40,774 nucleotides of DNA from Deltaproteobacteria bacterium (GTDB lineage: Bacteria; Desulfobacterota; DSM-4660; Desulfatiglandales; HGW-15). This document shows positions 1-40,774 of the stretch, piece after piece. The stretch is taken from NCBI GenBank assembly GCA_019310525.1, contig JAFDEE010000053.1:1-40774 (forward strand). The letters run 5' to 3'. The translations under genes and the position numbers were made by a program. Below the pieces are notes generated by a model, which saw only the letters and a list, made by a program, of their open reading frames with translations, was not told where the DNA came from and searched no databases. Every line of letters starts with the position of its first letter. Positions within the stretch are counted from its first letter, which is position 1.

Positions 1-72
1 TGGGCGGTGTGGGATTTGAACCCACGACTTCCACCGTGTGAGGATGGCACTCTCCCGCTGAGTTAACCGCCC
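1..72 (-). tRNA. tRNA-Val (anticodon CAC)
   Basis: Read on the minus strand the segment folds as a cloverleaf. The 7-bp acceptor stem GGGCGGT/ACCGCCC is perfect, the D stem is ACTC/GAGT, the anticodon stem is CCATC/GGTGG around the loop CTCACAC, and the T arm is GTGGG-TTCAAAT-CCCAC. The anticodon is CAC, reading GUG valine codons. Position 1 supplies the discriminator A. Whether a CCA end is encoded cannot be seen because the window starts there. Confidence 0.95.
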
Positions 73-122
73 GGATGTGTGTACTCTTTACACTATCCTT
101 TCCCTGCATGCAAATAAAAAAA

Positions 123-1076
123 TCATTTAAGGCCCACCATTTTTTTCATGGCGTCCACCTCGTGGGTTTCCAGGTGGCGGTATTCACCGATCTTCAGGTC
201 CCCGAGTTCCAGCACACCGTACCCGGTTCTGATCAGGTGTACTACCCGGAATCCGACGGCCTCGAACATCCGCCGAATAAGTCGGCGTCTGCCGCTCGTG
301 ACGGTAATGCGTACAAGACTCTTGCCCTTTTCCTCCCCCAACCGGGCCACTTTTGCCGTGCCGCTGAAACCATCGTCAAGGTATACTCCTTTCCTCAACC
401 GTTCCAAAATCGCCTCGGGAATGGATCCATTCACCGTAACCTTGTAAGTCTTGGGAACCCTGAAACGTGGGTGTGCAAGGCGATGTGCCCAGTCTCCGTC
501 ATCGGTCAGGAGTAAAAGCCCCAGGGTATCGAAATCGAGCCTTCCAACGGAGTAAACCCTTTGGGGCACATTTTCAAGGAGATCCGTAACAACGGGCCGA
601 CCTTCAGGATCGCTGAAGGAACAGAGATAACCAAAGGGCTTGTTGAGCATGAGGTAGATCCTCGGGGAAGGCCCGGGGATCTCCTGGCCATCTACCTTGA
701 TCCTGTCTACACCCCAAAGGGCCTTGGCACCGGGACCGGAAACCACCCGGCCGTTGACCGTGACCCGGCCCTCAGATATCAACGCGTCTGCTTTTCGACG
801 GGAGGAGACCCCTGCAAGTGAGAGGATTCGATTGACCCTTTGGGGGACCAGGAAGGTTCTATCATCCCCCGGAGGGCTCTTGATCGGGGTCCATTCGGCC
901 GGTTTTGGTTGGGAGGCTTTCTCGGGTTTGGCGCCCCTTGATGTCTTCCGGCGCGCTTCCCGATGCCTGCCCTCCATCATCCTCTTCCCCTTCTCCCGGC
1001 GCATCCCCCGCGCCCTTTTCCGAATCCCGGTTTTGGGCCTCGAAGAACCCATTTTGGGTGATTTCTTTGATCTCAT
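123..1076 (-). CDS. rluB: 23S rRNA pseudouridine synthase, RsuA/RluB family
   Basis: The protein should isomerise a specific uridine in 23S rRNA (position 2605 in E. coli numbering for RluB). An S4 RNA-binding domain begins near residue 78 (VPQRVNRILSLAGVSSRRKA). The catalytic domain carries the GRLD motif with the catalytic Asp at about residue 181 (VGRLDFDTLGLLLLTDDGD), followed by the usual AHPRF and KTYKV stretches. Residues 1-75 are a very basic, low-complexity extension read from inside the 3' end of scpB, overlapping it by about 215 bases. No good Shine-Dalgarno site marks a later ATG, so the true start is uncertain: candidate ATGs lie at 1076, 1052, 980 and 977, and a CTG lies at 851. 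The gene is last in the scpA-scpB-rluB string and precedes the tRNA. The family assignment is secure. RluB rather than RsuA or RluE is inferred from length and the scpB neighbour. Confidence 0.9.
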   Translation of the reverse strand: MRSKKSPKMGSSRPKTGIRKRARGMRREKGKRMMEGRHREARRKTSRGAKPEKASQPKPAEWTPIKSPPGDDRTFLVPQRVNRILSLAGVSSRRKADALISEGRVTVNGRVVSGPGAKALWGVDRIKVDGQEIPGPSPRIYLMLNKPFGYLCSFSDPEGRPVVTDLLENVPQRVYSVGRLDFDTLGLLLLTDDGDWAHRLAHPRFRVPKTYKVTVNGSIPEAILERLRKGVYLDDGFSGTAKVARLGEEKGKSLVRITVTSGRRRLIRRMFEAVGFRVVHLIRTGYGVLELGDLKIGEYRHLETHEVDAMKKMVGLK

Positions 1077-1671
1077 GGATGAGGCTCCTTTGCGATGGTA
1101 ATCCCTCCGGTCCCCCTTCTTTCAAAGGCGCCTCGGATTCCAGTTCGTCTGAACCCAGGGACTGGATTTCCTTGAGTTTTGGGAGGGAGTTGAGGTCCTT
1201 GAGATCGAAGACTTCCAGAAAGCGCTTCGTCGTTCCGTAAATCAAGGGTTTTCCGGGAAGGTCCTTTCTCCCCATGATTCTGATGAGTCCTTTTTCAAGG
1301 AGGGTTTTCAAGATCCCCCCCACGTCAACGCCCCTGTATTTCTCTATCTCCTGGCGGAGAATAGGCTGCTTGTAAGCAATAATGGCCAGGGTCTCAAGGG
1401 CCGCCCTGGATAGCCTGCTTGGGGAACTCTGGATCATCTTCCGAATGTAGGGTGCATACTGGGGATGAGTCCTGAGCTGGTAACCTCCGGCAACCTCCTT
1501 GAGAGTGAAGCTGCGCCCCATGGCCTCGTATTCATATCTCAAGACCTTTAGGGCGCTCCTGATCTCAGCCGGCGAGGCATCCGGCAGACAATCCCGGATA
1601 TCTTTCGGACTCAGCGGTTTATCTGATGAAAAGAGCAATGCTTCTATGATCAATTTCAAAGACTTAACCAT
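862..1671 (-). CDS. scpB: Segregation and condensation protein B
   Basis: ScpB binds ScpA and the SMC ATPase to form the bacterial condensin that compacts and segregates the chromosome. From the ATG at 1671 the protein starts MVKSLKLIIEALLFSSDKPL, the usual ScpB opening. It then shows the two winged-helix domains, including the family signature SRAALETLAIIAYKQPI and a following RGVDVGG stretch, to about residue 175. A charged, Gly/Glu-rich tail of about 95 residues without recognisable fold follows, and it shares its DNA with the rluB reading frame. The start overlaps the scpA stop (ATGGTTAA, 8-base overlap), showing translational coupling. An in-frame reading further upstream to 1749 lies entirely within scpA and is not needed. 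Confidence 0.93.
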   Translation of the reverse strand: MVKSLKLIIEALLFSSDKPLSPKDIRDCLPDASPAEIRSALKVLRYEYEAMGRSFTLKEVAGGYQLRTHPQYAPYIRKMIQSSPSRLSRAALETLAIIAYKQPILRQEIEKYRGVDVGGILKTLLEKGLIRIMGRKDLPGKPLIYGTTKRFLEVFDLKDLNSLPKLKEIQSLGSDELESEAPLKEGGPEGLPSQRSLIHEIKEITQNGFFEAQNRDSEKGAGDAPGEGEEDDGGQASGSAPEDIKGRQTRESLPTKTGRMDPDQEPSGG

Positions 1672-2413
1672 TCTGGTCATCCTCGGTTTTCTTGAATCGG
1701 GCTTCGAGCCGGATATCTCCTTCCGGATCCGGTTGAAAGGCCCTGACAAGGCCCCTTTGAATAAGCTCTAGAAGGGCGAGGAAAGTAACGACCAGTTCCC
1801 CTAAGGGTGCCTTTTCCGTGAAGAGGTCCCTGAAGAACAAGACCCCCTTCTCCTTCAGGCGGTCAAGGATAACCGTGGTCTTCTCTTTCAGAGACCACTC
1901 TTGTGCCCGAAAATGGAGTTGAGGGAGGGGACCTCGCTGATCGAAAACCCTTTTAAAGGCATCAATGAGTTGAAACAGGTTGACCTGAAACGGGGCATCT
2001 TCTTCTGCCTGGAACTGCTCGAGGTAATCACGCGGCAACCTCCTCGTAAACACGTTCCTGTCAAGGAGGGGCCTTTCACCCAGCATAGCGGCCGCCTCCT
2101 TGAGCTGGAGAAATTCGATAAGGGGGCGGGTGATTTCATCCCTTGGATCCTCTTCGTCCTCATCGTCGGTCTTGGGCAGAAGCATCCTGGATTTGATGTG
2201 CATGAGGGTGGAGGCCATTACCAGGAATTCGCCTGCCACGGTGATGTTCAATGCCTTCATCATGTCTATGTATTCCAGGTACTGGTCCGTGATCAAGGCG
2301 ATGGGGATATCAAAAATATCCACCTCGTTCTTTCGGATGAGATGGACAAGAAGATCCATCGGCCCTTCAAAAATCTCAAGTTTGACTTCGTAATCCTTGG
2401 TTTCCACCGTCAT
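1664..2413 (-). CDS. scpA: Segregation and condensation protein A
   Basis: ScpA is the kleisin of the SMC-ScpAB condensin: its ends bridge the SMC heads and its middle binds ScpB. The sequence opens YEVKLEIFEGPMDLLVHLIRKNEVDIFDIPI, the highly conserved ScpA N-terminal motif (FEGPLDLLLHLI-type), and continues with ITDQYLEYIDMM. A C-terminal winged-helix-like segment (ELVVTFLALLELIQRGLVRAFQ) is where kleisins contact the SMC head. At 249 residues the length is typical. The ATG at 2413 was chosen; TTG codons at 2416 and 2437 are possible alternatives and no clear Shine-Dalgarno site decides. It is coupled to scpB by an 8-base overlap. About 280 bases separate it from trpS upstream; that gap holds no credible gene, only a 12-bp perfect palindrome CCGGGCGCCCGG near 2489-2500. 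Confidence 0.94.
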   Translation of the reverse strand: MTVETKDYEVKLEIFEGPMDLLVHLIRKNEVDIFDIPIALITDQYLEYIDMMKALNITVAGEFLVMASTLMHIKSRMLLPKTDDEDEEDPRDEITRPLIEFLQLKEAAAMLGERPLLDRNVFTRRLPRDYLEQFQAEEDAPFQVNLFQLIDAFKRVFDQRGPLPQLHFRAQEWSLKEKTTVILDRLKEKGVLFFRDLFTEKAPLGELVVTFLALLELIQRGLVRAFQPDPEGDIRLEARFKKTEDDQNG

Positions 2414-2693
2414 CAATGATGAACCGTCCCGCCTCAAAGGCTTTTGGTGGATGCCCGCATTTGTTTTCAGGCTCCATCAGATCCTGGTGCCGGGCGCCCG
2501 GCGTATGGCATGGTATATTTTTATCCCAAATCTTCGGTAATCCTTCGCTCGATACGGATGGATCAAATGGTTTCTGCCACTTGGAAACCTGCCGGGTCCG
2601 TATATGGGAGGCTGAGAAGCCTTCGTAAGGTTTCCCGCGCGGCCTTACGTGAAAAAGAAGGGATCTCACCTAGGCCCAGTGGGGAGGTTTGGG

Positions 2694-3677
2694 CTAGATC
2701 TTTACGGCTTCCCTGACTTCTATCATGGTCTTTTGCGCTACCTCTCTGGCACGGGCATTCCCGTTCTCCACCACTTCCCGCACATAATTCATGTCGGCCT
2801 CAAGCTCAGCCCTTTTGGCCCGAATAGGTTCCAGGGCCTTGTTCAAGTTTTCGCTCATACGTTTCTTGCACTCCACACAGCCGATTGAGGCATTTCGACA
2901 GTCTTCATCGATTTGAAGGAGAACTTCACGTGGTGTATAGATTTCATGAAAAGAGAAGACGTTGCAGATCTCCGGACGTCCCGGGTCGGTTTTTCGGGCC
3001 CGTTGTGGATCAGTGATCATTTGGCTTACTTTTTTCTCCGTATCCTCAATTGAATCAGATAGAAAGAGCGCATTGTTATAGCTTTTGCTCATCTTTCTCC
3101 TGTCAGTCCCCAGGATCTTCGAGGTAGGTGCCAATAAGGTGTCGGGTTCGGGGAAAACCTGACCATAAAGGTGGTTGAACCGCCTGGCGATCTCCCGAGT
3201 GAGTTCCACGTGTGGGGCCTGATCCTCTCCGACGGGAACGCCGTTGGCCTTGTACATGAGGATATCGGCGGCCTGAAGAACAGGATATCCGAGAAAACCG
3301 TAAGTGTAGACATCTCTCTGGGTCAGTTCTCTGAGCTGTTCTTTGTAAGTCGGGTTCCTTTCCAGCCAGGGCAACGGGGTGATCATGGAAAGGAGCAGGT
3401 GCAGTTCCGAGTGCTCTTTGATCTGGGATTGTACGAAAAAAGTCGCGACATCAGGGTCGAGTCCCACTGAGATCCAATCGATGATGATCTCAAAGGTGCT
3501 TTCCCGGATGGTTCCCGTATTGGCATATTCGCTCGTCAGGGCATGCCAGTCCGCAATGAAAAAGAAACACTCATATTCTTTTTGAAGCTCCATCCAATTG
3601 CTCAGGGCCCCATGTAGGTGACCCAGGTGGAGTTTTCCGGTCGGTCTCATTCCGCTTACGATTCTCTTCTTGCCCAT
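2694..3677 (-). CDS. trpS: Tryptophanyl-tRNA synthetase
   Basis: This class I aminoacyl-tRNA synthetase charges tRNA-Trp using ATP. The ATP-binding HIGH-type motif appears as HLGHLHG right after SGMRPTGKL, and the KMSKS loop is present exactly (DRRKMSKSYNNA). The segment GYPVLQAADILMYKANGVPVGEDQ is the conserved tryptophan/adenylate pocket region. At 327 residues the length is typical of bacterial TrpRS. The ATG at 3677 (MGKKRIVSG) is preferred over a TTG at 3695, since GGAGCGG lies upstream of the ATG. It is transcribed in the same direction as scpA. Confidence 0.96.
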   Translation of the reverse strand: MGKKRIVSGMRPTGKLHLGHLHGALSNWMELQKEYECFFFIADWHALTSEYANTGTIRESTFEIIIDWISVGLDPDVATFFVQSQIKEHSELHLLLSMITPLPWLERNPTYKEQLRELTQRDVYTYGFLGYPVLQAADILMYKANGVPVGEDQAPHVELTREIARRFNHLYGQVFPEPDTLLAPTSKILGTDRRKMSKSYNNALFLSDSIEDTEKKVSQMITDPQRARKTDPGRPEICNVFSFHEIYTPREVLLQIDEDCRNASIGCVECKKRMSENLNKALEPIRAKRAELEADMNYVREVVENGNARAREVAQKTMIEVREAVKI

Positions 3678-3805
3678 TTCTTTATTCCGCTCCAAATTTA
3701 TTCATATTTTGTCCCCCGGACAATGGGAGGAAAACTCTTGCCTTCTTGGTTATCGGTAACACGCCTGGGAGACGGGGCGGGAAGGAAGCTGTGTGTTCCC
3801 GCGCC

Positions 3806-6523
3806 TCAGGAAGGCGGCTCCTGATTCCCTCCGCTCTCGGCGGATATTGGAAAGTGATCCTTCACGAAGAGGATTTCGTCTTCCCTGCTCTTTAGGGTTT
3901 CGTTCAGCCTGGCCTCCAGGAGGCTGTCCAGGATTCTCCGGTATAGAGGACCCGGGGGGTACCCCAGTTCCTTCAGGTCTTTTCCCCTCAGGATGGTTTC
4001 AGTCCCCTTCAAGTGGGTGAAATATTTTGAGATCAGCCGCCTGACACCACGATTCTTGCTTTTGGCCATCATGTAGAGCAGGATGTCTGTATCATATTGG
4101 GAGAGCAATGTATAGAGAGGATAATTATCTCCCTCCCTGAAACGGTACAGTTTGTCCAGCACGTCGTTCACTTGGCTCCGCTGCTCGATCATCCTCCTTC
4201 TCTCCCCGACCCCCACCTGCATGCGTTCCATCAGATCCTCCAGGGCAGGCGCTTCGAGGGATGACGTGAGCCCATGCCAGTAAACCTTCCACGATTCGTA
4301 AGGTTCATCCAGATAGAGATTGTCGAACCAATAGAGCACCCCCCTGATCTCCCTGAGAAGCGTCCAGAGGTCGTTGTTCACTTTGATTTCCGGTGAGAGA
4401 AACCGCAGGAGATCGAATTCGTTCATCCTCTCGATGGCCTTAACCGGTTCCTCTTCCATGAGCATGAGTTTTATCTCTGTGAAAAGGCGTCTTCCCGAGA
4501 GGGCCTTGAATGATTCGATCTTCACGGCGTTTTTGATCAGGGCAAGGGTGAGTTTGCCGATTTTGAAACCGAATCGCTGCTCAAAACGTATGGCCCTCAG
4601 CACCCGCGTGGGGTCCTCCACGAAGCTGAGGTTGTGAAGCACCCTGATCACCTTTTCCCTGAGATCCTTCACAGCCCCGAAGTGGTCCACCAGGATTCCG
4701 AATTCCTTTTTGTTCAGCTTGACAGCGAGGGTGTTGATGGTGAAATCCCTCCGGTAAAGATCCATTTTCAGGGAGCTCATTTCCACATTCGGCGGGGCGG
4801 CGGGAGATTCATAATATTCGATCCTGGCGGTCGCGATATCCACTTTGAACCCGTCAGGGAAGATGAGCACCACTGTTCCGAATTTTCGATGGCTCCTGAC
4901 CTTGACTTCGTGTTGCTTGGCAAATTCCTGCGCGAAGCGGATCCCGTCCCCCTCGATCACGATGTCTATATCGAGGTTTTCGCGTTTCAGGAAGATGTCC
5001 CGGACCACGCCGCCTACCAGGTAGGCGTTGTATCCCAGCATGTCGGCAACCACACCGAACTCTCGTAATATTTTTATAATCTTTCTCGGGAGACGTTCTT
5101 TGAGCATGGCCGACATGTTCTTCTTTCGGCCGAACCGGGCCGCATGACGGGACTCGTAAAGAAAATCTGGCAGCACCGGACCTCCCACCAGGATGTTCAT
5201 GAGATCCGTTCGGGTGATGACGCCCACCACCTTTCCCTTTTCAACAACGGGAAGGATCCTGAGCTTGTCCTGGATGATTTTCTCCTGAACCTCCTTGAGA
5301 GGGGTTTCAGGAGTTACGGTAGGGACGTCTATGTTTAAGTAATCCTTGACCTTTATGTCTCCCAGGCCGAAGTAGACGGCCTTTTCCACGATTTGGCGAG
5401 TGATGTACCCCGCGAGTTCGCCCTTTTCGTCGAGGGCCACCAAGACGTTGATGTTATATTGGGTCATGAGGGTCGCGGCGTTCTTTATGGTTTCGTCCAC
5501 CGGCACATGGATCACCGGGGAGGTCATCATATCCTTGGCCTTTTTCTGGGGGGTGATCCGGCTGCGGAGAAGATGGTGGAGGGATTTTTCAACCTGGATC
5601 AGGGTCTTGTTCTTGATGGTGGCTGATGCCGCCTGGGGATGCCCGCCGCCGCCGAATGCGAGGGCGATTTCGGCCACGTTGACGTCCTCCACACGGCTTC
5701 GTGCCACGAGGTAGATCTTGTCTTCCATCTGGGCCAAGGCAAAGATCACCTTCAGGTTTTCCATCTCCATGAATTTGTGGACCAGGACCGCGAAATCCCC
5801 GATGTATTCCTCCCTGATGACCTTGGCGATGATGACCTCGACCCCGTTGATAACCCTGGTGGTGGCGGAGCGTGTAAGATCGTTCAGCAGCCATACCTGT
5901 TCGGCCGTGAACTCCCGTGGAAGCATGTCGGCGATGAGATTGAGATTTGCTCCCTGTTCAACGAGCCATGCCGCGGCCCGCAGATCCTCGGGCCGGGTTG
6001 AGGAGAAGGTGAAGGACCCCGTATCCTCGTGAATCCCCAGGCACATGATGGTGGCCTCGTCGGGATTGATGGGGATTTTGCGCTGGCGTATGATATCGGT
6101 CAGGATGGAGGTGGTGGCGCCGACAGGCCGTATGACTTCCAGGTCTCCGTGAATATCTTCATGGGAGTCGTGGTGATGATCGTAGATGTGGATTTCCAGG
6201 CCTTCCCTGTCCACAAGGTCGGCGAATTTCCCGATGCGGCTCCGCATCCGTGTATCCACAAGGACGAGCCTCTTTACCTCGTCGAAATCGACATCTTTGA
6301 TCCTTGTGAAATCGAAGAGATAGGAGGTCGAGTGCAAGTAGAAATTGCGGAGGTTCCTTTCTTGCGATCCTGGAAAAACGAGGGCCGCTCCTGGATAAAG
6401 TTTTCTTGCTGCAATGAGGGAGGCGAGGGCATCGAAATCCGCATTGATATGGGTAGTGATGATTTCCTTCGGTCTCCCTTTTGAGGAAGGAGATCGATCC
6501 TTTAGGGACGGCTTCTTTTCCAT
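3806..6523 (-). CDS. DHH phosphoesterase - CBS pair - tRNA nucleotidyltransferase/poly(A) polymerase fusion
   Basis: A three-part protein of 905 residues. Residues 20-320 are a DHH/DHHA1 phosphoesterase: HINADFDA near 25, DTR near 90, the DHHHDS signature at 115-120, and the DHHA1 motif GGGGHPQAA at 291-299. Residues 330-445 hold two CBS motifs (DMMTSPVIHVPVDETI and KDYLNIDVPTVTPETPL), usually adenosine-nucleotide sensors. Residues 478 to the end are a class II nucleotidyltransferase: LVGGVVRD at 502-509, metal-binding DIDIV at 518-522, then the RRDFTIN element and an RNA-binding helical region. Related fusions in Aquifex and deltaproteobacteria act as the A-adding enzyme that completes tRNA CCA ends together with a separate CC-adding enzyme; that role is inferred here. 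The DHH part may degrade nanoRNA or a cyclic dinucleotide. All key residues look intact. No strong Shine-Dalgarno site precedes the ATG at 6523. Confidence 0.93.
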   Translation of the reverse strand: MEKKPSLKDRSPSSKGRPKEIITTHINADFDALASLIAARKLYPGAALVFPGSQERNLRNFYLHSTSYLFDFTRIKDVDFDEVKRLVLVDTRMRSRIGKFADLVDREGLEIHIYDHHHDSHEDIHGDLEVIRPVGATTSILTDIIRQRKIPINPDEATIMCLGIHEDTGSFTFSSTRPEDLRAAAWLVEQGANLNLIADMLPREFTAEQVWLLNDLTRSATTRVINGVEVIIAKVIREEYIGDFAVLVHKFMEMENLKVIFALAQMEDKIYLVARSRVEDVNVAEIALAFGGGGHPQAASATIKNKTLIQVEKSLHHLLRSRITPQKKAKDMMTSPVIHVPVDETIKNAATLMTQYNINVLVALDEKGELAGYITRQIVEKAVYFGLGDIKVKDYLNIDVPTVTPETPLKEVQEKIIQDKLRILPVVEKGKVVGVITRTDLMNILVGGPVLPDFLYESRHAARFGRKKNMSAMLKERLPRKIIKILREFGVVADMLGYNAYLVGGVVRDIFLKRENLDIDIVIEGDGIRFAQEFAKQHEVKVRSHRKFGTVVLIFPDGFKVDIATARIEYYESPAAPPNVEMSSLKMDLYRRDFTINTLAVKLNKKEFGILVDHFGAVKDLREKVIRVLHNLSFVEDPTRVLRAIRFEQRFGFKIGKLTLALIKNAVKIESFKALSGRRLFTEIKLMLMEEEPVKAIERMNEFDLLRFLSPEIKVNNDLWTLLREIRGVLYWFDNLYLDEPYESWKVYWHGLTSSLEAPALEDLMERMQVGVGERRRMIEQRSQVNDVLDKLYRFREGDNYPLYTLLSQYDTDILLYMMAKSKNRGVRRLISKYFTHLKGTETILRGKDLKELGYPPGPLYRRILDSLLEARLNETLKSREDEILFVKDHFPISAESGGNQEPPS

Positions 6524-6571
6524 GACAGCATAGTAGCATAGAGGACTAATTCAGTCACCGGTCATTTCCAG

Positions 6572-6819
6572 GAGACCTTTGCAAAACGCCCCCTTTTGTT
6601 CATTTTCGGCGTCAGGCTCAAACCGGGCACCCACCCGAAGGGTGGGGAGTCCAAGTGAAACGCGGACAAATTTCAATCCTCAAAATACTTCAATGTATGG
6701 ATGCTTGTCCCGCTTGGGATACCAAGGGGGGCGGTTGAAATTTTGGCCTTCCCCTCCGGGGCGTAGGCCTTACGGGCCGGAGGGTTGAACTTGAAAATAG
6801 AGCATTTTTCAAAGGTCTC
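6572..6819 (-). repeat. Structured TIR element, copy A
   Basis: This copy sits in the gene-free stretch 6524-6948. Its ends are inverted: GAGACCTTTGCAAAACGC on the left, and on the right the reverse complement begins GAGACCTTTGAAAAATGC. The core, read on the minus strand, contains the stem AAATTTCAA/TTGAAATTT enclosing a CCGCTTGG hairpin and the ATAC-ATTGAA-GTAT mini-hairpin seen in the other copies. It also carries an extra CCTCCGG/CCGGAGG-type inverted segment near 6752-6783. No open reading frame spans it. The rest of 6524-6948 shows no other gene, only the dksA terminator near 6910. Confidence 0.75.
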
Positions 6820-6901
6820 TTCCCGGTGGCCGTCGGGGCTCCCTTCAGGCGGGGCATAAGGGCTTGGTGCCCATGAGAGGGGCGGAAGAGAAGAGCTGGA
6901 G

Positions 6902-6921
6902 AAACCGGCTTGAGCCGGGTT
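6902..6921 (-). terminator. Probable terminator of rpoZ-dnaJ-dksA
   Basis: On the minus strand the hairpin CCGGCT-CA-AGCCGG is followed by TTTC, about 30 bases after the dksA stop. The T-run is short, so termination efficiency is uncertain. Confidence 0.4.
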
Positions 6922-6948
6922 GTTTTTCCCTTGTCGAAAACAGAGATA

Positions 6949-7314
6949 TCAGATCCCCTTGGCTTTCTCTTCGGATTCCTGTTTTTTCTTGCATTCGATG
7001 CAGAGTGTGGTGACGGGCCTGGCCTTCAACCTAGCCTCCGAAATGTCTTCTCCGCAGACTTCACAGATGCCGTAGGTCCCATTGTCGATGCGTTCCAGGG
7101 CTTCTTTGATCTTGCCGATCAGCTTTCTTTCCCTGTCCCGGATCCTGAGGGTGAAATTTCTGTCCGATTCCAGAGTGGCTCTGTCGGAGGGATCCGGCAG
7201 ATTCGCCTTTTCGGAAGTCATGCCGCTCACGGTCTCGTTGGCTTGAAGAAGGAGTTCCTCCAGTCTTTCTTCGAGGCCCTTTTTGAACTGTTCGAGTTTC
7301 TTTTTTGATAACAT
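6949..7314 (-). CDS. dksA: DksA/TraR-family RNA polymerase-binding zinc-finger regulator
   Basis: DksA-type proteins enter the secondary channel of RNA polymerase and, with ppGpp, re-programme transcription of rRNA and amino-acid genes. The N-terminal half is a predicted coiled coil (LSKKKLEQFKKGLEERLEEL and beyond). Its tip carries DPSDRA, matching the DxxDxA acidic pair needed for DksA activity. The C-terminal four-cysteine zinc finger is C-x2-C-x17-C-x2-C (CEVCGED...TLCIEC). The length is about 121 residues, slightly shorter than E. coli DksA (151). The ATG at 7314 has AAGGA upstream; in-frame ATG 7332 and GTG 7335 abut the dnaJ stop and lack a clear Shine-Dalgarno site. It is the third gene of the rpoZ-dnaJ-dksA string. 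Confidence 0.9.
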   Translation of the reverse strand: MLSKKKLEQFKKGLEERLEELLLQANETVSGMTSEKANLPDPSDRATLESDRNFTLRIRDRERKLIGKIKEALERIDNGTYGICEVCGEDISEARLKARPVTTLCIECKKKQESEEKAKGI

Positions 7315-7334
7315 GGCCTTAGATTCCTTCATCA

Positions 7335-8767
<1,433 letters not shown>

Positions 8768-8897
8768 TGGGGATCTCCTGCAAAAAGTATTGCTCCCTTA
8801 AATAGGGGGCGGTTACCTTTGGGCGCCGAAGGTGACCAACGCGCCTCATGCTGAACGGCTGGCTATAAGCTCAATATTTGGCATAAATAAACTTTAC

Positions 8898-8926
8898 TTT
8901 ATAGCAGCCTGAATGTTATATGTAAA
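8898..8926 (-). promoter_or_regulatory. Sigma-70-like promoter for rpoZ-dnaJ-dksA
   Basis: On the minus strand a -35 box TTTACA (8926-8921) and a -10 box TATAAA (8903-8898) are separated by exactly 17 bases, about 130 bases upstream of the rpoZ ATG. The surrounding DNA is A+T-rich. Confidence 0.6.
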
Positions 8927-9093
8927 TTCTTTTTTTTGGATGTCCAGGGGTGGAGGGGCATTTTATTGTCTACCTATGGGAGTGATAGTAAAACCCTTGC
9001 CCGGGGGAGGGGGGCACGTCTCCAGGCGACGATTTGGTTTGAGTATCTAATGCGAGAGGGTTCGAGGGGTCACGGGTTCCGGAGCGTATGCGT

Positions 9094-9330
9094 AAATAGT
9101 GTCCATCCATAAGGCAGGCAATTTTGTTCAAGGTCAAGGAAGGCGAAGATTTTAACCCCCCCGCTTGGTATCCCAAGCGGGACAAGCATCCATACATTGA
9201 AGTATTTCGAGGATTAAAATCTGAGCCTGACGCCGCTTGTCCGCCGCTGTCTGACGGACTTGTCACGCCGAAGCCTTAGCGAAGGCGGAAGATTGGGGAA
9301 AAGGGGCATTTATGGATGGGCACTAAATAG
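9094..9330 (+). repeat. Structured TIR element, copy B (full length)
   Basis: A full-length copy in the gap between the divergent rpoZ and comM genes (8768-9519). Its ends are inverted: TAGTGTCCATCCATAA at 9097-9112 on the left, and the right end read in reverse gives TAGTGCCCATCCATAA. Inside are the perfect stem AGATTTTAA/TTAAAATCT, the hairpin CCGCTTGG-tatc-CCAAGCGG, and the conserved ATAC-ATTGAA-GTAT. A right-hand segment (CTTGTCACGCCGAAGCC...GCGAAGGCGG) reappears in copies F and G. No protein is encoded. Beyond this copy and the rpoZ promoter, I see nothing else in the gap. Confidence 0.8.
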
Positions 9331-9519
9331 ATTTCATCGCCCGGGAGCCTTTGACCCCTTGAATCCTTGGACCCTCTGGCCATTTCTAACTGGAATGGTC
9401 GTTGACTGGATGGCTTCAGGCGGAGAAATCGAATTCCCCGAGTAGAACAGGATCGCCGTTACCAAGGTGCACGGCATGGCAAACCGATCATCGTTTCCAG
9501 CTGAGTGAGGCCCAGAGAC

Positions 9520-11052
9520 ATGCTCGCCAAGGTCTTGAGCAGCGCCGTCATCGGCATTGATGCCTATATCGTGAACGTCGAGGTGGATATCAGCCAGGGA
9601 CTCCCTTCCTTCTCAACCGTGGGGCTGCCGGAAGGGGCCGTCCGCGAGAGCAAGGAAAGGGTCAGAACGGCTATCAGGAATTCCGGTTACCATTTCCCCT
9701 CGGATCGCATCACGGTAAATCTGGCCCCAGCCGATATCAAGAAGGAAGGAACGGCCTTTGACCTTCCCATGGCCCTCGGAATCCTTGCGGGAACAGGACT
9801 TGTTTCTCCATCTTCCTATGCAGGGCACCTAGTCCTGGGAGAAATGGCCCTGGACGGGCTCGTCCGGCCCATAAAGGGAGTTTTGCCCATGGCGATAGCG
9901 GCCAAGGAGCAAGGTCTGGCGGGCATCTACCTTCCGGCCGAAAACGCGCCGGAGGCCTCTGTTGTCGGCGGGATAAAGATATACCCCCTAAAAAGCCTTT
10001 CCCAGTTGATCGAAGCTCTCTCGGGCATTCGACCCATTGAGCCTTTTTCAGGCGATAACCTCCCTTTCGAACCCGGTAAAGAGGAGTATCCCTTCGATTT
10101 TTCCGATGTCTGCGGACAGGAAAGCGTTAAGAGGGCGATGGAAATCGCCGCAGCCGGGGGACACAATATGATCATGATCGGGCCCCCTGGAGCTGGAAAG
10201 ACCATGCTCGCCAAGCGCCTTTCCACCATCCTCCCTGAACTCGCTTTCGAAGAGGCCCTGGAAACTTCCAAGGTTTACAGTGTGATGGGTCTCATGCCAA
10301 GGGGAAAGGGCTTGATTCAGACCCGTCCCTTCAGGGCTCCCCACCACACCATTTCAGATGCCGGGCTCATCGGTGGGGGGAAAAATCCCAAACCCGGCGA
10401 AGTGAGCCTTGCCCACAACGGGGTTCTGTTTCTGGACGAGTTGCCGGAATTTCGCAAGAACGTGCTGGAGGTCCTCAGACAACCCATGGAAGACAGGGAG
10501 GTCACCATTTCAAGGGCCAGTTCTTCGGTCACCTATCCGGCCAATTTTATGCTGGTGGCCGCCATGAATCCCTGTCCTTGCGGTTTTCTCGGAGATCCGA
10601 AACGTGAATGTACCTGCACCCGGCTCCAGATCCAGAGGTACCGGTCGAAAATTTCCGGGCCTTTGATGGATCGGATTGACATTCACACGGATGTCCCCGC
10701 GGTTCCTTTCAAGGACCTGGCCTCTGAGGATGCCGGGGAGACCTCGGCCGAGATCCTTGGACGGGTCAAGAAGGCCAGGGAGATTCAGAAAGAGAGATTC
10801 AGCCGACTAAAGGTTCACGTCAACGCGGACATGGAAAGCCGTCACATTCGAAGGTATTGCAGCCTGGAAGCCGGTTCCATGGATCTCCTGGAAAATGCCA
10901 TGGATCGATTCGCCCTGAGCGCCCGGGCCCACGCGAGGATCTTGAAGATATCGAGAACCATTGCGGATTTGGAGGGCAGCCCCGAAATCCGGTCCCACCA
11001 CGTGGCCGAGGCGATCCAATACCGGACCTTGGATCGAAAGGCGCTTTTGTGA
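9520..11052 (+). CDS. comM: YifB/ComM-family Mg-chelatase-like AAA+ ATPase
   Basis: ComM-type proteins are hexameric helicases that promote branch migration during natural transformation; YifB is the name used in non-competent species. The N-terminal Lon-substrate-binding-like part opens LSSAVIGIDAYIVNVEVDIS and contains GLPSFSTVGLPEGAVRESKERV, a family hallmark. The AAA+ domain has Walker A GPPGAGKTML near residue 221 and Walker B VLFLDELPEF. A four-cysteine element follows (NPCPCGFLGDPKRECTCT). The C-terminal Mg-chelatase helical domain is complete (RAHARILKISRTIADLEGS). The ATG at 9520 is preferred because GTGAGG lies 9 bases before it; a GTG at 9505 is the alternative. It appears to be a single-gene unit. 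Confidence 0.94.
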   Translation: MLAKVLSSAVIGIDAYIVNVEVDISQGLPSFSTVGLPEGAVRESKERVRTAIRNSGYHFPSDRITVNLAPADIKKEGTAFDLPMALGILAGTGLVSPSSYAGHLVLGEMALDGLVRPIKGVLPMAIAAKEQGLAGIYLPAENAPEASVVGGIKIYPLKSLSQLIEALSGIRPIEPFSGDNLPFEPGKEEYPFDFSDVCGQESVKRAMEIAAAGGHNMIMIGPPGAGKTMLAKRLSTILPELAFEEALETSKVYSVMGLMPRGKGLIQTRPFRAPHHTISDAGLIGGGKNPKPGEVSLAHNGVLFLDELPEFRKNVLEVLRQPMEDREVTISRASSSVTYPANFMLVAAMNPCPCGFLGDPKRECTCTRLQIQRYRSKISGPLMDRIDIHTDVPAVPFKDLASEDAGETSAEILGRVKKAREIQKERFSRLKVHVNADMESRHIRRYCSLEAGSMDLLENAMDRFALSARAHARILKISRTIADLEGSPEIRSHHVAEAIQYRTLDRKALL

Positions 11053-11129
11053 ATAGGGCCCCGACAGGGATCCGTTCAGACCGACCGACGCACTTTAATG
11101 GAAGGGGTTCCATATGATGACTTGTTAAA

Positions 11130-11169
11130 TAAAAGGATCTCATCAAAATTTTGAAACGCTCAGTTTAGG
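11130..11169 (+). repeat. Exact 40-bp repeat, copy 1
   Basis: Forty bases here are identical, in the same orientation, to 38930-38969. This copy lies between comM and the LUD gene, ending about 110 bases before the LUD start codon. The repeat includes GGATCTCATCAAAATTTTG and ends CGCTCAGTTTAGG. Flanking bases differ on both sides, so it is a discrete unit. Confidence 0.85.
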
Positions 11170-11278
11170 TTGAATAAATCGTTTCCTGCATGGGGAGGGG
11201 AGGCGGATGTCCTGAACATCTCCCTTGAGCATCCGTGTGAAAGGAAAAACAAATGATTTCACGGAAAAGGAGCGCACA

Positions 11279-11932
11279 ATGGAGAAACCGATTGAAAATT
11301 ACTGGAGCTTGAGGCTCGAGGAAGTCAAGAAGGCCCTGGAAGAGAACAATTTCGAGGTTTTTCTCGCCGAGGATGCAGGTAAGGCCAAAGAGGTGGTCTT
11401 GGACCATATTCTCCCGGCCGTGGCCCCTAGGAGCGTTTCCTGGGGAGGCTCAGTAACCTTCACAACCACAGGGCTCTACGAGGCTATAAAGGCCCGGTCG
11501 GATTTAGAGATCCTGGATACTTACGACAGGAGCATTCCCCGGGAAGAGGTAATGGAGAGACGGCGCCGAGCCCTCTTGGTGGATCTTTTCATCACAGGGA
11601 CCAACGCTGTGACGGAAACGGGTATGTTGATCAATCTGGATATGATAGGGAACCGGGTCGGGGGGATCACCTTTGGACCGAAGAATGTAATCATTTTGGC
11701 CGGCAGAAATAAAATCGTTCCGGACCTGGAAGACGGGATGTTCAGGATCAAGAATTATGTGGCCCCGGCCAATGCAATGCGCCTGGACATGAAGACGCCT
11801 TGCGTAAAGACCGGAAATTGCGAGGACTGCAAGAGCCCTGAGCGTATCTGCAATCACTGGGTCATCACGGAAAAATCCTTTCCCAAGGGCCGGATCAAGG
11901 TCGTCCTGATCAACCAAGACCTCGGTCTCTGA
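11279..11932 (+). CDS. LUD-domain protein (LutC/YkgG-like)
   Basis: The 217-residue protein belongs to the LUD (lactate utilization; former DUF162) family. Its members include LutC and the C-terminal half of LutB, which work with iron-sulfur flavoprotein lactate oxidation complexes. The family pattern is visible as SVSWGGSVTFTTTGLYEAI, then LVDLFITGTNAVTETGMLIN and GPKNVIILAGRNKIV. Unlike typical LutC it has a cysteine cluster near the C-terminus (CVKTGNCEDCKSPERIC), which could bind a metal or an iron-sulfur cluster. The ATG at 11279 has AAGGAG 7 bases upstream. LutA/LutB partners are absent here, so the substrate cannot be named. A terminator follows at once and the next gene is convergent. 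Confidence 0.85.
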   Translation: MEKPIENYWSLRLEEVKKALEENNFEVFLAEDAGKAKEVVLDHILPAVAPRSVSWGGSVTFTTTGLYEAIKARSDLEILDTYDRSIPREEVMERRRRALLVDLFITGTNAVTETGMLINLDMIGNRVGGITFGPKNVIILAGRNKIVPDLEDGMFRIKNYVAPANAMRLDMKTPCVKTGNCEDCKSPERICNHWVITEKSFPKGRIKVVLINQDLGL

Positions 11933-11941
11933 ACCCTTCAC

Positions 11942-11975
11942 GGGGGGCTTTTCAAAGTCCCCCTCCTTCCTTTTT
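11942..11975. terminator. Rho-independent terminator between convergent genes
   Basis: The hairpin GGGGGGCTTT/AAAGTCCCCC is followed by a pyrimidine-rich tract ending in TTTTTT on the plus strand. It sits directly after the LUD stop and before the end of the opposing acyl-CoA synthetase gene. It should act on the plus-strand transcript and may act in both directions. Confidence 0.65.
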
Positions 11976-11983
11976 TGCACCAT

Positions 11984-13429
11984 TCAATGACCGCAGGCGC
12001 GGGCGTATTCAACGAGGGCCCGCATTGCGCGGGCGGCACGTGCTGGTTCCGGAAATACAGGTATTCCGCCACTCCTGAGCCGTAAGATAAACCTTTCCTT
12101 GAGGTCCCTGAAGGTATATCCCACTAGAGGTTTTCGGTGGGCGCCGGGAAGGGCGCAGATCGCTTTGGCATGTTCGTCGATGAATTTGTTCGTTTCCTCG
12201 CGGATACGGTCCCGTGGCACACCCATTCGGCCCAACGTTTGTTCAACGAGTTGGGTGGGAAGCAGAAAATAGACCAGAAGCATGTCGGCCCCTTCATCTT
12301 CCAGGAGGATCCTGGGAAGTTCCTCGAAATAGTGGGTGGGGTCCTTGTGATATGTCATATCAACAGGGTTCGAGAGGCTTCCCGTGGGAGGAACGAAAGG
12401 GGCCAGTCTTTCCTTGGTTTCGCTGGAGAGATTGGGAATCTGCAGTCCTGACCGGTCGCAGGCATCGGCGGCGGCTGCACCCGGTCCGCCGGAATGGGTT
12501 TGGATGATGACGCGGGCCCCCCGGGGCCTGGGCTGGGTGGCCAGTACCCAGCAAAAGTCGAAAAGCTCGGTAACGGAAGAGGCTCGGATGATGCCGCACT
12601 GGCGAAAGGCACCATCGTAAACCCGATCCGAACCCGCCATAGCCCCTGTATGGGAAAAGCTTGCCCGTTTTCCCGCACCGGAACCCCCGGCATAGAAGGC
12701 AACGATCGGCTTGTGAGGAACGATGCTCCTTGCAGTTTCGAGGAAATACCTCCCCCGTGTGATCCCTTCGATGTAAAGGGCGATGACCTTGGTGCGGGGA
12801 CAGGCTCCGAGATATTCCATGGCATCCACGATATCCACATCGGCCTCGTTGCCGACGCTGAATGCAGTGCTGAAACCCAGTTCCATGTTGTCCAAGAATT
12901 TGAACATCTGGGTGACGAAGCTCCCGCTTTGGGAGGCAAGTCCTACATATCCCGCCCGGCCGTCGAATTGGAAAAAGGTGGTATTGAGTCGGTGGTGGGG
13001 ATTTGCCACCCCGATGCAATTGGGTCCCAGGAACCGTATGCGGTACCTGGCGGCGATCTCCTTGAGGCGGCGCTCCAGGAGCACGCCTTCCCCCCCGACC
13101 TCCCTGAACCCGCCCGAGACCACGATGGCATGCCGGATGCCACTCTTCCCGCAAGCCTCTAGGACCTCAGGGACCACCCGGGTGGGCAGTACGAGGAGGG
13201 CCAGATCCGGCACCTCGGGAAGTTCCCCGGGATCCCGGTAGGCTTTGATTCCCAGGACCTGCTTTTCGGTTGGATGAATGGGATAGAGAGGTCCTTCAAA
13301 TCCCAGGTGAAGGAGAGAGAGGAGATGGCTGGTCCCCATGGAATCCCCGCGGTTGGAGGCACCGAAAAGGGCGATGCTCCTGGGATTGGCGAGGGGGTAT
13401 AAGGGGCTGTCTTCGACCCTGTCAAGCAT
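11984..13429 (-). CDS. NDP-forming acyl-CoA synthetase, alpha-type subunit
   Basis: ADP-forming acyl-CoA synthetases interconvert acyl-CoA plus ADP and phosphate with the free acid plus ATP. The protein opens with the CoA-binding Rossmann domain (RSIALFGASNRGDSMG, residues 18-32). The succinyl-CoA-synthetase-like domains follow (RFLGPNCIGVANP, LASQSGSF, FSVGNEADVDIVDAMEYL). The motif FSHTGAMAGSD holds His260, the expected phosphohistidine. At 481 residues it matches the alpha half; the ATP-grasp beta half is missing and no beta gene is in the window. It therefore either pairs with a distant beta subunit or has another acyl-CoA role. The C-terminal 80 residues contain a variable helical region. 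It is convergent with the LUD gene and looks monocistronic. The substrate cannot be told from the sequence. Confidence 0.85.
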   Translation of the reverse strand: MLDRVEDSPLYPLANPRSIALFGASNRGDSMGTSHLLSLLHLGFEGPLYPIHPTEKQVLGIKAYRDPGELPEVPDLALLVLPTRVVPEVLEACGKSGIRHAIVVSGGFREVGGEGVLLERRLKEIAARYRIRFLGPNCIGVANPHHRLNTTFFQFDGRAGYVGLASQSGSFVTQMFKFLDNMELGFSTAFSVGNEADVDIVDAMEYLGACPRTKVIALYIEGITRGRYFLETARSIVPHKPIVAFYAGGSGAGKRASFSHTGAMAGSDRVYDGAFRQCGIIRASSVTELFDFCWVLATQPRPRGARVIIQTHSGGPGAAAADACDRSGLQIPNLSSETKERLAPFVPPTGSLSNPVDMTYHKDPTHYFEELPRILLEDEGADMLLVYFLLPTQLVEQTLGRMGVPRDRIREETNKFIDEHAKAICALPGAHRKPLVGYTFRDLKERFILRLRSGGIPVFPEPARAARAMRALVEYARACGH

Positions 13430-13865
13430 GATTTTTTGTCCTCCGCGTCGTTTCGCTGGAAATAAAACCTGGATAGGCGGTTGTCACCCGAACCAAGAGT
13501 TAAAGGAAATCCACCCTGGAATCAACAAAAATAACCAGTGGCAGATTTTGGGAAAAACCCCATTCACCAACCGCGCTGGGGAAACGAACGCCTTCTTATT
13601 TTACAAACGTATGAAACCGGATAATCTTCACATCCGGCTTCAGAATTCATCGGGAGCGGACGTGCTCCAGGGAACCACCAGATCAGGAAATCCGAGAGGG
13701 AAGTTGGTCGAGTTCAGGGATCTTCCTTCTTGACTTCACCCGCCGATTCCTATATGAAACGACCCGACCTTCTTTTCGGACTTCTTTTAAGGGATGTGAG
13801 ATTTAAAGGTCGTAAGTGTATATTGTTCTTTGTTTTTCTTTGGTGCTTGGTCTGATGAGCAGAGG

Positions 13866-14029
13866 GCTTTGAAACCGTTCAATTTTGTCCAAGGTCTAAG
13901 GAGGACGAAAATTTCAACTATTGGAATACATTGAGTATTTCAAGGATTGGAATCTGAGTCCAACCTGCCTGTGTGCAATGCATTGGCAGGCGCTGAGATC
14001 GGCAAAGTTGGGCGTTTTACAAAGGTCTC
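13866..14029 (+). repeat. Structured TIR element, copy C (diverged)
   Basis: A short-class copy lacking the CCGCTTGG hairpin. The core reads AAATTTCAA ... TTGGAATCT, pairing at eight of nine positions, one of them a wobble. It is followed by ATACATTGAGTAT with one base lost. The right end, GCGTTTTACAAAGGTCTC, is the inverted form of the GAGACCTTTG terminus; the left end is degraded. It lies in the 690-base gap between the acyl-CoA synthetase and livG (13430-14123). I see no gene in the remainder of that gap. Confidence 0.65.
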
Positions 14030-14123
14030 GACCATTTAGCCCTATTCTCCCATTATCGGGCGCAGACGGTCCTTCGAGTAAGTGAAAACCCTCCAGGTAT
14101 TCCGTAATATATCAAATGGTCCA

Positions 14124-14891
14124 ATGGCTGAATTGGTACTCCAAAACGTAACGAAGAGTTTCGGGGGCTTAAAAGCGGTCGATGATTTGGAGATGACCCT
14201 TCACCCGGGAGAGATTCTGGGGCTCATCGGGCCCAATGGAGCAGGGAAGACCACGGTCTTCAACATCATCACCGGGGTATATACTCCTAACACCGGGACC
14301 GTCCGTTACGGTGAAACATCCCTCAACAATCTCCTGCCACACCAGATTGTCGAAGCGGGGATCGCCCGCACATTCCAGAATGTCAGGCTTTTCAAGGCAA
14401 TGACAGCCCTGGAGAATGTACTTGCAGGGCTTCATTGCCGAACGAGGATCGGAATCTTGGGCGCCATCTTCCGGACTCCCTCCCAGCGAAAGGAGGAGAG
14501 GGAAAGCCGCGAGGAGGCGGAGGAGATCCTCGGGTTCCTTGACCTTTACAAGGTCCGGCATGAACCCGCGGGAAATCTCCCGTACGGCTTCCAGCGTAGG
14601 TTGGAGATCGCTCGAGCCCTGGCGACCCGTCCCGGCACATTGCTCCTGGACGAGCCGGCGGCGGGGATGAATCCCCAAGAATCCCTCGAACTCATGAAAC
14701 TGATCGAATCCATCCTTGAAAGGGGCATCAATATTTTGCTGGTAGAACACGACATGCGGGTCATCATGGGTATTTGCCACCGCATCGTGGTCCTGGACTA
14801 CGGCCGTAAAATCGCTGAAGGCAGCCCTGAGGATATTCGGAAAGACCCAAAAGTGATTGAGGCCTACCTGGGAAGTCAGACGAAAGGCTGA
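14124..14891 (+). CDS. livG: Branched-chain amino-acid ABC transporter ATP-binding protein LivG
   Basis: The first of two ATPases powering a hydrophobic amino-acid transporter. It opens MAELVLQNVTKSFGGLKAVDD and has Walker A GPNGAGKTT. The LivG-specific long insertion after the Q-loop is present (GIARTFQNVRLFKAMTALENV ... LGAIFRTPSQRKEERE). The signature is LPYGFQRRLEIARAL, in place of LSGGQ and typical of LivG. Walker B is LLLDEPAAGM and the switch His is in VEHDMR. At 255 residues the length is standard. The ATG at 14124 gives the standard N-terminus; a GTG at 14082 is in frame, and neither has a strong Shine-Dalgarno site. It is first in the order livG-livK-livH-livM-livF, with livG ahead of the binding protein. 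Confidence 0.95.
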   Translation: MAELVLQNVTKSFGGLKAVDDLEMTLHPGEILGLIGPNGAGKTTVFNIITGVYTPNTGTVRYGETSLNNLLPHQIVEAGIARTFQNVRLFKAMTALENVLAGLHCRTRIGILGAIFRTPSQRKEERESREEAEEILGFLDLYKVRHEPAGNLPYGFQRRLEIARALATRPGTLLLDEPAAGMNPQESLELMKLIESILERGINILLVEHDMRVIMGICHRIVVLDYGRKIAEGSPEDIRKDPKVIEAYLGSQTKG

Positions 14892-14932
14892 TTTCTTGTT
14901 CTGTTAAACCTTAGTGAGAAGGAGGTGTTAGG

Positions 14933-16066
14933 ATGAAGTCTTTAAGGGTTTTGTTAATCATGATGGTGGTTTGTGGATTGGCGGCCTATCCTGGCTTGGC
15001 CGCAGCCAAGACCCTGAAGATCGGCTCCATGAGTCCTTTGACGGGACAGTACGCCGCGGACGGAAATGACATCAGGCAGGGTGTCGAGACGGCAATCGCC
15101 ATGTGGGAGAAAAAGGGGGGTGTGCCCGGTTATGACAAGATCAAATACTACCCCCAGGATTCCGCCTGTGACGGCAAGCAGGCTGTTTCTTCGGCCAACA
15201 AGCTTGTCAACTTAGAGGTCGCAGGCGTCATTGGCGCCTATTGTTCATCCGCCACCATTCCTGCCTCTGACGTGTTGAATGACGCCAAGATCGTCATGTT
15301 GACCCCCGCCTCCACCAATGAGAAGGTAACCGAGAGGGGCTTCAAATATATGTTCAGGGTTTGCGGCCGGGATGATGATCAGTCCAAGGCAGCGGCCAAG
15401 TTTCTCATCAACCGTCTCAAGATCAAGACCGTCGCCATCGTGGACGACAAGACCACTTATACCCAGGGCCTGGCAGACAACCTGGAAAAGGCCCTTGGAG
15501 GAAAGGTCAAGGTCGTGGCCAGGGAACATATCAATCAGGGCGACAAAGACTTTTCGGGCGTTTTGACCAAGATCAAGGCCCTTGATCCGGACGTGCTTTA
15601 CATGAGCCTTTATAATCCCGAGGGGAATCTTATGGCCATCCAGGCCAAGAGATTGGGACTCAGGGCCACCCTCATGTCCGAGGATGCGGTCTACCATCCC
15701 AATTATCTGAAAATCGCCAAGGAAGCTGGCGAGGGTACCTATTTCACCTTCGGCCAGCCCCCCAGCAAGTCCATACCGGAGGTCAAGGCCTTCCTGGATG
15801 CCTATACCGCCAAGTACGGAGAACCCGGTTCCTATTCTTCCTATGCCTATGACGCGGCCAATATCCTGCTCTCTGCCATAGCAAAGGTGGGTGCAGATGA
15901 TCCGGACAAGTTGGCCGAGGCCATCCGGGCCACCAAGATGCAAGGGGCTTCCAAGTTCATTACCTTCGATGAGAAGGGAGACAGTGGATCGACTTATAAA
16001 GTGCTCGTGGTGAAAGGCGGAAAGTTCGTACCCTTCTGGGATCCCGAGACCGGGAAAGATTTCTGA
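14933..16066 (+). CDS. livK: Branched-chain amino-acid ABC transporter substrate-binding protein
   Basis: A periplasmic type I solute-binding protein. A clear signal peptide (MKSLRVLLIMMVVCGLAAYPGLAAA, cleaved near residue 25) precedes KTLKIGSMSPLTGQYAADGNDIRQG, the usual Liv-type start of the mature protein. Later landmarks are IGAYCSSATIPASDV, in the ligand-binding region, and AYDAANILLSAI. At 377 residues the length is typical. AGGAGG stands 7 bases before the ATG, a strong site fitting high expression. The family binds Leu/Ile/Val, but aromatic acids, amides and short-chain acids are also known ligands, so the substrate here is unproven. A strong hairpin follows directly. Confidence 0.94.
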   Translation: MKSLRVLLIMMVVCGLAAYPGLAAAKTLKIGSMSPLTGQYAADGNDIRQGVETAIAMWEKKGGVPGYDKIKYYPQDSACDGKQAVSSANKLVNLEVAGVIGAYCSSATIPASDVLNDAKIVMLTPASTNEKVTERGFKYMFRVCGRDDDQSKAAAKFLINRLKIKTVAIVDDKTTYTQGLADNLEKALGGKVKVVAREHINQGDKDFSGVLTKIKALDPDVLYMSLYNPEGNLMAIQAKRLGLRATLMSEDAVYHPNYLKIAKEAGEGTYFTFGQPPSKSIPEVKAFLDAYTAKYGEPGSYSSYAYDAANILLSAIAKVGADDPDKLAEAIRATKMQGASKFITFDEKGDSGSTYKVLVVKGGKFVPFWDPETGKDF

Positions 16067-16082
16067 TTCTCGGGGGTGTAAA

Positions 16083-16120
16083 GGCCGGCCCAGAACATAC
16101 AGGTTCCGGGCCGGTTTCCT
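16083..16120 (+). terminator. Hairpin / partial terminator between livK and livH
   Basis: CCGGCCC-A-GAAC (16085-16096) pairs with GTTC-C-GGGCCGG (16103-16114): eleven base pairs with one mismatch and a six-base loop. TTTCCTTCTC follows. Its position inside the operon suggests an attenuator or mRNA stabiliser that keeps binding-protein levels above those of the permease. Confidence 0.65.
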
Positions 16121-16146
16121 TCTCTGCTTTATACGGGTGCCAACGC

Positions 16147-17058
16147 ATGGACGTATTCCTTCAGCAGGTCGTCAACGGACTTACCCTGGGCTCCATCTAT
16201 GCACTGATCGCCCTGGGTTATACCATGGTTTACGGCATCATTCAGTTGATCAACTTCGCCCATGGAGAGATCTTTGCGGCCGGGGGGTACCTGGGTGTCA
16301 TTACTTTGTCCTTCCTCCAGGCCAGGGGTGTCCTTGAGCATCACCCGATCCTGGGCCTGGCCTTAGCATTCTTTCTGGCCATGGTTTACTGTGCTTTCAT
16401 GGCCGTGGCCTTAGAAAGGATCGCCTACCGGCCCCTCAGGGGGGCGAGCCGGCTTTCCCTTCTCCTCTCTGCCCTAGGGATGTCGATCTTTTTTTCAAAC
16501 GGAATGATGCTCTGCCAGGGCGTGTATGACAAGGCATATCCCCATTTCTTCGTATCAGGAGGGTTTCACCTCGGAGGGGTGGTGATTACCCAGATGCAGA
16601 TTTTCATAATGGTGGGGTCCATTCTCCTGATGGTTGCCTTGAACCTTTTCGTCAACAGGACCCGCCTAGGAAAGGCAATGCGCTCCACGGCCCAGGACAG
16701 GGTAATGAGTGCCATCCTGGGTATCAATGCCGATAAGACCATCGTGACTACCTTCGTCATCGGGGCATCCCTTGCGGCCGCTGCCGGGGTGATGGTGGGA
16801 CTCTATTATGGTTCCGTCCGGTTCGACATGGGCTTCATCCCTGGCATCAAGGCCTTTGCAGCGGCCGTCCTCGGGGGTATTGGAAATTTGACGGGTGCAA
16901 TGCTCGGGGGAATGATCATCGGGATGGTGGAGATTTTCGCTGCAGGATACCTGGCAAGCGAATACAAAGATGTGTTCGCCTTCGTCATCCTCATCCTTGT
17001 CCTGTATTTCCGGCCGACAGGCATCATGGGTATGCAGGTGGATGATACGAGAGTCTGA
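16147..17058 (+). CDS. livH: Branched-chain amino-acid ABC transporter permease LivH
   Basis: An inner-membrane permease of 303 residues with about eight predicted hydrophobic segments. It begins VFLQQVVNGLTLGSIYALIALGYTMVYGIIQLINFAHGEIF, the signature N-terminus of LivH. The cytoplasmic EAA-like coupling region appears near LGKAMRSTAQDRVMSAILGIN. The last part (GIKAFAAAVLGGIGNLTGAMLGG) is the conserved LivH C-terminal loop. It overlaps nothing and is followed within one base by livM, so the two permeases are surely co-translated. Confidence 0.95.
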   Translation: MDVFLQQVVNGLTLGSIYALIALGYTMVYGIIQLINFAHGEIFAAGGYLGVITLSFLQARGVLEHHPILGLALAFFLAMVYCAFMAVALERIAYRPLRGASRLSLLLSALGMSIFFSNGMMLCQGVYDKAYPHFFVSGGFHLGGVVITQMQIFIMVGSILLMVALNLFVNRTRLGKAMRSTAQDRVMSAILGINADKTIVTTFVIGASLAAAAGVMVGLYYGSVRFDMGFIPGIKAFAAAVLGGIGNLTGAMLGGMIIGMVEIFAAGYLASEYKDVFAFVILILVLYFRPTGIMGMQVDDTRV

Positions 17059-17059
17059 T

Positions 17060-18286
17060 ATGTTGGCCAAGAAGTCCTTAAAATTGGTGATGTTTCTTGT
17101 GTGGGCCTTCATCCTGCTCTTCCCCATGCTGGCTGTCAAAGATGGCCAATTCGTTTGGGAAAGGCTTTTGAAGGTCATGGCCGTGCTGACGGCAAGCGGC
17201 CTCCTGGTCCTGGCTTACACTTCCATACCGAAGCGGACCTTGAAACCGGGATTCACCGGGAAGGGCCTACCCTTTCGGATCCCTCCAAAGGGGATCATCG
17301 CCGCGGGGATCGTTTTTGCCCTTGTTTTTCCCTGGCTCACCAGCAACTATGCCCGTGACGTGGCCATTAATGTCCTTATTTACATATCTCTGGGACTTGG
17401 GCTCAATATCGTGGTCGGGCTGGCGGGTCTACTTGACCTGGGGTATATCGCATTTTACGCGGTAGGGGCTTATACTTACGCTCTCCTCAACACCCACTTC
17501 GGGGTTCCCTTTTGGATCGCTCTGCCGATCGGTTGCATCATCAGCGCCCTGGCCGGGACTATTATCGGTTATCCAACCCTCAAGATGCGGGGTGACTACC
17601 TTGCCATCGTGACCCTGGGATTCGGGGAGATTATCCGTATCGTGCTCAATAACTGGGACAAAGTGACCCGGGGACCCAACGGCATACTGGGAATCAAGGC
17701 CCCGGGTGTTTTTTACCCGACCATCGGAGAAGGTGGGATTCATTTCGCCCATTTCTATATGAAGAATCTCTTTTGGCTCTATTATCTCATCTTGGTCATT
17801 GCAGTCATCGTCATGGTTTCCGTATACCGCTTGAATACATCGCGTATCGGAAGGGCCTGGATGGCCGTGCGCGAGGACGAGACTGCCGCTGAGCTTACTG
17901 GAATCCATACCACCCGCATGAAACTCTGGGCTTACATTCTGGGAAGCATCTTTGCGGGATTCGCCGGAGCGTTTTTCGCCGCCAAGGTGAGATACGTCAA
18001 TCCCAGCAGCTTCGTTTTCCTGGAATCGGCCTTGGTCCTTTGTATTGTTGTCCTTGGAGGGATGGGCTCCATCCCTGGGATCCTCCTGGGGGCGGCGGCC
18101 ATCATCGTTCTCCCCGAGGTTTTTAGAGATCTTGAATTATACAGAATGGCCGCATTCGGCGGCGCCATGACACTTATGATGGTTTTTCGGCCCGAGGGAC
18201 TAATCCCGGCCAAACCCAGGAAACCGGATGATGAGGGGGAGGGAAAAGTTTCCCTCAGCGAGGAGGGTGCTCGTGCTCACGGTTGA
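17060..18286 (+). CDS. livM: Branched-chain amino-acid ABC transporter permease LivM
   Basis: The second membrane permease, 408 residues. It has an N-terminal extension of about 120 residues with three hydrophobic segments, as in E. coli LivM. The LivM core follows: YISLGLGLNIVVGLAGLLDLGYIAFYAVGAY, LKMRGDYLAIVTLGFGEIIR, and the coupling region GRAWMAVREDETAAELTGI. The ATG at 17060 follows the livH stop by one base; longer readings upstream lie inside livH. It overlaps livF by 14 bases. Confidence 0.94.
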   Translation: MLAKKSLKLVMFLVWAFILLFPMLAVKDGQFVWERLLKVMAVLTASGLLVLAYTSIPKRTLKPGFTGKGLPFRIPPKGIIAAGIVFALVFPWLTSNYARDVAINVLIYISLGLGLNIVVGLAGLLDLGYIAFYAVGAYTYALLNTHFGVPFWIALPIGCIISALAGTIIGYPTLKMRGDYLAIVTLGFGEIIRIVLNNWDKVTRGPNGILGIKAPGVFYPTIGEGGIHFAHFYMKNLFWLYYLILVIAVIVMVSVYRLNTSRIGRAWMAVREDETAAELTGIHTTRMKLWAYILGSIFAGFAGAFFAAKVRYVNPSSFVFLESALVLCIVVLGGMGSIPGILLGAAAIIVLPEVFRDLELYRMAAFGGAMTLMMVFRPEGLIPAKPRKPDDEGEGKVSLSEEGARAHG

Positions 18287-18977
18287 GGAGGTCCATACCT
18301 ATTATGACCACATCCACGCCCTGAAGGGTATCAGCCTCCATATCGAGGAGAAGGAGATCGTCTGTCTGATCGGCTCCAACGGAGCGGGAAAGTCCACTAC
18401 CCTGATGACCATCAACGGGGTGATTCATCCCAGTCAAGGTCGCATCCGGTTTCTCGATCTGGATATCACGACCGTTCCCCCGGACAAGATCGCGGGGCTG
18501 GGCATCAGCCAGGTGCCGGAAGGGCGCAGGATCCTACCGCGCCTCACCGTGGTGGAGAACCTGGAGATGGGGGCCTTTCTTCGCAAGGACAAACAGGGGA
18601 TTAAGCGAACCATGCAGGAAGTCTTCGACCTCTTTCCCGCCCTGGCGTCGCGAAAAAGACAACAAGGAGGAACTTTGTCCGGTGGAGAACAACAGATGCT
18701 GGCCATCGGTAGGGCCCTCATGGCTCAGCCGAAACTGCTCCTGCTGGACGAACCTTCCCTGGGACTCGCCCCTATCATAGTGGACAAGATCTTCGAAATC
18801 ATCCAACAGATCAATAAGGTGGGAACCACTATCTTCCTGGTGGAGCAAAACGCCAATCTCGCCCTGAATATCTCCAGGCGTGCCTATGTCATGGAAACAG
18901 GCCTGATCACCCTGGAAGGCCCAGCCGCCGAATTGTCAAAGAACGAGGAAGTGCGAAAGGCCTACCTGGGAGAATAG
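18273..18977 (+). CDS. livF: Branched-chain amino-acid ABC transporter ATP-binding protein LivF
   Basis: The second transporter ATPase, 234 residues. It begins (GTG start) LTVEEVHTYYDHIHALKGISL, the standard LivF opening. It carries Walker A GSNGAGKST, signature LSGGEQQMLAIGRAL, Walker B LLLLDEPSLGL and switch His-equivalent VEQNANLAL (Gln-Asn rather than His, as is normal in LivF). The GTG at 18273 has AGGAGG six bases upstream, inside livM, which decides the start. The ATG at 18228 would give an uncharacteristic N-terminus. It is last in the liv operon; repeat copy D follows 18 bases after the stop. Confidence 0.94.
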   Translation: MLTVEEVHTYYDHIHALKGISLHIEEKEIVCLIGSNGAGKSTTLMTINGVIHPSQGRIRFLDLDITTVPPDKIAGLGISQVPEGRRILPRLTVVENLEMGAFLRKDKQGIKRTMQEVFDLFPALASRKRQQGGTLSGGEQQMLAIGRALMAQPKLLLLDEPSLGLAPIIVDKIFEIIQQINKVGTTIFLVEQNANLALNISRRAYVMETGLITLEGPAAELSKNEEVRKAYLGE

Positions 18978-18994
18978 TGGGACGATCATGCCTG

Positions 18995-19134
18995 GAGACC
19001 TTTGAAAAACGCTCCCTTTTGTCCAAGGGTCAAGGAAGACGAAAATTTTAACCACAGGAATACATTGAAGTATTTCGAGGATTAAAATTTGAGTCTGACG
19101 CAGAGATTGGGCAAAAGGGAGCGTTTTTCAGTCT
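18995..19134 (+). repeat. Structured TIR element, copy D (short class)
   Basis: Ends contain a perfect 19-bp inverted repeat: TGAAAAACGCTCCCTTTTG at 19003-19021 and its complement at 19112-19130, extended by GAGACC on the left and GTCT on the right. The core has AAATTTTAA/TTAAAATTT plus ATAC-ATTGAA-GTAT, and lacks the CCGCTTGG hairpin. It directly follows the liv operon and could serve as its transcript end. It is the best-preserved short copy. Confidence 0.8.
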
Positions 19135-19618
19135 GCCCTATTCTGATTTCGCAGGACCCAATCCCGGGGGCGCCATGATTCGGTCACTGAGCGTCAAAGG
19201 TCTGTCGAAAAGGTCCTTCAACCCATCCCTTTTCTTCCCCTTTTCCGGATTTCTCTCTATCTTGGTTTCCTTCCCCATGGAGCTGGGGTGCCGTCCGTGA
19301 TCCCGGAATGACGTGGTCTTTACAATGCCTCCAAGGTAATTGCCTTCGGAGCAGGGATCCTCCTTGGGCCAAGATGGAAAAACCCAGTGCAGGAAAGAAG
19401 ATCACCGCTTTAGAGGATTCGTATATTTTTCTTTATGGTCCCCGGGACTGGGTGGCATTCGATTTGCAGAACGGTAAGATGACGATGGGTCTCGAAAGAG
19501 GCCTTATGAAGTTTTTGTCATGTAACCCATGTGAAACAGTGGGGAAAAGACCCGGGTCACATTCCCAGGTCCAACCCCGATCAATCAATAGAAAGATCCT
19601 GGAAAGGAGGTTCCTGGA
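19135..19618 (+). other. Gene-free stretch upstream of cheW
   Basis: A 484-base stretch between repeat copy D and cheW. An open frame of up to 104 codons (19308-19622) reads across it into the cheW start, but it has no recognisable family, no good Shine-Dalgarno site and a composition unlike its neighbours. I do not call it a gene. The only clear signal is the AAAGGAGG ribosome-binding site of cheW at its end. Confidence 0.5.
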
Positions 19619-20134
19619 ATGACAGAACAGGCTCAAGTGTTGGAGAGAGAGGAGGGCTTGAGTTCGGCCTTGGCTGACAAAGAGGGGAAATATCTCACTT
19701 TTACCCTGGATGAAGAGGCGTACGGCATCGGCATCCTTAAGATCAAGGAAATCATCGGTATGATGCCGACGACCCCTGTTCCCCAGACCCCAGAGTTTAT
19801 AAAGGGAGTAATCAACCTCAGGGGGAAGGTGATCCCGGTCATTGATCTCAGACTCAGATTCGGTCTGGAACCGGTCGAGTACACCGAGAGAACCTGTATC
19901 ATCGTCGTGGAGACCACAGGGGACTCCGGTGACGTGATGATCGGGATTGTGGTGGATTCCGTATCGGAGGTCCTGAACATCAAGAATGAGGATATCGAGG
20001 AGACTCCCAATTTCGGCACCAAATTAAATACGGAATACATTCTCGGCATGGCCAAGATGGAAGGGGGAGTCAAAATCCTCCTGGATATCGACCGGGTGGT
20101 TAAAGTGGATGAAATCAGCCAGGCTTTTAATTGA
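19619..20134 (+). CDS. cheW: Chemotaxis coupling protein CheW
   Basis: CheW links chemoreceptors to the CheA kinase at the inner-membrane array. The 171-residue protein contains a full CheW domain. It starts LTFTLDEEAYGIGILKIKEIIGMM and continues VPQTPEFIKGVINLRGKVIPVIDLRLRFGL, the strongest CheW signature. It ends with GMAKMEGGVKILLDIDRVV. The first 22 residues are a short acidic leader. AAAGGAGG lies just upstream of the ATG. No receptor or cheA is adjacent, so it is an orphan that may serve a signalling array encoded elsewhere. Confidence 0.95.
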   Translation: MTEQAQVLEREEGLSSALADKEGKYLTFTLDEEAYGIGILKIKEIIGMMPTTPVPQTPEFIKGVINLRGKVIPVIDLRLRFGLEPVEYTERTCIIVVETTGDSGDVMIGIVVDSVSEVLNIKNEDIEETPNFGTKLNTEYILGMAKMEGGVKILLDIDRVVKVDEISQAFN

Positions 20135-20160
20135 AAGACTTAGTGTGTCTTTCCCCCCTT
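20133..20160 (+). terminator. Possible terminator after cheW
   Basis: GAAAGAC pairs with GTCTTTC (7 bp) around a seven-base loop, starting within the cheW stop codon. It is followed by a C-rich then T-rich tract. The stem is short. Confidence 0.35.
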
Positions 20161-20221
20161 CTTTCTCCCTATGGCGAAGGAGTGGAACATATTGAACTGA
20201 TTGAGCAAAAAGGGAGCCTTA

Positions 20222-20446
20222 ATGAACTGCTGGGAATTCAAGAAGTGCGGCCGTGAAAAGGGAGGATCAAAAGCGAATGAACTGGGTGTATGCCCGGCAT
20301 ATCCAGATCATGGAACCCATTGTGCTTGGATTGCCGGGACCCTTTGTGGGGGAAAGGTACAGGGAAGTTTCGCCCAAAAGGTGTCTTCCTGCATGAAATG
20401 CGATTTTTACCTCAGTCCCCACTATGATAAGACCTACAAGGGATGA
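20222..20446 (+). CDS. Small two-CW-type cysteine-rich protein
   Basis: A 74-residue protein starting MNCWEFKKCGREKGG. It has eight cysteines arranged around two CW-like units (MNCWEFKKCGRE; CPAYPDHGTHCAWIAGTLCGG) and a final CMKCDFYLSP. Free-standing and N-terminal versions of this module are common in anaerobic deltaproteobacteria, often beside or fused to chemotaxis and sensor proteins. The cysteines probably bind a metal or iron-sulfur cluster; the function is unknown. The ATG at 20222 has AAGGGAG upstream, better than the in-frame codon at 20201. The cheW gene just upstream fits a signalling role, but that is inference. Confidence 0.75.
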   Translation: MNCWEFKKCGREKGGSKANELGVCPAYPDHGTHCAWIAGTLCGGKVQGSFAQKVSSCMKCDFYLSPHYDKTYKG

Positions 20447-20471
20447 AGGCGTTTCCAGACGCCTTCCGTTT
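20445..20471 (+). terminator. Rho-independent terminator after the two-CW gene
   Basis: A perfect 8-bp stem GAAGGCGT/ACGCCTTC with a six-base loop overlaps the stop codon and is followed by CGTTTGATT. Confidence 0.55.
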
Positions 20472-20990
20472 GATTCCGTACAATTTTCCATCGAATCGAG
20501 GGCCGGGAATCGTTTAATATGCCGGATCAAACCCGAGGCCCAATAAAATTATCCCGGATGCCGCGTCGGGTCCGTCCATGGCCTCCTGGGGTGGCTCTTC
20601 ATATCCATTTACCCTTCTGAAACACTTCTTTGCTTACCCTGCTAACGATCAGGCAGGAAAAAGGTGTGTCCGGGGCTGGCATCAATAGTGAACTAACCGC
20701 CCTTCAACCGGCCTCATAAGCCTTTCCATCCTTCCCAGACGTGTATTATCCGGTGGTCGCCGAAATCTTTTCAAAGGCTGGGAATTATCTCACGCCCAAC
20801 TCCACCCATTCGCAGGGTGGAGGTCCTGGTAAGTGCTCTTTTTCCTTGACAGAGCTTGGGGATTTTCCTTATGGTTACTTTGTAGCTAAATTGTATTTAA
20901 ATTGTGGCGCAACCACTTCTACATTTCCTGGCTTACTGATTAATAATATCAATATGATAGTATGCACAGCCCTTTGGGGGATAGAATTAA
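20472..20990 (+). other. Intergenic region before the DUF2080 gene
   Basis: About 520 bases without a credible gene. A frame at 20741-21064 is open but resembles nothing and overlaps the DUF2080 gene in another frame. Near its 3' end lie a promoter-like -35 box TTGACA (20846-20851) with TATGGT 18 bases on, and the small hairpin GTGG-CGCAA-CCAC near 20905. These are probably upstream signals for the DUF2080 gene. Confidence 0.4.
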
Positions 20991-21191
20991 ATGCCCGAGG
21001 AGAAAAAAAGGGAGAACGAAAAAGACCAGCCTCACGAGAAGGACCGCAAGATGGTTCAAAGTAAGGTGAAGTTCGAGGTCTATGGTGAGGAAATGGTTGA
21101 AAAGGAAGTCAGGTTTAGTGGTAACAGCGGCCGAGTCTACCTTCCTCCCGACTGGGTGGGTTCCAGGGTCAAAATTATCCGTGTTGATTGA
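20991..21191 (+). CDS. DUF2080-family transposon-associated small protein
   Basis: A 66-residue protein with a charged leader (about 20 residues, Lys/Glu-rich). The compact domain KVKFEVYGEEMVEKEVRFSG-NSGRVYLPPDWVGSRVKIIRVD follows. I recognise it as DUF2080, annotated mainly in archaea as a transposon-encoded protein. The pattern S-G-R-V-Y-L-P-x2-W-V-G-x-x-V-K recalls the AbrB/SpoVT swapped-hairpin DNA-binding fold, so a DNA-binding role is possible (inference). No transposase or insertion-sequence end is visible within 1 kb, so it seems to be an orphan. GGGGGA lies upstream of the ATG. A TTGACA promoter with a palindrome follows the gene. Confidence 0.7.
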   Translation: MPEEKKRENEKDQPHEKDRKMVQSKVKFEVYGEEMVEKEVRFSGNSGRVYLPPDWVGSRVKIIRVD

Positions 21192-21276
21192 TTGAATAAA
21201 TGAGTAAGCCGGAAGGTCAATTAGTGGAAGGTCCGTTTGGAAGAGGTGTAATGGCTTGTAAAAATACACATTTTCC

Positions 21277-21316
21277 TTGACAGGTAGTTACAATGTAGTT
21301 ATTTTGTGACTACATT
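21277..21316 (+). promoter_or_regulatory. Promoter with overlapping palindromic operator
   Basis: A consensus -35 box TTGACA (21277-21282) is followed after 17 bases by TATTTT (21300-21305). A perfect inverted repeat, AATGTAGT (21292-21299) and ACTACATT (21309-21316), brackets the -10 position. The layout suggests a regulated promoter pointing towards bamB, about 300 bases downstream. Confidence 0.5.
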
Positions 21317-21356
21317 TTGCCGGACGTTGTTATGTGTTATGGGGGTTTTTTTAATT

Positions 21357-21488
21357 CGTGTTCATCCATAAATAGGCAATTTTGTTCAAGGTCAAGGAAG
21401 GCGAAGATTTTAACCGCCCCGCTTGGGGGCCAAGCGGCAGAGGCACCATACATTGAAGTATTTCGAGGATTAAAATCTGAGCCTGACG
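21357..21488 (+). repeat. Structured TIR element, copy E (right end missing)
   Basis: Starts GTTCATCCATAAATAGGC, a variant of the GCCCATCCATAA end. It carries the full core AGATTTTAA/TTAAAATCT with the CCGCTTGG-ggg-CCAAGCGG hairpin and ATAC-ATTGAA-GTAT. After CTGAGCCTGACG the match to the other copies stops, so the right terminus is lost. It lies upstream of bamB. The remaining 140 bases to bamB hold no gene. Confidence 0.75.
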
Positions 21489-21628
21489 ATTCTTACAGAG
21501 ATGCGCCTTCAGCAACTTGAGCAATCTCAAACCTTCACCCTGCGGGTTAAGGCCGTTAGGAGTCAAGCGCCTGAAACCCATGCTGAATGAACATGCCCCG
21601 GATTCAGGTAATCTAGAAGGGGGAAAAA

Positions 21629-23638
21629 ATGAGGTATGCAGAGACAGGCTTTAACTTGGAAATTGATCTATCTCGAGGAAGCATTGAAAAGGTACAAACC
21701 GATCCTAGATTAACCGAGCTTCATCTGGGGGGGCTGGGTACTAATGCCAAAATATTATGGGACAGGGTCCCTCCTGAAGTTGATGCCTTTTCTCCTGATA
21801 ATCTGTTGATCTTTAGTTCGGGCCTCCTGGGGGGAACTCCGGCCCCAGGGGCTAATCGCACCATTGTTTCAACCATCTCGCCCCAGACCCATTTGATGGC
21901 ATATTCAATGATGGGGGGATTTTTTGCCCCGGAGTTGAAATATGCAGGGTATGACAAAGTTATCATCAGGGGGAAATCTCCCAGCCTGGTCTATTTGTGG
22001 ATAAACAACGACAAAGTGGAAATACGTGATGCCAGTCATCTCCATGGTAAAGGCGCTCTCGAAACTTCAGAACTCATACGGCAGGAATTGAATGAACCAA
22101 AGGTCCAGGTGGCTGCAATTGGGTTGGCCGGTGAAAACAGGGTCTACTATGCTTCCATCGAACATGGCAGGTCCAGCGCCAGCAGAGGTGGACTTGGTGC
22201 CGTCATGGGGGCCAAGGGACTAAAGGCCATTGCCGTTAGAGGAACGAAAGATGTTAATCTTGCAAGGCCCGATGAATTCTTCGAACTGTGTAACGAGGTG
22301 CTGAAATATATTCAATACAGGGCTGAACATCCCGTAAAAGGTGTGCCGGCTATACTGAAAGGAATAGGGTCACCCCAGGAAATGGCAATCCATGACGAGA
22401 AGTGGCATACGACCAGTTTCAGTTGGGGAAACGCGCGGCAGAGAAGAAAGGGCTTCTGGACCAAAGAGGTGGAAGAGGAGTGGAGCAGGACCCAGGAAAA
22501 CGCCGTTGAGCGACTGATAAGTTGCTATAACTGCCCCATGAAATGTGGGGCGGTTATTTCTTATCCCGCCCTCGGGGTCTCAAAGTACATGATGAAGTGT
22601 TACTCGAAGCTGACCTATGTAATGGGCGCAATGACGAACAGCCTGGATTTCGGCTTCAGGATCGCCGGTATGGCTCAGGAATATGGAGTGGACGGATACA
22701 CAACGCCGCAAGTTATGGCCTTCGCCGTTGAACTTTATGAAAACGGTATTTTGACTGATGAGGATATGCCGGGATTTCCTTCCGGCAACGAGGAGCGATT
22801 TTTCTGGTTGCTTGATAAAATTGTCCGTCGGGAAGGGATAGGAGATGTACTGGCTGATGGGGTTTATTGGGCAGCCCGTAAGATCGGCAAAGGAGCAGAG
22901 GCATATGATCATAACACAATCAAGAAACATGAACAGATCCCTATCAAGCTGGGAATGCTGAATCCTATTTATTACATAATGTGGGCCACCGGTGAAAAAG
23001 CAAATATTACCCAAATTGAAGGACAGCTTCCCCAGGCACCGTTTCCCACCAAAGAGTTGCGGGAGGATTTTGTAAAGGATTGGATCCAAGTTCCAACCAG
23101 AAACGGGGAAAAGATCAAGCAGTTTGTCTTGGAGTGGGGTGATCCAGGCACCGAATTCCCGAATTATCCGTCCACTGACCTGATCTGTGAGCTGGTCGAG
23201 TGGCAGGAGACTATGCACTATATTGATGATGCGGTTGGACTTTGTGCAGGACTTTCATCCTTCCCCCTTAAACCCCCCTATCATATACATAACCTGCCAC
23301 GGATTATTTCCAGCGGAACGGGATTCGATATGGACGAGGATGGGTTATGGGAATTAGTAAAAAGAAACCGCAATTTGATCAGAGCAGTCAATGTGAGACG
23401 AGGTCTGAGGAGAAAAGATGAGAAGCCTCCGGAGGACCACTGGAAGAAAAGATTCCCTGAGCTGGAATCCAAGTTACTTGACGAATATTATAAATTCAAG
23501 GGATGGAATAACGATGGTATTCCTACAAAAGAGACGTTGGACAAACTGGGCCTGGATTACGTGGCCGAAGACTTGATACAGAGGGGGATTTTGAAGGATA
23601 GTGATGAAGATGTTCCTTCCAAAGAAAAGTCCGCGTAA
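21629..23638 (+). CDS. bamB: Class II benzoyl-CoA reductase tungsten subunit BamB
   Basis: A 669-residue member of the aldehyde:ferredoxin oxidoreductase family, whose BamB branch holds the active site of ATP-independent benzoyl-CoA reductase. That enzyme makes cyclohexa-1,5-diene-1-carbonyl-CoA. The N-terminal part (DLSRGSIEKV ... GGLGTNAKILWDRV) is the tungsto-bis-pterin binding domain. Iron-sulfur ligands fall at Cys299, Cys302, Cys306 (SCYNCPMKCG) and Cys539 (DDAVGLCAG). Residues Glu251, His255 and His260 (EMAIHDEKWH) match, by number and spacing, the active-site set I recall for Geobacter BamB. Cys324 is the likely tungsten ligand (Cys322 in Geobacter as I recall). AGAAGGGGG precedes the ATG. 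It heads the string bamBCDEF. A paralog acting on another aryl-CoA cannot be excluded. Confidence 0.9.
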   Translation: MRYAETGFNLEIDLSRGSIEKVQTDPRLTELHLGGLGTNAKILWDRVPPEVDAFSPDNLLIFSSGLLGGTPAPGANRTIVSTISPQTHLMAYSMMGGFFAPELKYAGYDKVIIRGKSPSLVYLWINNDKVEIRDASHLHGKGALETSELIRQELNEPKVQVAAIGLAGENRVYYASIEHGRSSASRGGLGAVMGAKGLKAIAVRGTKDVNLARPDEFFELCNEVLKYIQYRAEHPVKGVPAILKGIGSPQEMAIHDEKWHTTSFSWGNARQRRKGFWTKEVEEEWSRTQENAVERLISCYNCPMKCGAVISYPALGVSKYMMKCYSKLTYVMGAMTNSLDFGFRIAGMAQEYGVDGYTTPQVMAFAVELYENGILTDEDMPGFPSGNEERFFWLLDKIVRREGIGDVLADGVYWAARKIGKGAEAYDHNTIKKHEQIPIKLGMLNPIYYIMWATGEKANITQIEGQLPQAPFPTKELREDFVKDWIQVPTRNGEKIKQFVLEWGDPGTEFPNYPSTDLICELVEWQETMHYIDDAVGLCAGLSSFPLKPPYHIHNLPRIISSGTGFDMDEDGLWELVKRNRNLIRAVNVRRGLRRKDEKPPEDHWKKRFPELESKLLDEYYKFKGWNNDGIPTKETLDKLGLDYVAEDLIQRGILKDSDEDVPSKEKSA

Positions 23639-23674
23639 TTAAAGAAGAAATATCGTGAAAAGGTGGTAACCGTT

Positions 23675-24223
23675 ATGACTGAGAAAAAAAAGAAAATAGT
23701 CAAAACGATAATTGTTGATGTTGACAAATGCAACGGCTGCCGGGCATGTGAAGTAGCTTGTTCTGCGTTTCATGCTACACCTAAATACAGCAGAAATAAC
23801 CCGGCCAGATCTCGGATTCGGGTAATTCATGAACCCCTTAAAAACATATACGTTCCTGTATATGCAGGTGAATACACTCCAGCCGAATGTGCCGGGAGGG
23901 ACAAGTATGTGATCGACGGAAAGGAATACGATGAATGTGCCTTCTGCAGGGCTTCCTGCCCATCCAGGGACCTGTTCAAGGAGCCTGACTCAGGACTTCC
24001 CCTGAAATGCGATATGTGTGAATCTGATCCACCTTTGGAAGAGCCTTTGTGTGTTCAGTGGTGCTTGGCCGACGCCCTGACTTATGAAGAAAGGGAAGAA
24101 GAAGTAGAAGAAGAAGAGAAAGTGGAAGATATTGAGGTGGGACTGGAATCATTGGTTGACAAATATGGACTTGACAAGGTGCTGGATAGTATTGCACGTA
24201 TGGCGATGTCAAAGAACGACTAA
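23675..24223 (+). CDS. bamC: BamC-type multi-[4Fe-4S] electron-transfer protein
   Basis: A 182-residue ferredoxin-like protein expected to pass electrons to BamB. Cysteine sets visible in order are CNGCRACEVAC (residues about 17-27), a middle group ending DECAFCRASCPSRD, and CDMCESDPPLEEPLCVQWC. This is the arrangement of HycB/CooF-like subunits paired with aldehyde:ferredoxin oxidoreductase family enzymes. A very acidic linker (EEREEEVEEEEKVED) and a short helical tail end the protein. The ATG at 23675 has AGGTGG eight bases upstream, and is preferred over a GTG at 23663. It starts 36 bases after the bamB stop. Confidence 0.87.
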   Translation: MTEKKKKIVKTIIVDVDKCNGCRACEVACSAFHATPKYSRNNPARSRIRVIHEPLKNIYVPVYAGEYTPAECAGRDKYVIDGKEYDECAFCRASCPSRDLFKEPDSGLPLKCDMCESDPPLEEPLCVQWCLADALTYEEREEEVEEEEKVEDIEVGLESLVDKYGLDKVLDSIARMAMSKND

Positions 24224-24256
24224 AACCTTAAGTCTAAAAACGAGGATTAAAAAACA

Positions 24257-25408
24257 GTGGAAACCGTAGCCCCTTACAAAGAAATTATAGATGTCATAAA
24301 AGAGAGCGGTGGGGAAGCATTTAAAAGATGCTTTCAATGCGGATTATGCGATACTGTTTGTCCTTGGAATAGAGTTACTACCTTTAGCATGCGAAAGATA
24401 GTCCGACAGGCCACGTTCGGTTTGACTGAGATAGAAAGTGAAGATATATGGCGCTGTACGACCTGCGGAAGGTGCCCTCAGCAATGCCCAAGGGACGTAA
24501 AACAGATAGAGTCCGTGGTATCCTTACGCAGGATTGCTACGGAATACGGGGTCTTTCCTACGCCGGTAAAGCCTATCCGCACCGCAAGCGCGAGCCTTGT
24601 TGCCGAAGGTAATCCCTTGAATGAAGAACGGGAAAAGAGAGCGGATTGGGCCAAAGAATTGTCTGTAAAGACGTTCACCGAGGGGATGGAAATTTTATAT
24701 TTCCCCGGTTGCTACCTCAGCTATGATCCGAGATTAAAAAAGGTGGCCAGAGCGACAGCCGGTATTCTCAAGCAGGCAGGGGTCGATTTCGGAATACTGG
24801 GAACCAAAGAGAATTGCTGCGGAGAAAGCATCCGCAAGACGGGTGATGAGGAATTATTCAAACGCCTCGCCCGGGAGAACATCAAAAATTTTATTGATAA
24901 TGGAGTAAAGAAAATAGTCGTTTCCTCTCCTCATTGCTACCATACCTTCAAAAACGAGTATCCTGAATTCCAGGTGAATTTTGAGGTGGTTCATATCTCT
25001 CAATATTTGTTTGAACTTATTGGCGACGGAAAACTCGAACTCAAAAAGGAGTATGAAAAGAAAGTCACCTACCATGACCCATGTTATCTTGGGCGACATA
25101 ACGGAATATATGACGAGCCTCGGGAAATCTTAAACAAGATACCCGGTTTAGGGTTGTTGGAGATGTCCGACTCGCGGGTTGATAGCTTGTGTTGCGGTGG
25201 TGGGGGAGGCCGTATCTGGATGGAAACCAAAAAGGGTGAACGGTTCTCCGATATCAGGTTGGAACAGGCTATAGATGTTGGTGCTGAGGTGTTGGTTACT
25301 TCCTGCCCGTATTGCATCGCCAATTTCGAAGACAGCCGGTTAACCCTCGATGTCACCGAAAAAATAGAAGTTAAGGACATCACAGAGATAATACAGGAAG
25401 CTATTTAG
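24257..25408 (+). CDS. bamD: BamD, HdrD/GlpC-like iron-sulfur protein
   Basis: A 383-residue soluble protein with two N-terminal [4Fe-4S] motifs (CFQCGLCDTVCPWNR and CTTCGRCPQQCPRD). Two CCG domains follow (GCYLSYDPRLKK ... ENCCGES, and YHDPCYLGRHNGIY ... CCGGGGGRIW ... SCPYC). CCG domains carry the unusual cluster of heterodisulfide reductase HdrB/HdrD. In the Bam complex this subunit joins the HdrA-like BamE in the electron relay thought to drive benzoyl-CoA reduction by bifurcation. It has a GTG start, 33 bases after bamC. Its TAG stop lies in the end of repeat copy G, which separates bamD from bamE by about 280 bases. Confidence 0.87.
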   Translation: METVAPYKEIIDVIKESGGEAFKRCFQCGLCDTVCPWNRVTTFSMRKIVRQATFGLTEIESEDIWRCTTCGRCPQQCPRDVKQIESVVSLRRIATEYGVFPTPVKPIRTASASLVAEGNPLNEEREKRADWAKELSVKTFTEGMEILYFPGCYLSYDPRLKKVARATAGILKQAGVDFGILGTKENCCGESIRKTGDEELFKRLARENIKNFIDNGVKKIVVSSPHCYHTFKNEYPEFQVNFEVVHISQYLFELIGDGKLELKKEYEKKVTYHDPCYLGRHNGIYDEPREILNKIPGLGLLEMSDSRVDSLCCGGGGGRIWMETKKGERFSDIRLEQAIDVGAEVLVTSCPYCIANFEDSRLTLDVTEKIEVKDITEIIQEAI

Positions 25409-25575
25409 TTTCCTTCCATAAATGGCCTTTTTGCGCAATCTTTCCGCCTTCATCACGACTGCGGTGTGACAAGGTGGGGTAATCCACGGGATTCTTTGTG
25501 GCGGCGATAAGTATACGCCTTCGCGTAATCCCTCGATTTTCTTGAACTTGCGCAAAAATTCTCATTTCTCGATTG
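25405..25575 (-). repeat. Structured TIR element, copy G (internal deletion), between bamD and bamE
   Basis: Left end TTTAGT...TTCCATAAATGGCC and the adjoining CTTTCCGCCTTC...GCGGTGTGACAAG match copy F closely. The right end (CTTGAACTTGCGCAAAAATT) resembles the reverse complement of the TTTTGTTCAAGGTCAAGG start of copies B and E. TTTTTGCGCAA at 25428-25438 is repeated inverted near 25548-25558. The conserved middle core is gone. The bamD stop TAG falls within the left terminus. No promoter or gene is evident in the rest of the bamD-bamE gap. Confidence 0.6.
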
Positions 25576-25690
25576 GAAATCTGACCTGTGCCCTAAGTTT
25601 ATTTGCGGTTGGGCACTGTCTGAAGTAAGTACTGATAACCCGGACGCTCGGGACATTACGGGCACAAAAAATCTTGTGGGGTTATAAAAA

Positions 25691-28600
25691 ATGGAAAGAG
25701 AATTTTTGATAAAAGAAAAAATTCAACAACTTTCTAAAAGTCTTGGAGACAGCAATTTCGGAGACGTTATGGTTGTTGGTGGAGGAATCAGTGGCATTCA
25801 AGCCTCTCTTGATCTTGCCGCTGCGGGTTTTAAGGTTTACCTTGTTGAGAAATCACCTGCTATCGGGGGCCATATGGCCCAACTTGACAAGACCTTCCCC
25901 ACCAACGACTGCTCTATGTGAATACTTTCGCCCAAACTGGTCGAGGTCGGCCGGCATCCTAACATAGAGGTTTTGACTTATACTGAAGTTGACGGTGTAG
26001 AAGGGGAAGCAGGAGACTTTAAGGTAACCCTTATCAAGAAGCCCAGATACATTATAGAAGACAAATGCACGGGCTGCACCACCTGTGTAGAATACTGCCC
26101 AGTGGAATACCCTGATCAATTTAATCAGGAGATATCGAAGAATAAGGCTGTTCATATATACTTTGCCCAAGCAATTCCTCTTGTCGCATATATTGATGAA
26201 AGCTGTATTTATCTTAAAGAGAAGAAATGTCGTATTTGTGAAAGCGTCTGCAAGAATGAAGCCATAGATTTTAATCAAAGACCGGAGAAGATGGAAATAA
26301 AGGTTGGGGCGGTAATTCTGTCTCCCGGCTTTGAGCCCTTTGATCCTAGAGTTAGAGATGAATATGGCTACGGAAAGATGCAGAACGTGGTAACCAGTAT
26401 GGATTACGAGCGGCTGCTATGTGCCACCGGGCCATATGAAGGTGAGATACTGCGTGCTTCCGACAAGAAACATCCACGCAAAATCGCCTGGATTCAATGC
26501 ATCGGTTCCAGACGGGTCACCCCTGGTGATAACAGCTATTGTTCAGCCGTATGTTGTACCTATACCCAGAAACAGGTGATTTTGACAAAGGATCACGACG
26601 CTGAGGCGGAGTGTACGATATTCCATAATGATATCCGTTCTTATGGCAAAGATTTTGAATTATACTATCAGAGAGCAGAACAACTTCCCGGCATTCGTTT
26701 CATAAGAAGCTACGCGTCAATCGTAAGAGAGATTCCCGAGAGCAAGAATGTTGTTGTAAGATATGCAACTCCCGATGATGGAGTAAAAGAGGAAGAATTC
26801 GATATGGTCGTGTTATCCGTCGGGTTGAATCCTCCTGCAGATTACGAGGATCTGGCGGATAAGTTCGGAATCGAGCTCAATTCCCATGGATTCTGTAATG
26901 CAGTTTCTTCCAATCCAATGGAGACAAACAGACCCGGGATCTTTGTAAGCGGCGCCTTCCAGGGGCCTACAGATATCCCGGAGTCGGTCTTTTCCGCGAG
27001 CGGAGCAGGATCCCAATGTGCTGAACTCCTTGACTACAGGCGCGGGAAGCTGACCAAGGAAAGAATATATCCGGAAGAAAGAGATGTTTCAAACGAGGAA
27101 CCCAGGGTCGGAGTTTTTGTATGTCATTGTGGAGCAAATATTGGAAGTGTGGTAGATGTTCCTTCCGTGGTCGAATATGCCTTGACCCTGCCTAATGTAA
27201 TCTACGCTCAGGAGCAGTTGTTTTCATGCGCTACCAACTCTGCAAAAGAAATAACGGACATGATCAAGGAAAAAGGGATCAATCGAGTGGTTATTGCTGC
27301 ATGCAGCCCCAGGACCCTTGAACCGTTATTCTGGGATACTCTTCGGGAAGCGGGAATTAATCAGTATTTCCTGGAGATGGCTAATATTAGAGAGCATTGC
27401 TCCTGGGTCCACTCACGAGAAAAAGAAGACGCCACCCAAAAGTCGAAGGATATAGTCCGGATGTCGGTGGCCCGGGCTTGCCATCTGGAACCCTTACAGG
27501 AAATTGATCTGCCGGTAAACAAGACGGCGTTGGTGGTTGGTGGAGGAATAGCCGGCATGACTTGTGCCCTCTCCATAGCCAATCAGGGACATGAGGTTTA
27601 TCTGGTTGAAAAAGATTCTGACCTGGGGGGAACAGCGCGGAGGCTCCATTACACTTTAGAGGGGCTGGATGTCCAGGCCTATTTGGGTGACCTCGTGCGC
27701 AAAGTTTATCAACACCCTTTAATACATGTCTATACTGATGCCGTTATCACAGAGGCTACCGGTTATGTCGGGAATTTCGTAACCAAAGTAAAGTCTGAAA
27801 GAGGGGTTACAGAGATAAAACATGGAGCAGCCGTTATCGCGATCGGAGCCGATGAATATAAACCCACCGAATACCTTTATGGAGAAGATGAAAGGGTAAT
27901 GACCCACCTTGAGTTGGAGGAGCTGATAGCCAAAGGAGACGAAAGGCTTATCAACTCCAACAGCCTGGTCATGATCCAATGCGTAGGCTGCAGACAAGAG
28001 GACAGAAATTACTGTGCCCGGGTATGTTGCAGCCATGCTATAAAGAATGCCCTGAAACTGAAAGAAATAAACCCCGAGATGGATATTTACATTCTCTTTC
28101 GGGATATGAGAACCTATGGATTCAGGGAGGATTATTACCGAGAAGCGTCCAATAAGGATGTAAAGTTCATCTGCTATGAGCCGGATGATAAACCTCAGGT
28201 GGAAGCTGTTGAAGAAGAGGGTCGGCCTGTTTTAAGGGTTACCGTGACCGACTCCATCTTGGGTCAGAAGCTTGCATTAGACGCTGATTTCCTTTCTTTG
28301 GCTGCTGCCGTTATTCCACCTGCAGAAAACAAGGAAATATCCCAATTGTTCAAGGTCTCTTTGGGACCGGATGACTTTTTCAAAGAGGCGCATGTCAAAT
28401 TAAGACCTGTTGAGTTCAGTACAGATGGTGTCTATCTTTGCGGAATGGCCCACTACCCCAAACACATACCGGAAGTGATCAACCAGGCCTTTGGAGCTGC
28501 AGGTAGGACTTTAACTCTCCTCTCAAACGATATAATCACTGTCTCAGGTTCAGTTTGCGAGGTGGACGAGAAGAAGTGTATGGGATGTGGGGCATGTATT

Positions 28601-28828
28601 TCAGCATGTACGTATGGCGCCATAGAGTTCCGTGAGACACGACAGGGCAAAAAGGCTGTAGTTAATCCTGTTATTTGTAAAGGAGACGGTCTTTGTAATG
28701 CAAAGTGTCCGACAGGAGCCATTTCACTAAAGCACTTTACCGATGAAGAGATAGTAAGCCAAATCGATGCCGCGGCTTCGGAGGAAGAGATCATACAACA
28801 AATCGATGCAGCGGTTGGAGATGTCTAA
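25691..28828 (+). CDS. bamE: BamE, HdrA-like selenoflavoprotein (TGA at codon 77 read as Sec)
   Basis: A 1045-codon HdrA-like subunit read through one in-frame TGA at 25919-25921. The N-terminal FAD motif is [20 protein letters not shown] and leads to the HdrA signature TFPTNDCSM. The TGA occupies the site where HdrA proteins have Cys, and the frame continues at once with [15 protein letters not shown], as in the family. Further on are ferredoxin motifs [11 protein letters not shown] and [13 protein letters not shown], a second FAD motif [20 protein letters not shown] near residue 618, and C-terminal clusters [14 protein letters not shown] and [10 protein letters not shown]. HdrA subunits use FAD for electron bifurcation, so it should take part in driving benzoyl-CoA reduction. 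Automatic calls would split it into a 76-residue fragment and a 951-residue protein. Confidence 0.9.
25922..25960 (+). ncRNA. SECIS-like hairpin for BamE selenocysteine
   Basis: Directly after the TGA, CTGGTC (25937-25942) pairs with GGCCGG (25949-25954), including two G-U pairs, around the loop GAGGTC. The loop starts 22 bases past the TGA, within the distance usual for bacterial SECIS. It contains GGT, as in the E. coli fdhF apical loop. Recognition by SelB is inferred. Confidence 0.6.
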
Positions 28829-28878
28829 GGATCCACGGAAGAATTAAGCGGGAATTACTTATACGGGAGGAAGAAGGA

Positions 28879-29706
28879 ATGAGTGACGGACTTCAATTTA
28901 AGCCGAATATATTAGGTTTTGTCTGTCATTGGTGAGCATACGGCGCTGCTGACCTGGCTGGAGTTTCCAGACTGCAATATACGACTGACATCAAACTCAT
29001 TCGTGTCATGTGTTCAGGTCGAGTCGACCTGGAATATGTACTTAGATCTTTCTTGAATGGCATGGATGGAGTTTTTATTGGTGGTTGTCGTCTTAATGAG
29101 TGCAATTATATTACTCATGGAAATTACCATGCACTGAACATGGTGCATCTGTGCAAAAAAATTATGGAATACATAGGCCTGAACCCGGAAAGATTAAGGA
29201 TAGAATTTATGACTTCCGGGGAAGGAATCCTTTTTGCTGAACTTATGAATGATTTCGCCAAGAAGGTGAGGGAAATAGGACCTCTAGGCAAAAGCGAAGG
29301 AATAGAAGAAAATGAATTGAAAAGCAGATTGGAGAATGTAAAAAAGCTGGTTCCTTACATTAAACTGATAAAAAAAGAGAAGATGGCGCTACGCCTTGAT
29401 AATATAGAAGAATATAATGAACTTTATACCAGTGAAGAAATAGACAAGCTGTTTAGTGAAGTAGTCTCTTACTATATTGATCCTGAAAAGTGCCAGGCCT
29501 GCATGATATGCCGGAGGAGATGCCCCGCAGAGGCGATCATTGGCGGCAAAAAACAGATACATGTCATTGACCAGGATAAATGCATAAAATGTGGAACCTG
29601 CTTTGAAGCTTGTCCCCCCCGCTTTGGTGCAATTAAAAAAATTATAGGAGAGCCAGTTCCGCCTCCTATTCCTGAAGAACAAAGGGCTATTGCCAGAACG
29701 GGCTAA
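28879..29706 (+). CDS. bamF: BamF, MvhD/ferredoxin selenoprotein (TGA at codon 19 read as Sec)
   Basis: A 275-codon protein with ATG at 28879 (AGAAGGA upstream). It reads PNILGFVCHW, then TGA at 28933-28935, then AYGAADLAG. MvhD-family proteins have Cys at the TGA site (pattern CxWC-x-Y-G-G-A-D), so selenocysteine is the natural reading. The [2Fe-2S] delta-subunit domain continues with VMCSGRVD and GGCRLNECNYITHGNYHA, and the C-terminus adds two [4Fe-4S] motifs (CQACMICRRRCPAEAI and CIKCGTCFEACPPRFGAI). It should pass electrons between the HdrA-like BamE and its donor. BamF of Geobacter is known to contain selenocysteine. BamG-I, the next genes in Geobacter, are absent here. The TAA stop lies in the terminus of repeat copy F. 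Confidence 0.9.
28936..28975 (+). ncRNA. SECIS-like hairpin for BamF selenocysteine
   Basis: CTGGA (28958-28962) and TCCAG (28966-28970) pair perfectly around a GTT loop, 27 bases past the TGA, the distance range expected for a bacterial SECIS. It is a short stem; recognition by SelB is inferred. Confidence 0.55.
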
Positions 29707-29916
29707 ATAGTGCCCATTCATAAATGGCCCTTTTGCTCAATCTTCCGCCTTCGCTATGGCTACGGTGTGACAAGTTGCGTCAGGCTCAGATTTTAATCCT
29801 CGAAATACTTCAATGTATGGTGCCTCTGCCGCGTGGCATCCCAAGCGGGGCGGTTAAAATCTTCGCCTTCCTTGACCTTGAACAAAATTGCCTGCTTTAT
29901 GGATGGGCACTAAATA
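29704..29916 (-). repeat. Structured TIR element, copy F (full length), after bamF
   Basis: Ends TAAATAGTGCCCATTCATAA (left) and, in reverse, TATTTAGTGCCCATCCATAA (right). The core on the minus strand has AGATTTTAA/TTAAAATCT, a CCGCTTGG-type hairpin with one mismatch, and ATAC-ATTGAA-GTAT. Orientation is opposite to copies B and E. The left end supplies the bamF stop codon. Confidence 0.8.
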
Positions 29917-30248
29917 AAGAAATCCTTTTGTAGCCTGACAAAAAAGACTTCTAAACTTTGGGGCCGCGGGAAATTAGAAGCTCATTCGGAGTATGTGAGG
30001 TAACCGTTTAGAATCAAAGGCAAATTCATCATCAAAGAAAAACATCATATTATCTCTTTTGATGATGCCTCTTTTCTGAGCGTGAAAATGCCTGTAATCT
30101 CCGTGGTTGAAAGAGGGCGCACATTTACGGAAATAACCTTGCGGAACAGAAACTGCGCGATGCATAGACGCTGCCTTCGTTGTCCGGGAAGGGTCCTCTG
30201 ATCAGCTGAATACGGCCCCAAAACCATTGATTTTGATATTCAGGATGA
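29917..30248. other. Intergenic region between repeat F and the fdhD genes
   Basis: About 330 bases with no gene I can support. It contains the inverted pair TGATGATG/CATCATCA-like segments near 30030-30070, and short open frames on the minus strand without family resemblance. Confidence 0.35.
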
Positions 30249-30461
30249 AAGCTCAAGCCCATTTCAAGTTATTTTCCTGAAAAACCTATTAATCCCAATC
30301 CTGTCTCACTCCTCCCTGGCTTCATGAATGACCATGATTCTGTGCCTGAAAAATTCCTTTCAAATCAAGAAGTTATCGTAAGGCAACTTGATAACAAAGA
30401 ACTGGTTGAATATAATTTATATTTCAAGCAGATGCTTCACGATGCCTTTCTTTCCGGCTGA
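30249..30461 (+). pseudogene. Possible degraded coding remnant upstream of fdhD
   Basis: The frame 30249-30461 is open for 71 codons and looks protein-like from 30276 on (FPEKPINPNPVSLLPGF, then MNDHDSVPEKFLSNQEVI... to FLSG and stop). An upstream segment in a second frame (about 30206-30275, TIDFDIQDESSSPFQVIF) could be its continuation across a frameshift. If intact, an ATG at 30324 would give a 45-residue peptide. I do not recognise a family. Confidence 0.3.
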
Positions 30462-30479
30462 AAGGCGAATATTCAAAAA

Positions 30480-31184
30480 ATGACGAATAGCAATGTATTA
30501 CAGGAAGTTGAGCTGATCCGGATGAACGGAGGTTGTGAGCGAACCACCGAACATATCATCCGTGAGACCGCCCAGACATTTCGCATTAACGGCGAGCCAT
30601 ATGTCACAGCCATGATGCTGGCCGGAATGGAAAAGGAGTTCGCGGTGGGGCATCTCTATGCCCAAGGGATAATCTCAGGGATGTCCGATATTGTGTCAAT
30701 CACCGTGACCGGGACGACGTTAGAGGTAATGCTGGCCTATACCAAGAAACCCGGCGAAGAGCCTGGCCCGGTTGACTCCGACCTCGTCGTCGACTGCAAC
30801 ACAGTGTTCACCTGCGTCAAGGCTATCTTGAAATCTGATATCTTTGCCGAGACCGAGGCGGTACATTCCGCCGGGCTGTTCATGGAAGGAACAGAAACCG
30901 TTTCCATCGTGGAAGACCTGGGCCGTCACCATGCCCTTGATAAAGTCATCGGTGCGGCGCTCTTACAGGGTAAGGATTTAACCAGGGCGTTAGTCACCTC
31001 TACCGGACGCTTACCGGCCGAGATGATCTCCAAGTGCCGCAACGCCGGCATCCCCATCATAGCCACCAAGGGGGTGCCGACTACCAAGGCCGTGGAGCTG
31101 GCAAAGCGGAGCGGGATCACAATTGCAGGTCTGGTGCGAAGTACGACAATGTTCGTCTATTCGCACCCGGAGCGGATAAGATGA
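30480..31184 (+). CDS. fdhD: FdhD-like sulfurtransferase, first of a tandem pair
   Basis: FdhD carries sulfur from a cysteine desulfurase to the molybdenum or tungsten bis-pterin cofactor of formate dehydrogenases. The 234-residue protein has the family pattern: FRINGEPYVTAMMLAGMEKEFAVGHLYAQGII, then AVHSAGLFMEG and VEDLGRHHALDKVIGAALL, and lastly LVTSTGRLPAEMISKCRNAGIPIIATKG. The usual CGxC sulfur-carrying motif is absent from its normal place; only an atypical CNTVFTC lies nearby. It overlaps the second FdhD gene by an ATGA junction. With no formate dehydrogenase in the window and the tungsten enzyme BamB just upstream, it may serve BamB cofactor maturation (inference). Confidence 0.85.
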   Translation: MTNSNVLQEVELIRMNGGCERTTEHIIRETAQTFRINGEPYVTAMMLAGMEKEFAVGHLYAQGIISGMSDIVSITVTGTTLEVMLAYTKKPGEEPGPVDSDLVVDCNTVFTCVKAILKSDIFAETEAVHSAGLFMEGTETVSIVEDLGRHHALDKVIGAALLQGKDLTRALVTSTGRLPAEMISKCRNAGIPIIATKGVPTTKAVELAKRSGITIAGLVRSTTMFVYSHPERIR

Positions 31185-31999
31185 ATTTGGAAGCCAAATC
31201 CATGATACTTCCGGGCCGGCAGCTCCGGGAGAGAAAGTTCACGGACGTTGAAATCCCAGTTGTCATAGAGCGGGAGCTGCGCATCATTTTCAATGGCAAA
31301 CACCTCGTCACTGCATCTTTGATGCCGGGGATGGAACAGGAATTTGTGACCGGTTACCTCTTCAGTCAGGGTTTTATTAAGACGACTAAGGATATTTCAT
31401 CTCTTGTGGTCGAAGGTGCCTCCGCCAGTGTGACCCTGTCTGAAACGGCAGTCCCTGCGCTCACGGAGACCAGCTATCGTATCGTTTCAGGGGGCGGTCG
31501 CACGGCTTATACCGATGGAAGCCTGCCTGAAATCAGGTCCGATCTAACTGTGCAAAAGGATGCCGTGTTCCGGGCTATGAACCATTTGTTCGATATTGCC
31601 ACGGTCTATAAGGAGACGAAGGGCGTTCACTCCGCCGGGATATTCACACCGACTGCCGAACCCGTTTGCATTGTTGAAGAGATCGGGCGGCATAACTGCC
31701 TGGATAAGGCCATCGGTTACGCACTTCTCCGCAACATCGATTGCAGCCGCCACTTTATTGCTTCTACGGGCCGCATGGCCTCGGAGATGGTGGCCAAGCT
31801 ATGCAGGGCGGGGTTTCCGGTGGTGGCCACCAAAACGGCCGTGACGGATAAGGGATTAGAGACAGCTCAGGCCAGTGGAATGACGCTCATCGGCTTCGTC
31901 CGGGACAGGGGCACGAGAATTAACACGGACATGGAGGTGAGGGTAATCGAAGAGCCGGTGATGAAAATCTATACGGGTGGTGAACGGATAACCTGTTAA
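31181..31999 (+). CDS. fdhD: FdhD-like protein, second of a tandem pair (no CxxC motif)
   Basis: A 272-residue FdhD homolog. Conserved pieces are IIFNGKHLVTASLMPGMEQEFVTGYLFSQGFI, GVHSAGIFTPTAEPVCIVEEIGRHNCLDKAIGYALL and IASTGRMASEMVAKLCRAGFPVVATKTA. Where canonical FdhD has the two catalytic cysteines it reads VSGGGRTAYTDG, so the persulfide-carrying cysteines are missing. It may act as a cofactor-binding chaperone or as a heteromeric partner of the first copy, to which it is translationally coupled (ATGA overlap). The start ATG at 31181 is chosen for that overlap; a longer frame back to 31034 lies inside the first gene. Confidence 0.83.
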   Translation: MNLEAKSMILPGRQLRERKFTDVEIPVVIERELRIIFNGKHLVTASLMPGMEQEFVTGYLFSQGFIKTTKDISSLVVEGASASVTLSETAVPALTETSYRIVSGGGRTAYTDGSLPEIRSDLTVQKDAVFRAMNHLFDIATVYKETKGVHSAGIFTPTAEPVCIVEEIGRHNCLDKAIGYALLRNIDCSRHFIASTGRMASEMVAKLCRAGFPVVATKTAVTDKGLETAQASGMTLIGFVRDRGTRINTDMEVRVIEEPVMKIYTGGERITC

Positions 32000-32045
32000 T
32001 GTCCCATTCCGGGAAAGGGATATAAACCGCCGCGGAGGGAAAGCC

Positions 32046-33686
32046 GTGAAACTGAGCCTTAAGAAACTTACCGGCCGCCATGCCGCCGGACCCAGAGGAC
32101 CACTTCTTCTCATTATTATGGACGGTGTTGGTTTGGGGCCTGATGATGATACGAATGCCGTGTATTTGGCAAAAACCCCCACCCTGGACAGGCTTCTTAG
32201 CTCCCCACTCTTTGCCAGGCTCCAGGCCCATGGGACTGCTGTGGGACTCCCCACGGACAAAGACATGGGAAACAGCGAAGTAGGCCACAACGCCCTTGGA
32301 GCGGGAAGGGTCTTTGACCAGGGCGCAAGGCTGGTCAACAAGGCCATCAAGTCCGGGAAGATTTTTAAGACGGAGCTCTGGAAAAGCATAGAGCAACGGG
32401 TTTTGAATGGGGGGACCTTGCACTTCATCGGGCTGCTTTCAGATGGAAATGTCCATTCCCATATAGATCAGCTCTTTTCCATGTTGGATCATTGCGCGGA
32501 GCAAGGGTTGGGGCGGGTCCGGGTCCATGCCTTGCTTGACGGGAGAGACGTGGGAGAGCGCTCGGCCCTGGATTACGTTGTTCCCACCCAGGAAAAACTG
32601 AAGGCCCTTTCCGAGGCAAAGAGCCTGGACTATCGAATCGCGTCCGGGGGAGGCCGCATGAAGGTGACCATGGACCGTTACAACGCGGACTGGAACATCG
32701 TCAAGCGGGGGTGGGAGGCCCACGTGCTAGGGAAGGGGAGACCCTTCCGATCGGCCGAGGAGGCCGTAAGGACCTATTATGCGGAAGATCCCGAGATTAC
32801 GGATCAATACATGGATCCCTTTGTGGTCGTGGACGAGAAAGGCCGTCCCGTCGGTCCCATTCGGGACGGGGATGTTGTAATCTTTTTCAATTTCCGGGGA
32901 GACCGGGCCATTGAGATCTCCCGGGCCTTCACTGAAAAGGATTTCAAAGAATTCGATCGTGGCCCGCTCCCAGATATTCTTTATGCAGGGATGATGGAAT
33001 ACGATGGCGATACCCATATCCCTCCCAATTACCTGGTCATGCCGCCAGTCATTGACCGTACAGTGAGCGAATACCTTTGCGCCGCCGGAGTGACGAGTTT
33101 CGCTATCTCAGAGACCCAGAAATTCGGCCACGTAACCTATTTCTGGAACGGAAACCGTTCTGGATACATAGATCCATCCCTTGAGACCTATATTGAAATT
33201 CCCTCTGACAAGATCGAGTTCGACAAGGCCCCCAAGATGAAGGCCCTTGAGATCAAGGACAAGACAATAGACCTGTTGAGGTCAGGGAAATACCGTTTTG
33301 GGCGCCTGAATTTTGCCAACGGGGACATGGTTGGACATACAGGAGTGATGGAAGCAGCCATTGAGGCCGTGGAGACGGTGGATCGTTGCGTGGGTGAATT
33401 GCTGACTGTAATCGAGGAGTTGGAGGGCATCGCGGTGGTCACCGCAGATCATGGGAACGCAGACGAGATGTTATCGGTGGACAAGAATGGAGAAAGACAC
33501 ATCCGCACGGCTCATTCCCTGAATCCCGTCCCCTTTGCCATTTTTGATCCTCGATATGAGGGAAATTATGGCATGGCTCCCATTCAAAGACCCGGACTTT
33601 CCAACGTGGCCGCCACCCTCTTGAATCTTCTGGGGTACGAAAAGGTGCCGGACTACGATCCTTCCTTGATCCGATTTTCCGATTGA
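32046..33686 (+). CDS. gpmI: 2,3-bisphosphoglycerate-independent phosphoglycerate mutase
   Basis: This two-manganese enzyme interconverts 3- and 2-phosphoglycerate in glycolysis and gluconeogenesis. The 546-residue protein shows the alkaline-phosphatase-fold metal motifs LLIIMDGVG near residue 21 and TADHGNADEM near the C-terminus. The catalytic serine motif is MGNSEVGHNALGAGR, and the phosphoglycerate-binding stretches include HFIGLLSDGNVHSH, DGRDVG and NFRGDRAIEI. All expected residues are present. It has a GTG start with GGAGG upstream. It is preceded by fdhD2 by 46 bases and may share its transcript, though it is functionally separate. Confidence 0.96.
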   Translation: MKLSLKKLTGRHAAGPRGPLLLIIMDGVGLGPDDDTNAVYLAKTPTLDRLLSSPLFARLQAHGTAVGLPTDKDMGNSEVGHNALGAGRVFDQGARLVNKAIKSGKIFKTELWKSIEQRVLNGGTLHFIGLLSDGNVHSHIDQLFSMLDHCAEQGLGRVRVHALLDGRDVGERSALDYVVPTQEKLKALSEAKSLDYRIASGGGRMKVTMDRYNADWNIVKRGWEAHVLGKGRPFRSAEEAVRTYYAEDPEITDQYMDPFVVVDEKGRPVGPIRDGDVVIFFNFRGDRAIEISRAFTEKDFKEFDRGPLPDILYAGMMEYDGDTHIPPNYLVMPPVIDRTVSEYLCAAGVTSFAISETQKFGHVTYFWNGNRSGYIDPSLETYIEIPSDKIEFDKAPKMKALEIKDKTIDLLRSGKYRFGRLNFANGDMVGHTGVMEAAIEAVETVDRCVGELLTVIEELEGIAVVTADHGNADEMLSVDKNGERHIRTAHSLNPVPFAIFDPRYEGNYGMAPIQRPGLSNVAATLLNLLGYEKVPDYDPSLIRFSD

Positions 33687-33717
33687 TAGCACGATGGTTT
33701 TTTCTTGGAATTTTTCC

Positions 33718-33772
33718 TTGACAAAGGAGTTTTTGTTTGGTTATTATTCTGACCGACCAGTCGGTCAGAATA
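33718..33772 (+). promoter_or_regulatory. Sigma-70 promoter with TetR-type operator (site 1)
   Basis: A perfect -35 box TTGACA (33718-33723) and -10 box TATTAT (33742-33747) are 18 bases apart. A 28-base palindrome at 33745-33772 (half sites TATTCTGACCGAC and GTCGGTCAGAATA, two-base centre) begins on the -10 box. A repressor bound here would block the promoter. Confidence 0.75.
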
Positions 33773-33983
33773 GAAAACAAAAAATAATGTCCCGAATCTA
33801 TTCCAGATGCCCATGGATCAATGATAACCAAATAAAGCTGAAGGGCTTGATATTTCGAGAATTCAAGAGGCCAAGTTATGGAACATATTCATCGAATCCT
33901 TTTCCCGACGAAAACTTGAAATAGAGAATTTCCTTGAAGGCGAAGGATTCTCTTCTGACAAGGATGTCTCGCAATGAATTTCA
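33773..33983 (+). other. Leader between the TetR operator and the tetR gene
   Basis: About 210 bases, probably untranslated leader. A 76-codon frame (33694-33924) crosses the promoter and operator and is unlikely to be a gene. No hairpin or ribosome site stands out. Confidence 0.4.
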
Positions 33984-33999
33984 GACTGACCGGTCGGTT
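33984..33999 (+). promoter_or_regulatory. TetR-type operator (site 2), just before tetR
   Basis: GACTGACCGGTCGGTT shares the GACCGxC/GxCGGTC half-site of site 1 and is palindromic around GACC|GGTC with one mismatched pair. It lies 16 bases before the tetR ATG. Confidence 0.55.
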
Positions 34000-34014
34000 T
34001 TGTGGGGAAAATAT

Positions 34015-34659
34015 ATGGGACTCCGAGATCAATCAAGATTGGATAAAAAAAATCGAATTCTGGAGGCAGCAGCCCGGGTGTTTGCCCGCAGGGGATATTC
34101 AGGCGCGGTGATGGCCGATATCGCCGAAGAGGCGGGTATCGGGAAGGGTACCCTCTATGAATACTTCGACAGCAAGGAGGAACTCTTTTTCGGGGTCTTC
34201 GGGTGGTTCATGGGGATGATGCTGGAACTCAGCCGGGTTGAAACTTCGGTGTTGGGGGCATCGGCGAGCGAAAAGATCCTGGCCATAATGGAGTCTCTCA
34301 TCCGGATAACCGGTGAAGAGATGAATGAAATGATGACCCTGTTCATGGAATTCTGGGCGGCCTCCGGGGCATCCAGGATGCAGGAAAGGTTCAAGCAGGC
34401 GTTCAGGGAGACCTACACCGGATTTCGAAAGATCTTTGCCGCCCTGATTCGGGAAGGCATGGAGAGGGGGGAATTCAGGAGCGATGCGGATCCGGAGTCT
34501 CTTGCAGCGGTTCTGGTGGGAAGCTGGGACGGGTTGTTTCTCCAGGCCTGGTTCGAGCCCTCCTTTGACGTGGAAAAGGTGCTCAAGGACTTTCTGGAGA
34601 CTCTTTTTAAGGGCCTGATGCAAAAACCGAAGCAAACGATGGAACCGGAGGAGGGGTAG
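34015..34659 (+). CDS. TetR/AcrR-family transcriptional repressor
   Basis: A 214-residue one-component regulator. The N-terminal helix-turn-helix is intact: KKNRILEAAARVFARRGYSGAVMADIAEEAGIGKGTLYEYFDSKEELF, the canonical TetR pattern ending in KGTLYxYF. The C-terminal ligand domain (MEFWAASGASRMQERF ... VGSWDGLFLQAWF) resembles regulators that sense hydrophobic acyl compounds. The ATG at 34015 is chosen since earlier codons in the frame (from 33934) cross operator site 2. It is first in the envelope export operon, 2 bases from the next gene, and surely controls it and itself. The ligand is unknown. Confidence 0.9.
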   Translation: MGLRDQSRLDKKNRILEAAARVFARRGYSGAVMADIAEEAGIGKGTLYEYFDSKEELFFGVFGWFMGMMLELSRVETSVLGASASEKILAIMESLIRITGEEMNEMMTLFMEFWAASGASRMQERFKQAFRETYTGFRKIFAALIREGMERGEFRSDADPESLAAVLVGSWDGLFLQAWFEPSFDVEKVLKDFLETLFKGLMQKPKQTMEPEEG

Positions 34660-34661
34660 GC

Positions 34662-35450
34662 ATGAATAAAAGAGGATGGTTGATTTCTGTGTATCGGTTC
34701 TTCTGGCCGGGCCTTTTGCTTATTCTGGTGATACTACCCGGAAAAGAGGTCTCGGGTTCCGAGGCATTGACTCCCAAAGAGATCCTGGACCGGGTGGACG
34801 ATCTTTTCCGGGGGAGATCCAGCCACGGTAACATGACTATGGTTATCAAGACCGCCCATTGGCAACGCACCCTTTCCCTAGAGTTCTGGAGTGAGGGAAA
34901 GGAAAAATCGCTCATACGGATCCTTGCACCAAAAAAGGAAAAGGGGACGGCCACCCTCCGGGTGGACAATGACATCTGGAATTATCTCCCCAAGGTCAAC
35001 CGGGTGATCAAGCTCCCGTCTTCCATGATGTCCGCCTCCTGGATGGGATCCCATTTCACGAACGATGACTTGGTGAAAGAGAGCCGTATGGCCGAAGATT
35101 ATACCTTTAAGGTCACCTTCAACGGAAAGAGGAACGGGCGGGACATAGTGGAGATCACCTGCCACCCTAAGCCCGAAGCAGCCGTCGTGTGGGGAAAGGT
35201 TGTTATTACGGTTCGGAAGGAGGATTATTTGCCCCTTTTTTCACGTTACTATGACGAAGACTTGAACCTAGCCAGGACCATGTATTTTTCGGATATCGGA
35301 CCTCTGGGAGACAGAATCCTGCCGCGCCGGATGAGTGTGGTTCCAGAGGACAAGCCCGGTGAAAAGACGGAAGTAATCTATGAAAAGATGAGTTTCAACC
35401 TGGTACTCCCCCGGGACACCTTCTCCATCCGGACCCTGATGAGGAGATAG
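34662..35450 (+). CDS. LolA-like outer-membrane lipoprotein-sorting protein
   Basis: A 262-residue periplasmic protein. A signal-like segment (FFWPGLLLILVILPGKEVSGSEA, cleavage near 33) is followed by a LolA/LolB-fold domain: LTPKEILDRVDDLFRGRSSHGNMTMVI, GTATLRVDNDIWNYLPKVNRVIKLPSSMMSASWMGSHFTNDDLVKE. Such proteins form a half-barrel that shields lipid chains, and many are encoded with MacB- or MMPL-type exporters. The motif MMSASWMGSHFTNDDL is characteristic of this subgroup rather than of classical LolA. Its place before two FtsX-type permeases suggests it accepts a lipid or lipoprotein from them. It starts two bases after the tetR stop, with GGAGG upstream. Confidence 0.85.
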   Translation: MNKRGWLISVYRFFWPGLLLILVILPGKEVSGSEALTPKEILDRVDDLFRGRSSHGNMTMVIKTAHWQRTLSLEFWSEGKEKSLIRILAPKKEKGTATLRVDNDIWNYLPKVNRVIKLPSSMMSASWMGSHFTNDDLVKESRMAEDYTFKVTFNGKRNGRDIVEITCHPKPEAAVVWGKVVITVRKEDYLPLFSRYYDEDLNLARTMYFSDIGPLGDRILPRRMSVVPEDKPGEKTEVIYEKMSFNLVLPRDTFSIRTLMRR

Positions 35451-35461
35451 GGGGTTTCCCC

Positions 35462-36685
35462 ATGAACCATATCCTCTGTATCGCTTGGCGGAACCTGTGG
35501 CGAAACCCCAGGCGCACCCTGATCACTGTCGTGGCAATCGGCCTTAACGTGGCCGTGCTCATCGCGAGCTATGGCCTCATGGAGGGCATACTGGAGCATT
35601 TTCTCTCCAGCGCCACCAACATCGTGGTCGGGGAGGTTCAGATCCATTCTCCCAAGTTCTTGGTGGACCGATCTGTGTACAGGGATCTGGAAGCACCGGA
35701 TGACATCCTTTCCCGATTAAAGAGATGGAATCTCCCGGCCGTTGCCCGCAGTTACGGGTTCGGGCTGGTGGCTCATGGGACCAAATCCGCAGGAGCGCTT
35801 TTCTGGGGGGTGGACCCGGTTGCGGAAAGGAGTGTGTTCGATCTTGCAGGAAACGTGCTGGAAGGCTCTTTCCTCTCCCCTGTGCCCCAGGGTGGGATAG
35901 TCCTTGGAAAGAAGCTGGCCAGGACCCTGAACGTCTCGGTGGGTGACGAGATCATCGTAGTGGTCCAGGCCGCCGACGGCTCCCTCGGGAATGAGCTCTA
36001 CCATGTCCGGGGCATATTGAAGAACGTAGGGGACAGGATAGACCGGGAAGCAGCGATCCTTCACCGGGAGGATTTCAAGACCCTTTTCGTCTCAGGGGGG
36101 AGGATTCACGAGATTGCCGTCAACACCCGGGGAAAGGTCCCCCTGGAAAGGTTGAAAGAAATGGCCGCACGGGCCGCTCCCGGGGCGGAGATCAAGACCT
36201 GGCGCGACCTCCTTCCATCCCTCTCAGATATGATGAACTTTTTTGATGCCTCCATGTGGCTTATGGGAATGATTTTTTTTATCGCCGCCGCCCTGGGGGT
36301 GATGAACACCATGCTCATGTCCACCTTTGAACGGATAAGGGAATTCGGCATCCTCAAGGCCCTGGGGGCCACTCCCTGGCGGATCCTCCTGGACGTGGCC
36401 GCGGAGGCATGGGTGCTTGGTTTGATATCGACCCTTGCAGGGATCCTGATTGGGCTGCCATTGACATATTACCTCCAGGTAGCCGGGCTCGACTTGAGCA
36501 TGTTCGCCTCAGGGGATGTCTCGGTGGCTGGTGTGGCCCTTGATCCAATCTGGCGGGCGGCCCTCGCCCCCAAGACCGTAGCTGTTCCTGTGGTGGTCAT
36601 GTGGGTGGTATGCCTGTTGGCTTCCCTATACCCCGCGGCCATTGCGGCGCGTCTCGACCCGGTGAAGGCTATGGTGCGGACCTGA
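35462..36685 (+). CDS. FtsX/MacB-type ABC transporter permease 1
   Basis: A 407-residue permease with the classic layout. One N-terminal transmembrane helix (LITVVAIGLNVAVLIASYGL, about residues 20-40) precedes a large periplasmic domain to about residue 260. Three transmembrane helices follow, around 262-285, 315-340 and 375-395. The coupling sequence MSTFERIREFGILKALGATPWRILL contacts the ATPase. The N-terminus IAWRNLWRNPRRTLIT is typical of this group. The proteins act by mechanotransmission: they move substrates from the periplasmic side to partners. It pairs with permease 2 and is related in design to LolC/LolE. Confidence 0.88.
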   Translation: MNHILCIAWRNLWRNPRRTLITVVAIGLNVAVLIASYGLMEGILEHFLSSATNIVVGEVQIHSPKFLVDRSVYRDLEAPDDILSRLKRWNLPAVARSYGFGLVAHGTKSAGALFWGVDPVAERSVFDLAGNVLEGSFLSPVPQGGIVLGKKLARTLNVSVGDEIIVVVQAADGSLGNELYHVRGILKNVGDRIDREAAILHREDFKTLFVSGGRIHEIAVNTRGKVPLERLKEMAARAAPGAEIKTWRDLLPSLSDMMNFFDASMWLMGMIFFIAAALGVMNTMLMSTFERIREFGILKALGATPWRILLDVAAEAWVLGLISTLAGILIGLPLTYYLQVAGLDLSMFASGDVSVAGVALDPIWRAALAPKTVAVPVVVMWVVCLLASLYPAAIAARLDPVKAMVRT

Positions 36686-36842
36686 GAGGTCATGAAAAAG
36701 GGTGCTGCCCGGATTCAAGGGGTTGTCGCGGGAGGAATCCCCTGAAAGAACGGCCGGCGGGTCCCTTGTATCCTGGAAGGCTTAGAAAAAAAGGATCTTT
36801 GATTCGGAAATTACGAATCGGGTCCAGGAAAGGGAGAGAGTC

Positions 36843-38069
36843 TTGGTCATTCGACTGGCTTGGAGAAATATTTGGCGAAATCGCAGAAGAACGATTATCA
36901 CCTTGTTCTCCATCGGCATGGGATTGACATTCAGCCTCTTTTTCATCGCCCTTGGCGAAGGCGTCTACGACCAGATGATCGATCAGATCGTGCGAATGCA
37001 GGCCGGTCATATCACTCTGCAACATCCGAAATACCGGGATGCCCCGTCCGTGGATCAATGGATAGAGATTCCACAAGAATTGCGCCGCGAGATCGAAAGA
37101 TGGCCAGAGGTGGAGAGCACCAAGATGCTCGTCCTGGGACAGGGAATCGCCAAAACAGGATCCGGCAATGTGGCGGCAGCCATCATGGGGGTAGAGCCCG
37201 GTGTGGAGCGTCAAAGTTCTCCCCTGGCAAAGAACCTGGTGGAGGGGGCCTATCTCCAGGAAAAAGATAAGTCTCTGGTTGTGCTGGGTTTGGAGATGGC
37301 CGAACGGTTGCATCTGGGTTTAGGCAAAAAACTGGTGATTTCCACCAACGACGTCAACGGGATGCTCGTGGACCAGCTCTGCCGTGTGAAGGGGATTTAC
37401 AGGACGGGCTCTGATGAGATGGATGCGTACGTGATCCAGGTGCCTATCACCTTTGCCCGTCGCCTTTTCAACATGCCTGAAAAGGGCGCGACCGAGATGG
37501 GTGTGATCCTGAAAAATCCCGGGTTTCAGGAAGCCGTGCTGAAAAAGATCCAGGCCAGAACCCGGGACCTGGGGGTCTCCGTGCTCACATGGCAGGAAGT
37601 CCTGCCCCAGGTCGCCTCTTACATCAGAATGGACAAGGGTTCCAACTGGGTTTTACAGGGAATCCTGATTTTTCTCATCCTCTTCACCATTTTCAACACC
37701 ATGTTGATGTCTGTTCTGGAGCGCAAAAGAGAATTCGCGATGCTCCTGGCCCTGGGCACGGCACCGGGTAAGCTCAGACTTCAAGTTTTCATGGAATCCG
37801 TGCTCCTTGGCTTTATCGGAAGTTGCGGGGGAATGTTGATGGGCAGCCTTGCCGTCTACCTCGGCCATCGATATGGAATCAATATGAGCGCCATCATGGG
37901 GGATTCCGTGAACATATCCGGTTTCGCCGTCTCCACCAAGATGCACACCAAATTCTCTTATGGGATCATCCTGGGTACCACGGCGGTTGTCTTTGGAGCC
38001 ACGGTGCTCCTCAGCCTCCTTCCCATGAGGCATGCAACGAAATTGTCCATCGTGGAGAACATAAAGTAG
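36843..38069 (+). CDS. FtsX/MacB-type ABC transporter permease 2
   Basis: A 408-residue partner permease. The start is a TTG at 36843 with GGGAGAG upstream: VIRLAWRNIWRNRRRTIITLFSIGMGL. It has the same topology as permease 1, including the coupling loop MSVLERKREFAMLLALGTAPGKLRL and a last helix ending LLSLLPMRHATKLSIVENIK. It is not a copy of permease 1 but clearly a paralog. The 157 bases between them have no gene. Two small hairpins (AACAC-TTCG-GTGTT at 38074-38087 and GACAG-CGT-CTGTC at 38092-38104) follow the stop. Confidence 0.88.
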   Translation: MVIRLAWRNIWRNRRRTIITLFSIGMGLTFSLFFIALGEGVYDQMIDQIVRMQAGHITLQHPKYRDAPSVDQWIEIPQELRREIERWPEVESTKMLVLGQGIAKTGSGNVAAAIMGVEPGVERQSSPLAKNLVEGAYLQEKDKSLVVLGLEMAERLHLGLGKKLVISTNDVNGMLVDQLCRVKGIYRTGSDEMDAYVIQVPITFARRLFNMPEKGATEMGVILKNPGFQEAVLKKIQARTRDLGVSVLTWQEVLPQVASYIRMDKGSNWVLQGILIFLILFTIFNTMLMSVLERKREFAMLLALGTAPGKLRLQVFMESVLLGFIGSCGGMLMGSLAVYLGHRYGINMSAIMGDSVNISGFAVSTKMHTKFSYGIILGTTAVVFGATVLLSLLPMRHATKLSIVENIK

Positions 38070-38142
38070 GGATAACACTTCGGTGTTTAGAGACAGCGTC
38101 TGTCCATAAATGGCTTTGGAAGAAAAACAACAAGGGGAATCA

Positions 38143-38856
38143 ATGAATGAAATCGTCACCATTCGGGGGCTTCTCAAGGATTACGGGGAAGGAGGGGGGG
38201 TCACCCATGCTCTGCGCGGGATCGATCTGGATCTTGCCCGGGGTGAGTTCACGGCCATGGCAGGACCTTCCGGTTCAGGCAAAAGTACGCTTTTGAACAT
38301 CATCGGGGGATTGGACCGGCCGACATCCGGCTCGGTGAGAGTGGCGGGAGAAGATCTCAGTAAACTCACCCGTTCTGATTTGAGCCGCTTGCGAAGGGAC
38401 CGGATCGGATTCGTTTTCCAGTCCTACAACCTGATTCCGGTTCTCAACGTGATGGAAAACGCTGAGTACGTTTTGCTTCTTCAGGGCATGAGGCTTCGGG
38501 AACGGAGGGAAAGGGTTCGCCGGGTGTTGAAAGAAGTGGGCTTGGAAGGTCTTGAAAACCGCTTTCCCCGGGAGCTTTCAGGGGGGCAGCAACAGCGGGT
38601 TGCCATCGCGCGGGCCGTGGCCCCTGAGCCGCCTCTGATCCTGGCCGATGAGCCCACCGCCAATGTGGATTCCAAGACGGCCGCCGCCCTTCTGGATCTC
38701 ATGAGGCGGCTTAACGAGGAAAAGGGCATTACCTTCCTTTTTTCCACCCATGACCCTGCGGTCATGAAAAGGGCGAGGCGTTTGATCCTGCTGAAGGACG
38801 GAAGGATCGACGGAAGCAGGGAGAACAAAGAAGAAGAGGGCTCGGAGGCCGGATAG
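38143..38856 (+). CDS. LolD/MacB-type ABC transporter ATP-binding protein
   Basis: A 237-residue ATPase for the two permeases. It has Walker A GPSGSGKST, Q-loop FVFQSYNLIPVLNVMENAEY, signature LSGGQQQRVAIARA, Walker B LILADEPTANVD and switch His in FSTHDPAV. The N-terminus VTIRGLLKDYGEGGGVTHALRGIDLDL is typical of the LolD/MacB/FtsE family. The ATG at 38143 has AAGGGG upstream; the longer frame from 38110 starts in hairpin sequence. It is last gene of the first transcript if the following terminator works. Confidence 0.93.
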   Translation: MNEIVTIRGLLKDYGEGGGVTHALRGIDLDLARGEFTAMAGPSGSGKSTLLNIIGGLDRPTSGSVRVAGEDLSKLTRSDLSRLRRDRIGFVFQSYNLIPVLNVMENAEYVLLLQGMRLRERRERVRRVLKEVGLEGLENRFPRELSGGQQQRVAIARAVAPEPPLILADEPTANVDSKTAAALLDLMRRLNEEKGITFLFSTHDPAVMKRARRLILLKDGRIDGSRENKEEEGSEAG

Positions 38857-38881
38857 ACTCCCTGATGAAACATCCCCTCCC

Positions 38882-38906
38882 GGCCCTGAGTTGCCCGGGC
38901 CTTTTC
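38882..38906 (+). terminator. Probable terminator after the ATPase gene
   Basis: GGCCC (38882-38886) pairs with GGGCC (38897-38901) around a ten-base loop and is followed at once by TTTTC. The stem is short but all G-C. Confidence 0.45.
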
Positions 38907-38929
38907 GGTCACCAAAGGAGAATCCTAAG

Positions 38930-38969
38930 TAAAAGGATCTCATCAAAATTTTGAAACGCTCAGTTTAGG
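38930..38969 (+). repeat. Exact 40-bp repeat, copy 2
   Basis: Identical to 11130-11169. Here the repeat ends TTTAGG, and the following AG completes AGGAG, the likely ribosome-binding site of the gene at 38978. Confidence 0.85.
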
Positions 38970-38977
38970 AGAATGTC

Positions 38978-39358
38978 ATGTGGGAACTACTGTCCCGGAT
39001 TTACCTGATCAATGGGACTCTCCTGATCGACCATGAAATCGATTCCGCCTACTGGCGGGAGTGGAACCTTTTCCGGCTTCCAGGTGGAATCGGGGCCTTT
39101 GTCTTGATCCACCTTCCCGTGCTTTTCTTGATACTCTGGGGAATTATTCTCCTTGAGAGGCGGTCCGTCTGGGGAATCATCCTTTCAATTATCTTGGGGC
39201 TGTCTGGCATTTTCGCCTTTGCCGCCCACGCATACTTCATAAAGAGGGGACATCCGGAGTTCAGGTCCAAAACCAGCATTTCCCTGCTCCTGGCTATCTT
39301 ACTTGTATCTCTACTTCAAGTGGGTACAGGACTTCGTGCCTTCTTAGGGATCCTTTGA
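38978..39358 (+). CDS. Small integral membrane protein, DUF6713-like
   Basis: A 126-residue protein with about four hydrophobic helices (near 40-60, 66-86 and 103-125, plus a shorter N-terminal one). The segment LLIDHEIDSAYWREWNLFRLPGGIGAFVLIHLP is a conserved pattern I associate with DUF6713; the conserved Asp/His/Glu set could bind a metal. The function is unknown. AGGAG stands six bases before the ATG. It sits between the transporter ATPase and the outer-membrane barrel, so it may be part of the export system, or a separate transcript starting at the 40-bp repeat. Confidence 0.7.
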   Translation: MWELLSRIYLINGTLLIDHEIDSAYWREWNLFRLPGGIGAFVLIHLPVLFLILWGIILLERRSVWGIILSIILGLSGIFAFAAHAYFIKRGHPEFRSKTSISLLLAILLVSLLQVGTGLRAFLGIL

Positions 39359-39359
39359 G

Positions 39360-40688
39360 ATGAGCGTTTCGTTTCGCGGGAGGTTTAGAGGAAATTGGTT
39401 GTTGTGCGGGTTTCTTGTGATGGCCTGCGTATTTACCTGTTCCCGTCCTTCCCGGGCGATTACAGGGAACAGTGATGAGGGATTCGGACTTGACGGCAGC
39501 CTAAGGATCATCGGCGCCTTGTTCAGGAATCGTGATGGATCCTCCGGTCCTGGAGCGGAAAAATACGATGAATACATGCAGGCCGTGCTGCGACTCGCAG
39601 CAGCCGGCCGGCCCCGCGAAGACCTGTTTTACGAGATCCACTTGGTCCAGTCCCTGACTTATTTCTCGGGAGGGAAAGGCCAGGGCGGAAACATCGATCT
39701 CACCGGCGGTAATACCCGATACCGGGCCCTGGATGAAGCCTCCAAATGGTGGACGAGGAAAGATGCCGAGACGTTGCTTTGGTTGGATCGATTTAACTTG
39801 AAAATGGCCTTTCCGGTAATGGACGTAACTATCGGCAGGCAGGCGGTCACCTTCGGCAAGGCCCATTTCTGGAATCCCCTGGATGTCTACCTGCCTTTCG
39901 CTCCGGCCCAGTTCGACCGGGACTACAAGGCCGGAGTGGATGCCCTGAGACTGGATTTCCCCCTGGGGGACTTTTCAGGGATCACCCTTGTGGGGGTCCT
40001 GGGAAGGGAGATAGATAGCTCGGGGCATTATGCGCACGAAGAGCGGAGATTCCACGCGGACTGGTACGGTTCATCCCTGCTGGCACGTTTTTTCACGAAC
40101 CTGGGAGGCTGGGACCTTGCCTTCCAGGGGGGAAAGATATACGGCGGGTACCAGGTGGGTGGTGCATTCACCGGGGAAATCAAGGGCGTGGAGGTGCGGG
40201 GAGAAGCGGCTTATTTCCGTGGGAGCGAGAGCCCGGCCCTGAACTATCCACTTAAGGGCGATCTTTTCGAAGATAGACTTACGGCCGTAATCGGCCTCGG
40301 GAAGCGTTTTCCAAACAGCTTGGTCCTTGATGCGGAGTACCTTTTTAATGGAGGAGGGGAATCCAACCTTTCCAGATCAGCGGTTGCCCGCTTCCGGCAA
40401 GGGGCCATCCCTCACCTGGGAAGACACCTGGCAGGCTTCATGGCCTCTTACGAGTTCACGCCCCTTTTAGTGGGGCAGTTCTCATTGATCTATTCCTTCT
40501 CGGATCATTCTTGCCAGTTTCAACCCAACCTTACACTCTCTCTTTCCGACGATTCGGACCTGATCATGGGAGCGAGTGTGAATGTCGGAAAGGTTCCGGA
40601 AGTGTCGGATTTGGGGGTGTCTGAACCAAGGAGCGAATTCGGATCCTACCCCCACATGGTTTTTATGGAGTTGAAGGTCTATTTCTAA
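39360..40688 (+). CDS. Outer-membrane beta-barrel protein
   Basis: A 442-residue secreted protein. The signal peptide (WLLCGFLVMACVFTCSRPSRA, cleavage near residue 33) precedes a mature part rich in alternating hydrophobic strands and ending in aromatic YF, as barrel proteins do. A conserved-looking stretch is IGRQAVTFGKAHFWNPLDVYLPFAPAQFDRDYKAGVDALRLDF, which recalls alginate-export or DUF1302-like porins. I cannot name the family with certainty. It overlaps nothing and begins one base after the DUF6713-like stop. Given the LolA-like protein and ABC permeases upstream, it likely forms the outer-membrane part of the same system. Confidence 0.75.
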   Translation: MSVSFRGRFRGNWLLCGFLVMACVFTCSRPSRAITGNSDEGFGLDGSLRIIGALFRNRDGSSGPGAEKYDEYMQAVLRLAAAGRPREDLFYEIHLVQSLTYFSGGKGQGGNIDLTGGNTRYRALDEASKWWTRKDAETLLWLDRFNLKMAFPVMDVTIGRQAVTFGKAHFWNPLDVYLPFAPAQFDRDYKAGVDALRLDFPLGDFSGITLVGVLGREIDSSGHYAHEERRFHADWYGSSLLARFFTNLGGWDLAFQGGKIYGGYQVGGAFTGEIKGVEVRGEAAYFRGSESPALNYPLKGDLFEDRLTAVIGLGKRFPNSLVLDAEYLFNGGGESNLSRSAVARFRQGAIPHLGRHLAGFMASYEFTPLLVGQFSLIYSFSDHSCQFQPNLTLSLSDDSDLIMGASVNVGKVPEVSDLGVSEPRSEFGSYPHMVFMELKVYF

Positions 40689-40695
40689 ATATGCC

Positions 40696-40721
40696 GGGCT
40701 CCCGGAGAAAATCCCGAGCCC
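40696..40721 (+). terminator. Possible terminator hairpin after the barrel gene
   Basis: GGGCTC (40696-40701) pairs with GAGCCC (40716-40721) soon after the stop, but no T-run follows. A second, larger inverted pair GCCCCTGG/CCAGGGGC (40718-40759) overlaps it. Confidence 0.3.
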
Positions 40722-40774
40722 CTGGCGAGTACTTCAATTCGATACCAGGCTCCAGGGGCCGATGGCGCCTTTTC

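Follow-up and report, generated by a model that had tools for sequence, protein, structure and literature searches.

A conserved tandem pair of unlike FdhD proteins without the CGxC loop cysteines, encoded downstream of bam genes in a deltaproteobacterial contig

The stretch of DNA analysed here, called the window throughout, is the whole of the 40 774-nucleotide contig JAFDEE010000053.1 from a Deltaproteobacteria bacterium of the order Desulfatiglandales (assembly GCA_019310525.1). It carries two adjoining genes for proteins of the FdhD/NarQ family, FdhD1 and FdhD2, neither of which has the paired cysteines of the CGxC loop. FdhD-type proteins assist in loading enzymes with their molybdenum or tungsten cofactors. 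The same pair recurs in five other genomes, and we conclude that FdhD exists here in a genuine two-gene form that has been conserved. The most likely explanation, which we hold with middling confidence, is that the two proteins would form an asymmetric heterodimeric FdhD that carries a bis-pterin cofactor without using a cysteine relay. The features concerned are collected in Table 1.

Table 1. Coordinates of the FdhD pair, of its distinguishing features and of the upstream bam genes, counted from the first nucleotide of the window
Feature	Position	Strand	Length	Remarks
bamB	21629..23638	+		AFOR_N + AFOR_C; tungsten subunit of class II benzoyl-CoA reductase
bamC	23663..24223	+		4Fe-4S domains; gene order
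bamD	24257..25408	+		CCG + Fer4_8
bamE	25691..28828	+		HdrA2-like; in-frame TGA at 25919-25921, one frame with TGA = U
bamF	28879..29706	+		FlpD/VhuD-like; in-frame TGA at 28933-28935, reads through with TGA = U
FdhD1	30480..31184	+	234 aa	FdhD fold, CGxC loop deleted; PF02634 184.6 bits
Missing-loop site in FdhD1 (E. coli Cys121/Cys124 region)	30750..30764	+		From alignment; edges approximate
FdhD1 Cys186	31035..31037	+		Invariant in 6/6 FdhD1; Cys in 0/66 other rows with a letter there
ATGA overlap (FdhD1 stop TGA/FdhD2 start ATG)	31181..31184	+		Kept in 5/6 pairs
FdhD2	31181..31999	+	272 aa	Internal ATG start; FdhD fold, cysteine-free loop retained; PF02634 196.2 bits
SGGGR of FdhD2 at the CGxC position	31487..31501	+		SGGGR(T/S)A in 6/6 FdhD2
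FdhD2 Cys208	31802..31804	+		Invariant in 6/6 FdhD2; Cys in 0/66 other rows with a letter there
FdhD2 insert (16 residues) preceding the last strand	31913..31960	+		Edges approximate; low model confidence

Both proteins belong to the FdhD/NarQ family by profile score and by fold. In profile searches their PF02634 scores (Table 1) were well above the gathering cut-off of 27.2 bits, and their TIGR00129 scores (152.6 bits for FdhD1 and 159.1 bits for FdhD2) exceeded the cut-off of 140.9; the NF001943 cut-off of 269 was reached by neither (151.9 and 144.8, respectively). AlphaFold (AF2) single-chain models, each built with six sequences, had a pLDDT of 82 for FdhD1 and 73 for FdhD2, and for both models 4pde and 2pw9 alone were matched in the PDB at E ≤ 0.001. 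An earlier note, made from the letters of the window, had described two coupled FdhD-like genes overlapping by ATGA, and this description stands: both ORFs are present and both products pass the PF02634 and TIGR00129 cut-offs. The FdhD motifs that it quoted were also found, with the correction that STGR.ASEM suits FdhD2 alone, the corresponding stretch of FdhD1 being STGRLPAEM.

Alignment to E. coli FdhD (NC_000913), with Cys121 and Cys124 as the reference for the loop, showed that the two proteins have lost the cysteines in different ways. FdhD1 has a gap over the entire loop, and so do all of its six orthologues, the window's copy included. In FdhD2, YRIVSGGGRTAYTDG aligns with GCGVCG of E. 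coli, so that Cys121 is replaced by Gly and Cys124 by Thr (Ser in one copy out of six). The paired cysteines are thus absent from their usual place in both genes, as a gap in FdhD1 and as SGGGRTA in FdhD2, and the earlier observation of twin FdhD genes without CGxC cysteines is confirmed. The absence of loop cysteines is, by itself, not new. We gathered 89 FdhD rows, of which 84 entered a first tree (short frames being omitted); six long-branch rows (L060, L066, L073, L121, L124 and L130) were omitted from a second tree, from the alignment and from the residue counts, so that the 12 rows of the pair were compared with 68 others, 67 from the order plus E. coli. Two loop cysteines are present in 43 of these 68 rows, one in 6 and none in the remaining 19, so that their loss is common. 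It is also in print: the accessible text of PMC6239281 defines a Group III of FdhDs without cysteines, and that of PMC10609526 states that the Methanococcus maripaludis FdhD has no loop cysteines and suggests that sulfuration proceeds there by another mechanism. A second, apparently independent, deletion of the loop was seen in L070 and L071, each the sole FdhD that turned up in its genome (G017 and G022, both small and of family f2); the two proteins group with the clade that contains the CGxC FdhDs linked to bam genes.

Of 85 genomes of the order searched with PF02634, 68 gave an FdhD match. Four of them (G079, G080, G081 and G083), which belong to a single genus, g47, of another family, carry this tandem pair, with identities of 65-72%. 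When FdhD1 was searched in 395 genomes of the phylum at E ≤ 1e-37, two matched, the window's own and G449, a member of a third family. The FdhD1 of G449 is 55% identical and has FdhD2 beside it; the four g47 genomes cannot have been part of this sample, since they would have matched. A scan of genome contigs with FdhD2 as a single protein gave two loci only, which by their length are those of G080 and G081. The pair is therefore documented in six genomes, the window's (G000) and the five others, from families f1, f3 and f58. FdhD2 adjoins FdhD1 in every genome found with FdhD1, the arrangement is tandem in all six pairs and the ATGA overlap is kept in five, which extends the coupling proposed in the earlier note to a conserved unit. 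The exception is G449, where the first ATG of FdhD2 lies 35 nt past the FdhD1 stop. In each of the six genomes the pair provides the only PF02634 matches at E ≤ 0.001; as these genomes are 80 to 98% complete (80% for G081 and 97% for G449), a canonical FdhD could be missing from the assemblies. The dN/dS ratio lay at 0.13-0.24 in all but one of eight comparisons (the remaining one was saturated), and both proteins are under purifying selection. Since both changes of the loop recur in five other genomes with such ratios, the pair is not the product of chance or of a sequencing error; six pairs and these ratios together rule out an artefact, a frameshift or pseudogenes. Among the papers listed, none was about a tandem FdhD pair as judged by title or start of abstract, in a search that covered the subscription literature thinly.

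How could such a pair have arisen? In the 84-row tree FdhD1 and FdhD2 each formed a clade and the two clades were sisters (99/93), with a warning about long branches. In the second tree, to which G449 was added and from which the six long rows were removed, the two clades of six had supports of 100 and 97 and their union had 77, a moderate value for what are still two long branches. When either clade was left out of the second tree, the other adjoined a clade of cysteine-less FdhDs that have LLESTG. G449 is the first split in both the FdhD1 and the FdhD2 clade, as expected of co-inheritance. The simplest reading of these trees is a tandem duplication of an FdhD near the cysteine-less LLESTG group. 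Divergence after it would have been uneven: FdhD1 has lost the loop and Pro59, and FdhD2 has lost Val247 and the proline that is consensus at E. coli position 242, where E. coli itself has Ala. FdhD2 also has an insert of 16 letters in six copies out of six, where FdhD1 has none in six and where none of the 68 other rows has an insert of eight letters or more.

In the window the pair follows a bam cluster. As the earlier note had it, bamB lies upstream, and it is accompanied by bamC, bamD, bamE and bamF; the subunit name BamB is taken over from the described Bam cluster and agrees with the gene order. About 770 bp separate bamF from FdhD1, and a phosphoglycerate mutase gene follows FdhD2 after 46 bp. 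The contexts of the in-frame TGA codons of bamE and bamF read as selenocysteine, and plain ORF calling shortens both genes. The window's genome has 11 AOR-family genes. It also has a second bamB, with 77% identity, which lies on a different contig (G000:C29, L148) without FdhD. In the other five pair genomes no bam gene was found beside the pair as far as the contigs reach, which is 0.2 kb upstream of FdhD1 in G081, 0.7 kb upstream in G449 and about 1.5 kb downstream of FdhD2 in G083. Apart from the pair, nothing recurs on all four g47 contigs; G079 and G083 have upstream genes in common, and G080 and G083 a carbohydrate kinase gene on the downstream side. Other neighbours that were scanned are AbiEi/AbiEii-like genes, antiporter-type subunits, tetrapyrrole genes, an FmdE-like gene, a transporter and a RACo-like gene, and no Mo/W partner common to the scanned neighbours emerged. 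The FmdE-like gene, in G083 (L085 2457-3107), has a zinc finger and is convergent to the pair.

Order-wide, FdhD genes cluster with bam genes far above chance. In the 45 genomes of the order that have both FdhD and bamB, 11 of the 59 FdhD places (in 10 genomes, the window's included) are within 15 kb of bamB, when at most 0.65 were expected; this count takes in two FdhD fragments (G005:C382 and G006:C690) and a two-frame gene (G067:C207). Other bam genes are near FdhD in G003 and G027, and weak matches to bamD (55%) and bamE (36%) in G078. With the exception of the pair, all bam-linked FdhDs with a readable loop are of the CGxC kind. In G011 (L063) a CGxC FdhD follows bamBCDEF, where the pair stands in the window, and in G396 an FdhD with an SSCGMCG loop is beside bamB. 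Published gene tables provide parallels: FdhD stands between BamD and BamE in a bam cluster in PMC13101534, and as a table row among bam genes in PMC5852087. Near another AOR-family enzyme, CsWOR41, FdhD was noted in the accessible text of PMC13328260, with the remark that it might be required for this enzyme.

The earlier note had suggested that the pair may be specialised for BamB, on the grounds of its position and of having no formate dehydrogenase (FDH) in view. The latter point is correct for the window only, as a Sec-type FDH encoded elsewhere in the same genome rules it out at the genome level. An Fdh-alpha above the curated cut-off, with an in-frame TGA, was found in the window's genome and in G079, G080, G081 and G083, that is, in five of the six pair genomes. 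G449 has no Fdh-alpha over the cut-off; its best match (380.8 bits versus 666.25) is a 1277-aa protein fused to glutamate-synthase-like domains. Among solved structures, its nearest relatives are 9bov, 8oh5 and 9n5u (NfnA), and we take it to be of the electron-bifurcating transhydrogenase kind. Because 8oh5_C, named 'Formate dehydrogenase-O, major subunit' by its depositors, is among these relatives, G449 may nevertheless not be free of FDH-like enzymes. Two bam operons are also present in G449, along with two 700-aa enzymes that resemble MoOR L006 of the window's genome, a protein closest to acetylene hydratase (2e7z). L006 and another Mo/W enzyme, L005, are encoded side by side in the window's genome (G000:C46). 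As to bamB, it is present in five of the six pair genomes; G081, which has the pair and an FDH, gave no match, at 80% completeness. In the comparison of genomes that the earlier note had proposed, bamB and an Fdh-alpha over the cut-off each accompany the pair in five of six genomes, with bam genes beside the pair in one genome of six (flanks being cut in G081 and G449). In genus g187, G279 has an FDH without a match to FdhD or bamB, and G396 has an FDH with its FdhD beside bamB. A Sec-type FDH without any FdhD match was seen in both G029 and G279, which are 93-95% complete.

What do these distributions say about the role of the pair? One possibility is that the pair works for BamB alone, and that it inserts or sulfurates the tungsten bis-pterin cofactor of this enzyme. 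The cluster directly upstream with its counterpart in G011, the order-wide linkage, the presence of bamB in most pair genomes, the two bam operons of G449 with no FDH over the cut-off, the bam tables of PMC13101534 and PMC5852087 and the CsWOR41 case of PMC13328260, as far as its accessible text goes, all argue for it. We nonetheless consider it unlikely: no bam gene adjoins the pair in five genomes (within the flanks given above), G081 has no bamB match, FDH is present in five of the six pair genomes, bamB is widespread in the order in any case (51 of 85 genomes), and genomes such as G029, 95% complete, have bamB without an FdhD match. The BamB cofactor is not known to contain guanine nucleotides, so that it may not fit the nucleotide site of FdhD. 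The idea that the cysteines were lost as an adaptation to BamB is not supported, since the other readable bam-linked FdhDs are CGxC. The BamB reading is thus partly supported, by the linkage and by G449. A variant in which the pair is an obligate heterodimeric cysteine-free FdhD, with BamB among its clients and with one half specialised in holding the cofactor and the other in handing it over, we regard as doubtful. The converse possibility, that the pair serves formate dehydrogenases only, as FdhD does in E. coli, and does so via a cysteine-free route, is also improbable to our mind. It would agree with the five genomes in which the pair is the only FdhD found and an Fdh-alpha is present, and the accessible parts of two papers lend it plausibility: cysteine variants of FdhD and FdsC still yield active FDH (PMC6239281), and FDH was sulfurated in vitro by sulfide plus a reductant (PMC12140954). 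Against it stands G449, which at 97% completeness keeps the pair although no match there reaches the Fdh-alpha cut-off, the best being the fused protein. Moreover, FdhD genes near FDH genes are rare in the order: a single FdhD lies within 12 kb of any of the 122 listed FDHs over the cut-off.

It could also be that the cysteines were displaced rather than lost, and that FdhD1 Cys186 together with FdhD2 Cys208, or FdhD1 Cys112, constitutes a new sulfur relay. The invariance of Cys186 and Cys208 and their restriction to the pair among the rows compared (Table 1) speak for this, as do their neighbouring columns, that of Cys208 being one after that of Cys186 in the alignment (the FdhD1 of G081 likewise has a Cys in the Cys208 column). 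Cys112 is invariant in the six FdhD1 as well, and three of the rows that share a Cys there also lack loop cysteines. Yet Cys112 has a counterpart in 18 other rows in all, 15 of which carry two loop cysteines, and the D. psychrophila FdhD (2pw9), which has its loop Cys, has a Cys at the place aligned with Cys186 too. We find such a relay quite improbable. Finally, FdhD1 and FdhD2 could act as separate homodimers. Against the cysteine-free heterodimer that we favour one may hold that the genes of G449 are without the ATGA overlap, that the FdhD1 and FdhD2 clades are long-branched with moderately supported sisterhood, and that each protein retains other invariant cysteines, which leave some room for a displaced relay.

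The asymmetric heterodimer would work as follows. A duplicated and asymmetrically diverged FdhD would have replaced the single canonical FdhD as the only one of the cell, and FdhD1 and FdhD2 would pair as a heterodimer instead of the usual homodimer. This heterodimer would bind the Mo/W bis-pterin cofactor and pass it to one or more Mo/W enzymes. Because the loop cysteines are absent from both proteins, the pair would make no use of the cysteine-persulfide relay from IscS, and any sulfido ligand would have to be supplied by free sulfide or by another donor; a sulfur source other than the relay would be in line with what has been suggested in print for cysteine-free FdhDs. According to the accessible texts of PMC6239281 and PMC10609526, E. 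coli FdhD is dimeric: parts of both monomers contribute to its nucleotide sites, and the loops that bear the cysteines lie at the other face. With nucleotide sites drawn from both monomers, a heterodimer could specialise its halves. Candidate clients are the Sec-type formate dehydrogenase, the acetylene-hydratase-like enzymes and BamB. None of them on its own accounts for all six genomes as observed, whereas a carrier that serves several Mo/W bis-pterin enzymes does.

The delivery of the sulfido ligand and of tungsten bis-pterin to enzymes is only partly understood, and a conserved two-part FdhD without the supposedly catalytic cysteines offers a natural test of whether the family consists in essence of cofactor carriers or of sulfurtransferases. 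The order-wide linkage of FdhD with bam also makes it testable whether FdhD takes part in the maturation of benzoyl-CoA reductase, a key enzyme of anaerobic aromatic breakdown. In the texts consulted, the case for FdhD serving an AOR-family enzyme goes no further than the suggestion made for CsWOR41 (PMC13328260).

If compared with the structurally characterized FdhDs of E. coli (4PDE) and D. psychrophila (2PW9), the pair shares the PF02634 family, the overall fold and the conserved GRH(N/H)..DK and GR..EM..K motifs. These proteins, however, consist of one kind of subunit that forms a dimer with cysteine-bearing loops, whereas the pair has two unlike subunits, FdhD1 without the loop and FdhD2 with a loop rich in Gly and an insert near its C-terminus. 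Closer in one respect are the cysteine-free FdhDs of Group III (PMC6239281), including that of M. maripaludis (PMC10609526), which likewise keep the family motifs and have no loop cysteines; the accessible parts of these papers describe them as single proteins, in contrast to a tandem with the loop deleted in one copy. The LLESTG-type FdhDs, which come from the same order (six rows, e.g. L064 and L065), form the clade nearest to the pair and have no loop cysteine, but they are not tandem, and five of their six genomes encode another, different, FdhD elsewhere. At two of these six loci (L065 ~6603 and L136 ~6885) a 700-aa acetylene-hydratase-like Mo/W enzyme is encoded nearby. The bam-linked CGxC FdhDs (e.g. 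L063, L089 and L092), in turn, lie in or beside bam clusters as the pair does in the window, but each is a single gene and has a loop of the (T/S)SCGICG type, unlike either member of the pair.
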